From positions 1-64,000 of the IMG/VR virus record IMGVR_UViG_3300045911_000155: a stretch of DNA of 64,000 nucleotides, one strand, 5' to 3'. This document shows positions 1-64,000 of the stretch, piece after piece (positions within the stretch are counted from its first letter, which is position 1; every line of letters begins with the position of its first letter). The notes beneath the pieces were generated by a model that did not search any database, was not told the DNA's origin, and worked only from the letters and a program-made list of their open reading frames with translations. This stretch comes from a virus. Position numbers and translations under genes: made by a program.

Positions 1-70
1 TTTTGTGGATTGACTTGGATCACAACCAAAATTTAGCATGTGCTGTCACGGGGTAAATTGGGAACACGAC

Positions 71-1786
71 ATGATATTCCAAGCATCCGAACAACAGATG
101 AATATCTTCCGTTGGGTGCGCGATGGGGAAGGACACGCAATGGTCCAAGCCCTTGCGGGTACCGGAAAAACCACCACGATCATTGAAGCGATCCGCTATA
201 TGCAAGGGTCGGTCGCATTGGTGGCATACAACAAGAAGATCGCAGAAGAACTTCAAGCCAAGATCAAAAACAGGATGGGCAAGAAGCGCGAAGACATGCG
301 CGCCGGTACATTCCACTCTTTCGGCTTTTCGGCGTGGATTCGACGGCATCCCGGCATGAAGATGGAAGGCGACAGCGAAAGGTCGGTTGGGTACTGGAAA
401 TGGGATCGTATCCTTGAGTTGTTAGAGATCCCCAAACCCGACAAACCCTTGTCCCGTTGCGCGCGCAAGCTGTTGAGCTTGGCAAAACAGTACGGCTTCG
501 GCATCGAAGGTATTGAGCCGGACGACAATCCCGCCCGGTGGAAGTGGTTGTTCGATCATTTCAACCTTCAGGACGAACTGTTCGACGAAGACACCGGATA
601 TATGCCCAAGCCGGATGAGATTGAGAAGTTGATGAAGGTCGCCATTGTGCTGGCCCGGCGCGCCTTACTCAAAGGCATCGAGATTGCCCCGGAAGTCATT
701 GACTTCGACGACATGTTGTATATGCCGCTCCGGGAGCCTACGTGCCGCATCTGGCAGTACGATTGGGTCTTGATCGATGAATGTCAGGACAGCAACCCGG
801 TGCGCCGGATGTTCGCGAAAAAGATGATGCGTGCCGAAGGTCGATCCATCTGGATTGGTGACCAGAATCAGGCGATCTATGGTTTCGGCGGCGCGGACTC
901 AGAGTCTATGAATGTGATTCAAGAGCAATTCTCTCCGACGCTCTTCCCGCTCACGACAACCTATCGTTGTTCGCTTGCAGTCGTCCGCTACGCCCGCCAA
1001 TGGACGCCGGACATGGAACCACGCCCCGAAGCCCCGGAAGGCGCTGTAAAGACCATTGAAGCGGAGAAGCTGTTGGGAGAAGACTTGAAGAACAGCGACG
1101 CGATCCTCTGCCGGAATACCGCCCCGCTGGTCGATCTGGCCTTGAAGCTGATCCGGTCTGGACGCGGCTGTAAGGTCGAAGGCCGGGACATTGGTCAGAA
1201 TCTCTGGAAGCTGGCCGAACGGTGGAAACGAGTAAAGACGGTTCAGATCCTTGCGGAGCGGCTGAAGGAATACCGCAATGTCCAAGTCGCCATCTTGAAG
1301 AAGCGCGGCAAAGACATGCAAGCCGAACAGGTTGGTGATACGGTTGATAGTCTGTTGGCGATCATCGAATCTCTCCCGTCCCACGCGACGCTGTGGGATC
1401 TGCGTCAAAAAATCAACGGGATGTTCGGCGACACGGAAGCCGGGAAGCCGCAAACCCTGTTGACCTTGAGCACGATTCACAAGGCGAAGGGTAGGGAGTG
1501 GCCGCGTGTTTTCTGGTGGGGTTACAATGTGTATAACCCTTCGCCCTACGCCACACAGGAGTGGGAGAAGGAACAAGAAGAGAACCTGATGTATGTTGCC
1601 GCGACGCGGCCCATCGATACGTTGGTCAAAGTCTTTTTGAAAGCGAAGAAGGAAGAGAAGCCGGTGTACACTTTGGATGACTTCGACGATCATCACCCTT
1701 CGTATGAAATGGACGATGACGACCGCCCGAAGTGGAACGACATGACCTATCGGAAAACGTTGATTCAACAAGGGCTGATGGATTGA
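71..1786 (+). CDS. Superfamily 1 (UvrD/Rep-like) DNA helicase
   Basis: This is a 571-residue SF1 helicase, expected to act in phage DNA replication or recombination. Motifs visible in order are Walker A AGTGKTTT near residue 30, Walker B DECQD near 236, GDQNQAIYGFGG near 263, TTYRCS near 296, STIHKAKGREWPRVF near 467 and YVAATR near 508. I start at 71 rather than the in-frame ATG at 38, because the homology begins just after MIFQASEQQ and the upstream bases GGAACACGAC resemble the GAGAGACGAC leader used elsewhere in the window. Whether it is a Dda or UvrD functional equivalent is not decidable here. Confidence 0.9.
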   Translation: MIFQASEQQMNIFRWVRDGEGHAMVQALAGTGKTTTIIEAIRYMQGSVALVAYNKKIAEELQAKIKNRMGKKREDMRAGTFHSFGFSAWIRRHPGMKMEGDSERSVGYWKWDRILELLEIPKPDKPLSRCARKLLSLAKQYGFGIEGIEPDDNPARWKWLFDHFNLQDELFDEDTGYMPKPDEIEKLMKVAIVLARRALLKGIEIAPEVIDFDDMLYMPLREPTCRIWQYDWVLIDECQDSNPVRRMFAKKMMRAEGRSIWIGDQNQAIYGFGGADSESMNVIQEQFSPTLFPLTTTYRCSLAVVRYARQWTPDMEPRPEAPEGAVKTIEAEKLLGEDLKNSDAILCRNTAPLVDLALKLIRSGRGCKVEGRDIGQNLWKLAERWKRVKTVQILAERLKEYRNVQVAILKKRGKDMQAEQVGDTVDSLLAIIESLPSHATLWDLRQKINGMFGDTEAGKPQTLLTLSTIHKAKGREWPRVFWWGYNVYNPSPYATQEWEKEQEENLMYVAATRPIDTLVKVFLKAKKEEKPVYTLDDFDDHHPSYEMDDDDRPKWNDMTYRKTLIQQGLMD

Positions 1787-1811
1787 CATACAATCCAAAA
1801 TCGGGTATGAT
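1783..1811 (+). promoter_or_regulatory. Early-type promoter
   Basis: TTGACA, a 17 nt spacer and TATGAT. It shares the TTGACATA start of the repeated early promoter but lacks the right half of the dyad. It would drive the gene at 1824 and overlaps the helicase stop codon. Confidence 0.7.
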
Positions 1812-1823
1812 GAAGGACACAAT

Positions 1824-2282
1824 ATGAGCAACCCTCTTGGTCGGTTTCTGGAAGCGCTTGGTGGCGGTGGCCGCTCCGCTCCGCGCAATGATGTCTACAT
1901 GCCCGATTGGGCGATGGTTTCCCGAAAGGCGGAAGTGCTGACGGAAATGCGCGCATCGGGTGAACATATGGCCGCGCACGCCTGTACGTGCAATTCGCTC
2001 GAATGCACCTTGCACTTCACGGAAGAGCCGACATGGATCACGCCGGACTACTTCCTCAAGTACGTGGAGTACACGCTTGAGGAATCCCTGAAATCGGTGA
2101 AGGATTCCGAAGAGGCGGATTCCACGCGGGAAGAGATCCAAATCTACCTGAGTCAGTGGCGGATGATGACGCCGGACCAGATCATGCGGGACCCGCGCTA
2201 CCGGGCCTTCATGGTCGGCTTCGACAGCAAGTTGCTGAACTACATCATCCAGCATCACAGCTATCGCGTCCCCAAGCACTAA
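1824..2282 (+). CDS. Hypothetical protein, 152 aa
   Basis: No recognised family. It begins MSNPLGRFLEALGGGG and has a CTCNSLECTLHF segment (residues about 53-64) with three cysteines that could bind metal. The start follows GAAGGACACAAT. It has its own promoter and a strong downstream hairpin terminator, so it is a monocistronic unit between the helicase and the gene at 2344. Confidence 0.8.
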   Translation: MSNPLGRFLEALGGGGRSAPRNDVYMPDWAMVSRKAEVLTEMRASGEHMAAHACTCNSLECTLHFTEEPTWITPDYFLKYVEYTLEESLKSVKDSEEADSTREEIQIYLSQWRMMTPDQIMRDPRYRAFMVGFDSKLLNYIIQHHSYRVPKH

Positions 2283-2304
2283 CGCGCGGTTTTAGTTTCA
2301 AAGG

Positions 2305-2345
2305 ACCCCGGAAGGCATACTCCTTCCGGGGTATGAATTTTTCAT
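2305..2345 (+). terminator. Rho-independent terminator
   Basis: An 11 bp GC-rich stem (ACCCCGGAAGG paired with CCTTCCGGGGT) is followed by a T-rich stretch. It ends the transcript of the 152 aa gene. Confidence 0.85.
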
Positions 2346-2775
2346 GGGTCAAATTTTCCACAGGTGGTGTCGTGACCACGCTTTACACGACTATGCTCAA
2401 ACGATGGTGTTGGCGAAGTTAATGGCCGGGTGCCCTATTGATGTCAAACACAGTTGTCCGAAATGTTTGAAAGAGAAGAATCGTCAAGCGAAGTCTCTCT
2501 TTTCAGCGCTCCGACAAATAAGCCCGGCCCCTTCGGAATTCTATGTTGATCGCTATGCAAAGCAACAACAACGGCATCAGGCGCATCGGAATTTTTTAGA
2601 GGCGAAAGAGAAATACGGCAAACCGTTCACATGGTACAGCCGACAGTTTGGGGTGAGTCTCTATATGATTCGGGAATGGTGGGACGTAGAAGCTAAGCGC
2701 GGGCGGGCGAAGACCGCTCCAACAAAGTCTTCAGCCGGGGCAGCAAAGAGCCAGAAGACGCCAATGTCGTGTTGA
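2344..2775 (+). CDS. Hypothetical protein, 143 aa, possible zinc site and HTH-like end
   Basis: No recognised family. A CPKC pair near residue 38 and a downstream WYSRQFGVSLYMIREWWD segment (about 98-115) resembling a helix-turn-helix hint at nucleic-acid binding; this is inference. A TATGAA hexamer lies 6 nt before the ATG, consistent with a leaderless start. The last 83 nt overlap the convergent gene at 2693, so one of the two C-termini may be wrong. Confidence 0.6.
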   Translation: MGQIFHRWCRDHALHDYAQTMVLAKLMAGCPIDVKHSCPKCLKEKNRQAKSLFSALRQISPAPSEFYVDRYAKQQQRHQAHRNFLEAKEKYGKPFTWYSRQFGVSLYMIREWWDVEAKRGRAKTAPTKSSAGAAKSQKTPMSC

Positions 2776-3016
2776 TCCATTCCGCCGCTTCGTTACTGGC
2801 ATCGAAGGTCACAGTGCGAATGGGGAAGTGTTCTTGCAGTTTCTTCACGCCATCCGATTTCATGTACTGTTCGATGTATTCCGCCGGGCCGTGTTTCAGC
2901 ACGGTGCCGCTTTCAGCATCGAACATCAGACTGACTTGTTGGCACATGAATCTAAGGTTGTTTTCTGTGCCGAAATAGAACGATCCGTATTCGACGCGGT
3001 AGCTGGCAAGCTGCAT
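2693..3016 (-). CDS. Hypothetical protein, 107 aa
   Basis: The start is placed at the ATG at 3016 (MQLASYRVEYG) because upstream reading frame is antisense to the divergent gene at 3038. A TATTAT hexamer lies 7 nt before this ATG. There is no recognised domain. It converges with and overlaps the gene ending at 2775. Confidence 0.6.
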   Translation of the reverse strand: MQLASYRVEYGSFYFGTENNLRFMCQQVSLMFDAESGTVLKHGPAEYIEQYMKSDGVKKLQEHFPIRTVTFDASNEAAEWINTTLASSGSLLPRLKTLLERSSPARA

Positions 3017-3037
3017 ACCTGATATAATATCACTGAC
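3017..3037. promoter_or_regulatory. Divergent AT-rich promoter core between 3016 and 3038
   Basis: GATATAATATCA is nearly self-complementary. It supplies TATAAT 9 nt before the plus-strand ATG at 3038 and TATTAT 7 nt before the minus-strand ATG at 3016. Two divergent leaderless or near-leaderless transcripts could share one core. Confidence 0.55.
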
Positions 3038-3388
3038 ATGCAATTCACGCAAAGCAAAGAATGGCTGGAAAGAATGGCAGCGGCGGAAGACGAAGGCGAC
3101 ATCACCGTCATCTCTCCAACGTTCCGGGCCTTCATGGAAGCGACCGGCCCATATACGGTCCATGTCGCCGGGACGACCCGACTGGTCACCGACGAAGCCC
3201 GCTATACCGATTTCGAGAAAGCCGTCGCGCACGCGCGGGCGCTATCCGGGTGGAGCATCAAAGCTGAAATCCGCGACGAACCCACCGGGAACGTCGTCCA
3301 CGAAATTCAGCCGTATAATCAAGAGAAGTGGGCAGAATACCAGCGCGAACATGGGCTGGTGCCCGAAACCACATGCGAACCTTCGTAA
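3038..3388 (+). CDS. Hypothetical protein, 116 aa
   Basis: A soluble protein of unknown function with no recognised motif. TATAAT lies 9 nt before the ATG and there is no Shine-Dalgarno sequence. Its 3' end overlaps the metallophosphoesterase start by 16 nt, so the two are probably translated from one mRNA. Confidence 0.75.
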   Translation: MQFTQSKEWLERMAAAEDEGDITVISPTFRAFMEATGPYTVHVAGTTRLVTDEARYTDFEKAVAHARALSGWSIKAEIRDEPTGNVVHEIQPYNQEKWAEYQREHGLVPETTCEPS

Positions 3389-3873
3389 TCTCCGACACCC
3401 ATTTCTACCACAAGAACATCATCCATTATTGCGACCGGCCCTTCAGCGATCCGCATCACATGAACGAAGTGCTGGTCGCGAATTGGAACAGCGTCGTCAA
3501 TCCCGATGATGTGGTCTTGCACGTGGGAGATTTCGCGATGGGTCCCAAGGAAAACTGGCCGATCATTCGCAAGCGACTCAATGGCCGGATCATCTTGCAC
3601 CGTGGCAACCACGACAAGGACGCCGCGTTCATGCGGAACATCGGAATCGACGAAGTGTATGAAAACCGAGTCATCGAACACAACGGGGTGACCCTTTTCC
3701 TGAACCATTTCCCGGAGTTCACGGAACGCAAGGCGGATTATCACCTGTATGGTCACGTGCATAACCAGACGCCGGGCAATCAGCCGAAGTGGGCGCGGAA
3801 CATGTCCGTCGAAGTGATCGGTTACACGCCGATGCTTTTGGATCAAGTCGTAGCGGAGTTTACAGCGGCGTAA
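3373..3873 (+). CDS. Metallophosphoesterase
   Basis: A 166-residue calcineurin-like phosphoesterase. Metal-binding motifs are visible: DTHFYHKN near the N-terminus, GDFAMG, RGNHD and a C-terminal YGHVHN. The family hydrolyses phosphomono- or diesters of nucleotides, RNA or proteins; the substrate is not predictable here. The start is the ATG before RTFVISDTHFYH, inside the end of the upstream gene. A role in RNA end processing alongside the ligase and kinase in this window is speculation. Confidence 0.88.
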   Translation: MRTFVISDTHFYHKNIIHYCDRPFSDPHHMNEVLVANWNSVVNPDDVVLHVGDFAMGPKENWPIIRKRLNGRIILHRGNHDKDAAFMRNIGIDEVYENRVIEHNGVTLFLNHFPEFTERKADYHLYGHVHNQTPGNQPKWARNMSVEVIGYTPMLLDQVVAEFTAA

Positions 3874-3892
3874 CTAGGGGTACCATGTATTC

Positions 3893-4864
3893 ATGGCAAC
3901 CCTCATTCAGCAGTACACTAACCACATCGGGTTTGTCGTTGACCGTAGCGGTTCGATGCGTCATCTGTCACAGCGCGTGATTGAAGTTTTTGACGCACAA
4001 ATCGCGCATTTGCGCCGCCGGTAAATCGAACTCAATCAAGAAACCCGCGTATCTGTCTACCTGTTCGACGATCATGTCGAATGCGTCGTCTTCGACATGG
4101 ACGTGATGCGCCCCATTTCGCTGGCTCAACTTTACACGGTGCGCGGTTCGACGGCGCTCATGGACGCATCCGGTCAGGCGATCACTGAAATGCGCCAGAT
4201 CCCGGAGTTGCACAGCGACCATGCTTTTCTTCTCTATGCTCTCACGGACGGCGAAGAGAATCAGTCGCGCCGCTTCACGCCCGCCAAGCTGAACACGCTC
4301 ATCAACGGGTTGCCGGACAATTGGACCGTCGCCGCGTTGGTGCCGGACTCCAAAGGCCGGTTCGAAGCGAAGAAGGCCGGGTTCCCCGAAGGCAACATCG
4401 AAATCTGGTCCACCACGGCTGTCGGCATCGAAACCGCCGGTAAGACGATGACCACCGCGACCGACACCTTCATGACGAATCGCGCCAAGGGCATCCGTTC
4501 GACCCGCAACCTGTTCAAGATGGACATGGCCGGGGTGAGCACCAAGGACGTTGCCAGCAAGCTGCAAGAACTCAAGAAGGACAAGTACGCGATCTACAGC
4601 GTCGGTTCGACCAGCGAAATTCGCACTTTCATCGAAAACGAAAGCGGGAAGGTCTACGTCAAGGGTTCGGCTTACTACCGGCTGGATAAGCCGGAAACGG
4701 TGCAAGCCAGCAAGAGCATCGCGGTGCGCAACCGCAAGAGCGGGAAGGTCTACAGCGGCGCGGCGGCACGTCAAGTGCTTGGATTGCCGGACTACGAAAT
4801 CCGCGTCGCGCCGGTGACGGTGTTCGATTGGAAGTTCGGGGTGTCCGGGAAAAGTGGCTGTTGA
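3893..4864 (+). CDS. VWA-domain protein interrupted by an in-frame TAA
   Basis: The reading frame starts at ATG 3893 and carries the MIDAS motif DRSGSM (residues 17-22). It hits TAA at 4022-4024 and then stays open in the same frame to 4864. The part after the stop (NQETRVSVYLFDDHVE, and later LTDGEEN) is the expected continuation of a von Willebrand A fold, which binds a divalent metal and partner proteins. TACCAT lies 6 nt before the start. The stop could be a true nonsense mutation, a base-call error (CAA to TAA is one transition) or a recoded site. The C-terminus is also uncertain because a second frame opens at a GGG run near 4840. Confidence 0.7.
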
Positions 4865-5361
4865 AATTTGAAGACCACTTTCGCATCCTGATCTATGACA
4901 AGCACACTCAGCGGATCGTGACGGTCTATCCGACCGATTCCCTTCTATCGCACCCGATCCCTTGGACCGGCGCGGTATTGCGCCAGTACGATCAGCGGAT
5001 CATGCAAGAGATCCAGTCCCGGCGAATGATGGTTCTCTGGCGCAACAAGGGCATCGAATACTTGCGGGTCCATGTAGATGAACTAGCCTTTCATGTCGGA
5101 TATGATGTCCGGCACAAAAGGCTAGTTCGATTCAAACAGCCTAGCAATCCTTCTGTTCACACTCCGGTGGATTCGGATCGGGCTTCTCTTCCGGTTCCGG
5201 GTCCGGCCCGGATTCATTCCGGCCTTCTTTCATTCCCAACGGTGCCGGGAACGGAGGAACAACCGGGGATTCGGGCGATTTCGGACTTGATGTCGATCCC
5301 TTGCCCGAATTCCAGTGAATGTTCGGAGCATCACCTGACAGTGTTCCGCCGGATGCCATGA
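4861..5361 (+). CDS. Uncertain open frame after the VWA gene
   Basis: The frame reads LLKFEDHFRILIYDKH and continues about 75 residues that look protein-like, but it has only TTG/CTG starts and its last 220 nt are antisense to the gp5-like gene. It may be a separate small gene or the true C-terminus of the VWA protein after a missing G in the run at 4838-4854. The portion beyond about 5085 runs through a perfect inverted repeat and is doubtful. Confidence 0.3.
   Translation: MKFEDHFRILIYDKHTQRIVTVYPTDSLLSHPIPWTGAVLRQYDQRIMQEIQSRRMMVLWRNKGIEYLRVHVDELAFHVGYDVRHKRLVRFKQPSNPSVHTPVDSDRASLPVPGPARIHSGLLSFPTVPGTEEQPGIRAISDLMSIPCPNSSECSEHHLTVFRRMP
5080..5128. repeat. Perfect 12 bp inverted repeat, possible bidirectional terminator
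   Basis: GAACTAGCCTTT pairs exactly with AAAGGCTAGTTC across a 25 nt loop that contains a smaller CGGA/TCCG pair. It sits 12 nt beyond the stop of the minus-strand gp5-like gene, where a terminator would be expected, but it lacks a clear T-tract. Confidence 0.55.
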
Positions 5362-6550
5362 TGAAGGTGCCACCGGCGGATTGCTTGATCTGCCCGCCCG
5401 CGATGTCAAACATTGCTCCACCGGAGTGCCGGTCGCTGATACCGCCAGCATGCATGCTGTGATTGCCGCCAACTTCGATCTTGTCGAAACCGCCAATCTT
5501 CTCAGTCTGACTGCCGTCGATGTCAATGTACCGGTTCCCGTGGATCTTCTCCGTGTAGTCGCCTTGTACGTGTACGTTCATGTTGCCGTCCACCTGAATG
5601 TTCAGATCGTCCCGGCAATAGATGTTCATCTCTCCGTCGCTGGTGATATTCGTCGCGTTCTGGAAGTGAACATATGCGTTCTCCATGACCGTGATGAATA
5701 CCTTCCCCACAATCTTCAATTGCATGTCGCCTTCCTTGCCCGGCGCGTTCGTGATTTCCGCGTAGCTCCCCGACTTGTGATAGATGTGGATGCGCTCCGC
5801 GTTCGGCGTGTCATCGAATTCGACGATGTGGCCGGACTCTGACTCGAACACGTGATTGTAGGGATACCGGGCCGCATACGTTGGTTCCGGCTCAACCCAC
5901 TTCCGGGCCGGGCGCGGGTGGACGAACGCAATCGGGATGCCGCCAAACTCTTTCGGACGGCCCACGTCGCGCTGACGCTTGCGGACGCCCATGATCGTGT
6001 CGTCCACCTTCTCCACGATTGCAAGGCGGTTGATGTCGTTCTCTCCGACGACAGCGCCCCACGGGTGCTTCTGTCGCGGGTACAGATCCGGGATGGACTC
6101 TTGTTTCAGTTGTGCGCCGGTGCCGTCGTTCGGGTAGTAGCGATAACGGATCTTCCGGGGTGCCTGTGGCAGTTCATGGAACGGTAAGGATGGGTCAAAG
6201 AAGCCAATGCAAGGCTGTGGAGCCTCTTCCGGGATGCCGTGGATAGTTCCGAATACCGTCAGGTCTTGCGCCGCGTGTGAGTCACGCATGAAGCCGTAAA
6301 CCCATGTTCCTTCGACCGGCCCCATCGGGCTGTGACCAAGGCCATTCATGGCGGCGTTCCACGGTGCGGGCTGATAGACGTAGGCCCAATGAAGTTCGCA
6401 TGTGGGAATGAGTTGTTTGTCTTCCGTGTGCATGCCAAGCACGCGCACGCGAAGCCGTCCCAACTTCATCGGGTCCCGGCGATCTTCGACAACACCGACC
6501 CACCAGACAAAACCTTCGAAGCCCATCAAATGCTGATCGTGTACTTTCAC
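5141..6550 (-). CDS. gp5: gp5-like baseplate central spike/hub protein
   Basis: A 469-residue protein with a T4 gp5/VgrG-type OB fold at the N-terminus (WWVGVVEDRRDPMKLGRLRV) and a C-terminal repetitive region of short D/N/G-rich strands (about residues 270-420) typical of the trimeric beta-helix spike. The tail end is Pro/Glu-rich. No lysozyme domain is visible, unlike T4 gp5; the separate M23 peptidase at 8488 may fill that role. The start is GTG at 6550, 5 nt after a CTAAGTAC late box. It would form the membrane-piercing needle capped by the PAAR protein at 9985. Confidence 0.9.
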   Translation of the reverse strand: MKVHDQHLMGFEGFVWWVGVVEDRRDPMKLGRLRVRVLGMHTEDKQLIPTCELHWAYVYQPAPWNAAMNGLGHSPMGPVEGTWVYGFMRDSHAAQDLTVFGTIHGIPEEAPQPCIGFFDPSLPFHELPQAPRKIRYRYYPNDGTGAQLKQESIPDLYPRQKHPWGAVVGENDINRLAIVEKVDDTIMGVRKRQRDVGRPKEFGGIPIAFVHPRPARKWVEPEPTYAARYPYNHVFESESGHIVEFDDTPNAERIHIYHKSGSYAEITNAPGKEGDMQLKIVGKVFITVMENAYVHFQNATNITSDGEMNIYCRDDLNIQVDGNMNVHVQGDYTEKIHGNRYIDIDGSQTEKIGGFDKIEVGGNHSMHAGGISDRHSGGAMFDIAGGQIKQSAGGTFIMASGGTLSGDAPNIHWNSGKGSTSSPKSPESPVVPPFPAPLGMKEGRNESGPDPEPEEKPDPNPPECEQKDC

Positions 6551-6555
6551 GATCA

Positions 6556-6563
6556 GTACTTAG
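6556..6563 (-). promoter_or_regulatory. Late promoter box CTAAGTAC
   Basis: T4-like late box variant 5 nt before the GTG start of the gp5-like gene, implying an almost leaderless mRNA. Confidence 0.6.
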
Positions 6564-6573
6564 AGGCGAAGCG

Positions 6574-6783
6574 TTAGGCGGTCTGGCCTTCCAGACCCTC
6601 AAAGAACTTCGTGACGCACGGCTCACAAGTCGCGCCTTGCTCCCACTCAGCGCGCGTCCAAGCGTTCGTGCATTGGGCGGCGCTCCACTGGCAGTTGCAA
6701 ACGTGGCACTTGGTCGGTGCTTGGACCGGCTCAACAACCGGCGCGGCGAACAGGGCAGCGAAGAAGTTCATCAGTTGGGTCAT
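6574..6783 (-). CDS. Small cysteine-rich protein, 69 aa
   Basis: The hydrophobic N-terminal stretch MNFFAALFAAPVV is followed by CHVCNC and CEPC, two Cys pairs that could bind one zinc. It starts after GAGAGAAACGAA. Function unknown. Confidence 0.7.
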   Translation of the reverse strand: MTQLMNFFAALFAAPVVEPVQAPTKCHVCNCQWSAAQCTNAWTRAEWEQGATCEPCVTKFFEGLEGQTA

Positions 6784-6811
6784 TTCGTTTCTCTCTCCAT
6801 CAAGAGGGAAA

Positions 6812-6848
6812 TTGAGAAAACAAAAAGCCGGACCCGAAGGCCCGGCTT
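6812..6848 (-). terminator. Rho-independent terminator
   Basis: Read on the minus strand, AAGCCGG pairs with CCGGCTT around GCCTTCGGGT and is followed by TTTTGTTTT. The same loop core recurs at 45413 and 52160. It ends the transcript of the gene at 6868. Confidence 0.85.
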
Positions 6849-6867
6849 GGCTAGAGTTCAGTTACGG

Positions 6868-7035
6868 TTAACGGCAGACGGTGGTTTCCCAACAGAAACC
6901 GAACCAGCAAATCGTTTCAGTAGATTCGATGCAGTTGATCGGTTCCACCGGCGGCGGCGGGAACGGCCCGAAGCCATAGACGGTCGAAATGGTCAGACCG
7001 GCCAACAGAACGGCACACGCAAGGATCTTCTTCAT
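6868..7035 (-). CDS. Small exported protein, 55 aa
   Basis: MKKILACAVLLAGLTISTVYG is a typical signal peptide. The mature part begins FGPFPPPPVEPINC and contains four more cysteines in short aromatic repeats. It is clearly related to the 56 aa protein at 19330 (same FGPxPPPPVE motif and spacing). Probably exported to the periplasm or cell surface; function unknown. Confidence 0.75.
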   Translation of the reverse strand: MKKILACAVLLAGLTISTVYGFGPFPPPPVEPINCIESTETICWFGFCWETTVCR

Positions 7036-7101
7036 TTTGTTGTGTTTTCTCCGATAGTTCGCCCCAAGGAAGGAACTGCAAGGGTGGGGTGAACCTGAGA
7101 A

Positions 7102-7109
7102 GTATTTAT
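7102..7109 (-). promoter_or_regulatory. Late promoter box ATAAATAC
   Basis: Lies about 66 nt upstream of the small exported protein gene, directly after the T-tract of the preceding terminator. Confidence 0.55.
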
Positions 7110-7147
7110 CAAAAATCAAACGCCCCGGCGGGTTGCCGGGGCGTTTG
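7110..7147 (-). terminator. Rho-independent terminator
   Basis: A 13 bp perfect stem (CAAACGCCCCGGC with its complement) has a 5 nt loop and is followed by TTTTTG on the minus strand. It closes the small-protein operon running from 8425 down to 7187. Confidence 0.88.
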
Positions 7148-7186
7148 ACGGTAGTGGCTTTGTTGTGACTTGAAGAGAGACGACGG

Positions 7187-7378
7187 CTACTTCGACATTG
7201 GGTCGTAGCAGCGGCCACTACCAGAACTTTTGCAGGGGACGATGTTGATGGGATTCGCGGCGTGGTTGGTCGCGGCGACGATCTTGTTGCCGACGCTCTT
7301 GATCTGTGCGACAAACGGATTGGACACCAGTCCAAGGACGCACGCGGCGAAGGCGATCAAAACGGCTTTTTCAATCAT
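7187..7378 (-). CDS. Small membrane or exported protein, 63 aa
   Basis: It starts with a hydrophobic helix (MIEKAVLIAFAACVLGLVSNP) followed by a short polar tail with two cysteines. Its ATG lies within the end of the upstream gene (8 nt overlap), indicating translational coupling. Function unknown. Confidence 0.65.
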   Translation of the reverse strand: MIEKAVLIAFAACVLGLVSNPFVAQIKSVGNKIVAATNHAANPINIVPCKSSGSGRCYDPMSK

Positions 7379-7613
7379 GCTCCCTACCTTTCAATTTCAT
7401 TATCTCGTTTTCCGAACGGTTTGTCAAGAGGTCCTGTAATTCTTTTCGAGATACCTTGACGATCTGCCCGGCTATCAACATCGTCAGAAAACCGATCACG
7501 GCGATTCCATACTGACCATACACGATGTTCGTACCAAACACATACCCACCCATGCCGATGACGAAGAGACTCACCGCATACAATAGCACCGCATGGAAGA
7601 CTTTCCAGATCAT
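7371..7613 (-). CDS. Small integral membrane protein, 80 aa
   Basis: Two predicted transmembrane helices (about residues 5-25 and 35-52) are followed by a basic cytoplasmic tail. It overlaps the start of the next gene and follows the gene at 7610 with a 4 nt overlap. Function unknown. Confidence 0.7.
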   Translation of the reverse strand: MIWKVFHAVLLYAVSLFVIGMGGYVFGTNIVYGQYGIAVIGFLTMLIAGQIVKVSRKELQDLLTNRSENEIMKLKGREHD

Positions 7614-7813
7614 TCGGCCATCTCTTCGGCCAGCCGCTCGAAGATTTCCCGTGCCCGCCCTTCTGAGGGAAAGTCTTGCCGCATTTCACCTTGCTTGGTG
7701 ACGGCGACGACGTGATATTGACGACCGCACAACGGATGATGCCACACTTCCAAAGAAGTGCCGGGTTTGGCATTTTTCAACCACACCAGCCGTCTGGAAA
7801 GTTCCTGACTCAT
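7610..7813 (-). CDS. Hypothetical protein, 67 aa
   Basis: A short soluble protein beginning MSQELSRRLVWL with a CGRQYHVVAVTKQGE core. It is third in the minus-strand early operon 8425-7187. No recognised domain. Confidence 0.65.
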   Translation of the reverse strand: MSQELSRRLVWLKNAKPGTSLEVWHHPLCGRQYHVVAVTKQGEMRQDFPSEGRAREIFERLAEEMAE

Positions 7814-7849
7814 ATGACCTACTTTACCGTGCCGGGGACATCGGCAAAA

Positions 7850-8119
7850 TCATTTTCCGTAGTCCCCGATCAAGCTCACGATGATGCGCTCGAAGTATTC
7901 GCGGAAGGTGACGCCATTTCCCGCAACAACGTTCAAATCGGCACGGGAGAAGCTGAAGATGAAAGAGATCAATGAGCACTTGTGCTGGCGAAGCCACTGG
8001 ACGTAGTAGAACTTCCATTCGTTGCTTTCATACGGCCAGTGTTCCTTCATCAGCCGTTCCATATCGGCGGGGAACGCCAGTTCGTCGGCAAACTTGAGTT
8101 GTTCGAGCGTGAATTTCAT
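7850..8119 (-). CDS. Hypothetical protein, 89 aa
   Basis: A soluble protein with an aromatic, charged helix-rich sequence (WPYESNEWKFYYVQWLRQHK). It lies 9 nt downstream of the gene at 8129 in the same operon. No recognised family. Confidence 0.65.
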   Translation of the reverse strand: MKFTLEQLKFADELAFPADMERLMKEHWPYESNEWKFYYVQWLRQHKCSLISFIFSFSRADLNVVAGNGVTFREYFERIIVSLIGDYGK

Positions 8120-8128
8120 GGGACCCTC

Positions 8129-8425
8129 TTAGTTGACGTATTCGGCCAGCTTCGCGGCTTCGGCGGCGGCTTCTTCCCGGCCAAACACGCCCCGGAGTTT
8201 GTAGGTCGCACCGTTGAGCTTCACCACCGTCCAAACCTGACCGTTGATGTCTTCGCCCCGGTAGTTTTCTTCGGCGCGGTCAGTCGCACCCATCAGGGCG
8301 CACACGGCATTGTAGGGCTTGGTCGCGGCTTCGAGTTCGGTCATCACCGGCTCACCGGCGCTCAAGCGGGTGAACAACCCGGCAACGTTCTGAAGGGCGG
8401 CGTCAAAAGTCTGTTGAAGTGTCAT
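8129..8425 (-). CDS. Hypothetical early protein, 98 aa
   Basis: First gene of a minus-strand early operon. It has the window's standard cassette: early promoter, then GGAGAGACGATATG. The sequence is Ala/Glu-rich and probably helical; no family recognised. Confidence 0.75.
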   Translation of the reverse strand: MTLQQTFDAALQNVAGLFTRLSAGEPVMTELEAATKPYNAVCALMGATDRAEENYRGEDINGQVWTVVKLNGATYKLRGVFGREEAAAEAAKLAEYVN

Positions 8426-8442
8426 ATCGTCTCTCCATAGTC

Positions 8443-8471
8443 AGAATAGCAAGTCCTGACTTATATGTCAA
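8443..8471 (-). promoter_or_regulatory. Early promoter with dyad
   Basis: TTGACATATAAGTCAG start, 17 nt spacer, TATTCT. It drives the operon starting at 8425 and lies back to back with a late box serving the M23 peptidase. Confidence 0.85.
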
Positions 8472-8474
8472 GGG

Positions 8475-8482
8475 CTAAATAT
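8475..8482 (+). promoter_or_regulatory. Late promoter box CTAAATAT
   Basis: 5 nt before the ATG of the M23 peptidase gene. Confidence 0.65.
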
Positions 8483-8487
8483 GCTTC

Positions 8488-8958
8488 ATGGCACTTTTTC
8501 CTTTACGGCAACGGCCAAAACTCGACTACAAGACACCGCCGCGTTCTTTTGGTTGCGCCCGCGACAAAGGAAGACGCAAGCATGCCGGTTGTGATCTGTA
8601 TGCGTCCATTGGAACGGAAGTGTTGGCGGTGGAAGACGGAGAGATCATCCAGCCGGTGTACTTCTTCTACCTTGGCACGTATGCCCTAGAAGTCCGCCAT
8701 GCGTCCGGCGTCGTTGTTCGGTATGGAGAGATCCAGAAGAACACTCCGAAGCCGTGGAAGGCCGGGGACAAGGTGACCGCCGGGGAAGTGCTTGGATACA
8801 TCGGACAACTGCAAGGCTTGCCCGTCGCCATGCTCCATTTCGAATTGTTCGACGGTTCCGCGTCGGGGCCGCTGACGGTGCGGTCGGAAGGCGGATTCCA
8901 GCGGCGATCTGATTTGATGGACCCAACTGCGTTTCTGGATGATTGTGTTGTGATCTAA
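8488..8958 (+). CDS. M23-family peptidase (LytM-like)
   Basis: A 156-residue protein with the M23 metallopeptidase signature: the zinc-binding HAGCDLY near residue 32 and the C-terminal LHFELF near residue 116, around a core containing GEIIQPV and GEVLGYIGQL. The family cleaves peptide cross-links of peptidoglycan. Location between spike and tail-fibre genes suggests a tail-associated wall-degrading enzyme used during entry, which fits the absence of a lysozyme domain in the gp5-like protein; this placement is inference. Confidence 0.85.
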   Translation: MALFPLRQRPKLDYKTPPRSFGCARDKGRRKHAGCDLYASIGTEVLAVEDGEIIQPVYFFYLGTYALEVRHASGVVVRYGEIQKNTPKPWKAGDKVTAGEVLGYIGQLQGLPVAMLHFELFDGSASGPLTVRSEGGFQRRSDLMDPTAFLDDCVVI

Positions 8959-8962
8959 GTAG
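8955..8962 (+). promoter_or_regulatory. Late promoter box CTAAGTAG
   Basis: 5 nt before the start of the tail-fibre gene at 8968; it overlaps the stop codon of the peptidase gene. Confidence 0.55.
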
Positions 8963-8967
8963 TTTGC

Positions 8968-9988
8968 ATGGCATCGATCACGACGATTCAAGGGACAGAT
9001 TCCCTACGCGATAGCCGCGCGGTCATCAATACAAACTTCACCAACATCAACAATGAGTTGACGACCATCACCGGGTTGGGTGGCATTCCCGGCCCGACAG
9101 GTCCGGCGGGTCCGACTGGACCGATGGGAACCGGCATCACGTGGCGAAGTACGTGGAACAGCGCTACCGCATACGTGGCGAACGATGCTGTGACTTATGG
9201 TGGTCAGGCATGGGTGGCAATAGCTTCGAGCACGAATGTGACGCCCGGAACCGATGCATTGAAGTGGCAATCCTACATCAATTTCTCTTCGTTAGGTTCG
9301 GGTGCGATTTTGTCCGGGATAAACAGCATCGGCACCAGCGCAACCGACCGCTTCGAATATCGGATATCTTCCGACTGATGGCCCGTATCTGCAACATTCG
9401 GACGGTGCTGGATGGAATTACTTTGGGACGATGCGAAAGATGGTTCCGTTGAATGACAGTTCGTGGTCGTGGGTGAATCAAGGTGGAGCGGCCATGACAA
9501 CTGTTGGCAGTACCAAAATGATGACCGTTCCCGCGAATACAGGTGACAGTCTTCGTTGTCGTCTGCGCACTGTTCCGTCGCCGCCATACACGATCACGGC
9601 GATGGTTCTCAATGACTACTATCCAGCCAACTACTATCACACAGGAATTGTGCTCTATGACAGTGGCACGGGACGGCTACAGACATGGGGATATGGTTAC
9701 AACAGTGGCATGGCGCAAGCGGTTTATAACTGGTCGAACACGACGACGTATAATTCTACTCCCGGCGGCGCGCTGCAAATCCACACACCGTATACATTTT
9801 TTCGTGTGGTTGATGACGGCACCAATTTGACATTCTCTTCATCGACTCACGGGTTTGATTTTTCGAATGTCTTTTTCACGACCACACGGGCGGCGTGGAT
9901 CGGAACAATCACTGATATTGGTCTGATGTCTGACTGCAACAACAACCGACCGGGGAACATGCTGGTGTTGCATTGGGAAGTCACTTAA
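8968..9988 (+). CDS. Tail-fibre-like protein with collagen-like repeat, frame-disrupted
   Basis: The N-terminal frame (8968-9378) encodes a coiled region, GPTGPAGPTGPMG collagen-type triplets and a WNSATAYVANDAVTYGG module like carbohydrate-binding modules in fibres. It stops at TGA 9376-9378. The continuation is in the next frame, readable upstream of ATG 9431 as YLPTDGPYLQHSDGAGWNYF and on to 9988. A +1 change (one extra base or two missing) near 9345-9376 restores one protein of about 340 residues. The C-terminal domain resembles those at 28802 and 35971. It probably binds the host surface. Confidence 0.75.
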
Positions 9989-10275
9989 CCATTGGCGAAC
10001 ACGTTGGGTGATCCTGTGGCGACAGCATCGCCACAAGAAATGGGATCGGTGATCCGGCCCGCTTGTTTGTTGTTCACAAACACATTGGGCGACCCGCTTG
10101 TCAAAACACCGTCATGGCAAGCGGGTCCGCAACAGTGGGTAACCCAATGGTCGCCTTGCCGGTGCCACGGAATGTTGTTCACAAACACATTGGGGCTGGC
10201 AGTGTCATTCGGTCGCGAAGGAAAGCATGGAGGATGTCCGGTGGAAACGTCGCCAAGACGTGTAGCGGCTGGCAT
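9985..10275 (-). CDS. PAAR-repeat spike tip protein
   Basis: A 96-residue PAAR protein. It begins MPAATRLGDVSTGH and contains repeated G-SPNVFVNN units with His/Cys residues that bind the single metal ion of PAAR tips. PAAR proteins sharpen the gp5/VgrG spike, so its partner is the protein at 5141. Expressed from a late-type box 5 nt upstream; convergent with the fibre gene. Confidence 0.9.
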   Translation of the reverse strand: MPAATRLGDVSTGHPPCFPSRPNDTASPNVFVNNIPWHRQGDHWVTHCCGPACHDGVLTSGSPNVFVNNKQAGRITDPISCGDAVATGSPNVFANG

Positions 10276-10280
10276 GTTCA

Positions 10281-10288
10281 GAATTTAG
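10281..10288 (-). promoter_or_regulatory. Late promoter box CTAAATTC
   Basis: 5 nt before the PAAR gene start; divergent from the box at 10297. Confidence 0.5.
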
Positions 10289-10296
10289 ACCCGACG

Positions 10297-10304
10297 CTAA
10301 ATGG
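10297..10304 (+). promoter_or_regulatory. Late promoter box CTAAATGG
   Basis: 9 nt before the ATG at 10314; forms a divergent pair with 10281-10288. Confidence 0.5.
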
Positions 10305-10313
10305 AAACCGAGT

Positions 10314-10667
10314 ATGGCATCAGCACTAGATCCCGTGACAAATTGGCCCGACGAAGTTCACATCGACTACACGAACTGGAAAGGCGAACGATCATGGCGG
10401 CGCATTACGCCGCGCGGCATCCGATTTGCCACGACGGACTATCACCCGGATGCGTGCTGGCTTTTGGATGCGTTCGATCTGGACAAACAGGCTGTACGGT
10501 CATTCGCGATCAAAGATATCCATGAATGGGCTGAGCCGGTGCCAGAACTGTACGTCCCGGAGCCGCCAGCAACGTTTGAACCCCGAACGTTCAAAGGCCG
10601 GATCGTTCACCGGTATGAACGTCCGACCTATCGGATTGAAGACTTCAGCGACGATGAGGAAGGCTAA
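10314..10667 (+). CDS. WYL-like domain protein, 117 aa
   Basis: The core IDYTNWKGERSWRRITPRG followed by WLLDAFDLDKQAVRSFAIKD resembles the WYL ligand-binding fold, which senses nucleotides or nucleic acid in bacterial regulators. There is no DNA-binding domain, so it may act as a stand-alone sensor or structural piece. The C-terminus is acidic. Assignment rests on motif resemblance. Confidence 0.7.
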   Translation: MASALDPVTNWPDEVHIDYTNWKGERSWRRITPRGIRFATTDYHPDACWLLDAFDLDKQAVRSFAIKDIHEWAEPVPELYVPEPPATFEPRTFKGRIVHRYERPTYRIEDFSDDEEG

Positions 10668-11682
10668 GCCTTCGTCACTGCGAACACTTCGATCATCCGC
10701 TGTTCAGAAGGCGAACCCATCGGCTTGCCGTCCGGCATAATGACGTTGTGGAACGTCGTGGGAAATTGAGAGAACCACTTCCCGGCACTCGACCGGTTGT
10801 CCTTCACGCTGTTCCGTACCACGAATTTCGAACCATCGGTGAAGGTAAAGGCGATTTCGCCACCGATTCCCTGTTGCATCACATGAGCGCGACCGATGAT
10901 TTTGCAGTCCAGAAGGTTGTCCTTGAGTTCCACGATCTTCGCCAGCTTCTTGGCGTTCTTGAAGAGGAACTGTTGCTGCATGAACTCCCCGGCGGTGTCA
11001 GCTTCCTTTTGGACGTACTTTTCCCATCCAGACAAGAACGCGACCGGATCGCCGTTCGGTTTCTTCTCAAACACGTACCAAGACCAGCGATTGATTTCCG
11101 GGTTGTACCGGGAGAATTCCCGCAAGCCCTTCGGATCGTCTTTGAGGGAGAAGTACTTCTGAAGGATGTCCGCGATGCGGTCGTACACCAGCTTGATGTA
11201 CTCGACTTTGATCTGTTCGGTCAGTTCGGTGAGAACAGCGATCACCTTCCGCCCGGCGTCCTTCGATGCCATCGGCGCGATGTATTGCTTCCGGGGATCA
11301 ACCACCGGCGCGGGCTGACGCTTCACGGATAATGCTTTGACCTTTTCCAAGGCCGCGTGCAATGTGACGACTTCCATGACGTACTCGACGTATTTCTTCG
11401 CATGTTCGTTGTTGGGGTCGTTCTTGAGAATCTTCTGTGTCAGCTTCAGCTTGCCCGCCGCGTGATTTGGCTGGAAGAAATCCACATCGGCATGGTAGGA
11501 CCACGACAGTATGTCCTTAGGAATCGTGCATTCGGAATGGCGTTGTCGGCTATCGCCTTGTTGATCGCGACGATGATTCGGTCTAACCGCTTCACTCCCG
11601 GAGCGGTCGAAGCAAGAATCGGAAACTGAGCAACGGTCAGCGGCGCGGCGCTCTCTGTGATGAATTCAGCGAAGGACTTCAT
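10664..11682 (-). CDS. Putative head-packaged protein with capsid-targeting-like N-terminus, frame-disrupted
   Basis: Starts MKSFAEFITES at 11682, close to the T4 capsid-targeting sequence MKTYQEFIAE with a gp21-type cleavage site I-T-E. The first frame runs to a stop at 11446, but the long downstream frame (10664-11485 and open upstream through TIPKDILSWSYHADVDFFQ) is the natural continuation. One missing base near 11535 restores about 339 residues. No enzyme motif is recognised in the body, which is helical and Lys-rich. A late-like CTACATAC box precedes it. Confidence 0.6.
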
Positions 11683-11689
11683 GCCTTAA

Positions 11690-11697
11690 GTATGTAG
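11690..11697 (-). promoter_or_regulatory. Late promoter-like box CTACATAC
   Basis: 7 nt before the ATG at 11682; one base away from CTAAATAC. Confidence 0.45.
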
Positions 11698-11702
11698 CTT
11701 TT

Positions 11703-11834
11703 TCACTTATGGATGAAGACCGTTGCCCCGCCGGTGATGGATGAATGGGTGACCATCACTCCTTCCCGCTTGCGCGTAGAGACAATCATGAAGCCGTTCT
11801 GTTTGAGGACCCGGCTGACGTTCGTTGCGATCAT
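11703..11834 (-). CDS. Small protein, 43 aa
   Basis: Begins MIATNVSRVLKQNGF. Its ATG overlaps the stop of the upstream gene in an ATGA arrangement, which argues that it is real. No family recognised. Confidence 0.55.
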   Translation of the reverse strand: MIATNVSRVLKQNGFMIVSTRKREGVMVTHSSITGGATVFIHK

Positions 11835-12265
11835 TCCATTCTCCTGATTCCGCCGGTCGCCGCTTCCCACAGCAATCGGTCTAGGTCGCTTTGTAGGGCT
11901 TCCCGTTCGGTTGGGTCGTTGGTGGTTTCCGCCCGGCGTGCAAATGACGCCGCGAAGGTGCCAAGCGGCACTGTGGGCCGTTTCTTGACGGGCGGTTGGT
12001 ATGGTTCCGTGATCGTCGCCACAGGTGCCGGTCGTTTTGCTTTTGGTGCCGGGTGGACGGGCCGTTCGCGGACAGGCTTCACTTCCCGTTCGAGTCCAAG
12101 AATCTTGCGAAGGTCGGCAAGGTTGTTGGCGTCCGCGCGGTTGTCGGAAGGTGTCTTCGCCCGGACAAACGTCTGTCCGCCGGGGAACTTCCAAACCTCA
12201 TGCTTCTTGTTTCGCTTGAGGACACCTTTGTGTTCCCGTATGAGGGCATTGACCTGTTCTCTCAT
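11831..12265 (-). CDS. Protein with HicA-like N-terminal region, 144 aa
   Basis: Residues about 1-55 (KHEVWKFPGGQTF and TPSDNRADANNLADLRKILG) resemble a HicA-type double-stranded RNA-binding fold; the rest is a Pro/Lys-rich linker and a helical tail. Start is ATG 12265, overlapping the stop of the upstream gene (ATGA). RNA binding is inference; no toxin activity can be claimed. Confidence 0.65.
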   Translation of the reverse strand: MREQVNALIREHKGVLKRNKKHEVWKFPGGQTFVRAKTPSDNRADANNLADLRKILGLEREVKPVRERPVHPAPKAKRPAPVATITEPYQPPVKKRPTVPLGTFAASFARRAETTNDPTEREALQSDLDRLLWEAATGGIRRME

Positions 12266-12489
12266 TGGATCACCATCGGGGCGACGTTGCCGCCAGTCAA
12301 CTGGCACATCAGCAATTCCGTGCCGCCTTGCGCGGCTTTGTCAGCGGCGAACTGTTTGATGTGGGCGGCTTCATCGGCGAAACATCGTTCCGGCCATCCC
12401 ATGCCGTTCCTGTAGAACAACACGAAGTTTCGATTCGTGCCTTCCATCGGATAGTAGCTGAGATACCAAGGCAAAAGGTGGGTGGGCAT
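12262..12489 (-). CDS. Hypothetical early protein, 75 aa
   Basis: Begins MPTHLLPWYLSYYPMEG. Start 12489 is chosen because the upstream frame is promoter DNA. First gene of a three-gene operon joined by two ATGA overlaps. Confidence 0.7.
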   Translation of the reverse strand: MPTHLLPWYLSYYPMEGTNRNFVLFYRNGMGWPERCFADEAAHIKQFAADKAAQGGTELLMCQLTGGNVAPMVIQ

Positions 12490-12505
12490 TGTCTTTCCAA
12501 TACCA

Positions 12506-12534
12506 ATCATCCCACAAATTGATCTATATGTCAA
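12506..12534 (-). promoter_or_regulatory. Early promoter with dyad
   Basis: TTGACATATAGATCAA start, 17 nt spacer, GATGAT. It overlaps the last codons of the metalloprotease-like gene and drives 12489-11703. Confidence 0.8.
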
Positions 12535-13087
12535 CTCCGTTTTGAACAAAGGTCTTTTCCAACAGTTTGGCGTGGATCGGGTAGAACTCTCCCAAGAGTT
12601 CGAGATAGGTCCGCTTCCAGATCGGGCCGTGGCCGTTGTCCTCTTCGTTCAGGTCCCACCCATGCTTGAAGTAGACCAACTGGTGCGCGACTTCGTGGAC
12701 TGCCCAAATCGTGTGAAGAGGTTTCAGACCGGCGACGATGACATTCGGTTCGCACCACACTGCCGACCACTTCGGTTTCCATTCCGGCCTTGCCTGTTCG
12801 ATCCACGCCGGAATTTCGTTCATGGACAGGATCACTTTTTTGTAAGGGCGGTCTTGTTCGTCTGGCAGATACTTGACCCGGCCCCGGCACGTGGTCGGAC
12901 CATCTTCGGCACGGTGCCGAACTTTCTCCCACACATGATCGACGATGCCCGCCCAATCTTCGAACGTTTGGATTCCGGGCAAAGCGACGCGGATTTCCGT
13001 TTCGCACTGATAGATCAGGTTTTGGCTGTCGGTGTAGTTTTGTTGACCAGCGGGGTCGAAGTAGAATGAGGAAGGACGGATTGGCAT
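12524..13087 (-). CDS. Zincin-like metalloprotease (HExxH), 187 aa
   Basis: Contains WAVHEVAHQLVYFKHG (zinc ligands HEVAH, near residue 130) and a downstream HGPIWKRTYLE that can supply the third ligand, as in SprT-like or related phage metalloproteases. Expected to be a soluble zinc protease; the target is unknown. The start at MPIRPSSFYF follows an inverted repeat rather than a clear ribosome binding site. Confidence 0.75.
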   Translation of the reverse strand: MPIRPSSFYFDPAGQQNYTDSQNLIYQCETEIRVALPGIQTFEDWAGIVDHVWEKVRHRAEDGPTTCRGRVKYLPDEQDRPYKKVILSMNEIPAWIEQARPEWKPKWSAVWCEPNVIVAGLKPLHTIWAVHEVAHQLVYFKHGWDLNEEDNGHGPIWKRTYLELLGEFYPIHAKLLEKTFVQNGVDI

Positions 13088-13088
13088 A

Positions 13089-13116
13089 GATGGGGAAGTC
13101 TTTCGTCTTCCCCATC
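13089..13116. repeat. 10 bp inverted repeat
   Basis: GATGGGGAAG pairs with CTTCCCCATC around an 8 nt loop. It lies between the gene ending at 13137 and the start at 13087 on the minus strand, so it may be a terminator without a T-tract or a structure near the start codon. Confidence 0.5.
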
Positions 13117-13136
13117 ATACCGTGGCTTAGCTGGCC

Positions 13137-13412
13137 TTAGCGGACCATATCGGAGTCACACACGATCACGTGCCCGGCAACGAAATCGCCGGTGAAGATG
13201 AAGGGCCGCGCCATCCCCGTCGCGGTGTCGTTCCGTTCGGCGCGGAACTTCCCTTCCTCATCCATAATCATGATGGTGCCTTCGGCCAGCGAAATGATCT
13301 GGATCATGTCGCATTCCAGCAGTCGGTAGAGTTCCTGAAGGCCGAAGTCGGTGCCGTTTTCGGGAATGATGTCTTTCGGCTCTTCGTTGACGCGGATCAG
13401 TTGTGCTTTCAT
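13137..13412 (-). CDS. DUF3846-like protein, 91 aa
   Basis: The sequence MKAQLIRVNEE, then LQELYRLLECDMIQIISLAEG and DEEGKFRAERNDTAT with a C-terminal GDFVAGHVIV, matches the layout of DUF3846 proteins, common in phages and plasmids with unknown function. TAGACT lies 7 nt before ATG 13412, predicting a leaderless transcript. Confidence 0.75.
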   Translation of the reverse strand: MKAQLIRVNEEPKDIIPENGTDFGLQELYRLLECDMIQIISLAEGTIMIMDEEGKFRAERNDTATGMARPFIFTGDFVAGHVIVCDSDMVR

Positions 13413-13419
13413 GAGCACC

Positions 13420-13448
13420 AGTCTATCGCGTTCTGACTTGTATGTCAA
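13420..13448 (-). promoter_or_regulatory. Early promoter with dyad
   Basis: TTGACATACAAGTCAG start, 17 nt spacer, TAGACT. It overlaps the stop codon of the gene at 13445. Confidence 0.8.
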
Positions 13449-13636
13449 ATCTCTTTTTCAGCGATCAGGGTGTCCACGCGCGTGTACGTGCGCACGATCA
13501 CCGTGCCCGGCTTCCGCTTGACTTGGCAGTCTTCCGGGCATTCGAAGCTACACATGCCGGTGTCGCCGATGACCGAATTGCAAGCCTTGCAGATTCGCAC
13601 ATTGACTTGGCGGGTGGTTGATGTTCCGATTTCCAT
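13445..13636 (-). CDS. Small zinc-ribbon-like protein, 63 aa
   Basis: Contains CKACNSVIGDTGMC and CPEDC, a plausible four-Cys zinc site. Begins MEIGTSTTRQ after AACGAGA. Function unknown. Confidence 0.65.
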   Translation of the reverse strand: MEIGTSTTRQVNVRICKACNSVIGDTGMCSFECPEDCQVKRKPGTVIVRTYTRVDTLIAEKEI

Positions 13637-13649
13637 TCTCGTTTCTTGT

Positions 13650-14486
13650 TTAGGCGACACCAATCAGCATTTCGATGAAGTACCGCTGACGCATGTGATG
13701 CGGGTCCGGCACGGTGCTGGCCTTGATGCCAAAGTTGCCGGTTTCAACATACTCCGCAATTTCCCCTTCGTTTGGGGCGACCCGGCGCATGCCAACGATC
13801 ACCGGCGCTTCCGCTTTGGCGATCATTTGATTGATGCGCTCTGCCATCTGTTCGATGGCCGGGTCCATATGCACCGGCAACAACTCTGGCACATGGAGCA
13901 TGTGAACGACGTTCGGAATCGTGAAGTCCGCCAGTAGAGGGATCAATTTGATATCGGCGGTCTTTTTGTGGTGTGTGATCTGGATGCGGGTCAGCGGATC
14001 TACCAGTTCCGGTTCGAAACGGAAGTTGATCTTCGGGTCAATGACAAGGCGGTCTATCAGACCCTTCATGAAATCGTGAGCAATCAATTTCAACGTTGCC
14101 CGGATTACGTTGTTGCTGATGACTACTTTTTGTTCGACCGGCACTTCTTTCAATCGGCGCGCAACGTGTTCCATGAACCATGCCAAGACATTGTAGCCAT
14201 CCGTGTCCGGCACATAGCCAGCCGCGACGCACGCCGATGTGAAGTCATACCCTTCCCACAAGCTGAACCCGAACCTGTCGCTCATCTCAAGAGAGTTCAT
14301 GAGGATATCATCTTCGGTGGCGTCGTCGGGCAGAGCGAACACCAGCATCGGGTCGTTCATCTTCACGACGCCATAGTGACCGACCGGCCATTCGTCCGGG
14401 ACATCTTTCGTGGCCCGGTGTAAGGCGTATCCGGGTACGATGTCCCGAATAATTTCCTGCGATTCAGCGACACATTGTAGGCACAT
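13650..14486 (-). CDS. Hypothetical protein, 278 aa
   Basis: Starts MCLQCVAESQEIIRD and has no recognised domain; mixed alpha/beta composition with acidic patches (PDDATEDD). It lies 4 nt after the zinc-ribbon gene at 14491, so they are probably cotranscribed. Confidence 0.75.
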   Translation of the reverse strand: MCLQCVAESQEIIRDIVPGYALHRATKDVPDEWPVGHYGVVKMNDPMLVFALPDDATEDDILMNSLEMSDRFGFSLWEGYDFTSACVAAGYVPDTDGYNVLAWFMEHVARRLKEVPVEQKVVISNNVIRATLKLIAHDFMKGLIDRLVIDPKINFRFEPELVDPLTRIQITHHKKTADIKLIPLLADFTIPNVVHMLHVPELLPVHMDPAIEQMAERINQMIAKAEAPVIVGMRRVAPNEGEIAEYVETGNFGIKASTVPDPHHMRQRYFIEMLIGVA

Positions 14487-14490
14487 GGGA

Positions 14491-14742
14491 TTAGTCCAGC
14501 GGCCAGCCGTGGCGAAGCATCGCCCGGCACTGATCGCATTTGCTTTCGCGCGTGGTGTAGTTTTCCGGGTACGTCATCGTGAACCCACAGGACTCACAAT
14601 AGAAGTACATGGGATAGCCCGCCGGAAGATCCGCGTTGTTGATGCGTCTGGTATTTTTGCTGGCTTCCCGGCGGGCCTTCAGCGCGGCGATTGCCGCTTC
14701 CTTTCCTTGTTCCGTCGCCAGTGGAGTCGCGGGGCTAGGCAT
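14491..14742 (-). CDS. Zinc-ribbon protein, 83 aa
   Basis: A charged N-terminal helix is followed by YCESCGFTMTYPENY and CDQCRAM, a treble-clef-like four-Cys zinc ribbon. Probably binds nucleic acid or protein. Its start overlaps the restored end of the upstream gene. Confidence 0.7.
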   Translation of the reverse strand: MPSPATPLATEQGKEAAIAALKARREASKNTRRINNADLPAGYPMYFYCESCGFTMTYPENYTTRESKCDQCRAMLRHGWPLD

Positions 14743-15024
14743 GGCGGTTCCTGTATTCAGCGACCGTGATATCCACGACGGTCATGCCTTTGATCTGTTC
14801 TTTCAGGTGGGTTTCCGGCGACCACCAGCATTCACATCCCACACGATGTCGCCGTTGTCCAGCTTGATTTTGGGGTTGGGTGTGGTCACGGGACCAAACG
14901 GGCCGATGATTTCCGGCGGCGGAATCTCTTCGCCTTCATATGTGCCGAAGCCGAATAGCTTGACGGTATTGTTGTCTGCCGATGCGACAGCACCGACGCG
15001 ATCACCTTTTTGTGGAGCGGGCAT
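14735..15024 (-). CDS. Conserved small phage protein, frame-disrupted
   Basis: The frame from ATG 15024 ends early at 14803 after VWDVNAGGRRK. Adding one G to the GGG run at 14838-14840 converts this to VWGCECWWSPETHLKEQ and extends the protein to a stop at 14735 (about 96 residues), which matches the CECWW end seen in related phage proteins. The disruption is therefore most likely a homopolymer error. Function unknown. Confidence 0.65.
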
Positions 15025-15047
15025 ATCAGAAGTCTATCACGACTTCT

Positions 15048-15889
15048 TTATGCAAGTTCGATGGTATCGTCATCGTTGCGGCTGAGAAGATCCGCCGGGA
15101 CAATTCCAAGTGTCAACACTGATCCGGCGGGCCGTTCGTGGCCGTAGACGACAATCGGTTCCGTGATCTTGACATGCATTTCCAGACCGGCGAAGAATCC
15201 GTGGTCGTCCAATTGGCGTCCGCCGTCGATCACACCCTTGTACGGTACACCGTGATATGTGCCAGTGACATCCAGTCCCCGGCGCAACTTCCGACCAAGC
15301 TCCGCGATCCGCTTGTTGTCGGCAAGGTAGTCGTCAAGAGCCTTCTGTGCTTTCGCGGCATTGGCTTTCGGCACAAGGTACTTGACCCCGACACTCACGA
15401 TGCGGAACTTCTTCAATTGGGCGCGGAAGTAGTTGGTGAAGTACTTGTGATTTGGTTCACCGCTGACCGGCGTCTTCAGTTCGACGTGATCGGCAAACGC
15501 GCCCATCTTTTCCAGTTCTTTCCGCTCATTGTCACTTCCGCCGTGCATTTGCAATACCAGATCGGCATCGGCCAAGGCATCGGCGGATTCTTCCGGTGCA
15601 TACCATCTCTTCTTGCCGAAGTCCCATACACCACCCGCCTTTTTGATGGCGTCCTTCTTGCCATAGGTGTCGCTACCGGTGACCGGGTAGAGCGGCGTCA
15701 GTCCCATCTTCTTCACAAGCGGAGCCTTTGTCAACGGGGCGAACCATGCTTTCGACATTCCATCGAACTTGGCACCCATCCGCTTGAGTTCGTCTTTCTT
15801 TTCGAATGAGTTGCCGCCAACTTTTACGTCGTAGAAGGAAGCGGCGCGGGTTGGATGGACTCCCGGAGGAACTGGAGGAAATTTGCCAT
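15048..15889 (-). CDS. Two-copy DUF5710-like protein with capsid-targeting-like N-terminus, frame-disrupted
   Basis: ATG 15889 begins MANFLQFLRES, a capsid-targeting-like motif with cleavage site L-R-E, 8 nt after a CTAAATAC late box. This frame stops at 15824; the long downstream frame is restored by one C in the CCC run near 15853. It contains two repeats of the form KKDELKRMGAKFDGMSKAWF and KKDAIKKAGGVWDFGKKRWY, the DUF5710-type pattern found in DNA-processing proteins. The C-terminal half is unassigned. About 281 residues when restored. Confidence 0.65.
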
Positions 15890-15897
15890 GACGCTTC

Positions 15898-15905
15898 GTA
15901 TTTAG
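15898..15905 (-). promoter_or_regulatory. Late promoter box CTAAATAC
   Basis: 8 nt before ATG 15889. Confidence 0.7.
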
Positions 15906-15912
15906 GGTTTGG

Positions 15913-16001
15913 TAGTGGGACCGGGATTCGAACCCGGATCGTGCGCTAATCAGGCGCTTCCCGCTTATAAGGCGGTCGTTTTGCCGTTAAACTATCCCAC
16001 C
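15913..16001 (-). tRNA. tRNA with long variable arm, anticodon reads UAU
   Basis: Acceptor GGTGGGA/TCCCACT, D-stem GTTT/AAAC and T-arm CCGGG-TTCGAAT-CCCGG are all present. The anticodon loop CTTATAA gives UAU, which would be Ile(AUA), but the 22 nt variable region with a GCGC stem is class II, normal only for Leu, Ser and Tyr. A27-G43 is mismatched. No CCA is encoded. The isotype is uncertain. Confidence 0.75.
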
Positions 16002-16017
16002 GTGATATAATCGCGGA

Positions 16018-16491
16018 ATGGAACAGATTGGCCCCACAGGAAACTACGATCTTGGCGCGAAACTCAATGAGAATGATCGCGGCGGCTTGAATGTCGCAGT
16101 CACTATCGTCGAAGGACACATCCTCATGGTTTTCGGCACCCAACTCGATTGGCTGGCGGGTGGACCGGAACACATGCTGGCGGTCGGGATGCGGCTTGGT
16201 CAGTTGGCGTTGAAGTTGAGCAATGGTGCGATCAACTTCGACCAATTGAACCTTGCGGCGTTCGATAGTGTTGATGGGGACAATCAGTTGCCCGGCGGGA
16301 TTGAAGTGACACTCAATCGGGAGAAGGGTTTGATCGAAACCAAACTCCCGGCCAACGTCGAAGCGTTGGCGTTCACGGCGCAAGGGGCGTTCGCCTATGG
16401 ATTGCGGCTGATGATGTGTGTGAAGGTCTTGCGTCCTGATTTGGTTCCGTTCTTGCCGGATCTGCCCGAATCAGAATTGAAGAAGTGGTAG
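16018..16491 (+). CDS. Hypothetical protein, 157 aa
   Basis: No recognised domain. TATAAT ends exactly 6 nt before the ATG and there is no ribosome binding site, a model case for leaderless translation here. Its stop codon overlaps the 3' end of the tRNA encoded on the other strand. Confidence 0.75.
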   Translation: MEQIGPTGNYDLGAKLNENDRGGLNVAVTIVEGHILMVFGTQLDWLAGGPEHMLAVGMRLGQLALKLSNGAINFDQLNLAAFDSVDGDNQLPGGIEVTLNREKGLIETKLPANVEALAFTAQGAFAYGLRLMMCVKVLRPDLVPFLPDLPESELKKW

Positions 16492-16563
16492 GCGCGGGGA
16501 GACTCGAACTCCCAAACACCGAATTTTAAGGACGGTAGGTCTGCCTGTTCCCGTCACGCGCCC
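16489..16563 (-). tRNA. tRNA-Leu(UAA), degenerate
   Basis: Acceptor GGGCGCG/CGCGCCT and T-arm GGGAG-TTCGAGT-CTCCC are perfect, and the D-arm GGGAACAGGCAGACC is Leu-like. The anticodon loop CTTAAAA gives UAA, but two stem pairs are mismatched (CCGTC opposite TTCGG) and the variable loop is short, unlike normal tRNA-Leu. It may be non-functional. Confidence 0.65.
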
Positions 16564-16850
16564 ACAGTTGGCAGTCCACGCATTTCCCGGCGCTCTTTCT
16601 CCGTGAAGGGGAGAGTCAGTTCCGCGTCTGCATCGATGCCGTGCAACACTTTCAGATCCTTCGCCAATTCCATCGTCCACGTTCCCTTTAGCTGACGCGC
16701 ACGCGGCTTGACCAGCACTTTCGTGACGGTCATCGGAAAATTGAGTGCTTCGCCGCCGGGGAGCGGTCGTATCAGCGGCTTGGCTTTCACCGTTGTGCCC
16801 GCGATGGCACCGGCGATCATTCCGAATAGTCCGCGACGTGTGAATTTCAT
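16554..16850 (-). CDS. Tat-signal protein carrying a capsid-protein-like motif, 98 aa
   Basis: N-terminus MKFTRRGLFGMIAGAIAG has the twin-arginine plus hydrophobic layout of a Tat signal. The mature part contains WTMELAKDLKVLHGIDADAEL, which closely matches the major capsid protein at 59839 (YTVELAQDLKALHGMDAETEL). It looks like a capsid-derived fragment given an export or membrane signal. Function unknown. The 3' end overlaps the tRNA at 16489 by 10 nt. Confidence 0.7.
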   Translation of the reverse strand: MKFTRRGLFGMIAGAIAGTTVKAKPLIRPLPGGEALNFPMTVTKVLVKPRARQLKGTWTMELAKDLKVLHGIDADAELTLPFTEKERREMRGLPTVGA

Positions 16851-16879
16851 TTGAATGCCTTTGGCTGAATGAGAGAAAT

Positions 16880-17233
16880 CTATTTGGTTTCGACCGGCAC
16901 ATCGGCCAGCAAGTCCAAGTACTTTTGCGGCACCATCGCCGGGTTGAGTACGATGGTCCGGTTCGCAAACATCAACGTGCCTTTGCGCGCCGTCAGCGTG
17001 ATCGGATGCTTCTTCGCCCATTCCGGGTCGTCATCATAGAAGCCGTCCCAATCGTCGTCCACGCCTTGCACCGTGATCCGGGCTTCGTCTTTGCGATAGG
17101 CGTTTTGTTTGATGCCGACGCGAACTACCTTGCCGATCCGAAGAGCGGCGCACCGGCCTAATGCGTGACCGTAGACGATGATCGCGCCCGGCTCAATCGG
17201 CTGTCCCATCTTGTCTTTGAGTGGTAGTTCCAT
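16880..17233 (-). CDS. Hypothetical protein, 117 aa
   Basis: A beta-rich protein with GAIIVYGHALGRC and an acidic DDDWDGFYDDDPEW loop. TAGAAT lies 6 nt before the ATG, again a leaderless arrangement. No family recognised. Confidence 0.72.
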   Translation of the reverse strand: MELPLKDKMGQPIEPGAIIVYGHALGRCAALRIGKVVRVGIKQNAYRKDEARITVQGVDDDWDGFYDDDPEWAKKHPITLTARKGTLMFANRTIVLNPAMVPQKYLDLLADVPVETK

Positions 17234-17253
17234 TGATCCATTCTACGACGAAC

Positions 17254-17443
17254 TGGTGGGATAGCCGGGACTTGAACCCGGACAATGTTTTAGCATTGCG
17301 ACTTCAGGATACATTGGATCGGTTTGGCCGATCCCTACCCGCTTCCCTAGCGACCCTTACTCAGAGCCGGTTGGTGCATCTGGAACCCTACATCGCGCCC
17401 ACGCTCCGTTTTTCGTGCGCTCTGTCCGTTGAGCTACTATCCC
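17254..17443 (-). tRNA. tRNA-like gene with a large central insertion
   Basis: The ends form a perfect tRNA frame: acceptor GGGATAG/CTATCCC, D-arm GCTC-N8-GAGC, T-arm CCGGG-TTCAAGT-CCCGG, then A-CCA. Between D-stem and T-stem lie 137 nt instead of about 23. This insert contains hairpins GGATCGG/CCGATCC and GCAATG/CATTGT. No consistent anticodon stem joins the two halves. Possible explanations are an intron, a giant variable domain or two decayed tRNAs merged. Confidence 0.5.
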
Positions 17444-17451
17444 AAATTCTT

Positions 17452-17540
17452 TGGTGGCGGAAAGGGGACTCGAACCCCTACGGTATTGCTACCACATGAC
17501 TCTCATTCATGCGCGGCTACCAAGATTACGCCATTCCGCC
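17452..17540 (-). tRNA. tRNA-Leu(GAG)
   Basis: Acceptor GGCGGAA/TTCCGCC, anticodon stem CATGA/TCATG with loop ATGAGAG (anticodon GAG), a class II variable arm and T-arm AGGGG-TTCGAGT-CCCCT. CCA follows the discriminator A. Confidence 0.9.
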
Positions 17541-17547
17541 AAAGTGT

Positions 17548-17634
17548 TGGTCGCGGGAGTGGGACTCGAACCCACACGACATTTCTGCCACATGCTTCTG
17601 AGACATGCGTGGCTACCAATTACACCATCCCGCG
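17548..17634 (-). tRNA. tRNA-Leu(CAG)
   Basis: Acceptor CGCGGGA/TCCCGCG, anticodon loop CTCAGAA (CAG), long variable arm, T-arm with TTCGAGT loop, CCA present. Confidence 0.9.
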
Positions 17635-17727
17635 AAAAAAGACCAGAACTTTCATCATCCACCGTCAAGCGGTTTGCCCGCCGCAATTGTTTTGGGCCTT
17701 GGAATTAAACCAAGCGCTCTGATCTTT

Positions 17728-17812
17728 TGGTGGCCGAAGAGAGACTTGAACTCTCACGCCCGAAGGCACCGGGTTTTGAATCCGGGGCGTCTGCCAATTC
17801 CGCCATTCGGCC
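17728..17812 (-). tRNA. tRNA-Leu(CAA)
   Basis: Acceptor GGCCGAA/TTCGGCC, loop TTCAAAA (CAA) with one mismatched closing pair, long variable arm, T-loop TTCAAGT, CCA present. The 93 nt between this and the previous tRNA hold a T-arm-like hairpin (CTTGG-TTTAATT-CCAAG) but no complete tRNA. Confidence 0.88.
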
Positions 17813-17912
17813 ATTTGTGGAAGCCTTTCACTTCACTTGACCATTCTGGATCGCCAGTATGATTACCCCGCCGATGAACGTTTCACTAGTACCGTGCATC
17901 GGAACATCGATT

Positions 17913-18000
17913 TGGTAGCGGGAGTGGGACTCGAACCCACACGACATTTCTGCCACTAATTTTTGAGACTAGCGCGGCTACCGGATTACGCCATCCCGCC
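17913..18000 (-). tRNA. tRNA-Leu(CAA), second copy
   Basis: Acceptor GGCGGGA/TCCCGCT, anticodon loop CTCAAAA (CAA), class II variable arm nearly identical to that of the CAG tRNA at 17548, T-loop TTCGAGT, CCA present. Probably a duplicate whose anticodon has changed. Confidence 0.87.
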
Positions 18001-18004
18001 ATGT

Positions 18005-18220
18005 TCAACGATTTATCACACCCCATGAAGCTCCGCAAGGTGAAGTGGGGAAGCCGCACCCTTCGAGTTGATCCCGGACCCATTCAGCTTTCTGTTCGTT
18101 CGTCATTTTGCTGAAGTGATCTGAGTATTCTTTGCTGGTGACCAGCATCGTGATCTGAAAACAGATATCAACCAACTTCTGTTCCCGTCCTTCAGGTGTC
18201 AGTTCCGTTCGTGCGGCCAT
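18005..18220 (-). CDS. Small protein inside the tRNA array, 71 aa
   Basis: Starts MAARTELTPEGREQK at 18220 with TACAAT 6 nt upstream (leaderless pattern). The rest is helical with KMTNEQKAEWVRDQLEG. It ends 5 nt before the tRNA at 17913-18000. Function unknown. Confidence 0.7.
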   Translation of the reverse strand: MAARTELTPEGREQKLVDICFQITMLVTSKEYSDHFSKMTNEQKAEWVRDQLEGCGFPTSPCGASWGVINR

Positions 18221-18234
18221 GACCCTATTGTAGT

Positions 18235-18318
18235 TGGTGGGCGCGAAGGGATTCGAACCCTTACGCCGAAAGGCACTAGTTCCTAAGACTAGCGTGTCTG
18301 CCGTTCCACCACGCGCCC
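18235..18318 (-). tRNA. tRNA-Leu(UAG)
   Basis: Acceptor GGGCGCG/CGCGCCC, anticodon stem CTAGT/ACTAG with loop CTTAGGA (UAG), class II variable arm, T-loop TTCGAAT, CCA present. The 160 nt beyond it up to 18480 show no gene. Confidence 0.9.
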
Positions 18319-18479
18319 GTGGTCGGATCTGATGGACGCTACCCATCTCCCATGTGTCCCCGATTTGGACACCGCGACCGCTTGTCGCTAAGACCCGTTA
18401 AAACCGTAAGCAAATTGAGTAGGCCACGGAATGTTTTTCAACCATAGAAAGATAACCATGACCAGTTCGGCTTACAGTT

Positions 18480-18557
18480 TGGTCTAGGTGGCGGGAATCG
18501 AACCCGCTTGAATGTCCTGTTCCCGAAACAGGCGGCTGACCTTTAGCCCACACCTAG
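18480..18557 (-). tRNA. tRNA-Pro(CGG)
   Basis: Acceptor CTAGGTG/CACCTAG, D-stem GGC/GCC, anticodon stem CCTGT/ACAGG with loop TTCGGGA (CGG), T-loop TTCGATT, CCA present. Confidence 0.85.
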
Positions 18558-18580
18558 ATGAATCGTATCACAGCAAATAG

Positions 18581-18669
18581 TGGCAACGGATAGCGGGATT
18601 TGAACCCGCAGTGGCTTTTTAGGCCGACTGTTTTTGGACAGTTGTGTTTACCATTTCACGATAACCGTT
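18581..18669 (-). tRNA. tRNA-like gene, isotype unclear
   Basis: T-arm GCGGG-TTCAAAT-CCCGC and an acceptor-like pairing are present with a long variable arm (GGC-N7-GCC). The anticodon arm ACTG/CAGT has an 8 nt loop TCCAAAAA with no clear anticodon, and one extra base lies before CCA. Likely a decayed class II tRNA. Confidence 0.5.
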
Positions 18670-18692
18670 ATCCGTCCGGCTGTGACACGATT

Positions 18693-18769
18693 TGGTCGGG
18701 AAGGCGGGAATCGAACCCGCTCGATGTCCTGTCCCCCAGACAGGCGGCTCACCTTTAGCCCACTTCCCG
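18693..18769 (-). tRNA. tRNA-Pro(GGG)
   Basis: Acceptor CGGGAAG/CTTCCCG, anticodon stem CCTGT/ACAGG with loop CTGGGGG (GGG), T-loop TTCGATT, CCA present. Very similar to the neighbouring Pro tRNA at 18480. Confidence 0.87.
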
Positions 18770-18858
18770 AATGCGCGGACAAACATCGTCCGCAAAACTC
18801 GTTTCTCTCATTCAGTTGTCAAATACCAGTTGCTCTCATCGTCTGCACGATGTCGGCT

Positions 18859-18934
18859 TGGTCGGGGACACGGGACTCGAACCCGCATCTTCCTGTACCC
18901 AAAACAGGTGGCTTACCAATTAGCCAAATCCCCG
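18859..18934 (-). tRNA. tRNA-Pro(UGG)
   Basis: Acceptor CGGGGAT/GTCCCCG, anticodon stem CCTGT/ACAGG with loop TTTGGGT (UGG), T-loop TTCGAGT, CCA present. Confidence 0.88.
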
Positions 18935-18940
18935 AAAGAT

Positions 18941-19017
18941 TGGTCGGGCATGCAGGATTTGAACCTGCGACTTCACCGTCCCGAACGGTGCGCTCTACCA
19001 AGCTGAGCCAATGCCCG
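18941..19017 (-). tRNA. tRNA-Pro(CGG), second copy
   Basis: Acceptor CGGGCAT/ATGCCCG, D-arm GCTC/GAGC, anticodon stem CACCG/CGGTG with loop TTCGGGA (CGG), T-loop TTCAAAT, CCA present. First tRNA of the minus-strand array. Confidence 0.92.
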
Positions 19018-19221
19018 AAAAATCGGTCACACTACGGGATTACGCAAAAATGAAAAGGGGAGTGGAAACGTTACGTTACCGCAATCGCGGCGAACGTAAC
19101 CCGCTAAGGGAAGCGGGGAGAGGCAACGATGGTAGGAGTATTGCGCCGGTGGTGGTCGTCGTGATGTCGATGATGTTGCGCATGGTCGTTGCCTTTGTGG
19201 GTGGTTGTCCGCCCACATTCC

Positions 19222-19229
19222 TATTTATA
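19222..19229 (-). promoter_or_regulatory. Late promoter box TATAAATA
   Basis: Exact match to the T4 late consensus, facing the tRNA array about 200 nt downstream. Confidence 0.65.
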
Positions 19230-19277
19230 CAGACGTTCAGGCCCGATGTCAAGGTTTCGCAAAAAAAATTTCGAACC

Positions 19278-19286
19278 GATAAATAC
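19278..19286 (+). promoter_or_regulatory. Late promoter box GATAAATAC
   Basis: About 43 nt upstream of the TTG start at 19330, leaving room for the GGAGG ribosome binding site. Confidence 0.6.
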
Positions 19287-19329
19287 TGGTGTTCGAATGG
19301 AGATCAGTAACCACGAACGGAGGAATCGA

Positions 19330-19500
19330 TTGAAGAAACTTCTTTCTGTTGCTGTCCTTGCTATGGCCTTGGCCGCTAGTGTTTCCCCGGTTGCCGCATT
19401 TGGACCGCTTCCGCCACCCCCGGTGGAAGATGTTCATTGTGAGCCGAAGGAAATCTGTTTCCTTGGCATCTGTGTCATTTGGGGCTGTGCTTCGTACTAG
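19330..19500 (+). CDS. Small exported protein, 56 aa, paralogue of 6868
   Basis: TTG start 6 nt after a strong GGAGG. The signal peptide runs LKKLLSVAVLAMALAASVSP, followed by AAFGPLPPPPVEDVHC and three more cysteines. It shares the FGPxPPPPVE motif with the protein at 6868. Followed by a strong terminator, so a single-gene late unit. Confidence 0.75.
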   Translation: MKKLLSVAVLAMALAASVSPVAAFGPLPPPPVEDVHCEPKEICFLGICVIWGCASY

Positions 19501-19525
19501 TCCTTCCATTCAACAATAACCAGTC

Positions 19526-19556
19526 GGGCCGGTACCTCACCGGCCCTTCTTCTTTT
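19526..19556 (+). terminator. Rho-independent terminator
   Basis: 8 bp stem GGGCCGGT/ACCGGCCC, 5 nt loop, then TTCTTCTTTT. Confidence 0.9.
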
Positions 19557-19577
19557 CTGGTATATAATCACATCACC

Positions 19578-19877
19578 ATGCTCTTCACTGTCACGCACCG
19601 ACAAGATGTCTTGCACTACCTGAGCCAGGAATTGAATCTGGCATCGATGCTTCTCCGGGTTGCCAGCAACACACCGAAAAGCCCGATGAATCGTCAGTTG
19701 GCGATTCGTTTGCAGACTGTTGGCATGACGATCCGCCTCATCAAAGATGTGCCCGGCGATGTCACGCTGGATATGATGCTGAATCGTGTTCCGGTTTCAC
19801 TTCGGGATGAATTGCAAGGGATCGTCGGTGTTCATCCGGTTGTTGCAACTCCCGTAGCAATTCAATCATTCGTATAG
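19578..19877 (+). CDS. Hypothetical protein, 99 aa
   Basis: Helical protein beginning MLFTVTHRQDVLHYLSQELN. TATAAT lies 9 nt before the ATG. It converges with the gene at 19866 (12 nt overlap). Function unknown. Confidence 0.72.
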   Translation: MLFTVTHRQDVLHYLSQELNLASMLLRVASNTPKSPMNRQLAIRLQTVGMTIRLIKDVPGDVTLDMMLNRVPVSLRDELQGIVGVHPVVATPVAIQSFV

Positions 19878-20090
19878 TTCTTCGCAGTACCCGCCACACC
19901 AATCACACACGGCATCGTATCCGGTGCCGTATCCGCTGAACCCACTGCCACCACATTTTCGGCACGGCATCCGCGCGGGCGGCGACCACGGAAACCACCG
20001 GCCATCATCGCGCCAGTCCAACCCAATCGCCACGATGAAAATGAACGCGGCTACTTGCCACGGAAAGAATGACAACGCGGCGACCGACAT
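19866..20090 (-). CDS. Membrane-anchored zinc-knuckle protein, 74 aa
   Basis: An N-terminal hydrophobic segment (FPWQVAAFIFIVAIGL) is followed by CRKCGGSGFSGYG and CDWCGGYC, a DnaJ-like CxxCxG zinc motif pair. Function unknown. Confidence 0.68.
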   Translation of the reverse strand: MSVAALSFFPWQVAAFIFIVAIGLDWRDDGRWFPWSPPARMPCRKCGGSGFSGYGTGYDAVCDWCGGYCEELYE

Positions 20091-20159
20091 CAGGAATAGC
20101 AGGATCTTGGCAATGCCGGTCAGGAACGATCCATAGAGATTGATCTTTTGTGGAGTCGC

Positions 20160-20167
20160 GTAAATAG
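20160..20167 (+). promoter_or_regulatory. Late promoter box GTAAATAG
   Basis: 18 nt before the kinase gene start at 20186. Confidence 0.5.
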
Positions 20168-20185
20168 CTTAGACTGGAAAAAATC

Positions 20186-20665
20186 ATGTCTTGGGTTGAA
20201 TCAGAATACGCAAATTTGATGTCGTTGACGGAGTACAACAGTCAGCGGCGCGTGGTCATCATGCGCGGAATCTCCGGGTGTGGAAAAAGCACGTACACGC
20301 GCACCCATTTCCCCGGTGCGAAAGTGTACAGCGCCGATCACTACTTCGAGCGAAATGGCACGTACCAGTTCGACCCGACGAAACTCAAGAACGCCCATGA
20401 AGACTGCTTTCGGAAATTCCAACAAGGATTGATGAAGGGCGAACCGCTGATCGTCATTGACAACACCAATACCCGGAAGTGGGAAATGCAGCGCTACTAT
20501 GACGCGGCGGTCAAGGCTGGCTACGATGTCAGCGTCGTCCGGCTGGTCTGCGACCCGGCGAAGGCGGCGGCGCGCAACGTGCATCAGGTTCCGGCGGACA
20601 AGGTGGAACAGATGGCGTCGCGGTTTGAACCGTGGCCCGGTGAACAATTGGTCCGTACCACTTGA
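20186..20665 (+). CDS. P-loop kinase, polynucleotide-kinase-like
   Basis: 159 residues with Walker A GISGCGKSTY (near residue 31), a lid/base-binding region DHYFERNG, and IVIDNTNTRKWEMQRY, a pattern typical of the Pnk/NEDD4BP2 AAA-type kinase family that phosphorylates 5'-OH ends of RNA or DNA. No phosphatase domain is fused. Together with the RNA ligase and CCA enzyme it could form an RNA-repair pathway, as in T4 Pnk/Rnl1; substrate specificity is inference. Confidence 0.8.
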   Translation: MSWVESEYANLMSLTEYNSQRRVVIMRGISGCGKSTYTRTHFPGAKVYSADHYFERNGTYQFDPTKLKNAHEDCFRKFQQGLMKGEPLIVIDNTNTRKWEMQRYYDAAVKAGYDVSVVRLVCDPAKAAARNVHQVPADKVEQMASRFEPWPGEQLVRTT

Positions 20666-20689
20666 CATATAGATCAGAAGTGCTATACT
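20662..20689 (+). promoter_or_regulatory. Early promoter with dyad
   Basis: TTGACATATAGATCAG start, 16 nt spacer, TATACT. The GTG start of the next gene is 6 nt after the -10 box. Confidence 0.8.
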
Positions 20690-20695
20690 GAAGCC

Positions 20696-20893
20696 GTGGC
20701 ATACTTGCTCAGTTTCATTTTCTTCAAGGCTGTTTCGACACAGCTTCAGGCATGCCACCTGACCTTGCTCATCGTTCTGATCGTGCTGGCTTGCCAGATT
20801 GCGTGTATCACCGTGATGGTGAAGGCACCGAAGGTCGAACGTTGGTACATGGTTCTGTTCAGTTCGATTTCCGCGATGGCGTATTTGATATGA
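20696..20893 (+). CDS. Small membrane protein, 65 aa
   Basis: GTG start 6 nt after TATACT (leaderless). Two long hydrophobic segments (about 5-20 and 22-44). It overlaps the next gene by ATGA. Function unknown. Confidence 0.7.
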   Translation: MAYLLSFIFFKAVSTQLQACHLTLLIVLIVLACQIACITVMVKAPKVERWYMVLFSSISAMAYLI

Positions 20894-21246
20894 GAACCAT
20901 AGACATGACGGGTTATTTCGGCGTGCCGGGCACGTTTCGATCCACGGTTGTCCACGCGGTCGATGAGAACCGAGTTGCGATTTGTGGATACCGGGCGCAC
21001 AAGAGCTATGAGTTCCAGTGGTGCGCGCGCGGGCTGAAAGAAGATTACGTGGAATGCCGCAACTGTTTGCGGCGGATAAGGAAGGAACGTGAACGCACAT
21101 CGCTGGCGAACGCTGGTCCGCGTCTTGTTGGTCACCAACGAAGGGATATGGTGCGTGTTTCCGGCATGGGATCACAAAGTCGCCGTGTTGCTCGACTCCG
21201 CAATCTTCGAGCGTCCCGTGGAAAGCGGTTACCGCTTCCATGCTGA
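20890..21246 (+). CDS. Hypothetical protein with Cys pair, C-terminus uncertain
   Basis: Begins MRTIDMTGYFGVPGTF and includes VECRNCLRRIRKERER. It overlaps the next gene by 158 nt, which is excessive; a one-base shift near 21070 would end it at a TGA overlapping the GTG start at 21089. The last 50 residues are therefore doubtful. Confidence 0.55.
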   Translation: MRTIDMTGYFGVPGTFRSTVVHAVDENRVAICGYRAHKSYEFQWCARGLKEDYVECRNCLRRIRKERERTSLANAGPRLVGHQRRDMVRVSGMGSQSRRVARLRNLRASRGKRLPLPC

Positions 21247-21307
21247 AGTCACGCTCAACGCGGTCGATCCAAACGACCTCAAGCCCGACAAGTTCGAGTT
21301 CGGATAG
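21089..21307 (+). CDS. Hypothetical protein, 72 aa
   Basis: GTG start preceded by AAGGAAGGAAC. The core IWCVFPAWDHKVAVLLDSAIF looks like a genuine beta-rich protein. No family recognised. Confidence 0.65.
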   Translation: MNAHRWRTLVRVLLVTNEGIWCVFPAWDHKVAVLLDSAIFERPVESGYRFHAEVTLNAVDPNDLKPDKFEFG

Positions 21308-21323
21308 GGCATAAATTCATGCC

Positions 21324-21518
21324 GTGGACAAGCAATGGAAAGAAATCCGGCACGGAGAGATCATCCGCATCAGCGATGATTTCTCACAGACTGTCAGAAC
21401 TGAAGACCCGCGCGCTTATGTGGTTTTGCACGGAACCCTTCGAGTTCAAGGCGGTAAAGTAGGCATGAAGGTTCGAGTTTATTTCAACGGAAAGGACTGG
21501 CGCGGGGAATCCCGCTAA
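21324..21518 (+). CDS. Hypothetical protein, 64 aa
   Basis: GTG start; CATAAATT lies just upstream. Sequence MDKQWKEIRHGEIIRISDDF continues as a small beta-rich domain. Unknown function. Confidence 0.6.
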   Translation: MDKQWKEIRHGEIIRISDDFSQTVRTEDPRAYVVLHGTLRVQGGKVGMKVRVYFNGKDWRGESR

Positions 21519-21524
21519 CACTCA

Positions 21525-21626
21525 ATGTTCGACTCTTACAATGGCGGTCGTCCCGTCAACTACTACTACGATTCGCTCGACAAGAGCTTCATCCGTCTTT
21601 TGAGCCTAGTGGGTGACGACGACTAG
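21525..21626 (+). CDS. Very small protein, 33 aa
   Basis: Begins MFDSYNGGRPVNYYYDSL and ends in an acidic tail. Its TAG overlaps the GTG of the next gene (TAGTG), suggesting translational coupling and that it is real. Confidence 0.5.
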   Translation: MFDSYNGGRPVNYYYDSLDKSFIRLLSLVGDDD

Positions 21627-22006
21627 TGCGACACATCATCGTCACCACGCCGAAAAGTCAGATCGCCACCGCCGCTGAAGAGGCACAACAATGCCTCAAA
21701 GCCGGTGGCGGTTCGTATTTTCGGACCTTCCGTTCCCGGCCCGCCGGTCTTGGCGAAGGAAGCCGGATCTACTATGTCCAAGACGGTTACGTGCGCGGCT
21801 ATGGTGTCGTGTCGGAAATTGCCGTGGGCGGTATGGTTTGCGCCACGACCGGCAAGGATTGGGGCGAAGGTTACCACGCCGTCATCCCCGCCGATTCGTG
21901 GACATGGATCAAGCCTCTTCCGATGAAGGGCTTTCAGGGCTGGCGCTACTTTGCGGAGCCGACACAGGATCTTGGCGGTTGGCGCGATCCAATGCCTGAA
22001 GTATAG
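21626..22006 (+). CDS. EVE/ASCH-like small protein, 126 aa
   Basis: The segments LGEGSRIYYVQDGYVRGYGVV and SWTWIKPLPMKGFQGWRYF have the layout of PUA-like EVE/ASCH folds, which bind modified nucleotides or RNA. Assignment is by pattern only. GTG start coupled to the preceding mini-gene. Confidence 0.65.
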   Translation: MRHIIVTTPKSQIATAAEEAQQCLKAGGGSYFRTFRSRPAGLGEGSRIYYVQDGYVRGYGVVSEIAVGGMVCATTGKDWGEGYHAVIPADSWTWIKPLPMKGFQGWRYFAEPTQDLGGWRDPMPEV

Positions 22007-22085
22007 GCCGAATCTCCCGCCACGTCACCCCGCCCGGCTTGCAATCACAGTAGCACCTTCCACAGTACGGACACGGTGGAATCAT
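21909..22085 (-). CDS. Possible Cys-rich mini-protein, 58 aa
   Basis: Begins MIPPCPYCGRCYCDC, a zinc-knuckle-like pattern, and its ATG overlaps the stop of the gene at 22082 (ATGA). However, the last 98 nt are antisense to the gene at 21626, so only the N-terminal part is convincing. Confidence 0.35.
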   Translation of the reverse strand: MIPPCPYCGRCYCDCKPGGVTWREIRPILQALDRANRQDPVSAPQSSASPESPSSEEA

Positions 22086-22294
22086 TTTTCCAGTCTACCG
22101 CGTTTCTCCCACCATTCTGCCCACCGGCGCAACTTCGCTTCCATCGCTTCCAGTTCCACCGCGTCCTGATACTCCCCGCGATTCTCTTTCACCCACCCGC
22201 CACAGCATTCACACTGGCGGGCTTTGTTGTTCTTGGTCTGCCGGACTTCCGCGATCAACGCGGCGGCGGCAAGCAATCGTTGTGTGTTCGTCAT
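22082..22294 (-). CDS. Small zinc-binding helical protein, 70 aa
   Basis: Starts MTNTQRLLAAAALIAEVRQ and contains CECCGGWVKEN, then a charged helix. Function unknown. Confidence 0.6.
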   Translation of the reverse strand: MTNTQRLLAAAALIAEVRQTKNNKARQCECCGGWVKENRGEYQDAVELEAMEAKLRRWAEWWEKRGRLEK

Positions 22295-22376
22295 AGTGCC
22301 TCTACTAGTGGAATGTACAGGTCGAAGACGATCTGAGCGGCCCGGCCAAACTTTTTTCGATTTTTTCAAGAAGGTG

Positions 22377-22405
22377 TTGACATATATGTCAGACTATGAG
22401 ATTCT
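22377..22405 (+). promoter_or_regulatory. Early promoter with perfect dyad
   Basis: TTGACATATATGTCAG, 17 nt spacer, GATTCT. TGACATATATGTCA here is a perfect palindrome. Followed by the GAGAGACGACATG leader. Confidence 0.88.
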
Positions 22406-22422
22406 AGGTTCAGAGAGACGAC

Positions 22423-23067
22423 ATGACAAACACTAACGAAATGACCACCACCCTGATTCCGACCGCTGAAGTTCTTGTGAACCTGAACACTGCGATTGCC
22501 ACCGTGAACGGTGAGCCTGAACCGCTGATCGAAATGCCGATTGAGCCGGTTGTCGAAGCCGTCGCGGTTCCGGTTGAGCCGGTTGCGAAGAAGAAGAAGC
22601 CGACTACGAAGCGTCGCAAGACCGCGAAGAAGCCCGCGCCGGTGGTCGAAGCCGCGCCGATCACCTTCGGTGGTGCCTACGCCGTCCCTGAAGAAGAGAC
22701 GATGGGTGTGATCGAACAGATCCGGGTCGCGATGAAGAACCCGCTGGCCGCGTTCGCTGGTTTCATCCTTGGCGGTTTCGTGCCGGTCGCTACCTTCAGC
22801 GTCAGCCACCTTGACAAGACGCTGAACGAATATGTGCTGTGGACGCTGGTGATCGGTGGTCTGATCTACTCCGCGCTCACGGTCTTCGGTTGGGCGAAGC
22901 TGGCCTTTGGTAACGCTCTCAAGGCTCTTGGCTTCGTGGTTCTGATCGAAGGCGTCATGACGCTGAGCGGCCTTCCGATGCTGAGCTACGCGGCGCTGGC
23001 CCTTCTGGTCATCATCAACGGCATCGCGACGGGTGCCAACCTGAGCATCAAGGGCAACGCCCGCTAA
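22423..23067 (+). CDS. Integral membrane protein, 214 aa
   Basis: A soluble Pro/Glu-rich N-terminal region with a KKKKPTTKRRKTAKK basic stretch (residues about 55-68) is followed by four hydrophobic segments between about 105 and 205. It has the standard early leader. Function unknown; abundance of early expression signals suggests a role in host takeover or membrane remodelling, which is inference. Confidence 0.8.
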   Translation: MTNTNEMTTTLIPTAEVLVNLNTAIATVNGEPEPLIEMPIEPVVEAVAVPVEPVAKKKKPTTKRRKTAKKPAPVVEAAPITFGGAYAVPEEETMGVIEQIRVAMKNPLAAFAGFILGGFVPVATFSVSHLDKTLNEYVLWTLVIGGLIYSALTVFGWAKLAFGNALKALGFVVLIEGVMTLSGLPMLSYAALALLVIINGIATGANLSIKGNAR

Positions 23068-23098
23068 GCGCGGCCCTTGGCGCTCTTGAAAGGACGAC

Positions 23099-23362
23099 AT
23101 GGACTCAACACTATACGCCCGCGTTCTGAACGGCCTGAAGGCCATCTACGCGCAACGGCGGTCGGCTTGGCACGGAACGCCGGTGTCGTTTGAAATGAAG
23201 CCGGACGGCATCTATGGTGTCATCACGGAACAAGGCGGACTCAACAGTCAGAAGACCGCCGAATTCAGCTTCCGGGATTCGGTCACCGGGTCATGGAAGG
23301 CGGGCGGTGACTCCATCAAGATTTTTGGTCAGCGGTACACGTTGGACGGCGAAAAAATTTGA
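23099..23362 (+). CDS. Hypothetical protein, 87 aa
   Basis: Begins MDSTLYARVLNGLKAIYAQ; a beta-rich C-terminal half. GAAAGGACGAC precedes the ATG. Cotranscribed with the membrane protein. Unknown. Confidence 0.72.
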   Translation: MDSTLYARVLNGLKAIYAQRRSAWHGTPVSFEMKPDGIYGVITEQGGLNSQKTAEFSFRDSVTGSWKAGGDSIKIFGQRYTLDGEKI

Positions 23363-23370
23363 AAATAGTG

Positions 23371-23399
23371 CTTGACATATAAGTCGCCGCTTGTTATTC
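23371..23399 (+). promoter_or_regulatory. Early promoter
   Basis: TTGACATATAAGTCGC start, 17 nt spacer, TATTCT; followed by GACTATGGAGAGACGACATG. Confidence 0.88.
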
Positions 23400-23417
23400 T
23401 GACTATGGAGAGACGAC

Positions 23418-23987
23418 ATGAACAACACCAAAACTTACAACGTGCTTTTCGACGGCAAGTCGAATGAGAATGCGAATTCCGCGAAGTACCCCGTCGCCGA
23501 ATACGTCCCCGGTTCGGTTGACCTGAACGAAACTGTTGTCCAGTGCGTATCGTGGGACAACGACATGCTGGTCCCCAACACCCGCTACGAAGTCCGCACC
23601 GTGACGTTGCCCGAATGGTTGTCGCTTGAAGAGTGGTTGCGCTCCACGACTTCGTGGTCCTACCTGTGGGCCGATGCCCGCACGATGGAGTTGCCCGAAA
23701 ACTTCCAGCGCGCGCTTCTGAACTTCAGCGGCGGTCTTCGTGAAGCGATGGTCGCGCTCTTAGTGACCAAGAACTTCCGCTCCAGCTTCCGCCAGTCCTT
23801 GCGCGACCAGCTTGTGAAGTGGATCGCGACGCCGGTTGAAGAGCGTCAGTTCAACATGCCCTTCAGCCGCCGCCAGATCGAAGCGCTGGTGAAGGTCCGG
23901 GACGAATGGACCGCGAAGAACCGCTCCACCCGCGTCTACTACGCGAATCGGTATCAGGAAGCCGCCGGGATGCCGGTCGCGGCCTAA
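23418..23987 (+). CDS. Hypothetical early protein, 189 aa
   Basis: Begins MNNTKTYNVLFDGKSNEN; rich in Trp and Arg with no recognised domain. Own early promoter and standard leader. Convergent with the nucleotidyltransferase gene (4 nt overlap). Confidence 0.78.
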   Translation: MNNTKTYNVLFDGKSNENANSAKYPVAEYVPGSVDLNETVVQCVSWDNDMLVPNTRYEVRTVTLPEWLSLEEWLRSTTSWSYLWADARTMELPENFQRALLNFSGGLREAMVALLVTKNFRSSFRQSLRDQLVKWIATPVEERQFNMPFSRRQIEALVKVRDEWTAKNRSTRVYYANRYQEAAGMPVAA

Positions 23988-24628
23988 CGGTCCATCTTCC
24001 CTAGCAAGTCCCACTCATCGTCCGATTCTTCAAGCTGGTCGAAGTCGTCCTCATGGATGCCTAGACCAGCTTTCACTTCATCGAACATCTTCTTCGCCGC
24101 CTTCTCCGGGAAGTTCGGCGGAAGTCCCTTCCTGAACGCCGCCAAGTCGTTAGCCATCACCGCGTCGCGCTGTTGTGTTGCGCTCCACATTTCCGCCCCG
24201 GCGCGGTCGCCAGCACTCACCACATCGAAGTTCCGAAACTTGTACGTGCCGTCTGCAATCGCCGCCTTGATTTCGTTGACAAACTTGTCTGTGCGGTCGC
24301 CACCAAGCACGACGACCAGATCCGTGTATCCCTTGTCAGAATAGCTCTTCAGCACGTCCGGCGGGTCCGGCAAGGCCCGGTTGTACTTCACGTCCAACCC
24401 CGGTGCCATCATCTTGATGTACTTGATCTTCTCATCCGGGTCCAGCGGATTCTTCGGCACACTCTGTTTGAAGTTGACGTACAGAACAGCATCGCCGTGC
24501 CGCTTGCGCGCCTCATCCTTCAGCTTGTTGAAGAGCAACACATGTCCCCGGTGCGGCGGGTTGAACCGCCCGAAAGAGATCACGACGGTTTTTTTCTTGG
24601 GTTCAACGAATTCACGGAACGACAGCAT
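23984..24628 (-). CDS. Cytidylyltransferase-like nucleotidyltransferase with capsid-targeting-like N-terminus
   Basis: 214 residues. VVISFGRFNPPHRGHVLLF carries the HxGH nucleotide-binding motif of the cytidylyl/NMN adenylyltransferase superfamily. Preceding it is MLSFREFVEPKKK, resembling the capsid-targeting motif, although its cleavage residue pattern (V-E-P) is poorer than in the other four. Late box ATAAATAC lies 4 nt before the ATG. It could be an NMN adenylyltransferase for NAD synthesis or another adenylyltransferase; not resolvable by eye. Confidence 0.78.
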   Translation of the reverse strand: MLSFREFVEPKKKTVVISFGRFNPPHRGHVLLFNKLKDEARKRHGDAVLYVNFKQSVPKNPLDPDEKIKYIKMMAPGLDVKYNRALPDPPDVLKSYSDKGYTDLVVVLGGDRTDKFVNEIKAAIADGTYKFRNFDVVSAGDRAGAEMWSATQQRDAVMANDLAAFRKGLPPNFPEKAAKKMFDEVKAGLGIHEDDFDQLEESDDEWDLLGKMDR

Positions 24629-24632
24629 AACC

Positions 24633-24640
24633 GTATTTAT
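24633..24640 (-). promoter_or_regulatory. Late promoter box ATAAATAC
   Basis: 4 nt before the nucleotidyltransferase start codon. Confidence 0.7.
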
Positions 24641-24663
24641 TGACCAGTCGATTCAACAACTCC

Positions 24664-24692
24664 TTGACATATAGGTCGTGGTTTGCTATTCT
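24664..24692 (+). promoter_or_regulatory. Early promoter
   Basis: TTGACATATAGGTCGT start, 17 nt spacer, TATTCT; standard leader follows. Confidence 0.88.
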
Positions 24693-24709
24693 AACTATGG
24701 AGAGACGAC

Positions 24710-24979
24710 ATGAACAACATTGAACTCATCAAGATTCGCGCCGCCAGCAAGGGTCAACCCGCTGGTTACATGGTGAAGCTGGCCGGTCGTGTGATCGGTT
24801 TCCTCGACAAGTACAACAACACGAAGACCGAAACCCATCCGTGGAAAGCGTTCGCCGCGAAGTTCAATCCCGCGACCGGCGGTTTCCAGTACGCTGGTGA
24901 GATCGCCTTCAAGTGCTTCTACCGCCACGAAGGTGGTCAGGCCGCTGCCATCGAATTCCTGAAAGGACTGGCGGCGTAA
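24710..24979 (+). CDS. Hypothetical early protein, 89 aa
   Basis: Basic, beta-rich N-terminal half (IKIRAASKGQPAGYMVKLAG). Standard cassette upstream. Followed after 1 nt by the next gene. Function unknown. Confidence 0.75.
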   Translation: MNNIELIKIRAASKGQPAGYMVKLAGRVIGFLDKYNNTKTETHPWKAFAAKFNPATGGFQYAGEIAFKCFYRHEGGQAAAIEFLKGLAA

Positions 24980-24980
24980 C

Positions 24981-25211
24981 ATGTGGCACACCTTCTCCCT
25001 TGACCGCTACGAACGCGCTCACGATTCCTACGCTGACGCCGTGTTTTGGGCACAGTGTTTGCACGAAACAAATGACCGCCCGGAGCGGTTGTGCGCCGGG
25101 CTGTATCAGATCAGCCGGACCTACATCGGGCGCGGGGATGTTGCAAAACGAGAAGGTTTCGAGTTCCCGGAACTTGACCAGAAAAAAAGCAAAAAGGCTC
25201 TTGACATATAA
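24981..25211 (+). CDS. Hypothetical protein, 76 aa
   Basis: Helical protein beginning MWHTFSLDRYERAHDSY. Its last codons and stop (Asp-Ile-stop) are supplied by the next early promoter sequence. Unknown. Confidence 0.68.
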   Translation: MWHTFSLDRYERAHDSYADAVFWAQCLHETNDRPERLCAGLYQISRTYIGRGDVAKREGFEFPELDQKKSKKALDI

Positions 25212-25230
25212 GTCAGTTCCGCGCTATGAT
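25201..25230 (+). promoter_or_regulatory. Early promoter with dyad
   Basis: TTGACATATAAGTCAG start, 18 nt spacer, TATGAT; followed by GAGAGACGACATG. Confidence 0.85.
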
Positions 25231-25258
25231 GGTGTTGTAAGGGAAAGAGAGAGACGAC

Positions 25259-25546
25259 ATGACCACGACTTTGACCAACATCCCCAACTTGCCCGCCGCT
25301 GTCACCAGCTTGCTGGCCGCGATGAACGCGAACAACGCGAAACATAGCACGCCCTACGTCGGTTACGAAGTGACCGAAGCCCGGCGGAAGTACTTCCTGC
25401 TTAACTCCGTGCTGACCAACGGCCAGCGTTCGGGAGTCTTCCTGATCGACCGCAAAACTCTGTTGGTCTACGCTTCGAAGGCGTATGGTAAAGCTGGCCG
25501 CTTGTTGGCCCACACCGAAGGTCTGGCACTGCACTACGCTGTCTGA
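25259..25546 (+). CDS. Hypothetical early protein, 95 aa
   Basis: Begins MTTTLTNIPNLPAAV; Ala/Asn-rich helix then a beta-rich part. Cotranscribed with the gene at 25563. Unknown. Confidence 0.74.
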   Translation: MTTTLTNIPNLPAAVTSLLAAMNANNAKHSTPYVGYEVTEARRKYFLLNSVLTNGQRSGVFLIDRKTLLVYASKAYGKAGRLLAHTEGLALHYAV

Positions 25547-25562
25547 AATAGAAAGGAACGTC

Positions 25563-25913
25563 ATGCCGAAAACCGAAATCCAATCTCTGATGACCCGGAT
25601 CGGGAGCGAATACATCCGCGCCCACGGGTTCGACCCGAAAACTCAGAAGGTTTCGGACGTGCCGGAATCGGCATGGGAATTCTTCTGGTCCACTTCCAAG
25701 GTGGTCGCCAATCTCCATGTGGCCCGCCGTGAGCGGACGCCCGATCAGCGCATTGTTCGCAAGGCGACCGCCACCTATCCGGCCACCACCGTCGATAAGA
25801 TCACGGGTGTCAAATATCATGTCTTCGACAACCCGGTGACTCCTATCGCGGAGATCCGCGCCGCCGCTCTCTCCCGGCGGCGTGGATGCGGTTCCGTCGA
25901 TTCGGCGATCTGA
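25563..25913 (+). CDS. Hypothetical protein, 116 aa
   Basis: Start at MPKTEIQSLMTRIG after GAAAGGAACGTC. No recognised domain; basic C-terminus. Confidence 0.72.
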   Translation: MPKTEIQSLMTRIGSEYIRAHGFDPKTQKVSDVPESAWEFFWSTSKVVANLHVARRERTPDQRIVRKATATYPATTVDKITGVKYHVFDNPVTPIAEIRAAALSRRRGCGSVDSAI

Positions 25914-25916
25914 CAT

Positions 25917-26090
25917 ATGATCGTCGCTCTTCTCTCCACGGTGGTGATAGTGCTCATCTATCGCCACCGTTTCTCTATTTTCAAACGTTGCCGGGTGTGC
26001 GGCAAATGGCCGTGGCAGATGTTTGATGAAATCATCGAAACACCACGCGGCATGATCTGTCCGACGTGCCGGGAACAAAATGACATATAA
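25917..26090 (+). CDS. Small membrane-anchored zinc protein, 57 aa
   Basis: Hydrophobic N-terminus MIVALLSTVVIVLIYRHRF followed by CRVCGK and CPTCRE, a four-Cys zinc site. A 13 bp inverted repeat (ACGGTGGTGATAG with one wobble, 25936-25968) lies in the membrane-segment codons and is followed by a T-rich stretch, so it could also end the previous transcript. Confidence 0.6.
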   Translation: MIVALLSTVVIVLIYRHRFSIFKRCRVCGKWPWQMFDEIIETPRGMICPTCREQNDI

Positions 26091-26099
26091 TGGAGTTCT

Positions 26100-27035
26100 A
26101 TGAAAATCACCGATCAAAACAGTCTGGTTCAAGCCATTCATGAAACGCCGGTAAAGTGTGTTCTCTCCACGACCGGCGGCGGTACGGAAATTTTCCCGAT
26201 CCTTCTGGCCCGTGGCGGCGGATCGGCCACCTTCATCGGCGGCAATATCCCCTACAGCGGGTCCATCACGAAAAAGACGATGGGGGGCACACCGGACAAA
26301 TTGGTCGATGAACCCGTGGCCCGCATTCTGGCGATGTCTGCCTATCAAATGGCGCTCGAACATCGCGACAGCAAAGCCGACCCGATCTTCGGTGTGGGCG
26401 GCACGTCCATCCTTCAGCGGACGCCGGACGAACGGCCCGGACGCAAGCACGTGATCTATGCCGCGATTCAGACCCCGGCCAAGACCGTTTCGGTGACGCT
26501 GGACATCCCGCCGGACCACCCCGCGCGCGCGGGGAGTTCAGTTGCGGCCCCGTATACGATCCGTGCGACGGAAGAGAATGTCAATGCTCTGGTGATGCTC
26601 AACCTCATCGCCGAAGCGTGTGGTCTGGATGCCCGTGTCGAACTTCCGCACGGGTTGGATGATCTTGCTATCCTAACAGTGGAGATAGACGATATGAGCA
26701 AACGCAAAGCTGGTCTGAGACTTTCGGTTCTTCGCCCCGCCAGTGGTTCTGATTGTACGAACGGTGGAATTTCCAGCCGTTTCGTTGATGTGGTCGTAGT
26801 CGGGCCGGGCATCCCGGAAATCTTCGCCGAACATGAGAATCTTCCGGCGGTCGTGATCGACGAACGCATGGGACACAAGTTCCTTCGCCCGGCGGAAGAC
26901 TGCCCGTCCGACATGATCGGTTACATGTTCGGCGGCAACTACGCCACCACTTCGGATGGTCGCTGGCCCTTCGGCGCGCTTCCGATCCATGACCGTACCG
27001 AAACGGTCGAACTCTACCGGAGTCTGAGCGACTAA
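26100..27035 (+). CDS. CinA-C-like protein fused in frame to a conserved small phage protein
   Basis: Residues about 1-125 resemble the CinA C-terminal/PncC fold (CVLSTTGGGTEIFPILLARG, IPYSGS, ARILAMSAYQMAL, FGVGGTSIL), a family that includes NMN deamidases. From residue 199 (MSKRKAGLRLSVLRPASG) the sequence is that of a usually stand-alone phage protein ending GYMFGGNYATTSDGR. The ATG at 26694 is preceded by GCTATCCTAACAGTGGAGATAGACGATATG-type leader text, so the second part may also be made separately. TATAAT lies 8 nt before ATG 26100. Confidence 0.72.
   Translation: MKITDQNSLVQAIHETPVKCVLSTTGGGTEIFPILLARGGGSATFIGGNIPYSGSITKKTMGGTPDKLVDEPVARILAMSAYQMALEHRDSKADPIFGVGGTSILQRTPDERPGRKHVIYAAIQTPAKTVSVTLDIPPDHPARAGSSVAAPYTIRATEENVNALVMLNLIAEACGLDARVELPHGLDDLAILTVEIDDMSKRKAGLRLSVLRPASGSDCTNGGISSRFVDVVVVGPGIPEIFAEHENLPAVVIDERMGHKFLRPAEDCPSDMIGYMFGGNYATTSDGRWPFGALPIHDRTETVELYRSLSD
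26669..26693 (+). promoter_or_regulatory. Internal early-type leader before ATG 26694
   Basis: TATCCT at 26669-26674 followed by GGAGATAGACGAT matches the -10 and leader of the early cassette, but no -35 dyad is present 17 nt upstream. It lies in frame inside the long gene. Confidence 0.45.
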
Positions 27036-27036
27036 G

Positions 27037-27669
27037 ATGCCCTTCGCTGAAACGCTGGCCGCGAAAAAGGCCGAACACAATTCGTTCTGGAAAACCGCTG
27101 AAGAGTATCAAGCCGGACTCCGCGCGGAACAGGAAGCCTACTTCAAACAGAAATTCCCCAAGCGCAAGAAGTTCGATTTTGATCTGGTGAAGGAAGAGCC
27201 TGACTTCAAAGCCATCTTCGACCGCTGGAAGGCCAAGGCCGATGAGGTTTACGCGACCCACAAAACGACCGAAGAAGCGTTGGACGCGAAGCTGATCGAT
27301 GAAGCGCTCGAAGAGATCCCGGCAACCACGTTCTTGGGTCAGGTGTACGTCTCCCATTCGTCGAACTACCGTTCGCAGGGATTCGGTGCCAGCAACTACG
27401 CGGAAAAGGCGGCGGAAGCGAAAGCCGACATCGCCCGGTTCTACGGGTTCCATGCGGAAGTTCGCCCGGTGGGGACGGAACACCGCACGAATGACGGATG
27501 CCGGTTTCAGGACTACGCCGTGTTCGTCAACACCACCGAAGTTGGGTGGGAAATGCTGATCCGTCGCCCCGGCCCGACTCTCCGTGAGTGGCTGAAGACG
27601 TGCTGGAAGCGTGGTGTGAATCCGCGCGTCTACAATCCCTATCTTCCGCCCGGTCTGGAAGAGAAGTAA
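27037..27669 (+). CDS. Hypothetical protein, 210 aa
   Basis: Begins MPFAETLAAKKAEHNSFW; charged helical N-terminal half, mixed C-terminal half ending in a Pro-rich tail. It starts 1 nt after the CinA-like gene. Unknown. Confidence 0.75.
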   Translation: MPFAETLAAKKAEHNSFWKTAEEYQAGLRAEQEAYFKQKFPKRKKFDFDLVKEEPDFKAIFDRWKAKADEVYATHKTTEEALDAKLIDEALEEIPATTFLGQVYVSHSSNYRSQGFGASNYAEKAAEAKADIARFYGFHAEVRPVGTEHRTNDGCRFQDYAVFVNTTEVGWEMLIRRPGPTLREWLKTCWKRGVNPRVYNPYLPPGLEEK

Positions 27670-27710
27670 CGGGATTGACTACTTCGGCAATGATCTGGTG
27701 AAGGCGTAAC

Positions 27711-28277
27711 ATGGCGCGGACGAAGGGAGCATCGCGCCGGGTGTTGAGTTGGACCAGCGTACCCGCGCCGGTCCAACGGCCCGGCTTCTCCCGGAGTTAC
27801 GATCATACTTTGGTGCTCGACTGTGGGCACACGGTTGTCCGGCGGTTCCCACAGCACGCACAGTTCAAATTCTCTGATTGCCCGGTGGAAGGATGTGGAA
27901 AGACTATGCGGTATGACGAACTACAAGACGCGGCATTGGTGACGGGGAAGCCGGGCCAATCCATCGTGGAATGGCAAGGACGGTCGTTCATTTACTTCAC
28001 AATTGAAGACGACGCCGCCCGGCTGGTCGAAGATGGCGTGACGATCCGCGCGGATTGGACCGAAGATGGATGGAAAGATCACATCCCGGCATGCACGGAC
28101 AGTGAACGGCTTCGCTGGCTTCAAGAAAAACTCATGACGGCGAACAATGGAATCTTTTGGTTCCACGTCACGAACGCATTGGGTTTCGACGACGACGAAT
28201 TCACCGCGCCCGGTCATGTGACGATGGGCGAACTCTTCAACACTGCAATTGACAAACGGATTCGGGAAGGAAAGTGA
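27711..28277 (+). CDS. Hypothetical protein with zinc-ribbon-like start, 188 aa
   Basis: LDCGHTVVRRF and CPVEGCGKTM (residues about 37-65) form a C/H-C-C-C pattern like a zinc ribbon. Remainder unassigned, ending with helical segment. Its TGA overlaps the next ATG by one base. Confidence 0.72.
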   Translation: MARTKGASRRVLSWTSVPAPVQRPGFSRSYDHTLVLDCGHTVVRRFPQHAQFKFSDCPVEGCGKTMRYDELQDAALVTGKPGQSIVEWQGRSFIYFTIEDDAARLVEDGVTIRADWTEDGWKDHIPACTDSERLRWLQEKLMTANNGIFWFHVTNALGFDDDEFTAPGHVTMGELFNTAIDKRIREGK

Positions 28278-28756
28278 TGGAATTGTTAGCCATGATTTTG
28301 GTATTGGCTCTGGCGATCAACACGCTGATCGTCTGGAGTGTATTGCGGTACTTTCATCGCCGGGAAGTGGGAAAAATCAAGGCGGAACTGGAAGCGAAAT
28401 ACCGCGAACTGATCGCCGCGCCTGATCCGAACATACAGTGGGCGATCCATGCGTGGCACCGGATGAATTTCCCCCACGATGACGCCCGTGATGCCCTGCT
28501 AGGCGTCGGGGAAGAGCTAGGTGAAGTGAATCGTGCTCAGATCAAGCAATCGGGCGGGATTCGCGGATCATTCGAATACTGGCACCAAGAGAAAGCCAAA
28601 GAGATCGGTGATGTGCTGATCGGCCTCATCAACTACTGTGCTTGGAACGACATTGATTGGCTCGAAGCACTGAAAGATCGGTGGGCTGTCATCAGTCGCC
28701 GCGACTACATCCGCTACCCGGAAGACGGTGGGCGGACGATCAACGGGGAAGAGTAG
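28277..28756 (+). CDS. Membrane-anchored MazG-like nucleotide pyrophosphohydrolase
   Basis: A transmembrane helix (about residues 5-24) and a charged linker precede an all-alpha MazG-like core: GVGEELGEVNRAQ supplies the first acidic pair and KAKEIGDVLIGLINY the second (EExxE and ExxD pattern). MazG enzymes hydrolyse NTPs to NMP and PPi and can blunt stringent alarmone or nucleotide-based defence; membrane anchoring is unusual. Confidence 0.78.
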   Translation: MELLAMILVLALAINTLIVWSVLRYFHRREVGKIKAELEAKYRELIAAPDPNIQWAIHAWHRMNFPHDDARDALLGVGEELGEVNRAQIKQSGGIRGSFEYWHQEKAKEIGDVLIGLINYCAWNDIDWLEALKDRWAVISRRDYIRYPEDGGRTINGEE

Positions 28757-28801
28757 TCTGTTCCCTGTAACCAACAACCCCCTAAACCATTTGAGGACTT
28801 T

Positions 28802-29608
28802 ATGAACATTCTCCATCGCAGTCTCATTCTGAGCCTGTTGGCTTCCGCCACGTTGCTGGCGCAAGACCTTCCCGATACGACCGACCTGACGGCCCCGGCC
28901 ATCAATGTGGGACTGAAACCCGCTCACAACGAACCGATTCCCGGCGTGGATTCGACGGCCCCGGCCACGTCCAAGAAGGACAACGGCACCCGCTCCGCGA
29001 TCTACAGTGTCGGTGACACGCCGCCTGTGCTGACCGACTTCTATTGGGGCAATCAGGGAAGCTGTATCGCCAACACCAACGCGGACGGTACGATCACTCT
29101 GTTCCACCCCGGCGCGGCTGGCTTGGCGTTCAACTGGTGCGTACTGGTGAAACCGCTTCCGGTGTCTTCCACCTACACCGTCATCATGGGCTATCGCGGG
29201 CACTTGTTCAGCAAGGCATCGTCGCTGGCGACGGTTCTTTTTGACACGGCCACCGGCAAGTTCGTGGTGAACTCCATCCCCGGTTCTTCCGATTCGGGCG
29301 CGACGGCGATGGCGTCGTGGAAGATGAACAACTACACGACCTATGCGGGATCGGCGTACTTCAACTACAACAACGCCATCACGACCGGCGGTGTGCTTCC
29401 GCAATACGTCCGGCTGAAGAGCGACGGCACGACCCGCACGGTCGCGGTCAGTCATTCGAAGGACGGCCCGTGGTTGACGATCAACGCGGTTCCCGCCGCT
29501 GACTTCGTGAACTTGAATCCCGGCGGCTTCTTCGGTTACGCCTTGCGCGGCACCGGCGACGGCATGGCTTCGATGATGGTCATCTACCACGAATCTGTTA
29601 CCCCGTAA
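28802..29608 (+). CDS. Secreted protein with tail-fibre-like domain, 268 aa
   Basis: Signal peptide MNILHRSLILSLLASATLLA, then a Pro/Ala/Thr-rich linker, then a beta-sandwich-like domain (FYWGNQGSCIANTN, STYTVIMGYRGHL, VLFDTATGKF) that resembles the C-terminal domains of the fibre proteins at 8968 and 35971. A fibre-type receptor-binding domain with an export signal is unusual; it might be displayed on or released from the infected cell. Function is inference. Confidence 0.72.
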   Translation: MNILHRSLILSLLASATLLAQDLPDTTDLTAPAINVGLKPAHNEPIPGVDSTAPATSKKDNGTRSAIYSVGDTPPVLTDFYWGNQGSCIANTNADGTITLFHPGAAGLAFNWCVLVKPLPVSSTYTVIMGYRGHLFSKASSLATVLFDTATGKFVVNSIPGSSDSGATAMASWKMNNYTTYAGSAYFNYNNAITTGGVLPQYVRLKSDGTTRTVAVSHSKDGPWLTINAVPAADFVNLNPGGFFGYALRGTGDGMASMMVIYHESVTP

Positions 29609-29659
29609 CAAGGCCAGCAACCACAAGGGGCGCGGGCGGAAACGTCCGCGCCAAGGATT

Positions 29660-29959
29660 ATGAATCTCTCTTCTGCATCTACCTCATCCGTTTCTGATTA
29701 TCCCTACGAACGTCTACTTGGCGACGGTCGGGCCATCTGGTGCTATGAGCGCATGTTCAATTCGATTGTCATGATTGGGACGGTCGGCAGTCTGATGTAT
29801 GAGTCTCACTGGTGCTACGAAACTCTGGAACAAGCCATCGCCGCCGCTGAAGTGTGGGACCCGCTGACACAAAAAGAACCGGAAAGATGGTTCCGACACG
29901 CGATGTCTGGTCGCCGCCGCCCCGGTGGTGATCCCGCCAAAGAGTACATCGAACACTGA
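29660..29959 (+). CDS. Hypothetical protein, 99 aa
   Basis: Ser-rich start MNLSSASTSSVSDYPYERL, aromatic middle and a basic, Gly-rich tail. No recognised domain. Confidence 0.7.
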   Translation: MNLSSASTSSVSDYPYERLLGDGRAIWCYERMFNSIVMIGTVGSLMYESHWCYETLEQAIAAAEVWDPLTQKEPERWFRHAMSGRRRPGGDPAKEYIEH

Positions 29960-29965
29960 AATCCG

Positions 29966-29995
29966 TTGACATATATGTGAAAGCGATGCTATCAT
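29966..29995 (+). promoter_or_regulatory. Early promoter
   Basis: TTGACATATATGTGAA start, 18 nt spacer, TATCAT. Its -10 box contains the upstream candidate ATG of the next gene. Confidence 0.8.
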
Positions 29996-30002
29996 GAAGT
30001 TG

Positions 30003-30398
30003 ATGGAACGCCAACGCATTTGCAAATACTGTGGTGAAGATTTCACGCCCGCCCACAATCATCCCGGACTGATTACGGTCTGTCTCGAAGATGAATGTCA
30101 AGAGCGCATGCGTGCTGACGGCGTGGTCGAACCTGAACTCAAAACAGCTTGCGTGGCGTGGTCTGGCAAGCATACCGTCGAAATCACAATTGTTGATGAT
30201 CCGTTCATGTCCGCGCGGTTCAACGCTTCACAGAAGCGGCACGGTGCTGGTGTGGCGATGGGACTGACGGGCGGATACACTGGCCCTAAAGTCAAAGAAG
30301 CGGGCAAGGAATACGAAGTCCCTGAACATCGCCACGGGTTTCAAGCCGGGGATCTGTGGTTCAACAGCCTTGGCGAATCTCACGCAAAGAAAAGGTAA
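30003..30398 (+). CDS. Zinc-binding protein, 131 aa
   Basis: Start at ATG 30003 (MERQRICKYCGEDF), 7 nt after TATCAT; the ATG at 29994 lies within the -10 box and cannot be transcribed from this promoter. CKYC and CLEDEC form a zinc-binding pattern near the N-terminus. Function unknown. Confidence 0.72.
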   Translation: MERQRICKYCGEDFTPAHNHPGLITVCLEDECQERMRADGVVEPELKTACVAWSGKHTVEITIVDDPFMSARFNASQKRHGAGVAMGLTGGYTGPKVKEAGKEYEVPEHRHGFQAGDLWFNSLGESHAKKR

Positions 30399-30401
30399 CC
30401 T

Positions 30402-30662
30402 ATGCCCAAACCTGTCGCCGCCAGCGACTTAGGCCATCCGTTGTGGCGCGATGTCTTCGGCAAATTGACGGCGTTGCTGGACGCCTTCGAAACACTGGAC
30501 CAGAATTGCGACCGCACCGTGACGCCGGATGATGAGATCGGGTACACGATTGGCCGGTTCATGCGGACTATCATCGCGAAACGAGATCCGGCCCGGATTG
30601 CCGGTGTTCTGGAAGGATTCAAACGCGGCCTTCAGGAATCGACCGAAAATGAAGGGACTTGA
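30402..30662 (+). CDS. Hypothetical protein, 86 aa
   Basis: Helical protein starting MPKPVAASDLGHPLWRDV; the stop codon is part of the following promoter's TTGACA. Unknown. Confidence 0.7.
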   Translation: MPKPVAASDLGHPLWRDVFGKLTALLDAFETLDQNCDRTVTPDDEIGYTIGRFMRTIIAKRDPARIAGVLEGFKRGLQESTENEGT

Positions 30663-30687
30663 CATATAAGTCAGTTCGTGGTATAAT
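30659..30687 (+). promoter_or_regulatory. Early promoter with dyad
   Basis: TTGACATATAAGTCAG start, 17 nt spacer, TATAAT. The best -10 match in the set. Confidence 0.9.
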
Positions 30688-30708
30688 GGTTTCAGATAGA
30701 GAACCGTT

Positions 30709-30951
30709 ATGCCAACGAAATTGACCGGTAGTAAGCGTGTCGTCCGTGAAACGCTGACGACGATTCAGGGACGGAACATCATTGTGACGATGAACTCCCA
30801 CTTCATCAAGCTGCGTCCGAAGGGGAAGAAGTACAGCTACGACGTGCCGATTGAAGCTGTGTTCATCTTCGCCGCCCGCAAGGAAGCTGAGCGCAAGATC
30901 AAAGAGAAGAGGGAAGCGCGCGCCGCCGCGAAGAAAGCAGGGAAGAAATGA
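30709..30951 (+). CDS. Small basic protein, 80 aa
   Basis: Begins MPTKLTGSKRVVRETLTTIQ; very Lys/Arg-rich with a C-terminal helix (KEKREARAAAKKAGKK). Could bind nucleic acid. Own early promoter. Confidence 0.75.
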   Translation: MPTKLTGSKRVVRETLTTIQGRNIIVTMNSHFIKLRPKGKKYSYDVPIEAVFIFAARKEAERKIKEKREARAAAKKAGKK

Positions 30952-31064
30952 GAATGAACTTTCGATTCACGTGGGTGTTTCTGAATTTCGGATTCAAGAA
31001 CACCAAGGGGTTCTGGATCGTCGGCTTGCCGTTCGTGACGATCTGGAAGTGGAAGCCGCTTTAG
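30948..31064 (+). CDS. Very small basic/hydrophobic protein, 38 aa
   Basis: MRMNFRFTWVFLNFGF and a second aromatic stretch. ATGA overlap with the upstream gene indicates coupled translation. Convergent with the oxygenase gene. Confidence 0.55.
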   Translation: MRMNFRFTWVFLNFGFKNTKGFWIVGLPFVTIWKWKPL

Positions 31065-31618
31065 AAGCGGTCGGTCGGTGAACCGACGACCACAGGTTGT
31101 CCCCAAACCGGCCACTTCTCCCGTAAGTAGTCGCCGTCCACTTCGTACCCGTAGGAACACAAAATGCGTTGGCCGGGCGATTCGACTCTGGTGCATGAGT
31201 GCATCTGTTCTGATGGGAAGAAACACAGAAGTGTGCGATCCTTGACCATGTAGGGAACTTGGTCGATCACCGGAACGCCGCCATACATCACGGTCTGAAC
31301 GAAGACATTGCACCGGACGTGATGGACATTGTTTTCGATGGCGTCGGTGTGCGCTTTGACTTCGCCGCCCGCACCGGTGCTGCTAAGGTACCATCCATAG
31401 TTTCGTTCTTTCTGTTCGTCCCGGAACTTGAACAGTGCTTGAATGCGAAGCCGAATGTTGTGGAAACACTCCGGGACATCCTTCAGTTCTTCGACCAGTT
31501 GGAAGTAACACCCGCCGTTTGTTCCGTTGCGGGAAAGATCCGGGCGGATGGTTGCTTCCCATTCGATTAGTGCCGCCTGTTCGTCCGGGGTGATGAATTC
31601 CGGGATGATGATGGGCAT
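31061..31618 (-). CDS. 2-oxoglutarate/Fe(II)-dependent oxygenase, prolyl-4-hydroxylase-like
   Basis: 185 residues. The jelly-roll metal site is visible as KAHTDAIENN (H-x-D) and a distal QMHSCTRVESPGQRILCSYGY that supplies the third His and the Arg binding 2-oxoglutarate. N-terminus IPEFITPDEQAALIEWE is typical of phage P4H-like enzymes. Substrate unknown; T4-like phages often carry several of these, possibly acting on virion proteins. Confidence 0.85.
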   Translation of the reverse strand: MPIIIPEFITPDEQAALIEWEATIRPDLSRNGTNGGCYFQLVEELKDVPECFHNIRLRIQALFKFRDEQKERNYGWYLSSTGAGGEVKAHTDAIENNVHHVRCNVFVQTVMYGGVPVIDQVPYMVKDRTLLCFFPSEQMHSCTRVESPGQRILCSYGYEVDGDYLREKWPVWGQPVVVGSPTDRF

Positions 31619-31623
31619 AGAGC

Positions 31624-32034
31624 CTACTTGCTAGAGTTCTTGACTGACGCGGCCAGCTTGTTGGTTTCGGCAACAACGAAGTTGTAGTCCCGATAGACGC
31701 CGCTCGACAGCGTTTCCCGTTTCCACTTCATCATACCCGGCTGAAGATCGCCCGGCTCATTGCAAGCGAAGCCGACCCATTTGCCTTCTTTACCCGGCGC
31801 GGCTTCGACGAACTTGACGCCGCCATAGACTTGAGCGCGGATCTGATCCGGGTTCTTGTTCGCCCACGGATGGCCGGTCGGGAGTTTCACATACCCGCAC
31901 CAATGCCCAAGGCGGTCGCGTTGCACCACACATTCAAGACCGGATGCTTCGAACTCTTCGCGGTCATCTTCGTGAATCCACGGACCATCAGAGAACCAGT
32001 CAATGCGCGTGATATTGAAATCTGTCAAAGCCAT
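31624..32034 (-). CDS. Hypothetical protein, 136 aa
   Basis: Begins MALTDFNITRIDWFSDGPW, with GLECVVQRDRLGHWCGYVKLP in the middle. A GTAAATAG late box lies 6 nt before the ATG, so probably a late or virion-related protein. No family recognised. Confidence 0.72.
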   Translation of the reverse strand: MALTDFNITRIDWFSDGPWIHEDDREEFEASGLECVVQRDRLGHWCGYVKLPTGHPWANKNPDQIRAQVYGGVKFVEAAPGKEGKWVGFACNEPGDLQPGMMKWKRETLSSGVYRDYNFVVAETNKLAASVKNSSK

Positions 32035-32040
32035 TTGATC

Positions 32041-32048
32041 CTATTTAC
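32041..32048 (-). promoter_or_regulatory. Late promoter box GTAAATAG
   Basis: 6 nt before ATG 32034. Confidence 0.65.
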
Positions 32049-32079
32049 CACGGCGGGAACCGGAGTATAATGTATGGGT

Positions 32080-32673
32080 ATGAAACTATCCCTTCTCTTA
32101 GTCACTCTAGGTGCGATGTTCGGCCTGTATGCGCAAAACGCCAACTATCGGTTTCAAGTCCGCCGGACAACTGACAATCAGATCATCGAATTGCGGGCGA
32201 CGGATGGCTTGTTCGTGGATGCCGCGACCGGGACACTTCGCACGCTGCGTAACGCCGGGATTCAGGGCACACCACTGACGGTGTGGATCAACGGAACAGA
32301 CGGGAAGGGTGTCGCAGTGCCCATGCAAGGCGCACAGATCATCCTAGTGAACGGCAAGCCAGTCTTGAACATTCCCGCCCCGCCGCCGGTGCCTCAGTTG
32401 AAGATCAAGACGAATATCCACTGCATTCCGTCCGGCGACGGCTCTTCGTGGGTGATCCCGTTTACGGAAGGGACGATCACGGACATCGTGGTCTATCGGA
32501 ATGGTGTCCGCCAAAGTCGGGTATCGTCGCCGGACTACGTGGCTGACTACAGCGCCAGTGCCAATTTCCTGACGCTCACACCCGCTCCGAACTACCCGTG
32601 GTCAATCTTGCGGACGGATGTCCAGAATCCACAGAAGCCGGATCTGATCGTCGCGGATGTGTTCTATTACTGA
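32080..32673 (+). CDS. Exported protein, 197 aa
   Basis: Signal peptide MKLSLLLVTLGAMFGLYAQ, then a beta-rich mature part with a Pro-rich linker NIPAPPPVPQ near residue 105. ATG 32080 is 8 nt after TATAAT; the ATG at 32074 is only 2 nt away and is rejected. Function unknown; second exported protein of this style with 28802. Confidence 0.72.
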   Translation: MKLSLLLVTLGAMFGLYAQNANYRFQVRRTTDNQIIELRATDGLFVDAATGTLRTLRNAGIQGTPLTVWINGTDGKGVAVPMQGAQIILVNGKPVLNIPAPPPVPQLKIKTNIHCIPSGDGSSWVIPFTEGTITDIVVYRNGVRQSRVSSPDYVADYSASANFLTLTPAPNYPWSILRTDVQNPQKPDLIVADVFYY

Positions 32674-32867
32674 TTCTTGGGACAGAACTGACCGGTCTGC
32701 ATGTTGATGACGTAGGCAGATTCATCGGCCCCGGCATCAGCGAAAGTTTTCTTGACCAGTTCGCGGAAACGAGATTCAGCATCGGCCACATCGCGTTTCA
32801 TCAGCGACAATTTCAGGCTGGCGTTTTCCAAAAGAAGAAAGGCTTCCTTCGATAGTTGTGGTGTCAT
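32667..32867 (-). CDS. Small helical protein, 66 aa
   Basis: Starts MTPQLSKEAFLLLENAS at 32867, 6 nt after CTAAGTAG; heptad-like helix through residue 45. Lies downstream of the tail-fibre gene at 32895. Unknown, possibly tail-associated. Confidence 0.65.
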   Translation of the reverse strand: MTPQLSKEAFLLLENASLKLSLMKRDVADAESRFRELVKKTFADAGADESAYVINMQTGQFCPKNQ

Positions 32868-32873
32868 GCCCAA

Positions 32874-32881
32874 CTACTTAG
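32874..32881 (-). promoter_or_regulatory. Late promoter box CTAAGTAG
   Basis: 6 nt before ATG 32867. Confidence 0.55.
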
Positions 32882-32894
32882 GAAGCCTTTTCCA

Positions 32895-34145
32895 TTAGAC
32901 CGGCGGGGTGACGCTATCGAACAGAATGCGGCCCCATCCGCCGTCCGCCATCCCAACCCAAATTCCTGTAGCGTCGCGATAGATGACCGCGCCGGTAGCA
33001 TTGCCGACCGGGGTGCCATTCAAAACCGTGAATGGATAGGTCGATCCATTCTTGAGAAGGTTGCCGGTCAGGTTGATGTTGCCATCAACGTCTAGCCGGT
33101 GATCGGGTAAGACCGTTCCCAATCCAAGCCGGTGATTCGTTGCGTCCCACCAGAAGTTTGTGTCCTGTGTGTCATTGACCGTATTGAAAAATCCGTGGCC
33201 GGTGGCGTGGATGGTCAATTGATTCTCGACATTGCGAACGACGATCCCGGTGCCGGTAGGTTGGGTCAAGATATTGTTTGAGACTGCCGGGTAAACGTTG
33301 TTGGGTCCACTGAAACTTGGCCCTAGATTGTCGATCCCGCCATTCAGGGAAACGTAGCCAAGGTACACACCGTAACCGTTCAAAGAGAAGTCGTAGCTGT
33401 TTGTATATTGAACGGCGCTGTTCGACAACGGAGCAACAATGACACCAGAATCCGGGGTGGCAATCATGACAATGTTTCCATTGTCCATATCGGCGATGAT
33501 GTTAGCCGTGGAAGAGGTTCCAAGATTGCCGCCCATCACAGCGCCGCCGGTGTAGGTCATGATGGTTCCATCAATCGGCACACCGCTCAATGAAGCGGTG
33601 AAGGTGGTTGCGCTCAGAACGTTCTCAATCGTGATCTTCTGATTCGAGAAGGAAAGATTGGTGCCGGTTCCACCCAACACTTCCACCCGCATTCCGACGC
33701 TCAAATGTTGTGTGCTCGAAACGGTGAACACAGCGGGATTCGCTGTGGATATCGCCGTGATCGGGAGCAGGATCAATTGGAATTGCGCCGCATCAAATGT
33801 GTTGCTGTATGCTGCAATTGCAGCTTTGCCGCCGCTCACATTCAGGATCGTGGAGTCTTGTGGGTCCACACTGATGGTGAGCGGCGATTCAGGAGTGTTG
33901 CCGGACGGAGTTGTCCATTGCCCCGCACCATTCAAATACACAGCCGCGTCATTCGGTAACTTGGGGGCGAAACCGTGCCGGGCGTTTGATACGTTGTTGT
34001 TCGTATTGTCGCTCAGCGTCAGGTCGGATTCGATAATGTTGCCGGTGATTGCATGGGTGGCATTCCAGTTGGAAGGACGAATGAGACTATCGTCATTTCC
34101 GTCCGGCTTGGTGGATACGAAACTGTGCGTAATGGTGAGCGGCAT
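32895..34145 (-). CDS. Tail-fibre protein, 416 aa
   Basis: N-terminal module MPLTITHSFVSTKPDGNDD followed by IRPSNWNATHAITG is shared with the fibre at 35971. The middle is Asn/Thr/Gly-rich with repeating beta strands, and the C-terminus (HRLGLGTVLPDHRLDVDGNI) resembles trimeric fibre tips. It probably recognises the host surface. Start 34145 is chosen because the late box CTAAATAC lies 9 nt upstream and the shared module begins there. Confidence 0.82.
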   Translation of the reverse strand: MPLTITHSFVSTKPDGNDDSLIRPSNWNATHAITGNIIESDLTLSDNTNNNVSNARHGFAPKLPNDAAVYLNGAGQWTTPSGNTPESPLTISVDPQDSTILNVSGGKAAIAAYSNTFDAAQFQLILLPITAISTANPAVFTVSSTQHLSVGMRVEVLGGTGTNLSFSNQKITIENVLSATTFTASLSGVPIDGTIMTYTGGAVMGGNLGTSSTANIIADMDNGNIVMIATPDSGVIVAPLSNSAVQYTNSYDFSLNGYGVYLGYVSLNGGIDNLGPSFSGPNNVYPAVSNNILTQPTGTGIVVRNVENQLTIHATGHGFFNTVNDTQDTNFWWDATNHRLGLGTVLPDHRLDVDGNINLTGNLLKNGSTYPFTVLNGTPVGNATGAVIYRDATGIWVGMADGGWGRILFDSVTPPV

Positions 34146-34154
34146 GACTAACAG

Positions 34155-34162
34155 GTATTTAG
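34155..34162 (-). promoter_or_regulatory. Late promoter box CTAAATAC
   Basis: 9 nt before ATG 34145; it overlaps the stop codon of the upstream gene. Confidence 0.7.
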
Positions 34163-34599
34163 GCCGGTGGGTTCTGCATTGCCGCGATTTCCATTCGGGT
34201 CTTTGCCAACCATTCGACCAGCATAGCCGGGGTGACCGTCGTGAGCATGCCAGACGTGCCAAGCCACTGCCAGATACCGACTGTCATGCCGTCGATTTCC
34301 GCTTCGGTCAGTTCGTTCTTGACCGCGCCGGATACTTTTCCGATCCGGTAGGTCATATTGACGATGAACCGCATCATCAACAAGGACCGTTGCGTCGGTG
34401 TGGTGTCTTTGCTGATCTGTAGAATGTTGGGCGGTTGCATGGTCATTTGCATGCCCGCCGGGAGATCGCAGTACTGGACGACGAAACTATTGTTCTCATC
34501 GCCTAGTGTCAAGATGTCAGGGAAGTGAAGTTTAGCGGACGACGGGTCGGGTAACCCATCGGACAAAACCTTGAATTCGTTCGATGTTTCGGATGTCAT
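34159..34599 (-). CDS. Hypothetical protein, 146 aa
   Basis: Start MTSETSNEFKVLSDGLP with TATAAT 4 nt upstream. Mixed composition, ends with a helical domain. Adjacent to fibre genes, so possibly a tail component. No family recognised. Confidence 0.68.
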   Translation of the reverse strand: MTSETSNEFKVLSDGLPDPSSAKLHFPDILTLGDENNSFVVQYCDLPAGMQMTMQPPNILQISKDTTPTQRSLLMMRFIVNMTYRIGKVSGAVKNELTEAEIDGMTVGIWQWLGTSGMLTTVTPAMLVEWLAKTRMEIAAMQNPPA

Positions 34600-34747
34600 C
34601 ACGATTATATACAACGACCGAAACCCGTTCTTGAACGATTCTCCCGCGCGTGCGCGTGCGCACGATGTAGAAGGCTTGTACTCCCCGGCGACGCCCGGCA
34701 AACGCCACAGGCGCGGCCAGAAGCGTCAAAAAGGCATGTCTGGTCAT
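34532..34747 (-). CDS. Possible small exported protein, 71 aa
   Basis: MTRHAFLTLLAAPVAFAG looks like a signal peptide and TAGAAT lies 6 nt before the ATG. The last 68 nt overlap the next gene, so the C-terminus after VVVYNRDD is uncertain. Confidence 0.5.
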   Translation of the reverse strand: MTRHAFLTLLAAPVAFAGRRRGVQAFYIVRTRTRGRIVQERVSVVVYNRDDIRNIERIQGFVRWVTRPVVR

Positions 34748-34756
34748 GTGTCCATT

Positions 34757-35020
34757 CTATCGCCGGGGTGATTTTCCCGCAAGGAACTCTTCGTAGGTCA
34801 CACTGACGCCGCGCGGCCCGACGCCGGTGACTAGCAAGGTTCCGGCGGACAGGCTGACGGTATGGATGCCATCCCGCCGTTTTCGGCCCGTAAACGGCTT
34901 GTACGTGATCGTTCCCTTCCCGGTGCCCTGACAGTGCAAGCACACCACGGCGACGCCTTGTGGCTCCGCAAAACCGCGATAGACGCCGGTTCCTTGACAG
35001 GACGGGCACTCAATATTCAA
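34757..35020 (-). CDS. DnaJ-type zinc-knuckle protein, 87 aa
   Basis: CPSCQGTG and CLHCQGTG are two CxxCxGxG repeats forming one zinc site. TTG start overlaps the TGA of the HNH gene (TTGA), indicating coupling. Possibly an RNA- or protein-binding accessory. Confidence 0.7.
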   Translation of the reverse strand: MNIECPSCQGTGVYRGFAEPQGVAVVCLHCQGTGKGTITYKPFTGRKRRDGIHTVSLSAGTLLVTGVGPRGVSVTYEEFLAGKSPRR

Positions 35021-35406
35021 TAGTCATCTGTTGCGACATCAAAAGCCTCTACTAACAATTGTCCACTGTGTTCGAGCAACCACTGTTCCCGATACTCTTC
35101 GATGATCGGGAGAACTTCCGCCGCGTATCGGCTGTGAACGTATGCGTGATGCGTCGGGCATATCGGAATCAAGTTTTCTGGCCGGTTGTCGTTGTGGTTT
35201 CCATTCGCATGGTGAACGGCGACGATCTTCCGTTCACCGCACACGACGCATTTCTTTTCGTGGTAGGCGAAACAGGTAGACCGATAGGCATCTTCCGACC
35301 AGTTTGGATTCCGTTGCTTCGTGCGGAAGAGCCGATTGGCGCACGACCGGGAGCATGTCGTGTTGCCGGGTTTGACATCTTTGCCACAGATAGGACAGTA
35401 GACCAC
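35017..35406 (-). CDS. HNH endonuclease-like protein, 129 aa
   Basis: N-terminal zinc ribbon YCPICGKDVKPGNTTC, then CVVCGERKIVAVHHANGNHN and a C-terminal PICPTHHAYVH, the HNH pattern of homing or packaging-associated nucleases. I choose GTG 35406 because upstream codons overlap a CTAAACAG late-like box. May be a free-standing homing endonuclease. Confidence 0.8.
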   Translation of the reverse strand: MVYCPICGKDVKPGNTTCSRSCANRLFRTKQRNPNWSEDAYRSTCFAYHEKKCVVCGERKIVAVHHANGNHNDNRPENLIPICPTHHAYVHSRYAAEVLPIIEEYREQWLLEHSGQLLVEAFDVATDDY

Positions 35407-35426
35407 ACATCTGTTTAGGTGCGGCA

Positions 35427-35456
35427 AAAGCAAAGCCCGGCATTTCTGCCGGGCCT
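35427..35456 (-). terminator. Rho-independent terminator
   Basis: On the minus strand, a GGCCCGGC / GCCGGGC stem with a 6 nt loop is followed by TTTGCTTTTG. It ends transcription from 35960; about 108 nt between it and that gene show nothing else. Confidence 0.75.
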
Positions 35457-35564
35457 TGGTGTGATTTCAATGAGCAAGTGGGTGACTGTCGGCTGGTCTA
35501 TGTCAAGTAGGTAACCAACAATCTTCGGCTCATCTACTACTTCTCCGATTGTACCACGTTGTAT

Positions 35565-35960
35565 TTAGGCGAACAACTCCATCTGATCGCCGGGTGGCGG
35601 TACGGGTTCAGAAGCCTTCTCCGGGAATTTGGCGCGGTATGCGTCCACGGACAAGCTCTTCCACTTGAGGGGCTTCGCCGGGTTCTGTTGATGGAACGCC
35701 TTCAGCTTCGCCGTGAATTCGTTGAACGCCGGGCCGGGCTGAACCGTGTCTTCGGTGAGCACGATGACGTTGTTGGAAACGAGATAATCCCATACCGGTA
35801 CATTGGTCATGGACCAACGTGGTGCCGGTAGGATGCTCAGCATTTCCAAAACGATTTCGGGCGGGTACACCTTTCCGTCAAGAGTCACGAACCGCAACAA
35901 GCGGGGTTGAAAATGGACCTCTTCGACCAAGCTGAAATCAGGCAGTTGCATATTCACCAT
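35565..35960 (-). CDS. Hypothetical protein, 131 aa
   Basis: Begins MVNMQLPDFSLVEEVHF (ATG at 35951 is an alternative). Mostly beta with a helical middle and Pro-rich end. Downstream of the fibre gene 35971, so possibly a fibre accessory. Confidence 0.7.
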   Translation of the reverse strand: MVNMQLPDFSLVEEVHFQPRLLRFVTLDGKVYPPEIVLEMLSILPAPRWSMTNVPVWDYLVSNNVIVLTEDTVQPGPAFNEFTAKLKAFHQQNPAKPLKWKSLSVDAYRAKFPEKASEPVPPPGDQMELFA

Positions 35961-35970
35961 TATCCGGTAG

Positions 35971-37557
35971 TTAGGTCAGCTTCAAATACTGAACGTCGAT
36001 GGACTCTGAGTTTTGGACATAGACGAACAGATTGATGACGTTCAGTCCGCTGATCGTGTGCGGCTCCACCCATGTGGTGCCATTGATTTGCCAACCACAG
36101 GTGATAACAGAACCGGAGCGAACGAACCGCAACTTGAACAGGTTGCCGGGCGGTGGTGAACCCGATGGTCCAATGTTGGTGTTGTTGTAGAAGTTCCAAT
36201 TGAACCATCCAGTGTTATTCCAGTAGTGATCTTGTGTCCACATGGTAGTTTCCGCTGGTGATACGAATTCCCCACACCGAAAGCGCTCCCACGCCGCCGC
36301 TGTCGTCGCGGAATCCAATGCCGACGAAATTTGCCAACGCTGTATTCGGCACAAATTGCACTTCGAAATTGAACGCTCCCGATCCACCCAATCCACCGGG
36401 CCGGTACAGACCGATGGGATAGTTCTGCGTTACGCTTCCGGTGTACCCGAAAGTGAAATCGTTGCCATTGTCGGTCATCGTGTAGTTGGCGTCCGTAGGA
36501 GTTACCACGTAAGACGACAGAGCCGATGCCGATGGAATGTTTGGATTGCGGTACGGAATCGAAGTGCCGTATTGTCCAGTCACATACCAGTTATCACCAT
36601 CTGATTGAATTTCGCGATAGGCATATTGGGTGTTCAGGTTGACTGTCGTTTCACCGTCGATGGTGTCCGGGGCGACGGGTGTGATGTAGACGGTGTTAGT
36701 TGTGCCTTTCACCTTGGCAATGTACTTCTTGCCGGTGTAAGAAGCGGCGGGCGGCAAATTGACAATGACGTGATCCGTTGTTTGGTCGCAGACAATCGTG
36801 CCGTCTGTTGGCAGAACAGTGTATGGTGAGTTCGTGTGGTTGATCGTGACGATCTTGGAAGATTCACCAAGCGACATCAGATCCCAGGGGTCACGTCCGG
36901 GGCTTGATTGGTCGTGTTGCCCAAACACACATAGGACGATCCGTTGTAGGAAACCACATCATACGGCACATATGCGGTCGCATTTGACCAAACACCAAGC
37001 CAAGTGAACCCTTGACCATCGGCACCCGCCGCACCCGCCGGGCCTGTCGCACCGGTTGCACCGGTTGCACCAGTCTGCCCCTTGACGGCATAGAGGGTAG
37101 TTCCATCCGGCGTCAGGAACTCTTGCATCGTCACGGCATTGGCCGTTGTGTCTACTGCATTCCCGCCCACCACGTTGCCCGGCCATGCGAACGTATGCCC
37201 GCCCGCATTGTTCTGGACGATGAAGAAGGTGATTCGCTGCCCGGCGGTCAAGTTGCTGACCGTGCTCGAAGTCACGTTGCCGGTCAAGACGATGCGGAAT
37301 TGATTGCCTAGTGCTGCGTCAAATGTCGGAGTGGCGGAAAAGGTGACTGTCGTGACGTTCCCACTCACCCGCCCATTGAAAGTGTTGTACCCCGTCCACG
37401 TGTTGTTCCCCGTCCACGTGTTGTTCCCGGCAAGCTGTTCGGTGCCAAGTGTGCCGGTGACGGTGTGCGCTGCATTCCAGTTCGACGGTCGAATCTTCGT
37501 CGGGTCCGGGCCGTCCGGTTTGGCGGAAACGAAGGGGTGTGTGATTGACAGTGCCAT
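35971..37557 (-). CDS. Tail-fibre protein with collagen-like repeat, two frame disruptions
   Basis: Starts MALSITHPFVSAKPDGPD, the same module as in 32895. Then come GATGATGATGPAGAAGADG collagen-type triplets and a WSNATAYVPYDVVSYNG module, as in 8968. The first frame ends at 36877 in a GGG run (36883-36885, one G missing); the second ends at 36215 with a +1 change near 36250; the third ends at 35971 with a beta-sandwich-like domain. Restored length is about 528 residues. The second and third parts have internal ATGs and might be separate chains. Confidence 0.72.
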
Positions 37558-37564
37558 GACTGTC

Positions 37565-37572
37565 GTATTTAG
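37565..37572 (-). promoter_or_regulatory. Late promoter box CTAAATAC
   Basis: 7 nt before ATG 37557; divergent from a plus-strand TATAAT at 37578-37583. Confidence 0.72.
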
Positions 37573-37598
37573 GGTGGTATAATAGATCAGCTTCTCAT

Positions 37599-37805
37599 AT
37601 GAAGATCAAAAACCTCTTGAAAGACATTCTCGAAGGCTCCGTCCAAGTGCCGGACCAAGTGTGGAGTTTTGCATGGGACCGGGGAAACCGCCAGAACGTC
37701 CGGTTCCCCAAGGACGCATACGAAGCGATCCGGCTGAACGATGAATTTATGCTGGTCCGGGTGCCGAAGCAATCGCGCCCGGCTGAAGAGGCAAAGACCG
37801 CGTGA
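37599..37805 (+). CDS. Hypothetical protein, 68 aa
   Basis: Begins MKIKNLLKDILEGSVQVP, with an I-L-E site that could also be read as a prohead-protease site. TATAAT lies 15 nt upstream. Its TGA overlaps the next GTG. Unknown. Confidence 0.65.
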   Translation: MKIKNLLKDILEGSVQVPDQVWSFAWDRGNRQNVRFPKDAYEAIRLNDEFMLVRVPKQSRPAEEAKTA

Positions 37806-38026
37806 CGCTTCAGGACGCCATCAAGCGCGGCTGGTGTCCGTATCTGTTCCGGGAAGTGGAACGGGAGAACAAAGCAAAGCGGCGGCTAGATCCTTTGATG
37901 GGTCGAATCAGGGATTTATTGCCCGGACTGATCCATCATCAGATTGCGCCGCCGCAACCTTTGCTTGGAGAGACTTCGCGAATTTTTAGCCTTCGCGTTC
38001 GGCCTTCATCATTTCCTTCAGGCTAG
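37802..38026 (+). CDS. Hypothetical protein, 74 aa
   Basis: GTG start coupled to the upstream stop. Begins MTLQDAIKRGWCPYLFREVE. Its last 41 nt overlap the convergent gene, so the C-terminus may be shorter. Confidence 0.6.
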   Translation: MTLQDAIKRGWCPYLFREVERENKAKRRLDPLMGRIRDLLPGLIHHQIAPPQPLLGETSRIFSLRVRPSSFPSG

Positions 38027-38312
38027 AGTATCCTTTCCGCCGGGCTTCACGGTGCCGGGCCTTCATGAGCTTGGAGAGTTTCGCGCGCCCTTCGCTGGTC
38101 ATGCGTTCGGCGATGGCATTCGGAATTTTCGGTGCCTTGTCGCTTTTCGTGGTGACCTTGACGCCGAAGGAACGAAGCGCTTTGTTGATGGCTTTCAATT
38201 CGCTCTGCCCGTCTTTGAGTGCGGTCTTTGCATCCGCGACCTGTTTGGCGGCTTGCGTCTGAGCCTGTTTGAGAAGCGACACCACGTCATTGATTGTTTT
38301 TGATTGCTGCAT
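37986..38312 (-). CDS. Helical basic protein, 108 aa
   Basis: MQQSKTINDVVSLLKQAQ followed by long amphipathic helices and a Lys/Arg-rich C-terminus. Possibly a DNA-associated or chaperone-like protein. Overlaps the end of the upstream gene by 26 nt. Confidence 0.65.
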   Translation of the reverse strand: MQQSKTINDVVSLLKQAQTQAAKQVADAKTALKDGQSELKAINKALRSFGVKVTTKSDKAPKIPNAIAERMTSEGRAKLSKLMKARHREARRKGYSSLKEMMKAEREG

Positions 38313-38520
38313 TGCGCTTGTCCTGTCTGAGAAATTCCAAGGCGACGCCTTGTCTGTACACTTCGCGGGTCGTCGGGCTGATCCACTGAATCCTCCACAT
38401 GCATCCGACCTTCCGGCGGGAGTACACCCGCCATCCGGCCTTGTGAAGTTTCTGTTGATCTTTGGACGGGATGAATTTGTTGCCCCGTCCATCATAGATT
38501 TGTTCGGTCGGTTGAGACAT
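38287..38520 (-). CDS. Hypothetical protein, 77 aa
   Basis: Start MSQPTEQIYDGRGNKF after AGGAAACACG. Contains CMWRIQWISPTTREVYRQG. Second gene of the operon from 39233. Unknown. Confidence 0.68.
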   Translation of the reverse strand: MSQPTEQIYDGRGNKFIPSKDQQKLHKAGWRVYSRRKVGCMWRIQWISPTTREVYRQGVALEFLRQDKRNAAIKNNQ

Positions 38521-38531
38521 CGTGTTTCCTT

Positions 38532-39233
38532 TTAGGCGTACCAAGAGCAGTACTTTGGCTTGCCGTCCCACTTCGAAGCGTTGCCGTGGTCCATCTTGAC
38601 GCTGGTCGCGGTGCTCATGCGCTTGGTCAGGACCGGCGCATCGGCAAGGAAGGCATTCGGCACGGCTTCCATGTTGCAAGCCATGTTGTGCTTCATGTCG
38701 TCGTGGGCGGACGGCACCGGGCGGCTGGTGATTTCCCGGATCTTGACACCCTTCGGGGTCAGGCCGATCACCTGAAAGAAGTCGCAGTTGGTCTGTTCGT
38801 ATCCCCAAGAGTAGTGGAGAACATCACCGACTGCCAATTCACAGGTGACCGCTTTCCGTTCGGCCTTGCGCTGTTCGACGCGCTGGACGCGGGCAGTTTC
38901 GTCGTTCTTGATGCGGAGCAAGTATCCCGCCCGTTCATGCTCAGTGCGGAACCGGTAGAAGGCCATCGGCTTGGTCGCCCGGCCCCGGTAAACCTTGAGG
39001 ATGAAACCGCGTTCGTTCGTGTAGAGGAAGATGAACAGTCCGCCGTGAACTTCGTTCGGGCGGACAATCGTCATGATCGGGGCGGCACCGCCGCCAAACT
39101 GAAGGGTCTGACCGGGCTGGATGCCCTTGATGGCGTTGATAATCTCTTCGTCATCGGCATTGGCTTCGAGCAGTTCAGCGGTACGCACCGGCTGACCGTT
39201 CAACATCAGGATTTCGGGAAGTTCGTTGTTCAT
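38532..39233 (-). CDS. Hypothetical early protein, 233 aa
   Basis: Begins MNNELPEILMLNGQPVRTA; contains a beta-rich middle and HYSWGYEQTNCDFFQVIG. Standard early promoter and GAGAGACGACATG leader. Similar proteins are common in large phages but have no assigned function. Confidence 0.78.
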   Translation of the reverse strand: MNNELPEILMLNGQPVRTAELLEANADDEEIINAIKGIQPGQTLQFGGGAAPIMTIVRPNEVHGGLFIFLYTNERGFILKVYRGRATKPMAFYRFRTEHERAGYLLRIKNDETARVQRVEQRKAERKAVTCELAVGDVLHYSWGYEQTNCDFFQVIGLTPKGVKIREITSRPVPSAHDDMKHNMACNMEAVPNAFLADAPVLTKRMSTATSVKMDHGNASKWDGKPKYCSWYA

Positions 39234-39250
39234 GTCGTCTCTCTGAATCC

Positions 39251-39279
39251 AGAATACGACAACACGACCTATATGTCAA
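39251..39279 (-). promoter_or_regulatory. Early promoter
   Basis: TTGACATATAGGTCGT start, 17 nt spacer, TATTCT; drives 39233-37986. Confidence 0.88.
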
Positions 39280-39711
39280 GCACTATTTTTCGGGAACCAT
39301 CGGGCAAAGGGAGACATCGCCAATTGATCGCGGGTGTTGCGGATCGCGTCGATGAGAGTATCGCCGCTCCCGGCCCATTCATCCGATGCCCGGCCAACGT
39401 TTGTGCGGCGGCGCGGAAGCGGGTGATTTCATCCGGGATGAACTGTTGCAAACCTTGAAGGGTCTGAATGAACAGGATCAGCGGGCCGCTGGTCGGATGG
39501 ACTTTCGCGCGGAGTTCTTTCAACTTCTCCGGGTCGAACGTGATCGCCGGGGCGGTCGGGAAGATGGTCGTCGGGGCTTGGTACGTGGGATGCCGGTTCC
39601 GGTCGGCACAAATGTGGTGCGCGCCGGTGGCGTGGTAGTTCCTTGCGCCGGTGCGGGCGTGGTCGGATCTTCTTCGATGACAAGTTTCTTGAGGCTGTCG
39701 AAAAGGCTCAT
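39269..39711 (-). CDS. Hypothetical protein, frame-disrupted
   Basis: The start MSLFDSLKKLVIEEDP runs through a Pro/Thr-rich stretch, then the frame changes at a CCC run near 39588. One extra C gives GIPTYQAPTTIFPTAPAITF and a 147-residue protein ending PLPDGSRKIVLDI. Its stop codon lies within the next promoter. The start overlaps the upstream gene (ATGA). Unknown function. Confidence 0.6.
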
Positions 39712-40130
39712 TCGTTTCCGTCTCCCGCCGTCTTGGTTTGGTTTTCCGGTTCCGCTTCGCCTTCAGGCGCTTCGCCAGACGCGGGCCAGCCTTCACCGGC
39801 GGCTTCGGCGTAGATGCGCGCCGCGTTTTCCCGGATGTACTTCGTGAGTTCGGGCGTGAAGTCTTTTTCGACGAACCCACGTTCCTTCAGCCGGTCGAAT
39901 GCGTTCTTCACCGCTTCCTGTTGAGAAGCGTTGCGGCGCATGGACCACTGGATCACTTGGATCACCGTCGTCTTCATCGACTTCGACAGGCTCACGTTGA
40001 TCGTGGGCGCAATCAGCTTGATGATTTCGTGCAGTTTCACGACTTCGGTGCTGAGTTTGCCGACCGTCGCTTCAAGCGTGGAAATACGCTTCAGCAAGGC
40101 GGCTTCGTTCTTCTGTGGCTTGATGCTCAT
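39708..40130 (-). CDS. Coiled-coil protein, 140 aa
   Basis: A heptad region (LLKRISTLEATVGKLSTEVV, about residues 12-45) followed by a helical domain and an acidic, Pro-rich C-terminus. Probably oligomeric. First gene of its operon. Unknown function. Confidence 0.72.
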   Translation of the reverse strand: MSIKPQKNEAALLKRISTLEATVGKLSTEVVKLHEIIKLIAPTINVSLSKSMKTTVIQVIQWSMRRNASQQEAVKNAFDRLKERGFVEKDFTPELTKYIRENAARIYAEAAGEGWPASGEAPEGEAEPENQTKTAGDGNE

Positions 40131-40174
40131 GGGGAAACTCCCGTTTGGTTTGACATAAAAGTGTGTCCAAGATC

Positions 40175-40204
40175 AGTATAGCCTGACATAGTATGTCGTG
40201 TCAA
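40175..40204 (-). promoter_or_regulatory. Early-type promoter with separate dyad
   Basis: TTGACA, 18 nt spacer, TATACT. A GACATA/TATGTC dyad lies inside the spacer instead of over the -35 box. It drives 40130. Confidence 0.65.
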
Positions 40205-40322
40205 CATCAAAACCGCCAGACATACGGATCATTTCGTTCGACTCGTTTCCCACCGGGCATCGCTACAGGACATTATCCTGTTTTGCCACGGTTCCCGGAT
40301 GACATATAATCGTAGCACGACT

Positions 40323-40739
40323 ATGGCCGATTCCAAACTTGAATTCGATTTGACCATCGCTATCCCCAAGAAAACATTGACACATGGGTCGTACTACGGT
40401 GGAAAGTGTCGGAATGCCTACATTGCGCGATGGGACGCGACGACCGGCGGCTTCGTCCACTGGCGTGCAAAATTCAACGCCTTCTTCACCGAAAGCATTC
40501 AGCACCCGGAAGACGCGCACAACAACCATTTCGACTACTTCCTTCCTCTTTTTGAGGTTGATCCTGTCGTCCCGATCCCACTCCCCGACGAAGACCGCCC
40601 GAAAAACGTTCAGGCCGAATACAATTCGTGGGAGAAAAATGTCCGGCTGGCCGTTCGTGAACACCTGTCTGTACACGGGAGCGAAGAAGACAAAAGGATG
40701 ATCGCCATTCATCGCCGGATGGAAGGCTCACCAGAATGA
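40323..40739 (+). CDS. Hypothetical protein, 138 aa
   Basis: Starts MADSKLEFDLTIAIPKKTL; TATAAT lies 12 nt upstream. Contains THGSYYGGKCRNAYIARWD and a His-rich segment HPEDAHNNHFDYF. No family recognised. Confidence 0.72.
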   Translation: MADSKLEFDLTIAIPKKTLTHGSYYGGKCRNAYIARWDATTGGFVHWRAKFNAFFTESIQHPEDAHNNHFDYFLPLFEVDPVVPIPLPDEDRPKNVQAEYNSWEKNVRLAVREHLSVHGSEEDKRMIAIHRRMEGSPE

Positions 40740-40751
40740 GATCATCTAAAC

Positions 40752-41210
40752 ATGGGTATGCTCTACGGAATTGATGGAAAGCCTCTAGGCCAGCAAGAAG
40801 ACACCGCCACCCGCCTGTACCATGTCCAGTTGATGAACATGCTGTTGTTCCAGCGGGATACGTTGATGGGTGTGGTGCGCACCTGTGAATCCGCACTGGA
40901 GAAGATGAACGATCCGAAGCACCAGTTGCACGTTCGGATGATTTCACAGATCGCGGAGAAGGCGAAGGAAGCGACAGAAAACGAAGCTGTGTCTGGTTTC
41001 ATCAGCGGCACCCAAGCGCGGCTGGCATATGAAATTTGTGAACGTCTGGTTGCAGAAGCAAAACTGTTTGATGAAGCGGATTCCGACGAACCGACCACGG
41101 AATGTCAGGAATTGATGCAGACGTTGATCGCCCGGATGCTCACCAAGCTGGCACCGGCGGACGAATCGGAAGCGAAGGCGAATGTCGAATCGGTAGTGGA
41201 AACACCTTAG
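40752..41210 (+). CDS. Helical protein, 152 aa
   Basis: MGMLYGIDGKPLGQQEDT (ATG 40758 is an alternative) followed by mostly helical sequence with Met-rich amphipathic stretches. CTAAACAT precedes it. Function unknown. Confidence 0.72.
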   Translation: MGMLYGIDGKPLGQQEDTATRLYHVQLMNMLLFQRDTLMGVVRTCESALEKMNDPKHQLHVRMISQIAEKAKEATENEAVSGFISGTQARLAYEICERLVAEAKLFDEADSDEPTTECQELMQTLIARMLTKLAPADESEAKANVESVVETP

Positions 41211-41475
41211 TACTATGGTCCTGTATTTCCATTTTTCGTGGTCCCTATGAAAAATAGAAATACAGGACGCCAATCTTGCATCTAAGGTGTTTTTTCTCCC
41301 CGGAGTGTTTGCTATACTTGGCTATTCTCTGTTGCTGAACGGGAATATACGTGCCTTCGTTGCGGCCAAACGAACGAAGGATCAGAAAGGAGCACGGCGT
41401 CTTATGTAGGTACCAAGTGGACTGCCAGCTAGAACATCTTGCCGACTTGAACCAACACTGAAGAGGGGTTAACCG
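41211..41475 (+). other. Structured non-coding region
   Basis: No gene. It contains a long hairpin (next entry), TATACT near 41310, and a second stem CCTTCGTT/AACGAAGG around 41352-41378. It ends with GAAGAGGGGTTAACC before ATG 41476. It may be a 5' leader with regulatory structure or a small RNA. Confidence 0.5.
41220..41266. repeat. 18 bp inverted repeat with one mismatch
   Basis: CCTGTATTTCCATTTTTC pairs with GAAAAATAGAAATACAGG across an 11 nt loop. It lies 10 nt after the stop at 41210; it has no T-tract, so could be a terminator, RNA-stability element or protein-binding site. Confidence 0.65.
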
Positions 41476-41853
41476 ATGCCAAGGAAGAAAACACTGCCCC
41501 CGACCACCAGTCAGTTGAACGCTGTGGTCACGGCGCTAGCAAAAGAGAATGCGCGTTTGAAAGCGGAACTCGACGAAGTTCAGCAAGACCTGAGCGACAC
41601 CGTTGACCGGATGCTTGCAAATGAGCGAAATGAGAAGAAGACTCAAACGGCGGCTCAAAAGGAACTCGAAGAACTCCATCGGGAGATCGACGGGAAGAAC
41701 CCGGCCAGCAAGGACCCGCAATGGTACATCACCCGTTTGCGGATCATGAAGTCGCAGTTAGAGAAGATGCGCACGCAAGTAGCGCGTCTGGAAAGGATCT
41801 GTACCGAAAACAACATCAACATTGACGACGACGGAGAAGAACAAGTCGCATGA
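41476..41853 (+). CDS. Coiled-coil protein, 125 aa
   Basis: Continuous heptads from about residue 20 to 110 (LAKENARLKAELDEVQQDL). ATGA overlap with the ligase gene suggests coupling. Could be a ligase partner or structural protein; unknown. Confidence 0.75.
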   Translation: MPRKKTLPPTTSQLNAVVTALAKENARLKAELDEVQQDLSDTVDRMLANERNEKKTQTAAQKELEELHREIDGKNPASKDPQWYITRLRIMKSQLEKMRTQVARLERICTENNINIDDDGEEQVA

Positions 41854-43286
41854 ACCCAATCAAGAGAATCTTCGAGTACTTCGAGCGCATCCACGCGGCG
41901 AAGGGCCGGAACCTCAAAGTAGCGATCATTGAAGAACTGATCGCTGAAACCGAACTCACGCAAGTCCTAACGGAAATTCTTCAGCACACCTACGACCCCT
42001 ACATCACTTTCGGCGTCACGGCAGACAAACCATCCGCCGCAACATCTTTGATCGAATCGGTTTCGGAAGATGCGTTGCTTGACCACTGGAACGAAACCAA
42101 GGATCTTCTCTCGAAGCTGGCAAATCGCACCTTGACCGGGAATGCCGCCCAAGCCGCTGTCGAAGAGATCATCAGGATGACCCCGGCTCCCTACCGCAAA
42201 TGGTGGGTCGGAATCATCAACCGGAATCTGCGGATTTCCGGCGTCGCTGCAAGCACATGGGCCAAATACATCCCCGGCTTGACGACTAACGTCAACCCGC
42301 AACTGTGCGACAAGTTCGACAACCGCACCATCGCGGAACCCATGTACGTCGAACCAAAATACGACGGCATCCGTGCTGTGTTCGTTCCTCAAGAGAACGG
42401 GACGTTCATCGCATTCAGTCGCGAAGGAAAGCGGCTGTCCAACACCGAACGCCTGTGTGAACTCATCGCCAAAGCTGACAACAGCAAAGTCGTTATCGAC
42501 GGTGAAGTGTTCTATAAGGACTTCCACACCACACAGAGCATCGTCAGCACTCAGTCCGAACACCCGCTGGCCGGGAACCTTCAATTGTTCGCGTTCGACG
42601 CCATCCCGCTGGATGACTGGAATGCGCAATCGTCTTCCCTGCCCCTGTTCCGGCGCAAGGACGTGCTCCGGGCTGTCGTGGACGATATCAATGGATACGT
42701 CCGCCCGCCGAAGCCCACACCCGAAGAAGTGAAAGCCAAGCTGGAACAGCTTATCAAACAGCGCGGCATTCATGGTGTGCAAATCCCGCCGCCGATGGAA
42801 GAACCGAAAGACGATCCGTCTTGGCCGGTTCAGTACGTCCCGGCAAAACTGATCGGATCGAACGCGGCGGCGGAAACGTTCTATCGCGAATGCGTTGCGG
42901 CGGGTTTCGAAGGTATCATCCTGAAGGAATACGCGGCTCACTACGAATACAAACGGTCGAAGACATGGATGAAGATGAAGCCGTCCCATGACACCGACAT
43001 CACCATTGTCGATGCCATCGAAGGGAATCATCGTCTGGTCGGGTCTTTGGGAGCGCTGATCGTGGAAGGCTCCGTGACCTTCAACAATCGTCCCTATAAG
43101 GTTCGTAGTGAAGTCGGTAGCGGGTTCACTGACCCGGAGCGGCAAAAACTGTGGGATCTGCATAAGGCCGGTGAACTGGTGGGCCGGATTGTAGAAGTCC
43201 GCTACCAAGAGCCGGACATCGACGGGGCACTTCGCTTCCCTGTCTTCGTCAGGTTGCGGGACGACCGGGCCGAAGAAGCTGCGTAG
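41850..43286 (+). CDS. ATP-dependent DNA ligase
   Basis: 478 residues, length like T4 gp30. The adenylation motif is EPKYDGIRAVF (catalytic Lys in KYDG, near residue 170); IDGEVF, LFAFDAI, FEGIILKEY and KTWMKMKP follow as motifs III, IIIa, IV and V, then an OB-fold with GSLGALIVEG. It seals nicks during replication, repair and recombination. Confidence 0.93.
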   Translation: MNPIKRIFEYFERIHAAKGRNLKVAIIEELIAETELTQVLTEILQHTYDPYITFGVTADKPSAATSLIESVSEDALLDHWNETKDLLSKLANRTLTGNAAQAAVEEIIRMTPAPYRKWWVGIINRNLRISGVAASTWAKYIPGLTTNVNPQLCDKFDNRTIAEPMYVEPKYDGIRAVFVPQENGTFIAFSREGKRLSNTERLCELIAKADNSKVVIDGEVFYKDFHTTQSIVSTQSEHPLAGNLQLFAFDAIPLDDWNAQSSSLPLFRRKDVLRAVVDDINGYVRPPKPTPEEVKAKLEQLIKQRGIHGVQIPPPMEEPKDDPSWPVQYVPAKLIGSNAAAETFYRECVAAGFEGIILKEYAAHYEYKRSKTWMKMKPSHDTDITIVDAIEGNHRLVGSLGALIVEGSVTFNNRPYKVRSEVGSGFTDPERQKLWDLHKAGELVGRIVEVRYQEPDIDGALRFPVFVRLRDDRAEEAA

Positions 43287-43336
43287 TAGTCTTCTCCTTT
43301 GATTTGATGGGTTCCGTGCCACTCTAAACAGTTGGC

Positions 43337-43639
43337 ATGGAACCCTTTCTTTCTGAAGCCTACATCTTGCGGGACATGCGGACCAATCGCTTTTTCGGCG
43401 GCGGGATCGCATCGGAACTTTTCTCCCATTGGGTAACCGAGTGGCATCAAGCCAAGACGTATCCGTCACCGGATCACCTTCGTCCCGTGCTCGAACAGAT
43501 GATTGCCCGGCGGCAAAAGTACGCCGAATCGAAAAGCGACATCCTTCAGAACATCCCGCTGTTTGAACCCGGCACGATGATGATCCACAAAGTCTCCATC
43601 ACCAAACAAGTGGAAGAGACAGGGCTTACCGTCACGTAG
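43337..43639 (+). CDS. Hypothetical protein, 100 aa
   Basis: Begins MEPFLSEAYILRDMRTNRFF; mixed alpha/beta. No recognised family. Short intergenic gap from the ligase. Confidence 0.68.
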   Translation: MEPFLSEAYILRDMRTNRFFGGGIASELFSHWVTEWHQAKTYPSPDHLRPVLEQMIARRQKYAESKSDILQNIPLFEPGTMMIHKVSITKQVEETGLTVT

Positions 43640-43658
43640 ACCACCCTATATACTCAGC

Positions 43659-44066
43659 GTGACGTTACTTGAAATTCAAGAGCGGCTATACACTTTCGCG
43701 GCACTGCCAGTCAATTGGGACCAACAGAAGGCTACCCCGCCAAACTCCGTAGCCATCGAAACCGCGTGGAAAATCGCCAAACTGTCCGTTTCTCGTTTTC
43801 AGTTCAATCCGACCGACTGTGTTCCTAGCACTAATGGCGGCGTTGCTCTGGTATGGGTACATCCAACCAATCAAGATCGCTATGCCGACATCGAATGTAC
43901 CAACGATGTGAATGTGTGCGCGTGCGCTTCGAGCAAGGAACACGAACTATTAGAAGAGTGGCAGATTCAAGATTTCAGTGTGCCCATCATCGGCCATACA
44001 CAACGGTCACTTGACGATTCGATGGCCCGTCTCAAGAAGTTCATGCAAACCGGTTTTCTCGAATAG
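43659..44066 (+). CDS. Hypothetical protein, 135 aa
   Basis: GTG start. Begins MTLLEIQERLYTFAALPVN; includes ADIECTNDVNVCACASSKEH. TATACT lies about 7 nt upstream. Unknown. Confidence 0.68.
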   Translation: MTLLEIQERLYTFAALPVNWDQQKATPPNSVAIETAWKIAKLSVSRFQFNPTDCVPSTNGGVALVWVHPTNQDRYADIECTNDVNVCACASSKEHELLEEWQIQDFSVPIIGHTQRSLDDSMARLKKFMQTGFLE

Positions 44067-44089
44067 CAACCCACGGTACCGTAAAGATC

Positions 44090-44425
44090 ATGGCACTGTA
44101 CATTCCTATTGATCCAACATCTGTTTTGCATTGCAAAAACTTGGTCATGGTCGTGACCTACTTGTGCGGGTTCACTGCCGACAACATGAAGCCTCAAAAC
44201 ACATTGGAGTATTTGGGCGACATCATCGAACTAGGAATGCATGTGTGGTCAGATTTGCGCCGGTTCAATGCCAAGATGTTCGGGTTTGACAAAGACCTCA
44301 TCACTGATATCGCGATCAGCGTTCCCGGCCTAAAATCACAAGATCCACGCTTGCATGCGATCCGTGATAAAATTCAGGAGTACATCTTGCTTTTGAATCG
44401 AAAGAACAACCCGACTCTCTGTTAA
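44090..44425 (+). CDS. Hypothetical protein, 111 aa
   Basis: Begins MALYIPIDPTSVLHCKNLV; helical with hydrophobic patches, no clear membrane segment. Immediately upstream of the PRPP-synthetase-like gene and probably cotranscribed. Confidence 0.7.
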   Translation: MALYIPIDPTSVLHCKNLVMVVTYLCGFTADNMKPQNTLEYLGDIIELGMHVWSDLRRFNAKMFGFDKDLITDIAISVPGLKSQDPRLHAIRDKIQEYILLLNRKNNPTLC

Positions 44426-44434
44426 AGGATTCCA

Positions 44435-45409
44435 ATGAAACCACACATCATTGCCGGTTCAGGTGGTGCTCACCTGTTGCCGACAATTCAGCAAGTGATG
44501 GGCATCCCGGAAAGCAATCCGGTCGTTTCCAAGAAATTCTCTGACGGAGAAATCTTCGTTCAGATCACACAGAACATCCGCAACGGCGACGTTTTCATCG
44601 TGCAGTCCACCAGTTCTCCGACGAATGATCGTGTCATGGAACTGATCCTGCTGATCGACGCGGCCCGGCGTGGTTCGGCTGAACGAATCACGTGCGTGAT
44701 CCCCTACTTCGGATATGCCCGACAGGACCGCAAAGAAATGTCCCGTGTGGCAATCTCCGCGCGGGCCGTCGCCAACTGTCTCGAAGCTGCCGGTGCCGAC
44801 CGCATCATCGCCGTGGACCTTCACGCCGCGCCGATTCAAGGGTTCTTCAACATCCCCGTAGACAATCTCTATGGTGGCCCGGTGATCGCAGACTCCTACA
44901 CCAACAACTTCCGGTTCGACCCGACGCTATTGACGGTTGTGTCTCCCGACGTGGGCGGCGTCGCCCGTGCCCGCCGGATGGCGGAAATCTTGAACGGCGC
45001 GCCTCTGGCGATCATTGACAAACGCCGCGAACAACACAATGTCGCGGAAGTCATGCACATCATCGGCGACGTGAAAGGTCGGCATTGCTTCATGCTGGAC
45101 GACATGATCGATACCGCCGGGACCGCATGTGAAGGCCGGAAGGCTCTTCTGGACGCGGGCGCGGCTTCCGTCACCTTCGCCGCGACGCACGGTGTCTTAT
45201 CCGGCCCGGCACTGGACCGGATTGTGGATAGTGGTCTGGACGTGATTATCACCGACTCCATTGACCAGTCCCGTGGACCGCACCGCGCGTGGGCGCGCGG
45301 TCAAATCCGCCGCGTGAGCATCGCCCCGCTGTTGGCGCAAGCAATCATGGCGACCCACAACGGCGATTCAATCAGTTCTCTCTTCCCAAGCAAAGCGGCT
45401 GCTGCCTAA
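44435..45409 (+). CDS. prs: Ribose-phosphate pyrophosphokinase-like enzyme
   Basis: 324 residues, normal PRPP synthetase length. Motifs: KKFSDGEIFV (near 28), YFGYARQDRKEMSR catalytic loop (near 90), VDLHAAPIQGFF (near 128), SPDVGG and the PRPP-binding MLDDMIDTAGT (near 210). Makes PRPP from ribose 5-phosphate and ATP for nucleotide or NAD synthesis. Homologues in phage NAD-reconstitution pathways instead act on ADP-ribose; sequence alone does not separate the two. Followed by a terminator. Confidence 0.9.
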   Translation: MKPHIIAGSGGAHLLPTIQQVMGIPESNPVVSKKFSDGEIFVQITQNIRNGDVFIVQSTSSPTNDRVMELILLIDAARRGSAERITCVIPYFGYARQDRKEMSRVAISARAVANCLEAAGADRIIAVDLHAAPIQGFFNIPVDNLYGGPVIADSYTNNFRFDPTLLTVVSPDVGGVARARRMAEILNGAPLAIIDKRREQHNVAEVMHIIGDVKGRHCFMLDDMIDTAGTACEGRKALLDAGAASVTFAATHGVLSGPALDRIVDSGLDVIITDSIDQSRGPHRAWARGQIRRVSIAPLLAQAIMATHNGDSISSLFPSKAAAA

Positions 45410-45412
45410 GAA

Positions 45413-45439
45413 AAGCCGGGCCTTCGGGTCCGGCTTTTT
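45413..45439 (+). terminator. Rho-independent terminator
   Basis: AAGCCGG/CCGGCTT stem with GCCTTCGGGT loop, then TTTTTG; same design as 6812 and 52160. Confidence 0.9.
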
Positions 45440-45470
45440 GCTGTGTTCGTCAGTGATATACTTGAATTCT

Positions 45471-45707
45471 ATGGATCGGGAAACAGCACTTTCAATCGCC
45501 CAAGAATACTACCCACAAGAAAACCGCCGGGGACTCTTGGACATCCTTTTCGAACAGACCTTGTATCCGGCATATGACCCGGATCTGGACGATCATGCGC
45601 CGTTGTTGCGGCAAGAATTGGAAGCCTACCTACCGCGCTATGAAGAGAAACAAGCACGCAAAGCGGCTCAACAGGCTGTCATGGTTGCTGCCACGGAAAC
45701 CGTATGA
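45471..45707 (+). CDS. Hypothetical protein, 78 aa
   Basis: MDRETALSIAQEYYPQENR; acidic helical protein. TATACT 8 nt before the ATG. ATGA overlap with the phosphatase gene. Confidence 0.7.
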   Translation: MDRETALSIAQEYYPQENRRGLLDILFEQTLYPAYDPDLDDHAPLLRQELEAYLPRYEEKQARKAAQQAVMVAATETV

Positions 45708-46201
45708 GTATTGATCGCCCCGGTTGGGATGAACCAAGGGTCACGTGGACGGTCGGGCGGGTCAGCGCCGGAAACCTCGAAGCCGGGGTGATGCTGCGAT
45801 CCGAATTCGATCTGGTCATCAACGTGAACGATGCCTACATCGCGGAGAGTTCGCAGTTCTGGTTCCCCATCAATGAAGTCGCCCCGTGGGGATACGCTCC
45901 CTTCTTCTACGTCAAACGCATCATTGACGCGCACCCGGACGCCAACGTATTGATCCATTGCGCCGCCGGTGCGTGCCGGTCGCCTTTGATGGTGTTCGGC
46001 TATACCATGTCTCATGGCATGCCGCCGGAAGAAGTCGAAGCGAAGTATGGCGGGCGATACATGACTCTGTACGCCCGCATGAAACGTGACGGCATCATTC
46101 CGCCCAACTTGCCTGAATTCTACGCCATGATGAACAAGTGGCCGGAAAATTCTCTGATGGGTGTCCTTGCCCGGATCGGGGACCCGCGCACGAATGGATA
46201 G
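45704..46201 (+). CDS. Dual-specificity phosphatase-like protein
   Basis: 165 residues with the cysteine phosphatase loop VLIHCAAGACRSP (HCx5R, near residue 86) and upstream conserved FDLVINVNDAY. The Asp general acid is not obvious. The family dephosphorylates proteins, RNA or nucleotides; target unknown. Confidence 0.8.
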   Translation: MSIDRPGWDEPRVTWTVGRVSAGNLEAGVMLRSEFDLVINVNDAYIAESSQFWFPINEVAPWGYAPFFYVKRIIDAHPDANVLIHCAAGACRSPLMVFGYTMSHGMPPEEVEAKYGGRYMTLYARMKRDGIIPPNLPEFYAMMNKWPENSLMGVLARIGDPRTNG

Positions 46202-46436
46202 GACCAGATACATCTTTCCTTTCCGGCAAACGTGGTGGTCGGTCTGTAGCCGTCATCGTTACTACGACACACAATGTCACATTTTCCAAAACGGAACATG
46301 GCAATTCGATCTGGTCCACTGGTTCGATGGTCTAATCCACGACCATGCGTATGTCGTTTGGTACAAATGGCACAACCGCCGAAACTCACGGTCGCGGCGG
46401 TTGTTGGAAAGCTGGTTTCCGAAACTGAAAAGCTAG
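46194..46436 (+). CDS. Hypothetical protein, 80 aa
   Basis: Aromatic and basic (MDRTRYIFPFRQTWWSVC, HWFDGLIHDHAYVVWYKW). Overlaps the end of the phosphatase gene by 8 nt and the convergent SpeD-like gene by 4 nt. Unknown. Confidence 0.65.
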   Translation: MDRTRYIFPFRQTWWSVCSRHRYYDTQCHIFQNGTWQFDLVHWFDGLIHDHAYVVWYKWHNRRNSRSRRLLESWFPKLKS

Positions 46437-46812
46437 ACGTGCCCTTCCGACAGCAAGGTCAGTTCGTGTTCCCGGTCCAAGAACTTGTACTCAATCTTGG
46501 TCGGTTGGAACACTTCTAGTGCGCTCACGACATCGTTCAGTTCCATGCACCCGCACGTGTATACGTCCAGTTGCATGATGCCGGGATCAGATTCGTCCCA
46601 CACGTGCAAAGCGATATGTGCGATGTCTTGATGATACAGACACCGGTTGCGCCGCGATTGCCCGGTTCATCAAGGTACTTGACGAACGGACCCGCGAACA
46701 GTTCCATTCCCAATCTCTTCACCAGATCGGCAAGCCAATCGGTGATAACATCTACATCTTTCGGTGGCGTCTTCGTCTCAATGCGGAAGATCAGGTGTTT
46801 ATGTTGAAGCAC
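46433..46812 (-). CDS. S-adenosylmethionine decarboxylase-like protein, frame-disrupted
   Basis: GTG start 46812. The first frame contains GMELFAGPFVKYLDEPGNRG and stops at 46537; a single missing base near 46625 joins it to HVWDESDPGIMQLDVYTCG and IEYKFLDREHELT, the C-terminal pattern of small AdoMetDC (SpeD)-like phage proteins. Restored length is about 126 residues. The pro-enzyme cleavage Ser is not obvious. It may be a decarboxylase for polyamine synthesis or an inactive homologue. Confidence 0.72.
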
Positions 46813-46816
46813 CTTT

Positions 46817-46824
46817 GTATTTAC
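46817..46824 (-). promoter_or_regulatory. Late promoter box GTAAATAC
   Basis: 4 nt before the GTG start of the SpeD-like gene; it overlaps the end of the upstream gene region. Confidence 0.65.
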
Positions 46825-46827
46825 CGA

Positions 46828-47859
46828 TTAGTAACCTTCCAAGATGCGCTGCTTTTGCATGATTTCGAGTTCCATGAACTCCAGATCAATCGTCGTGGCG
46901 ACCGGCGGCGCGCCGCCCCACGGGTGTTCACGATGCGCGACCCACGCGCCAAGCGGAGTGTAGTTGACCGTCATTCGTTTCAGAGCACACGTGCTGATCT
47001 TGTGGATGAACGGATTCTCTTTTCCGTGGCTAATGAACTTGATGTCGAATTCTGCCGGATAAATCCAGAAACGGCCCGCTGTACCGGCGGCGATTTCCGG
47101 TGCGCTGTAGAATTTGAACGCACTGATGATGTTCGATACGTTTTCCGCTTCTTTCTCGTTTTGCGGAGTGAACTTGAACTTGAAGCTGAACTCACGGAAC
47201 CGAATTCCCCGGAAGATCGCTTCCAAGTGCGGATTGATTGCTAGCCGTCCACGGGTGCTCAATGCATCCTTCAGCGACAGACCAGTGACGGCAGACATTG
47301 CATCCGTCGCATGGATAGCGCCCGAAATGCCAAGGCTCTTGAACACTTCCGTCATGCTTCCTTCGCCGCCGATGGCATCCAGAATGACCTTCGTGTTCCC
47401 CATTTCCGTGTCTTCCCATTCAGCATCGTAGTTGACCACGATGTCTTCAGGCATGTACAGCACAATCGCGGTGCTCACCCGGCGAATCGGCACATAGGTG
47501 CCATTGCCGCGTTGTGCGGGCGACGGAGTGTTCCCGCCTTGTCCCTGTTGGTTTCCCGTAGGGGCGGCGATTGGAGCGTCCCTTGTGCCTTGTACAGTGT
47601 CCGTTTGACTGTTCCGATACAAGGTTGGTTGTTGTGGTGGCGGACCAGCGGCGGTTGAACGGGTGCCAAATTGTGTCGTGGCTGTTTCGTTGATATAGAA
47701 GATGACGTAGTGATCCAACCCGGCACCCGGCTGTCCAAGGTTGAGCGGATAGATGAAGCTGTTGTATTTGTAGCTGCTGCCTTCCAATCCCGCCAAGGGA
47801 CCATCAGACGGGCGCGGTCCAAGCTGAGAAATGTCGTTCGGGTTGTTCGGGTTCGCCAT
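46828..47859 (-). CDS. gp48: gp48-like baseplate tail-tube cap protein
   Basis: 343 residues. YPLNLGQPGAGLDHYVIFYINE near the N-terminus and IVLYMPEDIVVNYDAEWEDTE in the middle are characteristic of T4 gp48/gp54 tail-tube junction proteins; the C-terminal ECD-like part contains FREFSFKFKFTPQNEKEAEN. A Gln/Pro/Thr-rich linker lies at about 65-115. It caps the baseplate and nucleates tube assembly. Late box ATAAATAG 6 nt upstream. Confidence 0.82.
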   Translation of the reverse strand: MANPNNPNDISQLGPRPSDGPLAGLEGSSYKYNSFIYPLNLGQPGAGLDHYVIFYINETATTQFGTRSTAAGPPPQQPTLYRNSQTDTVQGTRDAPIAAPTGNQQGQGGNTPSPAQRGNGTYVPIRRVSTAIVLYMPEDIVVNYDAEWEDTEMGNTKVILDAIGGEGSMTEVFKSLGISGAIHATDAMSAVTGLSLKDALSTRGRLAINPHLEAIFRGIRFREFSFKFKFTPQNEKEAENVSNIISAFKFYSAPEIAAGTAGRFWIYPAEFDIKFISHGKENPFIHKISTCALKRMTVNYTPLGAWVAHREHPWGGAPPVATTIDLEFMELEIMQKQRILEGY

Positions 47860-47865
47860 GCCCTT

Positions 47866-47873
47866 CTATTTAT
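47866..47873 (-). promoter_or_regulatory. Late promoter box ATAAATAG
   Basis: 6 nt before ATG 47859; divergent from the box at 47895. Confidence 0.72.
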
Positions 47874-47894
47874 TCGGTACCCGGCCAGAAGACG

Positions 47895-47902
47895 GTAAAT
47901 AG
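47895..47902 (+). promoter_or_regulatory. Late promoter box GTAAATAG
   Basis: 5 nt before ATG 47908. Confidence 0.68.
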
Positions 47903-47907
47903 TAGGT

Positions 47908-48277
47908 ATGCAAACCTTCGGCCAGTTCATCCGGGAGATGGCGGAATTCCCGGTGAAGGAAACCCCGCATCAAAAACAGATCCGGCTGAGCCGTGGGTAC
48001 AAGAAGATTGTACGGATCGACGCTGCCAAATTCAAAGCCCGGTTCGAAGCGGAGCAAGGGCAAAAGCTGGATTGGAATGCGTCCCGTGCCGACCGGCTGA
48101 AAGACTTGGAATCGGTTGATGCTTATCCACAAGGTGTTCATGGATTGGGCCGGGCGGGTGGATGTGTTGGACGGACGACATCGAATCGCAAACGCCGCCG
48201 CGAAAGGTATGTCGATCAAAGTTTCTATGCCGAATCGAAAAAAGGAAGGGGACATTCCGTCAGACTTGGTTGTCTGA
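47908..48277 (+). CDS. ParB-like protein with capsid-targeting-like N-terminus, frame-disrupted
   Basis: Starts MQTFGQFIREMAEF, with cleavage site I-R-E, 5 nt after a late box. The first frame runs on to 48282 but loses sense after DLESVDAYPQ. The +1 frame gives VDVLDGRHRIANAAAKG and ends at 48277, the signature of ParB/sulfiredoxin-like domains (DGRHR). A change near 48110-48140 restores about 122 residues. ParB-like domains in phages bind DNA or nucleotides; role unknown. Confidence 0.65.
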
Positions 48278-48306
48278 CATAGATGTCCCGTGGTATACTC
48301 AAGATG

Positions 48307-49725
48307 ATGTCATTTCGACAATTCCTATTTGAAAGCGCGAAGGCCGAAGAAGCCTTGAACGCGGTACGCAATGCGCTCATCGGTTCGAAGTATGAGCAAG
48401 ACGTGTACCTTGTAGGCGGGGCCGTTCGCGATATGCAAATGGGCTTGCCGGTCAAGGACTTAGACCTTGTGGTGGACAACCACGGTCTTGAGGGTGGCAT
48501 CGAATGTGCGACTTTCTTGGCGAAGGCGCTTGGCGTTTTCCGCCCGGATTCAAACCCGGTGATCTTCCCGCGATTCGGCACTGCGAAGCTGACGTTGAAG
48601 AGCGGGTTCGACGTGGAGTTCGTCGCGCCGCGCAAAGAGAAGTACGACGCCAACAGCCGGAAGCCGGTTGTGTCTGCCGGTACGCTCGAAGACGATGCGT
48701 TCCGCCGCGACTTCACGATCAATTCCCTGTTCATGCGCCTGTCGAATTCCGAACTCCGGGATCTGACCGGGCGCGGTCTGGCCGATTTGAAGCGCAAGAC
48801 CATCCAAACGACCAGCGACGCCACCTACATCTTCAGCGAAGATCCGTTGCGCATGTTGCGCGCCGTCCGGTTCGCAATCAAGTACGACTTCGAATTGCCG
48901 CTGGCACTCATCAAGGCAATCAAGGTGAATGCCCGGCGGCTTCAGACGATCAGCAAGGAACGCATTCAGGACGAACTGAACAAGATCCTTGTGCTGAAGA
49001 CGCCATCGCGCGCGATCCGCCTGTTCAAGATTACCGGGTTGCTGAAAGAGTTCATGCCGGAACTGCAAGCGCTGTCCGGCGTCACTCAGAACGCCTATCA
49101 CAAGCACGACGCTTTCGACCACACGCTTGATGTGCTGGACAATGCGCCGCCGGATCTGACTGTCCGGCTTGCCGCGCTGTTCCACGACATCGGCAAGGCC
49201 GCGACCCGCACCGACGACGGTGGAAAGGTTCGTTTCCTTGGTCACGCCAATGTCGGTGCCGAAATCGCTGTCGAAGTCATGAAGCGGTTGAAGTACTCGA
49301 ACGACGACACGGAGAAGATCCGCAAGATCGTGTTTCATCACATGGACATGAAGTTCGCTGGTGACGATCTGGCGACGCTGAAGGACAAGAGCCTTCGGAA
49401 GCTCATCTTCCGTGTTGCCGACAAACTGGACCCGCTGTTGAGCCTGATGCATGCCGACAACATCAGCCATGCGGAGCACGCCAATATGCCGAATCAGATC
49501 AACCTCATCCGGCAACGCATCAAGGATTGGGACATCGAATCCATCCTGAACACCACCAGTGTTCTGGACGGCAACGAAATCGCCGCCTTGGGCGCGAAGG
49601 GTCCGCTGATCGGCAAGATCAAAGGTCGCATTCTGGACAAGGTTCTGGAGAATCCCTCTTTCTCGAAGAAGGACGCCACTCTGATGGCACAGAGCATGAT
49701 CCGTGATGCCGCCGGAAAGAAGTAA
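48307..49725 (+). CDS. cca: CCA-adding tRNA nucleotidyltransferase with capsid-targeting-like N-terminus
   Basis: 472 residues of the class II polymerase beta superfamily. YLVGGAVRDMQMGLPVKDLDLVV carries the GG and D-x-D motifs, RRDFTINSLF and LRMLRAVRFAIKYDF follow, and a C-terminal HD domain has HDAFDHTLDVLD, FHDIGKA and a later HHMDMKF. It adds or repairs 3' CCA. The N-terminus MSFRQFLFES looks like a capsid-targeting sequence (L-F-E site). TATACT lies 7 nt before this ATG (an ATG 3 nt upstream is possible). It probably also cotranscribes from the late box at 47895. Confidence 0.9.
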   Translation: MSFRQFLFESAKAEEALNAVRNALIGSKYEQDVYLVGGAVRDMQMGLPVKDLDLVVDNHGLEGGIECATFLAKALGVFRPDSNPVIFPRFGTAKLTLKSGFDVEFVAPRKEKYDANSRKPVVSAGTLEDDAFRRDFTINSLFMRLSNSELRDLTGRGLADLKRKTIQTTSDATYIFSEDPLRMLRAVRFAIKYDFELPLALIKAIKVNARRLQTISKERIQDELNKILVLKTPSRAIRLFKITGLLKEFMPELQALSGVTQNAYHKHDAFDHTLDVLDNAPPDLTVRLAALFHDIGKAATRTDDGGKVRFLGHANVGAEIAVEVMKRLKYSNDDTEKIRKIVFHHMDMKFAGDDLATLKDKSLRKLIFRVADKLDPLLSLMHADNISHAEHANMPNQINLIRQRIKDWDIESILNTTSVLDGNEIAALGAKGPLIGKIKGRILDKVLENPSFSKKDATLMAQSMIRDAAGKK

Positions 49726-49728
49726 CGA

Positions 49729-50328
49729 TTGAAAGACTACCCTAGCATCGAAGGCAGTGCCCGCGCGCCGATTGGCAAGCCGTGCATTGCCTTCTACAAA
49801 TACGACGGATCGAATCTCCGGTGGGAATGGTCGCCGAAGCAAGGCTGGCACAAGTTCGGCACCCGGAACCGACTCTTCGACAAAACTGACGCTGTGTTCG
49901 CCCCGGCGATTCCGATCTTCCTCAACACGATGGGCGATGAAATCGTCCGGCGGGTGAAAGATCACGACCGGAACTGTCAGCGCATCACTGCGTTTACCGA
50001 GTATTTCGGTCCCGGATCTTTCGCCGGTCAACACGTGCCGGGTGCTCCGATGGAACTCCGGTTGTTCGATACGTTTCTGTTCAAGAAAGGGTTGATCCCT
50101 CCCCGGCAATTCCTCAAAATGTTCGGCGACCTTCCGTGGGCGGCGGAAGTGGTCTACGAAGGCAACCTGACCAAAGAGTTCATCAAGGATGTTCGCGACG
50201 GCAAATACCCTGTGTGGGAAGGCGTCATCGCGAAGGGCGACGACTTCATGTGCAAGATCAAGACCAATGCTTACTTCGCCAAGTTGAACGAAGTTTACGG
50301 TACCGACTACCGGAAGTATTGGGAGTAG
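49729..50328 (+). CDS. RNA ligase (Rnl2-like family)
   Basis: 199 residues. The adenylation motif is FYKYDGSNLRWEW (catalytic Lys in KYDG) with TRNRLFD, and motifs IV/V appear as WEGVIAKGDDFMCKIKT. Such ligases seal broken tRNA or duplex RNA nicks. TTG start 3 nt after the CCA enzyme stop, so the two form one operon. Short length suggests a minimal catalytic domain. Confidence 0.87.
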   Translation: MKDYPSIEGSARAPIGKPCIAFYKYDGSNLRWEWSPKQGWHKFGTRNRLFDKTDAVFAPAIPIFLNTMGDEIVRRVKDHDRNCQRITAFTEYFGPGSFAGQHVPGAPMELRLFDTFLFKKGLIPPRQFLKMFGDLPWAAEVVYEGNLTKEFIKDVRDGKYPVWEGVIAKGDDFMCKIKTNAYFAKLNEVYGTDYRKYWE

Positions 50329-50376
50329 AATAGAAAGACAATATCAGGGCAGGTGGCCCGGAAAGAAAACACTCGA

Positions 50377-50904
50377 ATGTCAGCAACGGCAATAGCCAAA
50401 TTGAATGAAGCAACAGTGGAAGTAGAATCTTCGCTGTTGGATCAGATCATCCAATCTGAACCCCGGTTCGAAATCCCGGTACAGGTGCGGCAACCGTCGT
50501 ACACCGTCCGTATGTTAGGCCAGCACGCTCACGCCAAATTAGCGGCGAAAAACGTGTGCGGCAACGACAGCCGCGACGGTACGTTCCGGTATGATTTGAA
50601 AGTCACCACGACCGGAGTGAACGAACAGGGCTTCAGCATTGACAGCCGTTTCCCCGACACCATCTATAGCCGCTGGTCCAACGACGTGTTCGTCGCGTCC
50701 TGTGAGCAATTGGCGGGTGGCATCATCGCGGCGGTGCTGGAAGCCTATCCCGAAGTTACCAGCGTGCAATGCACCATCTACAACCGCGTCGGCTCCGTGG
50801 AGGTCGATTGGGTGGTTGGTCAGGAAATGCCCATCGCTCCCCGCAAGGCGACTTGTAAGGAAGTTGCCGATGGACTTCAGTACAAAGACAACTACCGCTG
50901 CTAA
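50377..50904 (+). CDS. Conserved protein, paralogue of 56457, 175 aa
   Basis: Start at MSATAIAKLNEATVEVES; an in-frame GTG lies at 50353. The core TFRYDLKVTTTGVNEQGFSID, ASCEQLAGGI and IAPRKATCKE matches the protein at 56457. The layout is reminiscent of the QueD/6-pyruvoyl-tetrahydropterin synthase fold but zinc-binding His residues are not seen. Function unknown. Confidence 0.7.
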   Translation: MSATAIAKLNEATVEVESSLLDQIIQSEPRFEIPVQVRQPSYTVRMLGQHAHAKLAAKNVCGNDSRDGTFRYDLKVTTTGVNEQGFSIDSRFPDTIYSRWSNDVFVASCEQLAGGIIAAVLEAYPEVTSVQCTIYNRVGSVEVDWVVGQEMPIAPRKATCKEVADGLQYKDNYRC

Positions 50905-50913
50905 GCTAATCGT

Positions 50914-51213
50914 ATGAACAAAATCATGATCGTGTTGGGGTTGGTCACGCTCACTGCATGTGGGCCGTCATACGTCGAACCCCATCAAATCGGGACAGTT
51001 AAGTGCTACCAAGTGAAGGGCGGCAACCAAATTGGTTCGTGGGAGAATGCCACCCTTCACTACAGTAACAGTGATGGTCGCGATTCGGTACGGGTGTACC
51101 TGACCAGTCGTGAAAACGACAACGGGCTTACCCGCATTCGCGTATCCGACAATTTGATTGCCCGTTACTACGTGCATGAGGGCGTGTGTACGATTACTCC
51201 GTACAAGGAATAG
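50914..51213 (+). CDS. Lipoprotein, 99 aa
   Basis: MNKIMIVLGLVTLTAC has a lipobox (L-T-A-C) for lipid anchoring at the outer surface of the inner membrane or outer membrane. Mature part is beta-rich. A phage lipoprotein might act in superinfection exclusion; inference. Confidence 0.78.
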   Translation: MNKIMIVLGLVTLTACGPSYVEPHQIGTVKCYQVKGGNQIGSWENATLHYSNSDGRDSVRVYLTSRENDNGLTRIRVSDNLIARYYVHEGVCTITPYKE

Positions 51214-51220
51214 GAAGACC

Positions 51221-51466
51221 ATGCCCGACGAAAAAATACTAATCCGGCTCACCCGCACGGGCAAAGACTCCTTCGAAGAAGTCTACCCGGCGACGCTGGC
51301 CGAATGGACGCGGCTCACGGGACTGACGGAAGAAGAAACGACACTGGCCGTCGATTGTGATGATCTGGCGGACGAAGAGTTTCTGGAAGAAATCATGTCC
51401 CGTGAGCCGGTGGATGTCAAACTCAGCGAACTGGAAGATATCCCCTACGTCGTCAACATGTTTTAG
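51221..51466 (+). CDS. Acidic protein, 81 aa
   Basis: MPDEKILIRLTRTGKDSFEE followed by a strongly acidic half. Convergent with and overlapping the alpha/beta hydrolase gene by 4 nt. Unknown. Confidence 0.68.
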   Translation: MPDEKILIRLTRTGKDSFEEVYPATLAEWTRLTGLTEEETTLAVDCDDLADEEFLEEIMSREPVDVKLSELEDIPYVVNMF

Positions 51467-52143
51467 ATCAGCTTGTAGAACTCATCGGCGTCGCGGTATG
51501 CGGAGTGTCCGTCGATGAATGGCGTCATATCAATCAACTCCACGTTCGGGACCGGCTTCGTTGCTGGTCCATCATAACCAAGAGCCGGGCTGGTCCAGTT
51601 GTACGGCACCAACCGATAGGACCACTTCAAAACACTGTCCCGGCGGCTGTACATCAGCTTCCCTTTGTGCCCATCAATGTGAGTCGCATACTTTCCCGTC
51701 AGGACGCCGTTGTCAACCGCTGGCGCGGCCATGATGTACTCTTGGATCGTTCCCGGCGGAATGTGCATCAGCGCTTCCAGCATGACCTTGTTGCCAAGGC
51801 TGTGGGCTTCGAGCACCACGGTGTTTCCCCGTTGGTGGAGCATTCGAACCAGTTGCACCAGATAGGATGAGGCTTGCGGGGCGCGCCGGTCAGCGGCGAT
51901 GTATCCAATCGAATACGACCACGATCCCGGCCAGAAGAAACCTACCATTGCGTCGAACTCCGGGCGCTTTCGCTGTAAGTTGGTTTCGATAGTCTTGTAG
52001 GCGATCAACGTCTTCGAATACTCTGATTTGTACCCGTGGACGGCCACAAAGACCTTTTGATTGGATGGAAGATCACCGACCAACAGTTTGTCGGAAAACT
52101 CAGTGGAAGAGCGGAAATCCTTGCGGCAAGATGCTTCGAACAT
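51463..52143 (-). CDS. DUF900-like alpha/beta hydrolase
   Basis: 226 residues. VFVAVHGYKSEY supplies the oxyanion region, FFWPGSWSY follows, LEAHSLGNKVMLEAL is the nucleophile elbow (G/A-H-S-L-G), and DGHSAYRDADEFY gives the catalytic His. Serine hydrolase of unknown substrate. Late box CTAAGTAC 4 nt upstream. Confidence 0.82.
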   Translation of the reverse strand: MFEASCRKDFRSSTEFSDKLLVGDLPSNQKVFVAVHGYKSEYSKTLIAYKTIETNLQRKRPEFDAMVGFFWPGSWSYSIGYIAADRRAPQASSYLVQLVRMLHQRGNTVVLEAHSLGNKVMLEALMHIPPGTIQEYIMAAPAVDNGVLTGKYATHIDGHKGKLMYSRRDSVLKWSYRLVPYNWTSPALGYDGPATKPVPNVELIDMTPFIDGHSAYRDADEFYKLI

Positions 52144-52147
52144 ACTA

Positions 52148-52155
52148 GTACTTAG
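52148..52155 (-). promoter_or_regulatory. Late promoter box CTAAGTAC
   Basis: 4 nt before ATG 52143, just after the preceding terminator. Confidence 0.65.
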
Positions 52156-52159
52156 TCCT

Positions 52160-52196
52160 AAAAAGCAAAACAGGCCGGACCCGAAGGCCCGGCCTG
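52160..52196 (-). terminator. Rho-independent terminator
   Basis: CAGGCCGG/CCGGCCTG stem around GCCTTCGGGT-type loop, then TGTTTTGCTTTTT on the minus strand. Ends the glycosyltransferase transcript. Confidence 0.9.
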
Positions 52197-52215
52197 AACT
52201 GTTCGAAGATTTCGA

Positions 52216-53232
52216 TTAGTTGGATTCCGCGTAATCGATGCTGTCTTCGTTGCGTGCGCGGAAGTAACTGCGGATGTCGTCCCGGAGTTTGGTGCTCCGT
52301 TCGGTCAATTGATACAGTCCTTGCGTGTCACGCTTCAGATCGTAATGCGGGTTGTAGTTGTTCTCCACCAGAATCTTACCGCGATCCCGGTATTGCCGAT
52401 CAGCCTTGCGGCCATGCCAGTGGTGAATAATCATCCCCGGAACGTAGCCAACGTTGCGTTTGATGTGCTTCACGCAACGGTCGCCCCAAATGCGCATCTG
52501 TTCCTTGTAAGGTTCGCCAAGACGCTGGTCGATTGACCGTTCCATCTGGTCCACAAGGCCCATTGCCATGTTGTGATCGGCGGAACCAAGGATGCACACA
52601 TCCAGCAATCCGCCGGTCTTGTCCAGCGCCGAACGACGCGCCGCCCATGCATAACCGGGGTGCGCAAAGTCCGCGCCGTAGCCATACGGCACATAGCCGC
52701 CGCTCTTGGCTTGGTTCGGCAAGTCATTGCAGTAAGCGTACAGGAAGCCGACATGCGGCGATCCAATCGGCTCGAACTTCGGCCCAACGTCCTGTGCGTG
52801 ACTGAACATCTGAACGAAGTCATAGTGCTGCAACACTTGGATGGTTTCGTAGGCCCAATCAGACCGGACGAACGTAATGTCCGCATCAACCCACGCGAAA
52901 TACTCCGCGTTGGGTTCTTCGGAACAGATATGGTTCATCAGGAGATTCAGCGCGTTTTCTTTGTGCCAAATCTCATACGGGGTTCGCAGTTGCAGATGGT
53001 AGTCATTGTCTTCCTCTGTTACTACGAACGGGCGGTTTCCATAGGCCATTTCGACGGTCCACAGCTTGACATGGGGACCGTCGGTTTGCGATTGAAATGC
53101 TTCGAAGAGCTTATAGCGGCTGGCATAGCGAACCGGGTTGCTAACCACCGTGCAAACGTGTAGGGTAGCTTCACCAGACAGTTGCGTTCCATGCGGGCGC
53201 TTGAATTGTGGGTTTGTCGGATTGTAGAGCAC
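52216..53232 (-). CDS. Glycosyltransferase (GT-A fold)
   Basis: 338 residues. YFAWVDADITFVRSDW contains the D-x-D metal site, with ILGSADHNMAMGLVDQ and HHWHGRKADRQYRDR downstream as seen in phage family 2-like transferases. GTG start 5 nt after CTAGATAT. Could glycosylate virion proteins, hydroxymethylated DNA bases or cell-surface glycans; no evidence distinguishes these. Confidence 0.82.
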   Translation of the reverse strand: MLYNPTNPQFKRPHGTQLSGEATLHVCTVVSNPVRYASRYKLFEAFQSQTDGPHVKLWTVEMAYGNRPFVVTEEDNDYHLQLRTPYEIWHKENALNLLMNHICSEEPNAEYFAWVDADITFVRSDWAYETIQVLQHYDFVQMFSHAQDVGPKFEPIGSPHVGFLYAYCNDLPNQAKSGGYVPYGYGADFAHPGYAWAARRSALDKTGGLLDVCILGSADHNMAMGLVDQMERSIDQRLGEPYKEQMRIWGDRCVKHIKRNVGYVPGMIIHHWHGRKADRQYRDRGKILVENNYNPHYDLKRDTQGLYQLTERSTKLRDDIRSYFRARNEDSIDYAESN

Positions 53233-53237
53233 GATGA

Positions 53238-53245
53238 ATATCTAG
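53238..53245 (-). promoter_or_regulatory. Late promoter-like box CTAGATAT
   Basis: 5 nt before GTG 53232; one mismatch to CTAAATAT. Confidence 0.45.
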
Positions 53246-53328
53246 CACTCTGGAAAACTCTGGAATCTAGCCCAAGAGAGAAAAATTGAACTTTTTGCAC
53301 CGCCGGGAACGGAAAACGAGAATCGGGG

Positions 53329-53357
53329 TTGACATATATGTGTCGCTGTGCGATACT
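53329..53357 (+). promoter_or_regulatory. Early promoter
   Basis: TTGACATATATGTGTC start, 17 nt spacer, GATACT, then GGAGAGACACGATG. Confidence 0.85.
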
Positions 53358-53374
53358 GGTTTTGGAGAGACACG

Positions 53375-53671
53375 ATGTCAGGAAATCAAATCACCAAGAA
53401 ATTGACCGCCGCCGGGATCGACCCAAAAAACATCCTCGAAGTCAGCAAAGATGAAGTTGAAGTGGGAGTCAAGTCCGTCCACGGCGATTACTGCGAATAC
53501 ACTGAATCTGAAGAACTTGCCGACCGTGTACTAGCCATTCTTGGCTGGAAGCAAGGCTTCAAGACCGGTTACAATTCGTGGATTCTCGAAGGACACAACC
53601 GTGGAGCGCAAGCCCGGTTGGTGAACTCGATGGACCAGTTCGGCGCGGGAGCGTTCGATGTCGATGCTTAA
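53375..53671 (+). CDS. Hypothetical early protein, 98 aa
   Basis: MSGNQITKKLTAAGIDPKN; alternating short strands and helices, Gly-rich end. Standard leader. Overlaps the next start by 14 nt. Confidence 0.74.
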   Translation: MSGNQITKKLTAAGIDPKNILEVSKDEVEVGVKSVHGDYCEYTESEELADRVLAILGWKQGFKTGYNSWILEGHNRGAQARLVNSMDQFGAGAFDVDA

Positions 53672-53972
53672 CCAGACAGATGGATACAAAGTCGCTCACG
53701 AAGTTTACCCTTCCGTGGTCGCCACAGAACACGCCGTCCCGTCAATCCCTGTGGATCGGCTGGAAAACATCGGTTTCCGGGGCGCGGCCATCCGGCCCGA
53801 CTCCGGGGACTGCCGGTGCATGTGCTGCCCCAAGGAAATCCCGGCCAACGGATTCGGATTCGCCGCCCACATGAACATGCATGTGCGCCGGGGCGAAGCG
53901 ACCAAGACCTACAACGAACAATACGGGTGCTATGACTACCGCCCGGTGAAAAATTCTTCGACGAACGCTTGA
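53658..53972 (+). CDS. Zinc-finger-like protein, 104 aa
   Basis: DCRCMCCPKEIPANGFGFAAHMNMHVRR has a C-C...H-H spacing like a C2H2 finger (residues about 52-78). Its stop is in the next promoter. Function unknown. Confidence 0.7.
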   Translation: MSMLNQTDGYKVAHEVYPSVVATEHAVPSIPVDRLENIGFRGAAIRPDSGDCRCMCCPKEIPANGFGFAAHMNMHVRRGEATKTYNEQYGCYDYRPVKNSSTNA

Positions 53973-53997
53973 CATATATGTCGTCGTTTGGTACTCT
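53969..53997 (+). promoter_or_regulatory. Early promoter with dyad
   Basis: TTGACATATATGTCGT start, 17 nt spacer, TACTCT, then TATGGAGAGACGAC. Confidence 0.87.
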
Positions 53998-54019
53998 GAG
54001 TATGGAGAGACGACACGAT

Positions 54020-54592
54020 ATGAAAAAGACACCGAAAGTTACGACAGCGACCCCGACCGCCATCAAAGCGATGGCCGTGAAGACCGGTCAGCTTGCTGAG
54101 ACTCATGAGAGAATGTTCGCCGCCGTTGAAGCGATCATGAAGGCGCACGCCAACCGCGATGCGATCCTTGAAGCCGCCAACGAAGATGGCCGTCCGGGTG
54201 ACGAATCTGACATCACCGCGACCGTATTCCGGTTGAAAGAGGAAGTGGATTTCCTTCGCCAGCTTGCTGACGGTTTCGACAACTATGCCATCGAAATGGT
54301 AATGGACGATTGGACACCACCCACCCGCGTGGTCACGTGGGATCACGTCAGAGCGTTCTTGCCGACGCTGATGGCGGCGGAAGCACAATTGAGCGTCGAT
54401 CTGGACGCGGCACAGACTGCGAAAGATGTGGAAGCCGCCTTCGCTAAGCTGAAAGCCGTCACCATCGAAGCGATTACAGCTATGTGGAAGGACACCGACG
54501 ACCGGAATTCCTTGGACAAGCTGATGATTTTTCAGGACTCCATTTCGTTCAGCAAAATCTTACGCCGGGACTTCATGGGAGAAAAGATATGA
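54020..54592 (+). CDS. Helical early protein, 190 aa
   Basis: Start MKKTPKVTTATPTAIKAM; the rest is almost entirely helical with coiled-coil-like stretches. ATGA overlap with the next gene. Unknown. Confidence 0.75.
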   Translation: MKKTPKVTTATPTAIKAMAVKTGQLAETHERMFAAVEAIMKAHANRDAILEAANEDGRPGDESDITATVFRLKEEVDFLRQLADGFDNYAIEMVMDDWTPPTRVVTWDHVRAFLPTLMAAEAQLSVDLDAAQTAKDVEAAFAKLKAVTIEAITAMWKDTDDRNSLDKLMIFQDSISFSKILRRDFMGEKI

Positions 54593-54828
54593 CACCAGCC
54601 GAAATGCCAATCGAACAGCGCCGGGCGAATGCCGCCAAGTTTGGCAAGGCCGTCGCGCGCAAGTATGGGTTGACCGGGCCGCAAATCGGCATCCTTCGGG
54701 ACGCCGCCCGCAAGTGGGTGGGATACAGTTCCAAACCCGCATGTGGTCCACCGGAGCCGCACGATGGACAGGTAAACACCTTCAATGTCCGTCAGGACAG
54801 CATCGACGCCTTGATGCAAAAGGGCTAA
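54589..54828 (+). CDS. Hypothetical protein, 79 aa
   Basis: MTPAEMPIEQRRANAAKFG; basic N-terminal half. Ends QKG at TAA 54826-54828, after which the same frame stays open for 98 codons (next entry). Confidence 0.68.
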   Translation: MTPAEMPIEQRRANAAKFGKAVARKYGLTGPQIGILRDAARKWVGYSSKPACGPPEPHDGQVNTFNVRQDSIDALMQKG

Positions 54829-55125
54829 ATCGCCAAGGTCTATCTGTATTCCGATGAAGACCGCGCCGCCCGCGCCAAGCGCGCGGAAGACATCAAGCTG
54901 GCCGCGTTCAAACTGGCGCGAAATCACGGTCAGAACGACCTGATCGACGTGGAAACGGACACGGTGACCGCCAAAGGGTTGGTTTGCTGGAAGCTGGTCA
55001 TGAAGGATCTGCAAGTCGTGGAATCGATCCTGAAGGGCAACGAAGAGAAGGTGATCCGTATCACGGAAGCGGGCCGGGCCGTCGCGGTTGAATTCAAGTT
55101 CGCCATCGGAGCGGAGGAAGAATGA
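54829..55125 (+). CDS. Open frame without a standard start codon, 98 codons
   Basis: Directly after TAA, the frame reads ATC GCC AAG GTC (IAKVYLYSDEDRAARAKRA) and is protein-like to a TGA that overlaps the next ATG. No ATG, GTG or TTG is available near the beginning. Either it uses ATC, an ATG has become ATC (MAKVYLY would be natural), or it is made by readthrough of the TAA. Helical then beta; function unknown. Confidence 0.55.
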   Translation: MAKVYLYSDEDRAARAKRAEDIKLAAFKLARNHGQNDLIDVETDTVTAKGLVCWKLVMKDLQVVESILKGNEEKVIRITEAGRAVAVEFKFAIGAEEE

Positions 55126-55508
55126 CGGACGGGCACATCTGTGCCAAATGCAACGAAACCGGCACGACAGAAAACGAGTATTCGAATTGCCCGCGCGGTG
55201 GCATGCATGACTTCCGCACGCCGGAAGAGTGTATGGTCGTTCGTGTGTCCATGCTCAAGCACTATCGGAAGTATGGGCCGAAAGCGGACGCCGACTTCCT
55301 TGCCACCCTTGTCGGGCCGAAGATCGCGCGCAAGCGTGGCCGCGCCCGCAAGCACACGCGCGCGGAGATTGAACACATGCGGGATTTGTATTTCCGCAAG
55401 GATGAAAACTGGTCCATCGGCGACATCGCCCGGTTCTTCCGAACGTCAAGTTCCCTAGTGAACAAGGCGGTCGATGGTACACTGAAAGGCAAAGACGACC
55501 CGGAATGA
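55122..55508 (+). CDS. Zinc-ribbon plus HTH protein, 128 aa
   Basis: CAKCNETGTTENEYSNC at the N-terminus is a zinc-ribbon-like site; the C-terminal half KHTRAEIEHMRDLYFRKDEN and IGDIARFFRTSSSLVNKAV resembles a helix-turn-helix. Probable DNA- or RNA-binding regulator, and a candidate to bind the early operator, though nothing direct supports that. Confidence 0.7.
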   Translation: MTDGHICAKCNETGTTENEYSNCPRGGMHDFRTPEECMVVRVSMLKHYRKYGPKADADFLATLVGPKIARKRGRARKHTRAEIEHMRDLYFRKDENWSIGDIARFFRTSSSLVNKAVDGTLKGKDDPE

Positions 55509-55921
55509 GACTCTACTGTTTCGCAAACATGTACACGGCGGGAATACACGCCGGAATCCAATCGCTTCACGCTACGTCGGCGATGTGGCGGCGGTACTTC
55601 CGCGACCCGGATTCCGAACAGGCGCAAACCCTGTGTGAGTGGGAAGACAACCACAAGACCGTGGTCGTGCTCAACGGTGGCTATCAGAGTGCCTTGCTCG
55701 AACTCGAAGCGCTGTTGCAATCGCCGGACAATCCGTTCCCGTGGTGTTCGTTCAACGAATCGATTGAAGCGTTGAATGGCGCGCTGACGGCGGTTTGTAT
55801 CGTGCTCCCGGAGAAGCTGTACGACCGCGATCTGATGGTCGCCGGGACGAAGCCGGAATCGTTCACGGATTGGGAATGGGCGATGTACCTGTGGCGGGAG
55901 AAATGTCCCCAAGCCCGCTGA
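55505..55921 (+). CDS. Conserved phage protein, 138 aa
   Basis: MRLYCFANMYTAGIHAGIQS followed by LCEWEDNHKTVVVLNGG; a layout found in many large phages with no known function. Overlaps neighbours by 4 and 19 nt. Confidence 0.75.
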   Translation: MRLYCFANMYTAGIHAGIQSLHATSAMWRRYFRDPDSEQAQTLCEWEDNHKTVVVLNGGYQSALLELEALLQSPDNPFPWCSFNESIEALNGALTAVCIVLPEKLYDRDLMVAGTKPESFTDWEWAMYLWREKCPQAR

Positions 55922-56460
55922 TCTTCCCCGGCATCGTTTACTTCGACATGGACATGGTTTTGGCGGACGCCGAAGGGGAATACTTTCGGATCACCGGTGA
56001 AGCCTATGACCACACGAACCCGTGGCCGGATGCAAAGCGGGAAGCCTTCTATCAACAGCACGGGACCTTTTTCCGCGATCTGAAGTGGATCAAAGGGTCC
56101 CGGCTGTTGCTGGACTACGTGTCCGCCTATCTCCGCACGGGCATCTGTAGTAGCGTGTCCAAGCACCTTCCCGAACGGTGCAAGGAACACAAGCTGGATT
56201 GGTTGTCGGATCACGGAGTATTGGCGCGGCTTGACCCGGTTGTCATCACGCCGCCGCGCGCCAATAAAGGCGAACATGCCAAGCCGGGCGACATTCTACT
56301 TGACGACTACATCGTCAACGTGAATCGCTGGCGTAAGGCGGGCGGTATCGGTATCCAGTTCCAGAACGCGCTACAAGCGTTCGACGAACTTCATCAACAC
56401 ATCCCGGCGGGACCGAACAAAGAGGAAATTCGCCGCCTGATCGAAAAGGAACTTGTATGA
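55903..56460 (+). CDS. HAD-like 5'(3')-deoxyribonucleotidase
   Basis: 185 residues. VYFDMDMVLADAEGEYF is motif I (DxDxV) and GDILLDDYIVNVNRWRKAGG is motif III/IV of the NT5C family; SSVSKH is a plausible motif II. It would dephosphorylate deoxynucleoside monophosphates in phage nucleotide metabolism. ATG 55903 chosen since the upstream frame overlaps another gene. Confidence 0.82.
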   Translation: MSPSPLIFPGIVYFDMDMVLADAEGEYFRITGEAYDHTNPWPDAKREAFYQQHGTFFRDLKWIKGSRLLLDYVSAYLRTGICSSVSKHLPERCKEHKLDWLSDHGVLARLDPVVITPPRANKGEHAKPGDILLDDYIVNVNRWRKAGGIGIQFQNALQAFDELHQHIPAGPNKEEIRRLIEKELV

Positions 56461-56882
56461 AGAAAATGCCTCAGTACACATTGGTCTTGGAAGGCCAGCG
56501 CGCCTACGCCATCTTGCTGGACAAGAACATCTGTGGCGGTGCGGCGGATGGATCGTTCAAATACGATCTGGAAATCACCGCGTCGAAGTTGGATGCCCAA
56601 GGGTTCGTCATCGACAACGTGGTTCGTGAATTGATCGCAAAGGAATGGAACGACACCACCTACATCGCGTCGTGTGAGCAATTGGCCGGTGGGCTGGTGA
56701 ACTACATTCGGGCCGATATGGGCACGCGGTTGGCGTCCGTGGTCGCGCGGGTCTACAACAAGACCGGCTACGCCGAAATCGTCTGGACCAAAGGGCAAGA
56801 GGCTCCGGTCGGGCCGCGCAAGGCCACTCAGAAGGAAAAGAACGCCGAACGGAACACCTACCGGACCAAATCCGCGTGTTAG
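56457..56882 (+). CDS. Conserved protein, paralogue of 50377, 141 aa
   Basis: SFKYDLEITASKLDAQGFVID, YIASCEQLAGGL and VGPRKATQKEKN match the protein at 50377. QueD-like layout without visible zinc ligands. Coupled to the upstream HAD gene by ATGA. Function unknown. Confidence 0.72.
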   Translation: MKKMPQYTLVLEGQRAYAILLDKNICGGAADGSFKYDLEITASKLDAQGFVIDNVVRELIAKEWNDTTYIASCEQLAGGLVNYIRADMGTRLASVVARVYNKTGYAEIVWTKGQEAPVGPRKATQKEKNAERNTYRTKSAC

Positions 56883-56928
56883 TATGGGTTCAGGGGTATG
56901 GTACAATGCCCCTGAAAGGAACACCCCC

Positions 56929-57180
56929 ATGCAAGACCGTACCTTGGACCTGACCGAAGAAGCCATCGCCGCCCGTGCCTACGAAATTTGGGAAGAGCGG
57001 GGACGCCCCGAAGGTCAGTCCGAAGCCCACTGGTTTGAAGCAATTCAAGACCTGTCCACAACCATCGTCATCGATCTGACCAAAGAAACTGAAATGCCGA
57101 TTGTGCGCGAAGTGGAACGCACGATGGCTGTAGGTCAGACTGACCCGACGTTTTCCGATGGCACCGTCATCAGCGAATAG
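56929..57180 (+). CDS. DUF2934-like protein, 83 aa
   Basis: IAARAYEIWEERGRPEGQSEAHW is the DUF2934 signature (residues about 12-34). TACAAT and AAAGGAAC precede the ATG. Function unknown. Ends at a bidirectional terminator. Confidence 0.78.
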   Translation: MQDRTLDLTEEAIAARAYEIWEERGRPEGQSEAHWFEAIQDLSTTIVIDLTKETEMPIVREVERTMAVGQTDPTFSDGTVISE

Positions 57181-57203
57181 TCGATACCCACCTAAAAAGA
57201 TCC

Positions 57204-57234
57204 GGCCCGGCTTCGTCGCCGGGCCTTTCTATTT
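57204..57234. terminator. Bidirectional Rho-independent terminator
   Basis: 8 bp perfect stem GGCCCGGC/GCCGGGCC with TTTCTATTT on the plus side and a U-rich tract on the minus side. Ends both 57180 and the convergent 57229 transcript. Confidence 0.88.
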
Positions 57235-58125
57235 GCCGGACACCGTTTCCAGTGTCCGGGCAATGACCTTCAGTTCTTTCTTGTTGGCCGTCTTCCGGCG
57301 AACCACGATGGGTTCGGCCAGCTTGTCCGGTACGTCGCGATAGCGGATCACGTGACGCATGCCGGGTTCCACCAGATTGAAGCGGCGACGGGTCCATTGA
57401 TCGCTATTCTCATAGGTGTGGACCTTGTACACTTCGTCCGGCGAATGGTACTGATATTCGACCACCGTCCAGACGTAGAAGACCGTCAGCGGGTTCCCGT
57501 GCTGGCACACCATCGGGGCCGGGCTACGGTACTGCTCATACCGGGGCCGCTCATCCCATTTCGGATGATTGCACCGGCACGACGATTTCATGCGCTTCTC
57601 CCGGACGAAAAACGTGCTCCCGTACCACAGAAGGCGATCCGGGTCCGCCGTCTTCCGGTTGTCCCGCTTCCGCCACGTCGTCGAAGAATTGTGGTGGTCG
57701 AGAATGCCGGTTTCCGGGTTGATGTATAGGCCGTCCACTTCCACCCACCGGCTATAGTTCCGGTAGTAAGGGACACCGCCCGACATCTCCACGTGGCGCT
57801 CGACGTGCTGATAAAGGTGCTGCATGACGTGCAGACCGATAGCGCTACGGGTATCGATGTTGGCGCGGATTTCGCTGTAAACCTCATCCCACGGGCGACC
57901 GGCGGACGCATCCAAATACCGGTACAGCGGGCTGAGATTTTCGTTCAGTTCTTTTGATTCCCACCCGTACATCCGCCGCCGACCGTTCGGCAAGAATTGG
58001 GGACCGGAATCGTAATCATCATCATAGTCAACGTGCGGGTCCAACCGTTTGCCGGTCTTCATCGACAGGCTACGGCTCCCGATCCGCTGACGTTCGCAGA
58101 TCAATTTGTCCATGTCAGGACGCAT
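57229..58125 (-). CDS. Conserved large-phage protein, 298 aa
   Basis: Begins MRPDMDKLICERQRIGSRS. KELNENLSPLYRYLDASAGRPW, DEVYSEIRANIDTRSAIGLHV and a CRCNHPKW site are features of a family found in many large phages and some bacteria, with unknown function. Preceded by a strong AGGAGGTAACAC site that is duplicated upstream (next entry). Confidence 0.78.
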   Translation of the reverse strand: MRPDMDKLICERQRIGSRSLSMKTGKRLDPHVDYDDDYDSGPQFLPNGRRRMYGWESKELNENLSPLYRYLDASAGRPWDEVYSEIRANIDTRSAIGLHVMQHLYQHVERHVEMSGGVPYYRNYSRWVEVDGLYINPETGILDHHNSSTTWRKRDNRKTADPDRLLWYGSTFFVREKRMKSSCRCNHPKWDERPRYEQYRSPAPMVCQHGNPLTVFYVWTVVEYQYHSPDEVYKVHTYENSDQWTRRRFNLVEPGMRHVIRYRDVPDKLAEPIVVRRKTANKKELKVIARTLETVSGK

Positions 58126-58138
58126 GTAGTGTTACCTC

Positions 58139-58159
58139 CTACCTAAACCCTGTTTGCAT
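58139..58159 (-). CDS. Six-residue leader ORF (MQTGFR)
   Basis: ATG CAA ACA GGG TTT AGG TAG, preceded by GGAGGTAACACC; the same AGGAGGTAACAC motif recurs immediately downstream before ATG 58125. Its stop is part of the second ribosome binding site. It may couple or regulate translation of the 298 aa protein, or be a by-product of a short duplication. Confidence 0.4.
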   Translation of the reverse strand: MQTGFR

Positions 58160-58235
58160 GGTGTTACCTCCTGTCATAGAAATGGTGTGCGGTCGGCGCA
58201 CGTTTGTAATTATACCCTACTCGTTTTCCATTGTC

Positions 58236-59123
58236 ATGTATTCTGAGAGGGTGATCGATCTGAACCGCGCCACAGGCGCATTACTAGGGCTGGCCGTTGG
58301 TGACGCTGTGGGAGCCACCAACGAATTCACAATGGCACCGGCACCCATCAATGACATGGTGGGCGGCGGGCCGTTCGATTTGGCTCCCGGCGAATGGACA
58401 GATGACACATCGATGGCATTGTGTTTGGCCGATAGCCTGATCGCCAAGCGGGGATTTGACGGCGCGGACCAGATTGCCCGTTACATCCGCTGGTGGAAGG
58501 AAGGGTACAACAGCGTTTTAGGGTATTGCTTCGACATCGGCAACACCACCCGCGCGGCCCTACAGCGGCATTTGGACACCGGGGTAGTGTATGCGGGTAG
58601 TAACGACCCGGAAGCGTCCGGGAACGGTTCTCTGATGCGGCTGGCACCCATCCCCATCTTCTTCGCCAATAGTGTGATGGCGACAACCGGGATGGCTGTA
58701 GCGTCGTCGATTGTGACACACGCGGCGAAGGATTGCACCGATTCCTGTTTCCAATACGCTTTGATGATTCGCCGGGCACTCTTAGGAAAGACCAAAGAAG
58801 AGGTATTTGAAAACATCAAGGTCGTGGCGCGGGAAGATGTTGTTCCATCCGGCTATGTTGTGGAAAGCATGGAAGCCGCGCTATACTGCTTTGCAAACAC
58901 CGACAATTTCCGGGACGGCTGTCTCATGGCCGCGAACCTTGGCGGCGATTCAGACACCATTGCGGCGATCTACGGCCAGCTTGCCGGGGCCTTCTATGGC
59001 GAATCCGGCATCCCGGCGGAATGGCTGGCGAAACTGTCGTGGTGTGATGACATCCGGCAAAAGGCCATTCAATTGGTAGAAGTGGGTCAAACCTATGAAG
59101 AAAACAAGAATTCAACAGTATGA
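58236..59123 (+). CDS. ADP-ribosylglycohydrolase (DraG-like)
   Basis: 295 residues. GALLGLAVGDAVGATNEF, GEWTDDTSMAL (metal ligands), SGNGSLMRLAPIP and ANLGGDSDTIAAIYGQLAGA are the DraG family motifs. It removes ADP-ribose from proteins or nucleic acids, or cleaves ADP-ribose derivatives. ATG 58236 fits better than GTG 58251, which has no room for a ribosome binding site. Overlaps the next gene by 29 nt. Confidence 0.9.
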   Translation: MYSERVIDLNRATGALLGLAVGDAVGATNEFTMAPAPINDMVGGGPFDLAPGEWTDDTSMALCLADSLIAKRGFDGADQIARYIRWWKEGYNSVLGYCFDIGNTTRAALQRHLDTGVVYAGSNDPEASGNGSLMRLAPIPIFFANSVMATTGMAVASSIVTHAAKDCTDSCFQYALMIRRALLGKTKEEVFENIKVVAREDVVPSGYVVESMEAALYCFANTDNFRDGCLMAANLGGDSDTIAAIYGQLAGAFYGESGIPAEWLAKLSWCDDIRQKAIQLVEVGQTYEENKNSTV

Positions 59124-59445
59124 TCGTCTCAAGACGTTGACCCTTGAAGAAGGGTTTGCCTTGATCCGCGCCGGGGAAGAGAACACGCGGGTGATGATCG
59201 ACGGGGCCTTGGTCAGTCGCCGGTCCACACGATTGCTCACATTCTTGACCTACGGGCCGAAGTGTTCACACCCGGATTGTGTCTACGTGGGAACGTTCTT
59301 TGCCGTCGAGCGCAATGCATCAGACGCGGGGAAAGATCCTGTCGCTAAGCCCTACCACATGAACCTGTGGGGCATCACTGAAGACGGCACGGAAGTCTTG
59401 TTCACGCACGACCACGTGCGCGCGGAGTCACGGTGGCGGGGATGA
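59095..59445 (+). CDS. Conserved small phage protein, HNH-remnant-like, 116 aa
   Basis: CSHPDCVYVGTFFAVERN followed by YHMNLWGITEDGTEVLFTHDH, a zinc-supported fold found in many phages and resembling a degenerate HNH. Function unknown. Confidence 0.72.
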   Translation: MKKTRIQQYDRLKTLTLEEGFALIRAGEENTRVMIDGALVSRRSTRLLTFLTYGPKCSHPDCVYVGTFFAVERNASDAGKDPVAKPYHMNLWGITEDGTEVLFTHDHVRAESRWRG

Positions 59446-59464
59446 GATTGGGAATTGCCGGACG

Positions 59465-59662
59465 ATGTGTTGCTGGCACAATTGGGGCAAGTCGAAGGAA
59501 GAAGCGCGGCTCCTGAACAAGCTGAAGGCAATGGCGGGGATTTCCACCGACCGACCCAACGATGGACTGAGCAAGAAACAGCGGCGGCGGTTAAAGCGGG
59601 CGGCGGCTCACGCTGAGTTCGTGGCGGCGGTCGCGGAGAAGGTCCAGACGGTCGGCGCTTAA
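59465..59662 (+). CDS. Small basic protein, 65 aa
   Basis: MCCWHNWGKSKEEARLLNKL, then KKQRRRLKRAAAHAEF. Probably helical and nucleic-acid binding. Lies 19 nt after the previous gene. Confidence 0.62.
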   Translation: MCCWHNWGKSKEEARLLNKLKAMAGISTDRPNDGLSKKQRRRLKRAAAHAEFVAAVAEKVQTVGA

Positions 59663-59693
59663 CATGGCCGTGTGAATTCACATGGCCGTGTTA
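59662..59693. repeat. Direct repeat flanking a 12 bp palindrome
   Basis: ACATGGCCGTGT occurs twice, and the middle TGTGAATTCACA is a perfect palindrome. No gene spans it. Could be a protein-binding site or recombination scar. Confidence 0.5.
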
Positions 59694-59716
59694 GTCGGAA
59701 AAATTTCCGAAAAGTG

Positions 59717-59745
59717 TTGACATACATGTCGGTGTGTGAGATTCT
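59717..59745 (+). promoter_or_regulatory. Early promoter with no downstream gene
   Basis: TTGACATACATGTCGG start, 17 nt spacer, GATTCT, followed by GGAGAGAGACACCGACATG. It leads only to a six-codon ORF. Confidence 0.82.
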
Positions 59746-59767
59746 AGTGGTGGAGAGAGACACCGAC

Positions 59768-59788
59768 ATGAAACTGATTTCCAAATAG
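59768..59788 (+). CDS. Six-residue ORF behind a full early cassette (MKLISK)
   Basis: ATG AAA CTG ATT TCC AAA TAG with the complete promoter and leader, ending at the terminator of the capsid gene on the other strand. Looks like the stump of a deleted early gene, or a deliberately short transcript. Confidence 0.4.
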   Translation: MKLISK

Positions 59789-59816
59789 AAAAGGCCCGGC
59801 GGTTAAGCCAGGCCTG
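59788..59816 (-). terminator. Rho-independent terminator of the head operon
   Basis: On the minus strand, AGGCCTGGC pairs with GCCGGGCCT (one G-T), followed by TTTTCTATTT, 23 nt after the capsid gene stop. Confidence 0.87.
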
Positions 59817-59838
59817 TTCACTTCGTCGCCGAACTTGC

Positions 59839-61173
59839 TTAGGTGAGGTTGATGACCTTGACCAAGCGGTAGTACGGGTTGCTGGCGCTGATGATGTCGC
59901 CCGAAGCGTTCGTGTAGTACGGGTTCGACACAAGGCCGTAACGGGTACGGAACGCAATCTTCGGCTGGAGGGTGTTTTCACCGACCGCACGAACCATCTG
60001 GAGCGGGATGTAGGGGCAGTAGAAGAAGCCCGCGTCGTAGGCATTAGTACCTTTGTACCCTACCATTAGGAGTTCGGTATTAAGGTCGCCCGTGTTGTCG
60101 AAGTACGGATCAACGAAGACCTTGTAGCGACCGTTGATAACGCCCGCGAAGGTGTTGCCCGTGTCATCGACCGTCAGGTTGGTGTTCAACGCCGGGGCGT
60201 AGTTCAGGACACCCGCCATGTGCAACGCGGACGCAACGTCCGAAGAGCACACGATGAAGTTACCCTTACCACGACGGGTGTCACGACCGATCTGGTTCGC
60301 GTCACGCTCGACTTGGAACATCAAGCCCTTGAACTTTTCAGCCAACCAACGACCGTTGGAGTCCGTGTCAAGGTCAAACACACCAGCGTTAGCGGTGCCC
60401 TTCTGAGCGCCCGGCTTCGCGATGTAGTACAAGGTGCGAACAACTTCACGGTTGATTTCGGCCAAGATTTCCGTGGAGAGAATCGAAGCCAATTCCGTTT
60501 CGGCGTCCATACCGTGCAGGGCCTTAAGATCCTGCGCCAGTTCGACAGTGTATTCTGCCTTCAGTGCGCGGGTCTTCGCCGTGACGGTAACCTTGTCGAT
60601 GAAGATCGACATTTCGTTGAACGACGGCTGGTTCGTTTCGCCAAGGACTTCACCTTGCAGCGTGGTCATACCGCGACCAGTTGCGTAACCACCGGCAAAC
60701 GGGTTGCTACCGCTGTGGGCAGTACCGTTGTGACCGGCGTTCGGTGCGCCCGGCTTCTGACCGGCGAAGTCCGTGTCGGATTCCGACATGAAGGCTTCGT
60801 TGGTCTGGTTGTAGTTGGTGGACGAAGACTGCGGGCCGTACTTCGAACGCATCGCGAAGATGAGTCCAGTCGGACCAGTCATCGGCTGAACACCACAGAT
60901 GTCGTATGCAACAAGGTTCGGCATCGCGCGACGCACCATCGAAATCATGATGGGGTCCCACGCACCGATGTTTCCGCCGCCCATCGTGTTGCTGCCTTCC
61001 GACAACAACTGTGCCTTCTGTTCCTTCAGATCACGATATTGATTTTCGAGGATCTGAATGGTGACATCGCGACGGTGTGCATCGACCTTGCCCTGAAGAT
61101 CGGTGATCTTCGGCATGTCCGTGTGATCAATGATTTTCTGCCATTTTGAGCGTAGTGCAGGTGAGAGGTTCAT
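59839..61173 (-). CDS. gp23: gp23-like major capsid protein
   Basis: 444 residues. IGAWDPIMISMVRRAMPNLV and YDICGVQPMTGPTGLIFAMR are hallmark T4 gp23 segments; YTVELAQDLKALHGMDAETE lies near residue 210 and the C-terminus RTRYGLVSNPYY also fits. QLLSE-GSN near residue 59 provides an L-S-E site where the gp21-like protease would remove the N-terminal delta peptide. SD TAGGAG precedes the ATG; late box CTAAATAG is 30 nt upstream. Confidence 0.95.
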   Translation of the reverse strand: MNLSPALRSKWQKIIDHTDMPKITDLQGKVDAHRRDVTIQILENQYRDLKEQKAQLLSEGSNTMGGGNIGAWDPIMISMVRRAMPNLVAYDICGVQPMTGPTGLIFAMRSKYGPQSSSTNYNQTNEAFMSESDTDFAGQKPGAPNAGHNGTAHSGSNPFAGGYATGRGMTTLQGEVLGETNQPSFNEMSIFIDKVTVTAKTRALKAEYTVELAQDLKALHGMDAETELASILSTEILAEINREVVRTLYYIAKPGAQKGTANAGVFDLDTDSNGRWLAEKFKGLMFQVERDANQIGRDTRRGKGNFIVCSSDVASALHMAGVLNYAPALNTNLTVDDTGNTFAGVINGRYKVFVDPYFDNTGDLNTELLMVGYKGTNAYDAGFFYCPYIPLQMVRAVGENTLQPKIAFRTRYGLVSNPYYTNASGDIISASNPYYRLVKVINLT

Positions 61174-61203
61174 TTGTTTCTCCTAAAGGACTGTGAGTCA
61201 AAA

Positions 61204-61211
61204 CTATTTAG
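61204..61211 (-). promoter_or_regulatory. Late promoter box CTAAATAG
   Basis: Contains the TAA stop of the scaffold gene; drives the capsid gene with a 30 nt leader and a real ribosome binding site, unlike most late genes here. Confidence 0.7.
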
Positions 61212-62659
61212 CGCTGGCTCTTGTTCAACGTTTTCACGTAGAGCGCGATGTCTTCCGAAAGAGGCTCAGCATCAGCGGCCTTCGGCGCGGTCTTCTTCTG
61301 ATCCTGTTCGGTCAGAGTGCCCTTCGCCTTTTCCTTCGGGAAGTACGATTCCTTGAGCGTGGTCAGCGCGCTGGCAAACTGAGTGCTGTTCTGGAAGGCG
61401 ATACCTTCCGCCAACTTGCTCAGACGATCAGCTTGCGTAGCGGTCAAACCGGTGGAAGCCTTGCGGACCATTTCCGTGCGGCGGTAGCGGGTCAAGGATT
61501 CACGCAACTTCATGTTCTCCTTGGCGGATTCGTTGAGACGGCCTTCGAGCTTGGACAACTTCTTGCCCATGACCTTGAGAACATCGACCTTCGATTGCGG
61601 AACTTCGATGTAGTGTTCAACGAACAGCTTCTTCAACCCGGACAGGAAGTCTTCGGCCAACTCAGCGCGGATACCGGCTTCAACGGCCAAACGATTTTCC
61701 TTCAACCACTGCGAAGAAACGTAGGTCAGGTAGCGGTCAACCTGTTCCGACAACTTCGCTTCATGTGCGGCAATGCGCGCGTCAGACTTCTTCTTCAACA
61801 GCGCATACGCTTCCTTCAACTTCTTCGACGCTTCTTCAGCAACACGCTTGCGGGTCGCAGCGGCGCGGGTCTTGACAGCGGCTTCGAACACAACGGACGC
61901 CTTCTTGCGGAAGTCTTCCGGCAAGCTAGCTTCGCCGAAGATCGCCTTCTCATCGTCGGTCACTTCGTCGTCGTCGCCTTCGGTGACTTGCAGCTTCGGT
62001 TCCGGCGGCTCCGGTTCGGTGATGCCGATTTCGCCCGGCTGAACGTCTTCCTTCACATCAGGATCGCCGTCGCCGTCCTTGTCCAGCTTCTTCTTCAGGA
62101 AGTCAGGCATGTCGTCCTTGTCTTCCTTCACCTTCTTGCCCTTCACCGGCTTCTTGGATTCCTTGACCTTCTTCTTGGTCTTGGATTCCGCGACAACTTC
62201 GTCGTCGTCCTTGTCTTCGTCTTCGGCCACAACGTCGTCTTCGTCGTTGTCGTCATCTTCCGACAGTTCGCCTTCCGGCTTGTCGGGATCGCCTTCGGCT
62301 TCCTTCAAACGAGCGATCATTTCGGAGAACGTCTTGTCAAGGTCGTCGTCTTCGTCGGCATCTTCCGATACAACGTCGTCTTCTTCCTTGTCGTCGTCTT
62401 CCGTCACGATTTCATCGTCTTCGTCAGCATCGGCGTCTTCGACAACTTCGTCGTCGCTCATGTCGTCAACGTCGAAATCATCTTCTGCGACCATCTTGTC
62501 AGCGTCATCTTCTTCCGCTTCCATCGGCCACTTCTTGTCGATTGCGTTTGCTTGCGGAACGTCGGCTTGTTTCACGTCCGCTGAGAAGTCAGCGGGGTAG
62601 TTACCAGCCGCCGTAGCTTCCTTGAGCATTTCGAGAATTTTGCTTTCAAAAGCACCCAT
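61208..62659 (-). CDS. gp22: gp22-like prohead scaffold protein
   Basis: 483 residues, extremely acidic between about residues 50 and 210 (D/E runs with KK spacers) and helical in the C-terminal half (KTRAAATRKRVAEEASKKLK, SKLEGRLNESAKENMKLRES). Position between protease and capsid genes matches T4 gp22. It begins MGAFESKILEMLKEA with an I-L-E site. Would form the internal core and be degraded during maturation. Confidence 0.9.
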   Translation of the reverse strand: MGAFESKILEMLKEATAAGNYPADFSADVKQADVPQANAIDKKWPMEAEEDDADKMVAEDDFDVDDMSDDEVVEDADADEDDEIVTEDDDKEEDDVVSEDADEDDDLDKTFSEMIARLKEAEGDPDKPEGELSEDDDNDEDDVVAEDEDKDDDEVVAESKTKKKVKESKKPVKGKKVKEDKDDMPDFLKKKLDKDGDGDPDVKEDVQPGEIGITEPEPPEPKLQVTEGDDDEVTDDEKAIFGEASLPEDFRKKASVVFEAAVKTRAAATRKRVAEEASKKLKEAYALLKKKSDARIAAHEAKLSEQVDRYLTYVSSQWLKENRLAVEAGIRAELAEDFLSGLKKLFVEHYIEVPQSKVDVLKVMGKKLSKLEGRLNESAKENMKLRESLTRYRRTEMVRKASTGLTATQADRLSKLAEGIAFQNSTQFASALTTLKESYFPKEKAKGTLTEQDQKKTAPKAADAEPLSEDIALYVKTLNKSQR

Positions 62660-62692
62660 TTGTTTGTTCTCCTAAAAAGGTTTGGCTGTTCG

Positions 62693-62700
62693 GTATTTAG
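62693..62700 (-). promoter_or_regulatory. Late promoter box CTAAATAC
   Basis: Contains the TAA stop of the protease gene; 33 nt before the scaffold ATG, with TAGGAGAACAAACAA as ribosome binding site. Confidence 0.7.
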
Positions 62701-63359
62701 TGTTTCCGCGAAAGTTCAGAAAGGAAACGGCTGAAGGCTTCGACCATCTTGTCGGTGTCGCGGAAGTCTTTTTCAACAATCCGCTTGTACTTAGCAACTT
62801 GACGTTCGACCAAAATGCCGTTGTTCCAGACCCATTCCCGGCCTTCCATCACGCCCCGGACAAAGGCTTGCGGCGCGGAGGGATCGGCCACAATGTCCGC
62901 CGCCGTGTTCAACTGGAAATCGTCCTGAACGACTTGAGTGCCATCGGCCTCTTCGCTCAGCGAACCCATACCACGGCTCGAAACTCCCAATTTGGCTTCT
63001 TCATCCATCAAGGACTTCACGATCTTTCCCATCGGGGTTTCGGTCATGATCTTCGCCTTGCCGATGAAATTCGTGCCTTCCTTGCGAAGTTCCTTGATGA
63101 TGTGGGACACACGGTCCAGATTGATCGACGGGCTGTCCGGGTGGTTGAGTTCGCCGAATGCACGATTGTGCTTGACGTACTCATTCACGTACCGGGTGAC
63201 TTCCGGTTCCATGACTTCCATCGGGTAGATGCGTCCGTTTCGGTTCTTCAGTGCCGCTTGCAGAAAGATGCCTTCGATGAAATAGCCCTTCGATGGCGAC
63301 TTCGCAACGGTGATATTCTCGTTTACCTCAGTGATGAGGCGTAGTGGTTTTTGTGGCAT
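62697..63359 (-). CDS. gp21: gp21-like prohead protease
   Basis: 220 residues. GYFIEGIFLQAALKNRNGRIYP, AFGELNHPDSPSINLDRVSH (catalytic His) and KLGVSSRGMGS (catalytic Ser) are the motifs of the T4 gp21/herpes assemblin fold. It cleaves after L/I-x-E sites in scaffold, capsid and internal proteins. Predicted to cut the capsid-targeting-like N-termini reported in this window. Confidence 0.93.
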   Translation of the reverse strand: MPQKPLRLITEVNENITVAKSPSKGYFIEGIFLQAALKNRNGRIYPMEVMEPEVTRYVNEYVKHNRAFGELNHPDSPSINLDRVSHIIKELRKEGTNFIGKAKIMTETPMGKIVKSLMDEEAKLGVSSRGMGSLSEEADGTQVVQDDFQLNTAADIVADPSAPQAFVRGVMEGREWVWNNGILVERQVAKYKRIVEKDFRDTDKMVEAFSRFLSELSRKH

Positions 63360-63364
63360 GGTTA

Positions 63365-64000
63365 TTAGTCGTCTCCGTATGGATCTTCGTCGCCCGTGTA
63401 GTTGACCTTCTCTTTGTTCTTCAGCAACTTGTCCGCCAGCAACCCAACAATCACTTTCATCAGCGGGTTTCCGTCTGAAAGCGTGTCCACCAAGGTATTG
63501 ATCCGATCCTTGCGGCGCTCTTGTTTCTTGTTGTGATCGTCGATGTCTTTGTTGTGGACCTTTTGCAAAGACCGAAGAACATTCTGGATGGCCTTGATCT
63601 TGTTCTGATAGCCGGACTGCCGTTCCCGGAAATTGTTTAACTTGTCCCGGTCGTCGGTTCGCGGCGGCGTCAATTCCCGCGACGTGTGTTGAGCATTTGC
63701 CAGCTTCGCTTTCAATTCCGCCGGGCCGAACTTCTCACGCTCTAACCACTGTTGGAACCACTGCGAAGGAATTGCCTTGATTTCAAATTCACCGGGTTTC
63801 TTCCCGGCAATCTTGTAGGTGACTTCGCCCTTCTTGATGTCGTCGTCGGCTGTGCCGTCTTTAGGCATCGGTGGCGCATCTTCATCGTCGTCATCGTAGT
63901 TATTGAAGCCGGTGTAGTCGTCTTGGTCTTCATCATCGGCTTTGTCTGCTACGCCACCAACCGCCGTTTTCTTCGGTTCCGGTTCGTCTTCATCGTCCCC
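63365..64000 (-). CDS. Acidic prohead-core-region protein, 5' end outside the window
   Basis: The frame is open to the window edge (211 codons visible). Very acidic N-terminal part (DDDDEDAPP and similar), then FEIKAIPSQWFQQWLEREKFG and a helical Lys-rich domain, ending DEDPYGDD. It occupies the place of T4 gp67/gp68 upstream of gp21, but sequence similarity to those is not evident. Confidence 0.75.
   Translation of the reverse strand, partial: GDDEDEPEPKKTAVGGVADKADDEDQDDYTGFNNYDDDDEDAPPMPKDGTADDDIKKGEVTYKIAGKKPGEFEIKAIPSQWFQQWLEREKFGPAELKAKLANAQHTSRELTPPRTDDRDKLNNFRERQSGYQNKIKAIQNVLRSLQKVHNKDIDDHNKKQERRKDRINTLVDTLSDGNPLMKVIVGLLADKLLKNKEKVNYTGDEDPYGDD

What the first reader, a model, noticed from the sequence alone, without database searches (positions are those of the whole stretch)
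15887..15905. Late promoter boxes abutting start codons: leaderless late mRNAs
CTAAATAC or close variants lie 4-9 nt before the start codon of at least sixteen genes (gp5-like, M23 peptidase, PAAR, fibres at 8968, 32895 and 35971, gp48-like, SpeD-like, DUF900, glycosyltransferase and others). In T4 the start point is about 5-7 nt after the TAAATA box, so transcription would begin at or next to the start codon. Only the scaffold and capsid genes clearly keep a leader with a ribosome binding site.
Basis: partly seen in the sequence, partly recalled or inferred. Interest (0 to 1): 0.72.

Follow-up and report, generated by a model that had tools for sequence, protein, structure and literature searches.

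The report
Leaderless late mRNAs in T4-type phages
In this T4-like phage and in many marine relatives, the late promoter sits so close to the start codon that the messenger RNA should begin at, or within a few bases of, the first codon, with no room for a ribosome-binding site; only the most heavily used virion genes clearly keep one.

Summary
In the window, 9 exact TAAATA boxes and about 9 one-mismatch boxes end 5-11 nt before a start codon, most of them conserved in a relative ~84% identical (G001). In G001, TAAATA is the most enriched of all hexamers at 5-10 nt before ATG (22 of 55 occurrences, P 5e-31), with none closer than 5. T4's start point is the 6th nt after the box, and 180 leader-bearing late promoters of cultured T4-like phages show a purine signal there, so predicted leaders are 0-5 nt. 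Capsid and scaffold genes, and outside the window sheath and tube genes, keep AGGAG leaders.

The pattern is wider. In 78 marine T4-like loci and in phages HTVC008M and G002, the gap spikes at exactly 5 (51 cases against 1 at each neighbour; SD-like leader 0/51), so +1 would be the A of AUG. T4, Syn9, S-PM2, phiN3 and DLP6 lack the spike. gp3 is often leaderless (25/63 loci), gp23 never (0/78). Some early genes look leaderless too.

Caveats: nothing has been 5'-end mapped, the host is unknown, and the gene at the given coordinates is frameshifted in this record. Leaderless late mRNAs are known in other phages (phiYS40); I found none described for the T4 superfamily.

The parts
15898..15905 (-). 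late box CTAAATAC of the reported site, 9 nt (TAAATA to ATG) before the start codon
   Evidence: region identical in G001
15887..15889 (-). ATG of the reported gene (DUF5710-like); frame broken by a 7-bp deletion in this record
6557..6562 (-). late box TAAGTA, gap 6 to GTG at 6550 (gp5 baseplate hub/lysozyme, 5141-6550)
8476..8481 (+). late box TAAATA, gap 6 to ATG 8488 (M23 peptidase)
8956..8961 (+). late box TAAGTA, gap 6 to ATG 8968 (tail-fibre-like, CBM5/12)
10282..10287 (-). late box TAAATT, gap 6 to ATG 10275 (PAAR spike tip)
11691..11696 (-). late box TACATA, gap 8 to ATG 11682
14754..14759 (-). late box TGAATA, gap 11 to ATG 14742 (weak; box not compared in G001)
24634..24639 (-). late box TAAATA, gap 5 to ATG 24628 (cytidylyltransferase-like); predicted exactly leaderless
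32042..32047 (-). late box TAAATA, gap 7 (8 in G001) to ATG 32034 (phrog_2164)
34156..34161 (-). late box CTAAATAC, gap 10 to ATG 34145 (416 aa)
35968..35973 (-). late box TAACTA, gap 7 to ATG 35960
37566..37571 (-). late box CTAAATAC, gap 8 to ATG 37557 (tail-fibre-like)
43325..43330 (+). late-box variant TAAACA, gap 6 to ATG 43337
43647..43652 (+). box variant TATATA, gap 6 to GTG 43659 (could also be a -10)
46818..46823 (-). late box GTAAATAC, gap 5 to GTG 46812 (SpeD-like)
47867..47872 (-). late box TAAATA, gap 7 to ATG 47859 (gp48 tube cap); divergent with the next box
47896..47901 (+). late box TAAATA, gap 6 to ATG 47908; only 48 bp lie between the two divergent starts
52149..52154 (-). 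late box TAAGTA, gap 5 to ATG 52143 (DUF900); G001 has TAAATA at gap 9 instead
61205..61210 (-). leadered late box, gap 31 with AGGAG SD, to ATG 61173 (gp23 major capsid)
62694..62699 (-). leadered late box, gap 34 with AGGAG SD, to ATG 62659 (gp22-like scaffold)
20161..20166 (+). late-type box, gap 19 to ATG 20186 (kinase-like)

Best explanation
The boxes are T4-type late promoters read by RNA polymerase carrying the phage sigma gp55, held by the gp45 clamp. Transcription starts at the 6th or 7th nt after TAAATA, at a pyrimidine-purine step. For most late genes of this phage clade the box is placed so that the mRNA starts on the AUG/GUG or at most about 5 nt before it. These mRNAs have no Shine-Dalgarno site, so they must be initiated as leaderless or near-leaderless messages by recognition of the 5'-terminal start codon. 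A second class of late promoters sits 20-45 nt upstream with an AGGAG leader and drives the most abundant virion proteins (capsid, scaffold, sheath, tube). The same two-class layout occurs in marine T4-superfamily phages, where the leaderless class is set at exactly 5 nt. Shown from sequence: box position, conservation, lack of SD, start-codon identity, initiator signal, presence of gp55/gp45. Inferred: the actual 5' ends, leaderless initiation by the ribosome, and the link to protein dose.
For: Gaps of 5-10 with none at 0-4 in G000, G001, G006. TAAATA is the top hexamer of all at that distance. The T4 late box lies at -13 to -6, and Aeh1 uses CTAAATA (PMC1524935; PMC2988020). Purine peak (76%, A 57%) at the 6th nt after the box in 180 leader-type late promoters, and T/C (94%) before the ATG in 83 gap-5 genes. 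Spike of 51 at gap 5 in 78 marine loci (49 unique sequences, 39 of them under 90% alike to any other), SD-like leader 0/51 against 85/109 and 136/160 for longer gaps. 11 HTVC008M gap-5 starts equal the deposited CDS starts. G000/G001 conservation of boxes and third-position substitution bias from codon 2 on. The DUF900 gene keeps a near box although its position moved (gap 5 against 9). Divergent starts with 48 bp between them both carry near boxes. The portal start matches its family's N-terminus (profile 3 to residue 3). Early sigma-70 promoters of G001 are bimodal too: gap 6-7 or 17. gp55 and gp45 present in G001.
Against: No 5'-end data exist for any of these phages here. Gaps of 7-10 predict leaders of 1-5 nt, which are not strictly leaderless and whose translation is unproven. 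Start codons of G000/G001 come from a home-made caller plus conservation. The host is unknown, so its capacity for leaderless translation is untested. gp55 was found in G001 only, not in the window's own (partial) record. Abundance classes rest on T4 knowledge, not on data for this phage.
Confidence: 0.82

Rival explanations
1. The boxes are true late promoters, but the first gene is translated from longer upstream transcripts; the near box only serves genes further downstream.
For: Late genes lie in clusters, and some boxes follow other genes closely (the reported box directly follows a tRNA-Ile gene).
Against: None of the 28 near-box genes with ATG starts has an SD match of 5 or more bases. 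Divergent pairs (47859/47908) leave no room for another promoter without reading antisense through a gene. The exact-5 spike would have no reason.
Confidence: 0.08
2. The start codons are misassigned; real starts lie downstream behind a normal leader.
For: In-frame starts exist downstream in several genes, and the caller chose a later one for some.
Against: Codon-position substitution bias (0.058/0.022/0.204) starts at codon 2. The portal aligns with its family from residue 3, and gp5 aligns with family N-termini from residues 5-8. HTVC008M deposited starts agree.
Confidence: 0.05
3. The near boxes are AT-rich translation enhancers or chance A/T sequence, not promoters.
For: Some bacteria use A/T-rich tracts before ATG instead of SD sites (general knowledge).
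Against: Only the hexamer in this orientation is enriched; the reverse complement gives none at gaps 5-10 in G000/G001. The same hexamer occurs 20-45 nt upstream of SD-bearing late genes. The genome is 53-55% GC. In marine phages the distance is fixed to one nucleotide.
Confidence: 0.05

Closest known systems
T4 late promoters (gp55/gp33/gp45 system)
   Same: TAAATA core, late virion genes, gp55 and clamp genes present; CTAAATA form as in Aeromonas phage Aeh1 (PMC1524935)
   Different: in T4 the boxes lie mostly 12-40 nt upstream and there is no gap-5 peak
Thermus phage phiYS40 leaderless middle/late mRNAs (described in PMC3594737)
   Same: a large phage whose later transcripts lack leaders
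   Different: not a T4-type late promoter, as far as known; here leaderless and SD-leadered late genes coexist, split by gene
-10 motif adjacent to ORFs in Deinococcus-Thermus (PMC12340547)
   Same: promoter element 6-7 bp before the ORF giving leaderless mRNA, coexisting with GGAG genes; matches the sigma-70 class seen in G001
   Different: cellular sigma-70 genes; here mainly a phage late sigma factor
Leaderless mRNAs of mycobacteria and single phage genes such as lambda cI (own knowledge)
   Same: 5'-terminal AUG/GUG translated without SD
   Different: isolated host or phage genes, not a late regulon

Membership tests
T4-type late promoter | TAAATA-core 8-bp box with no -35 element needed | tested here: met
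   core conserved G000/G001; absence of a -35 element not tested separately
T4-type late promoter | lies upstream of virion/late genes | tested here: met
   capsid, scaffold, portal, terminase, sheath, tube, gp48, gp5, PAAR, fibres
T4-type late promoter | phage encodes gp55 and sliding clamp gp45 | tested here: met
   in G001; not in the 80-kb window record, which is a fragment; gp33 not tested
T4-type late promoter | start point 6th nt after the box | tested here: inconclusive
   indirect: purine signal at nt 6 in isolates, at nt 6-7 in this clade; no mapping
Leaderless mRNA | 5' end at or within a few nt of the start codon | tested here: inconclusive
   predicted leader 0-5 nt from gap; not measured
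Leaderless mRNA | no Shine-Dalgarno site | tested here: met
   0 of 28 with 5 or more matching bases (5 have 4); 0/51 in marine gap-5 genes
Leaderless mRNA | translated from the 5'-terminal start codon | not testable with these tools
   needs toeprinting or N-terminal proteomics
T4 superfamily | T4-like gp23, gp20, gp17, gp18, gp19, gp21 | tested here: met

The most novel reading that the evidence does not exclude
Across much of the non-enteric T4 superfamily, late genes are split into two translational classes by promoter placement: low-copy virion and accessory genes are expressed from exactly leaderless late mRNAs, and high-copy structural genes from SD-leadered ones, so that the distance from the late box to the start codon sets protein dose. 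The window clade extends leaderless expression to early sigma-70 genes.
Probability: 0.55. Interest if true: 0.78.

Novelty: new variant of a known kind. Interest (0 to 1): 0.64.

Why it matters
Late gene expression of T4-like phages is taught from T4 in E. coli, where late mRNAs carry leaders with ribosome-binding sites. If marine and other T4-like phages, including phages of SAR11, make leaderless late mRNAs, then gene finders and promoter annotation for them need changing, and start codons can be fixed from the late box. Host translation of leaderless mRNA becomes a factor in infection. The alternation of gp3 between two discrete layouts in related phages is a natural experiment on how promoter spacing sets protein dose.

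Tried and rejected
Megablast of the first 25 kb against phage records: no relative beyond a tRNA match. Search for ribosomal proteins S21 and S1 and for IF3 in the clade as a phage-made adaptation: none found; S21 only in HTVC008M. Host guess from the CCA-adding enzyme in bacterial genomes: no homologue. Portal orthologues L194-L270: almost none has a TAAATA box at a promoter distance, and a different upstream motif is shared, so they do not inform the gap. G006 turned out to be the same virus as G001 (99.997% identity over 158 kb), so it is not an independent witness. Shared-composition control hexamers are partly contaminated because ATAAAT overlaps TATAAATA; and the reverse-complement control were used instead. 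Literature searches for leaderless late mRNAs of T4-like phages found none in this open-access library; a paper on the Syn9 transcriptome was not held.

Full report
WHAT THE WINDOW IS. The window is 64 kb of an 80,560-bp virus record. It encodes T4-family capsid, scaffold and prohead protease, and the rest of the record encodes portal, terminase, sheath and tube, so it is a T4-superfamily myovirus fragment. A syntenic relative about 84% identical, G001 (224,490 bp), supplies the missing late-transcription genes: gp55, gp45, gp44 and gp62. G006 is the same virus as G001 and is not counted as independent. The nearest cultured phages by capsid share about 55-59% identity and infect SAR11, Methylophilales, Stenotrophomonas and cyanobacteria. 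The host is unknown.

THE OBSERVATION. At 15898-15905 (-) lies CTAAATAC, followed by GAAGCGTC and ATG. 'Gap' below means the number of bases between the last A of TAAATA and the start codon. In T4, TATAAATA spans -13 to -6 (PMC1524935; PMC2988020), so +1 is the 6th base after the box and gap 5 means no leader. In G000 and G001 the exact boxes fall at gaps 5-10 (7 and 21 genes with ATG starts) or at gaps of about 16-47, many of these in front of SD-type leaders. None fall at gaps 0-4 apart from one GTG at gap 1 that I take to be spurious. TAAATA is the most enriched of all hexamers 5-10 nt before ATG: 22 of its 55 occurrences in G001, P = 5e-31, ahead of the SD hexamers. The reverse complement shows no such signal. 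About 18 genes of the window carry such a box when one mismatch is allowed, most of them conserved in G001.

A BROKEN GENE AT THE GIVEN COORDINATES. In this record the frame that starts at 15889 stops after 21 codons because of a 7-bp deletion relative to G001, where the gene is intact (282 aa). The box, the ATG and the 40 nt upstream are identical in both. The gene is DUF5710-like, not gp5. gp5 is the 469-aa gene with a GTG start at 6550, gap 6.

ARE THE START CODONS RIGHT? In 15 orthologous pairs, substitutions in codons 2-16 fall at 5.8%, 2.2% and 20.4% of first, second and third positions, so coding begins directly after the box-adjacent start. The portal aligns to its family from residue 3 at profile position 3. 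gp5 aligns to families from residues 5-8. In HTVC008M, 11 box-adjacent starts (gap 5) that could be compared all equal the deposited CDS starts.

WHERE DOES TRANSCRIPTION START? In 180 late promoters with leaders from cultured T4-like phages, the 6th base after the box is A in 57% and a purine in 76%, above its neighbours. In 83 gap-5 genes the base before the ATG is a pyrimidine in 94%, the usual -1/+1 preference of RNA polymerase (own knowledge). In the window clade the pyrimidine-purine step falls mostly at bases 6/7, which gives predicted leaders of 0 nt for gaps 5-6 and about 1-5 nt for gaps 7-10 (read by eye).

A WIDER PATTERN. In 78 marine-type loci carrying gp23, the gap has a spike of 51 at exactly 5, with 1 at gap 4 and 1 at gap 6. 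49 of the sequences are unique and 39 have no neighbour above 90% identity. SD-like sequence is present in 0/51 of these leaders, against 85/109 at gaps 12-25 and 136/160 at gaps 26-44. HTVC008M has 12 such genes, G002 10, Mosig 6 and P-SSM2 4, while T4, Syn9, S-PM2, DLP6, phiN3 and part of KVP40 have no peak. The trait therefore belongs to some lineages and not others. That the 78 loci are marine is inferred from their kinship to cultured marine phages, not from sample records.

WHICH GENES. In those loci gp3 is leaderless in 25 of 63 (none with an SD) and mostly has a leader otherwise; gp23 is never leaderless (0/78, 73 with an SD-like site), nor is the sheath (0/15). Counting only promoters with their own box, high-copy genes have 0/76 and low-copy genes 28/85 at gap 5 (P = 1e-9). 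HTVC008M leaderless genes include gp2, gp3, gp4, gp25, gp29 and gp48. In the window clade the near-box genes are portal, terminase (GTG, gap 5), gp5, gp48, PAAR, M23 peptidase, fibres and enzymes, while capsid, scaffold, sheath and tube have boxes 31-44 nt away with AGGAG. That copy number explains the split is an inference from T4 stoichiometry (own knowledge).

EARLY GENES TOO. In G001, -10-like hexamers peak 6-8 nt before ATG (22, against 4 and 7 for control hexamers). With a good -35 at the right spacing the gaps are bimodal: 6-7 (9 cases) or 17 (8 cases), with almost nothing between. The second class has the TGGAGAGACGAC-type leader. The first class is what Deinococcus-Thermus uses for leaderless genes (PMC12340547). 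So in this clade near-leaderless expression seems to cover both promoter types, and its host probably translates such mRNAs well (inference). No phage-made S21, S1 or IF3 was found in the clade.

MECHANISM AND STATUS. Best reading: gp55 polymerase starts on or just before the start codon, and ribosomes initiate on the 5'-terminal codon without SD pairing. The promoter geometry is shown from sequence. The 5' ends, the mode of initiation and the dose effect are not shown. Leaderless late phage mRNAs are known for phiYS40 (PMC3594737), and T4-type late promoters are well known. Their exact placement on start codons was not found described for the T4 superfamily in the library searched, which lacks most subscription papers.

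LIMITS. Gene starts in G000/G001 come from a home-made caller. The 78 loci were selected by capsid similarity and are mostly short. Hexamer P values treat sites as independent.

Noticed in passing
window 15889 down to about 15800 (-): Gene at the reported site has a 7-bp deletion after about 23 codons relative to G001, leaving a 21-codon frame: true decay or an assembly error.
   Followed up: yes
G001 (loci L091-L102), window e.g. 23418, 24710, 38532: Early sigma-70 promoters (TTGACATATANGTC...) come in two spacings: -10 box 6-7 nt before ATG (leaderless) or 17 nt with a TGGAGAGACGAC leader.
   Followed up: partly
record 72367-74913 (L009:12367-14913): gp17 terminase is 848 aa with a LAGLIDADG homing-endonuclease domain, consistent with an intein; the G001 frame is 532 aa, consistent with its absence there. 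The start is GTG at gap 5.
   Followed up: partly
L194-L270, about 60 nt upstream of the portal gene: T4-like loci from another group lack TAAATA at promoter distance before the portal gene and many share a motif like TTATGTTT..TTGAATTGGAA about 25 nt before ATG: possibly a different late promoter or leader.
   Followed up: no
window 17452-19017 (-): tRNA cluster dominated by five Leu and four Pro tRNAs.
   Followed up: no
L013-L090, gp3 genes: gp3 alternates between exactly leaderless (25/63) and leadered (12-25 nt) layouts among related phages, a natural spacing experiment.
   Followed up: partly
window 52143 versus G001 169929: DUF900 gene: the late box lies at gap 9 (TAAATA) in G001 and gap 5 (TAAGTA) in the window, so its position changed yet stayed adjacent to the start, suggesting selection on closeness.
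   Followed up: yes

What the first reader, a model, noticed from the sequence alone, without database searches (positions are those of the whole stretch)
48307..49725. Enzymes with capsid-targeting-like N-termini: possible virion-packaged cargo
Five unrelated proteins begin with nearly the same short motif: MKSFAEFITES (11682, minus), MANFLQFLRES (15889, minus), MLSFREFVEPK (24628, minus), MQTFGQFIREM (47908, plus) and MSFRQFLFES (48307, plus). T4 internal protein III begins MKTYQEFIAE, a capsid-targeting sequence cleaved by gp21 after L/I-x-E; four of the five here have L/I-x-E at the right place, and a gp21-like protease is in the window. Four have a late box directly before the start and the fifth follows a late-promoter gene. 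One is a CCA-adding enzyme, one a nucleotidyltransferase, one ParB-like and one DUF5710-like. If packaged, they would be delivered with the DNA.
Basis: partly seen in the sequence, partly recalled or inferred. Interest (0 to 1): 0.9.

Follow-up and report, generated by a model that had tools for sequence, protein, structure and literature searches.

The report
Phage enzymes tagged for head packaging
This T4-like phage puts almost the same ten-residue 'load me into the head' tag on a set of unrelated enzymes, one of them a tRNA-repair enzyme; relatives bearing the tag have already been found in purified particles of other phages, so the phage probably injects a small enzyme kit with its DNA.

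Summary
The five N-termini are real. Corrections: three of the five have a TAAATA late box, not four; the 47908, 15889 and 11682 frames are broken by indels in this contig but intact in a near-identical 224-kb phage (G001); the CCA enzyme's better start is 48304 (MMSFRQFLFES).

In G001, 9 of 292 gene starts fit the motif against 0.08 expected, including a Dps-like ferritin and a zinc-peptidase-like protein. In 71 unrelated viral proteins, positions left free in the search converge on MK[ST]Fx[EQ]F[IL]xE|[AS]. That matches T4's mapped capsid-targeting sequence (residues 4 and 7 target; 8 and 10 are processed).

Independent proteomes agree. In cyanophage S-CREM2 all four motif proteins were detected in virions by mass spectrometry (p = 0.003). 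Pooled over three phages it is 6 of 9 against 1.7 expected (p = 0.002). The window's cytidylyltransferase belongs to the family found in all three. In 33 aligned relatives of the CCA enzyme, Glu10 is invariant although the first ten residues lie outside the confident fold.

Verdict: capsid-targeted enzyme cargo, well supported by inference. Packaging, cleavage and injection are not shown for this phage. New variant of a known kind.

The parts
48304..49725 (+). E: CCA-adding/poly(A)-polymerase-type tRNA nucleotidyltransferase with HD domain, predicted head cargo; start at 48304 rather than 48307
   Evidence: Pfam PolyA_pol 8e-23, PolyA_pol_RNAbd, HD; PDB tRNA nucleotidyltransferases 8e-32
48304..48333 (+). 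tag of E, MMSFRQFLFE; predicted cut after Glu10 (codon 48331-48333)
   Evidence: Glu10 invariant in 33 aligned relatives; pLDDT about 50 over residues 1-10, 92 overall
47908..48282 (+). D: tagged protein with a GRHRIA motif, function unassigned; frame broken here by a 1-base insertion relative to G001; tag MQTFGQFIRE at 47908-47937
   Evidence: no Pfam or PDB match
47896..47901 (+). TAAATA late box before D (and E)
23984..24628 (-). C: cytidylyltransferase (NMNAT)-like protein, tag-like start MLSFREFVEP (24599-24628) with V8 and P10, so perhaps targeted but not cut
   Evidence: CTP_transf_like, phrog_3041/395; 72 of 80 viral relatives have the full tag
24634..24639 (-). TAAATA late box before C
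15048..15889 (-). B: DUF5710 protein, tag MANFLQFLRE at 15860-15889; frame broken here by a 7-base deletion relative to G001
   Evidence: DUF5710, intact in G001, indel
15899..15904 (-). TAAATA late box before B
10664..11682 (-). A: protein of unknown function (361 aa when intact in G001), tag MKSFAEFITE at 11653-11682; frame broken here by deletions relative to G001
62697..63359 (-). gp21-type prohead protease; own N-terminal site LITE|V at 63327-63338
   Evidence: Peptidase_S77 1.8e-36, phrog_207, site
61208..62659 (-). gp22-type scaffold, the core that tags would bind; seven [L/I]-x-E-small sites
   Evidence: T4_CASP 2.3e-65, sites
59839..61173 (-). gp23-type major capsid protein; predicted maturation site AQLLSE59|G (E codon 60997-60999)
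   Evidence: Gp23 1.4e-141, site

Best explanation
The five proteins, and at least five more in the complete relative G001, carry a T4-type capsid-targeting sequence: a ten-residue propeptide with aromatic residues at 4 and 7 and, in most, [I/L]-x-E at 8-10. Late in infection they are made, many from their own late promoter, and bind the gp22/gp21 prohead core through residues 4 and 7. They are enclosed as gp23 assembles, and most are then cut by gp21 after Glu10, which frees the folded enzyme inside the DNA-filled head; they enter the next host with the DNA. The tag is modular: it sits on unrelated domains (CCA-adding enzyme, NMNAT-like transferase, DUF5710, Dps-like ferritin, peptidase-like and DUF2786 proteins here; kinase, SAM hydrolase and others in relatives). 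For the CCA enzyme the likeliest job is restoring tRNA 3' ends in the newly infected cell; this is the weakest step (about 0.3). Shown by sequence: the motif, its match to T4, gp21 and its sites, position-specific conservation. Shown by others' data in relatives: virion presence of several tagged proteins. Inferred: packaging, cleavage, injection and function in this phage.
For: 9 of 292 gene starts vs 0.08 expected in G001, p 2e-16. Free positions in 71 unrelated viral proteins converge on the T4 IPIII N-terminus, e.g. A/S/G after Glu10 in 42 of 71, p 2e-12 (T4 sequences). T4 mutagenesis maps targeting to residues 4 and 7 and processing to 8 and 10 (PMC9026906). Virion proteomes: S-CREM2 4 of 4 motif proteins detected, p 0.003; three phages pooled 6 of 9 vs 1.7 expected, p 0.002. 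Cytidylyltransferase family tagged in 72 of 80 and detected in virions of all three phages. CCA enzymes: Glu10 in 33 of 33, I/L8 in 32, G/S/A11 in 31; a 29%-identical CCA-type enzyme with MIPFKKFFFES in a gp21-positive contig. gp21 in 14 of 21 tagged contigs of 60 kb or more vs 3 of 23 controls. Fifty marine T7-like records: 0 matches. AF2: tag outside the confident fold.
Against: No proteomics for this phage or for any CCA enzyme; N-terminal cleavage not observed in any cyanophage. Two of three tagged proteins in S-SZBM1 and one of two in S-SCSM1 were not detected (they are small). CsCl carry-over was not excluded by the S-CREM2 authors. Member C lacks Glu10. The late-box scan favours T4-like phages by design, and the 33 CCA relatives were chosen mostly for aligning at the N-terminus. 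Some T4-like phages (Mosig, HTVC008M) lack the motif.
Confidence: 0.82

Rival explanations
1. The shared start is a DNA- or RNA-level cassette: a late promoter with a downstream start region that spreads by recombination or helps translation. The peptide has no targeting role.
For: 6 of the 10 tag-type genes in G001 have TAAATA within 25 bases of the start, against 26 of 292 genes overall. T-even cassette swapping around shared promoter regions is known (own knowledge).
Against: Tag codons differ between genes and change synonymously, or I to V, at residues 4, 7, 8 and 10 between the window and G001. Genes E, G and H and many cytidylyltransferases have the peptide without the box. A/S/G is favoured after Glu10.
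Confidence: 0.06
2. The tag sends proteins to another place (host membrane, replication compartment, tail or baseplate) or docks them to some other phage protein; the likeness to T4 is convergence on a short amphipathic helix.
For: A short helix with F4, F7 and I/L8 is a generic docking peptide; no direct localisation data exist here.
Against: Agreement with the T4 sequence at unconstrained positions, including the residue after the cut; gp21 co-occurrence; virion detection.
Confidence: 0.06
3. Tagged proteins are packaged but serve head assembly or DNA condensation (core fillers, Dps-like) and are not meaningfully injected or active in the host.
For: T4 core contains about 1,000 internal protein copies (PMC5694885); a Dps-like ferritin is among the tagged proteins.
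Against: Most cargo are enzymes with conserved catalytic motifs, e.g. GGAVRD, DLD and RRDFTIN in E; T4 IPI is injected and inhibits a host nuclease (PMC3012670).
Confidence: 0.1
4. Chance: a short motif picked by eye.
For: The motif was chosen after reading one window, and looser regex matches include chance ones.
Confidence: 0.01

Closest known systems
T4 internal proteins IPI, IPII, IPIII and their capsid-targeting sequence (MKTYQEFIAE)
   Same: Ten-residue N-terminal tag with aromatic 4 and 7, I/L at 8, E at 10, small residue after; gp21, gp22 and gp23 present; several unrelated bodies behind one tag.
   Different: T4 cargo are small basic proteins; here most cargo are larger, several with catalytic domains (CCA enzyme, NMNAT-like, ferritin, peptidase-like), ten per genome. 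Packaging not shown here.
T4 Alt ADP-ribosyltransferase (packaged, injected, cut by gp21)
   Same: An enzyme carried in the head and processed by gp21 (PMC9026906, PMC5694885).
   Different: By the T4 literature its propeptide is not of the F4/F7 IPIII type (own knowledge, not aligned here); one enzyme rather than a set.
Virion-associated cytidylyltransferase/NMNAT, APH/ChoK-like kinase and SAM hydrolase of cyanophages S-CREM2, S-SZBM1, S-SCSM1, S-CRM01
   Same: Same tag; the cytidylyltransferase family is shared with the window.
   Different: Found by mass spectrometry in virions with no targeting signal proposed; this phage has a different kit and no proteomics.
Ejection proteins of giant phages such as SPN3US and phiKZ
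   Same: Head proteins delivered with DNA after prohead-protease cleavage.
   Different: Most propeptides are much longer, about 80-130 residues (PMC5694885).

Membership tests
T4-type capsid-targeting sequence (CTS) | Short N-terminal propeptide with aromatic residues at positions 4 and 7 (targeting) | tested here: met
   F4 and F7 in all five window proteins, E counted from 48304; 9 further or intact cases in G001
T4-type capsid-targeting sequence (CTS) | I/L at 8 and Glu at 10 (processing) | tested here: met
   Met in A, B, D and E; not in C (V8, P10); A in G001 has V8. Glu10 33/33 in E relatives
T4-type capsid-targeting sequence (CTS) | gp21-type prohead protease and gp22/gp23 substrates with [L/I]-x-E sites in the same genome | tested here: met
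T4-type capsid-targeting sequence (CTS) | Late expression | tested here: inconclusive
   TAAATA before three of five starts, six of ten in G001; no expression data
T4-type capsid-targeting sequence (CTS) | Protein present in purified virions | tested here: inconclusive
   Not testable for this phage; 6 of 9 motif proteins detected in three cyanophages, p 0.002
T4-type capsid-targeting sequence (CTS) | Cleavage after position 10 by gp21 | not testable with these tools
   Only consensus fit; needs semi-tryptic peptides or Edman data
CCA-adding enzyme / poly(A) polymerase (class II nucleotidyltransferase with HD domain) | PolyA_pol head, RNA-binding and HD domains with GGxxRD, DxD and RRDxTxN motifs | tested here: met
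   AF2 pLDDT 92
CCA-adding enzyme / poly(A) polymerase (class II nucleotidyltransferase with HD domain) | Adds CCA to tRNA rather than poly(A) to RNA | not testable with these tools
   Needs a biochemical assay
   No Pfam or PDB match; only weak phrog_17560

The most novel reading that the evidence does not exclude
Across T4-like phages of water and soil the T4 capsid tag is a general, swappable address label. With it each phage injects its own first-strike kit of enzymes (tRNA repair, NAD/nucleotide transfer, kinases, SAM hydrolase, Dps-like and ATP-grasp proteins) that act before any phage gene is expressed, and the kit can be read from genome sequence by the N-terminus alone.
Probability: 0.6. 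Interest if true: 0.87.

Novelty: new variant of a known kind. Interest (0 to 1): 0.77.

Why it matters
It would turn an old T4 finding into a genome-readable predictor of which phage proteins are injected, and would give one cause for the unexplained 'virion-associated enzymes' of cyanophages. Injected proteins act before phage gene expression, so tagged unknown proteins are prime candidates for counter-defence. A tagged CCA-type enzyme, found in two phages whose copies are only 29% identical, points to tRNA 3'-end damage as something phages may have to repair at entry. The key claim is testable now with existing raw proteomic data.

Tried and rejected
Exact DNA search for one tag: no use, codons differ. 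CCA enzyme as a single-sequence query in viral contigs: only G001; the alignment query gave 80 relatives. gp23 contigs as a T4-like sample: mostly fragments around the head genes, 7 matches vs 5 control, uninformative. AF2 with three sequences: pLDDT 47, discarded; repeated with 33. PDB search for the peptidase-like and GRHRIA proteins: nothing useful. Literature on a CTS survey in cyanophages or on a packaged tRNA nucleotidyltransferase: none found in the held library; subscription papers could not be searched. Considered and rejected: contig G148 (202 kb, no gp21) as a counter-example, because it ends inside gp23, so its gp21 is probably cut off.

Full report
1. What the window is. The window is bases 1-64,000 of an 80,560-base IMG/VR virus record. 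It carries T4-type head genes: gp23 59839-61173, gp22 61208-62659, gp21 (Peptidase_S77) 62697-63359. From the translations, portal, tail tube, tail sheath and terminase follow in the 63.5-80.5 kb part (by inspection). gp23 is closest to that of Pelagibacter phage Mosig (59%) and cyanophages. A near-identical, much longer relative exists: IMGVR_UViG_3300044641_007115, 224,490 bases, CCA enzyme 98% identical, here called G001.

2. The observation. The strict DNA pattern for M-x-x-F-x-x-F-hydrophobic-x-E gives 4 matches in the record and 8 in G001, and none for the reversed pattern. In G001 the intact forms of A, B and D are seen, plus five new members: J 68369+ MLSFQSFLAEV and I 71339- MSGFLTYLREQ (both DUF2786), H 77855+ MKTFQRFLRES (unknown), F 137351- MKGFHQFLKES (Dps-like ferritin) and G 136761- MLTFEQFLSEA (AHEVGHH zinc-peptidase-like, from its sequence only). 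9 of 292 gene starts match the strict form, against 0.08 expected from internal positions.

3. Peptide, not DNA. Between the window and G001 the tag codons change synonymously, or I to V, at residues 4, 7, 8 and 10; free positions change more freely. Of its 123 matches, 103 head frames of 60 aa or more (or frames that run off the contig), against 29 of 80 for a register-shifted control (p = 7e-12). The 71 non-redundant proteins are extremely varied. Those placed by Pfam include cytidylyltransferases, an ATP-grasp RimK-like protein, P-loop kinase-like proteins, a methyltransferase-like protein, a DPBB lytic-transglycosylase-like protein and a second CCA-type enzyme. At positions that the search left free they converge: K2 39/71, S/T3 43/71, E/Q6 35/71, I/L8 56/71, A/S/G11 42/71 (p = 2e-12). 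The consensus MK[ST]Fx[EQ]F[IL]xE|[AS] is the T4 IPII/IPIII N-terminus MKTYQEFIAE|A.

4. Match to T4 experiment. Black and colleagues showed that the first ten residues of IPIII suffice for incorporation, that residues 4 and 7 govern targeting, that 8 and 10 govern processing, and that Asp10 blocks processing but not targeting (review PMC9026906). These are the conserved residues here. The same review suggests that the CTS may be how T4-like phages take varied proteins into their capsids, so the general idea is not new. The window's own gp23, gp22 and gp21 carry [L/I]-x-E sites: AQLLSE59|G, seven in gp22, LITE|V. Protein C has V8 and P10; by the T4 data it would be targeted but perhaps not cut.

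5. Who has the tag. Of contigs of 60 kb or more whose match heads a real gene, 14 of 21 carry a gp21 above the Pfam cut-off, against 3 of 23 control contigs (p = 5e-4). At 140 kb and above it is 10 of 11, and the exception (G148) ends inside gp23, so its gp21 is probably off the contig. Two large contigs whose match was a chance 13-14 aa frame have none. Fifty marine T7-like records have no match. The late box in the pattern favours T4-like phages, so this is supporting rather than independent evidence. Not every T4-like phage has the tag: Mosig and HTVC008M have no match.

6. Independent test on published virion proteomes. The motif was fixed before these data were examined. S-CREM2 (OR473000; PMC10665884 Table 3) has 219 ORFs, 52 detected in CsCl-purified virions. 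Four annotated starts fit the strict motif: gp6 SAM hydrolase MKDFDSFLEE, gp14 APH/ChoK-like kinase MKRFDAFLTE, gp136 MQTFSMFFSE and gp154 cytidylyltransferase MKNFSSFLTEA. All four were detected (p = 0.003). Detected gp13 (MKDLHSFLTE) and the Cas9-like gp12 (LRFASFMAEA at residues 17-26) are near matches. In S-SZBM1 (OL473597, PMC9146016) the only enzyme detected, cytidylyltransferase gp140, starts MRFRQFIIEA; two small tagged proteins were not detected. In S-SCSM1 (MK867354, PMC9602691) the detected NMNAT-like gp91 starts MKSFLQFLKEA; one small tagged protein was not detected. Pooled: 6 of 9 against 1.7 expected, p = 0.002. The S-CRM01 kinase, reported in virions according to PMC10665884, starts MISFDQFLSEKK, and a neighbouring cytidyltransferase MKLFNQFFKEA. 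The S-CREM2 authors left open carry-over versus encapsidation; the tag favours encapsidation.

7. The two cargo families of the window. Cytidylyltransferase: 72 of 80 viral relatives carry the strict tag, fused directly to the catalytic domain or before an added GDGHGGWYD segment. CCA enzyme: 282 viral stretches encode a relative. In 33 aligned ones Glu10 is invariant, residue 8 is I/L in 32 and residue 11 is G/S/A in 31, while 4 and 7 are mostly Leu in one large group (MxxLKxLLxE|G), an apparent leucine version of the tag. These 33 were chosen mostly for aligning at the N-terminus, so the figure is not a survey; a class-2 regex fits 34 of all 80. A 29%-identical CCA-type enzyme, MIPFKKFFFE|S, sits in the gp21-positive contig G104. 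gp21 is found in 9 of 12 CCA-bearing contigs of 99 kb or more. An AF2 model on the 33 sequences has mean pLDDT 92, but residues 1-10 average 50: the tag lies outside the confident body, so the fold does not explain Glu10. The megaphage homologue in LR756501 aligns only from residue 12 and shows no such tag.

8. Mechanism. Late transcription, binding to the gp22/gp21 core through F4/F7, enclosure by gp23, cut after Glu10 by gp21, ejection with the DNA. Targeting and cutting are inferred from T4; ejection is inference. For the CCA enzyme the likeliest role is repairing tRNA 3' ends at entry; an RNA-ligase-like gene (phrog_548, 1.3e-5) lies directly downstream at 49729-50328. That role is speculation (about 0.3).

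9. Standing. As a signal it meets the tested defining features of the T4 CTS; virion presence in this phage and cleavage could not be tested. What is new is the cargo (catalytic enzymes), the number per genome, the recurrence of the CCA enzyme and the link to orphan virion enzymes. I therefore call it a new variant of a known kind.

Noticed in passing
window 44435-45409 (+), 57954-59123 (+); G001 97361-98068 (+): A ribose-phosphate pyrophosphokinase, an ADP-ribosylglycohydrolase and, in G001, a nicotinamide/nicotinate phosphoribosyltransferase-type gene: parts that recall the phage NAD+ reconstitution pathway NARP1.
   Followed up: partly
window 49729-50328 (+): RNA-ligase-like protein (KYDGS motif, phrog_548 1.3e-5) directly downstream of the CCA enzyme and without a tag; possible tRNA-repair partner.
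   Followed up: no
window 10664-11682 (-), 15048-15889 (-), 47908-48282 (+): Small indels break several frames of this contig that are open in G001; assembly or sequencing errors are likely, real decay cannot be excluded.
   Followed up: partly
record C1 72367-75129 (-), outside the window: The large terminase reads as 912 aa with what looks like an intein inserted just before the CPRQCGKST Walker A motif.
   Followed up: no
L050:667-831 (-), T4 NC_000866 18966-19130: T4's own gp61.1, an unassigned 54-aa protein, starts MKTFKEFIKE: a possible unrecognised capsid-targeted protein in T4 itself.
   Followed up: no
L519, L522, L547, L561, L573 and others, start of the CCA-type gene: A leucine version of the tag, MxxLKxLLxE|G, in large phages many of which carry gp21.
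   Followed up: partly
L179, L207, L214, L249, L251; L187, L209, L224: The register-shifted control scan turned up real gene families with a late box and the starts MRFFEFKxxES and MRAFEFLxxEA: possibly another N-terminal tag.
   Followed up: no
L500:749-5145 (S-CRM01 127c-131c); L492:7704-13331 (S-CREM2 gp12-gp15): Runs of neighbouring genes that all start with tag-like sequences, around the virion kinase.
   Followed up: partly
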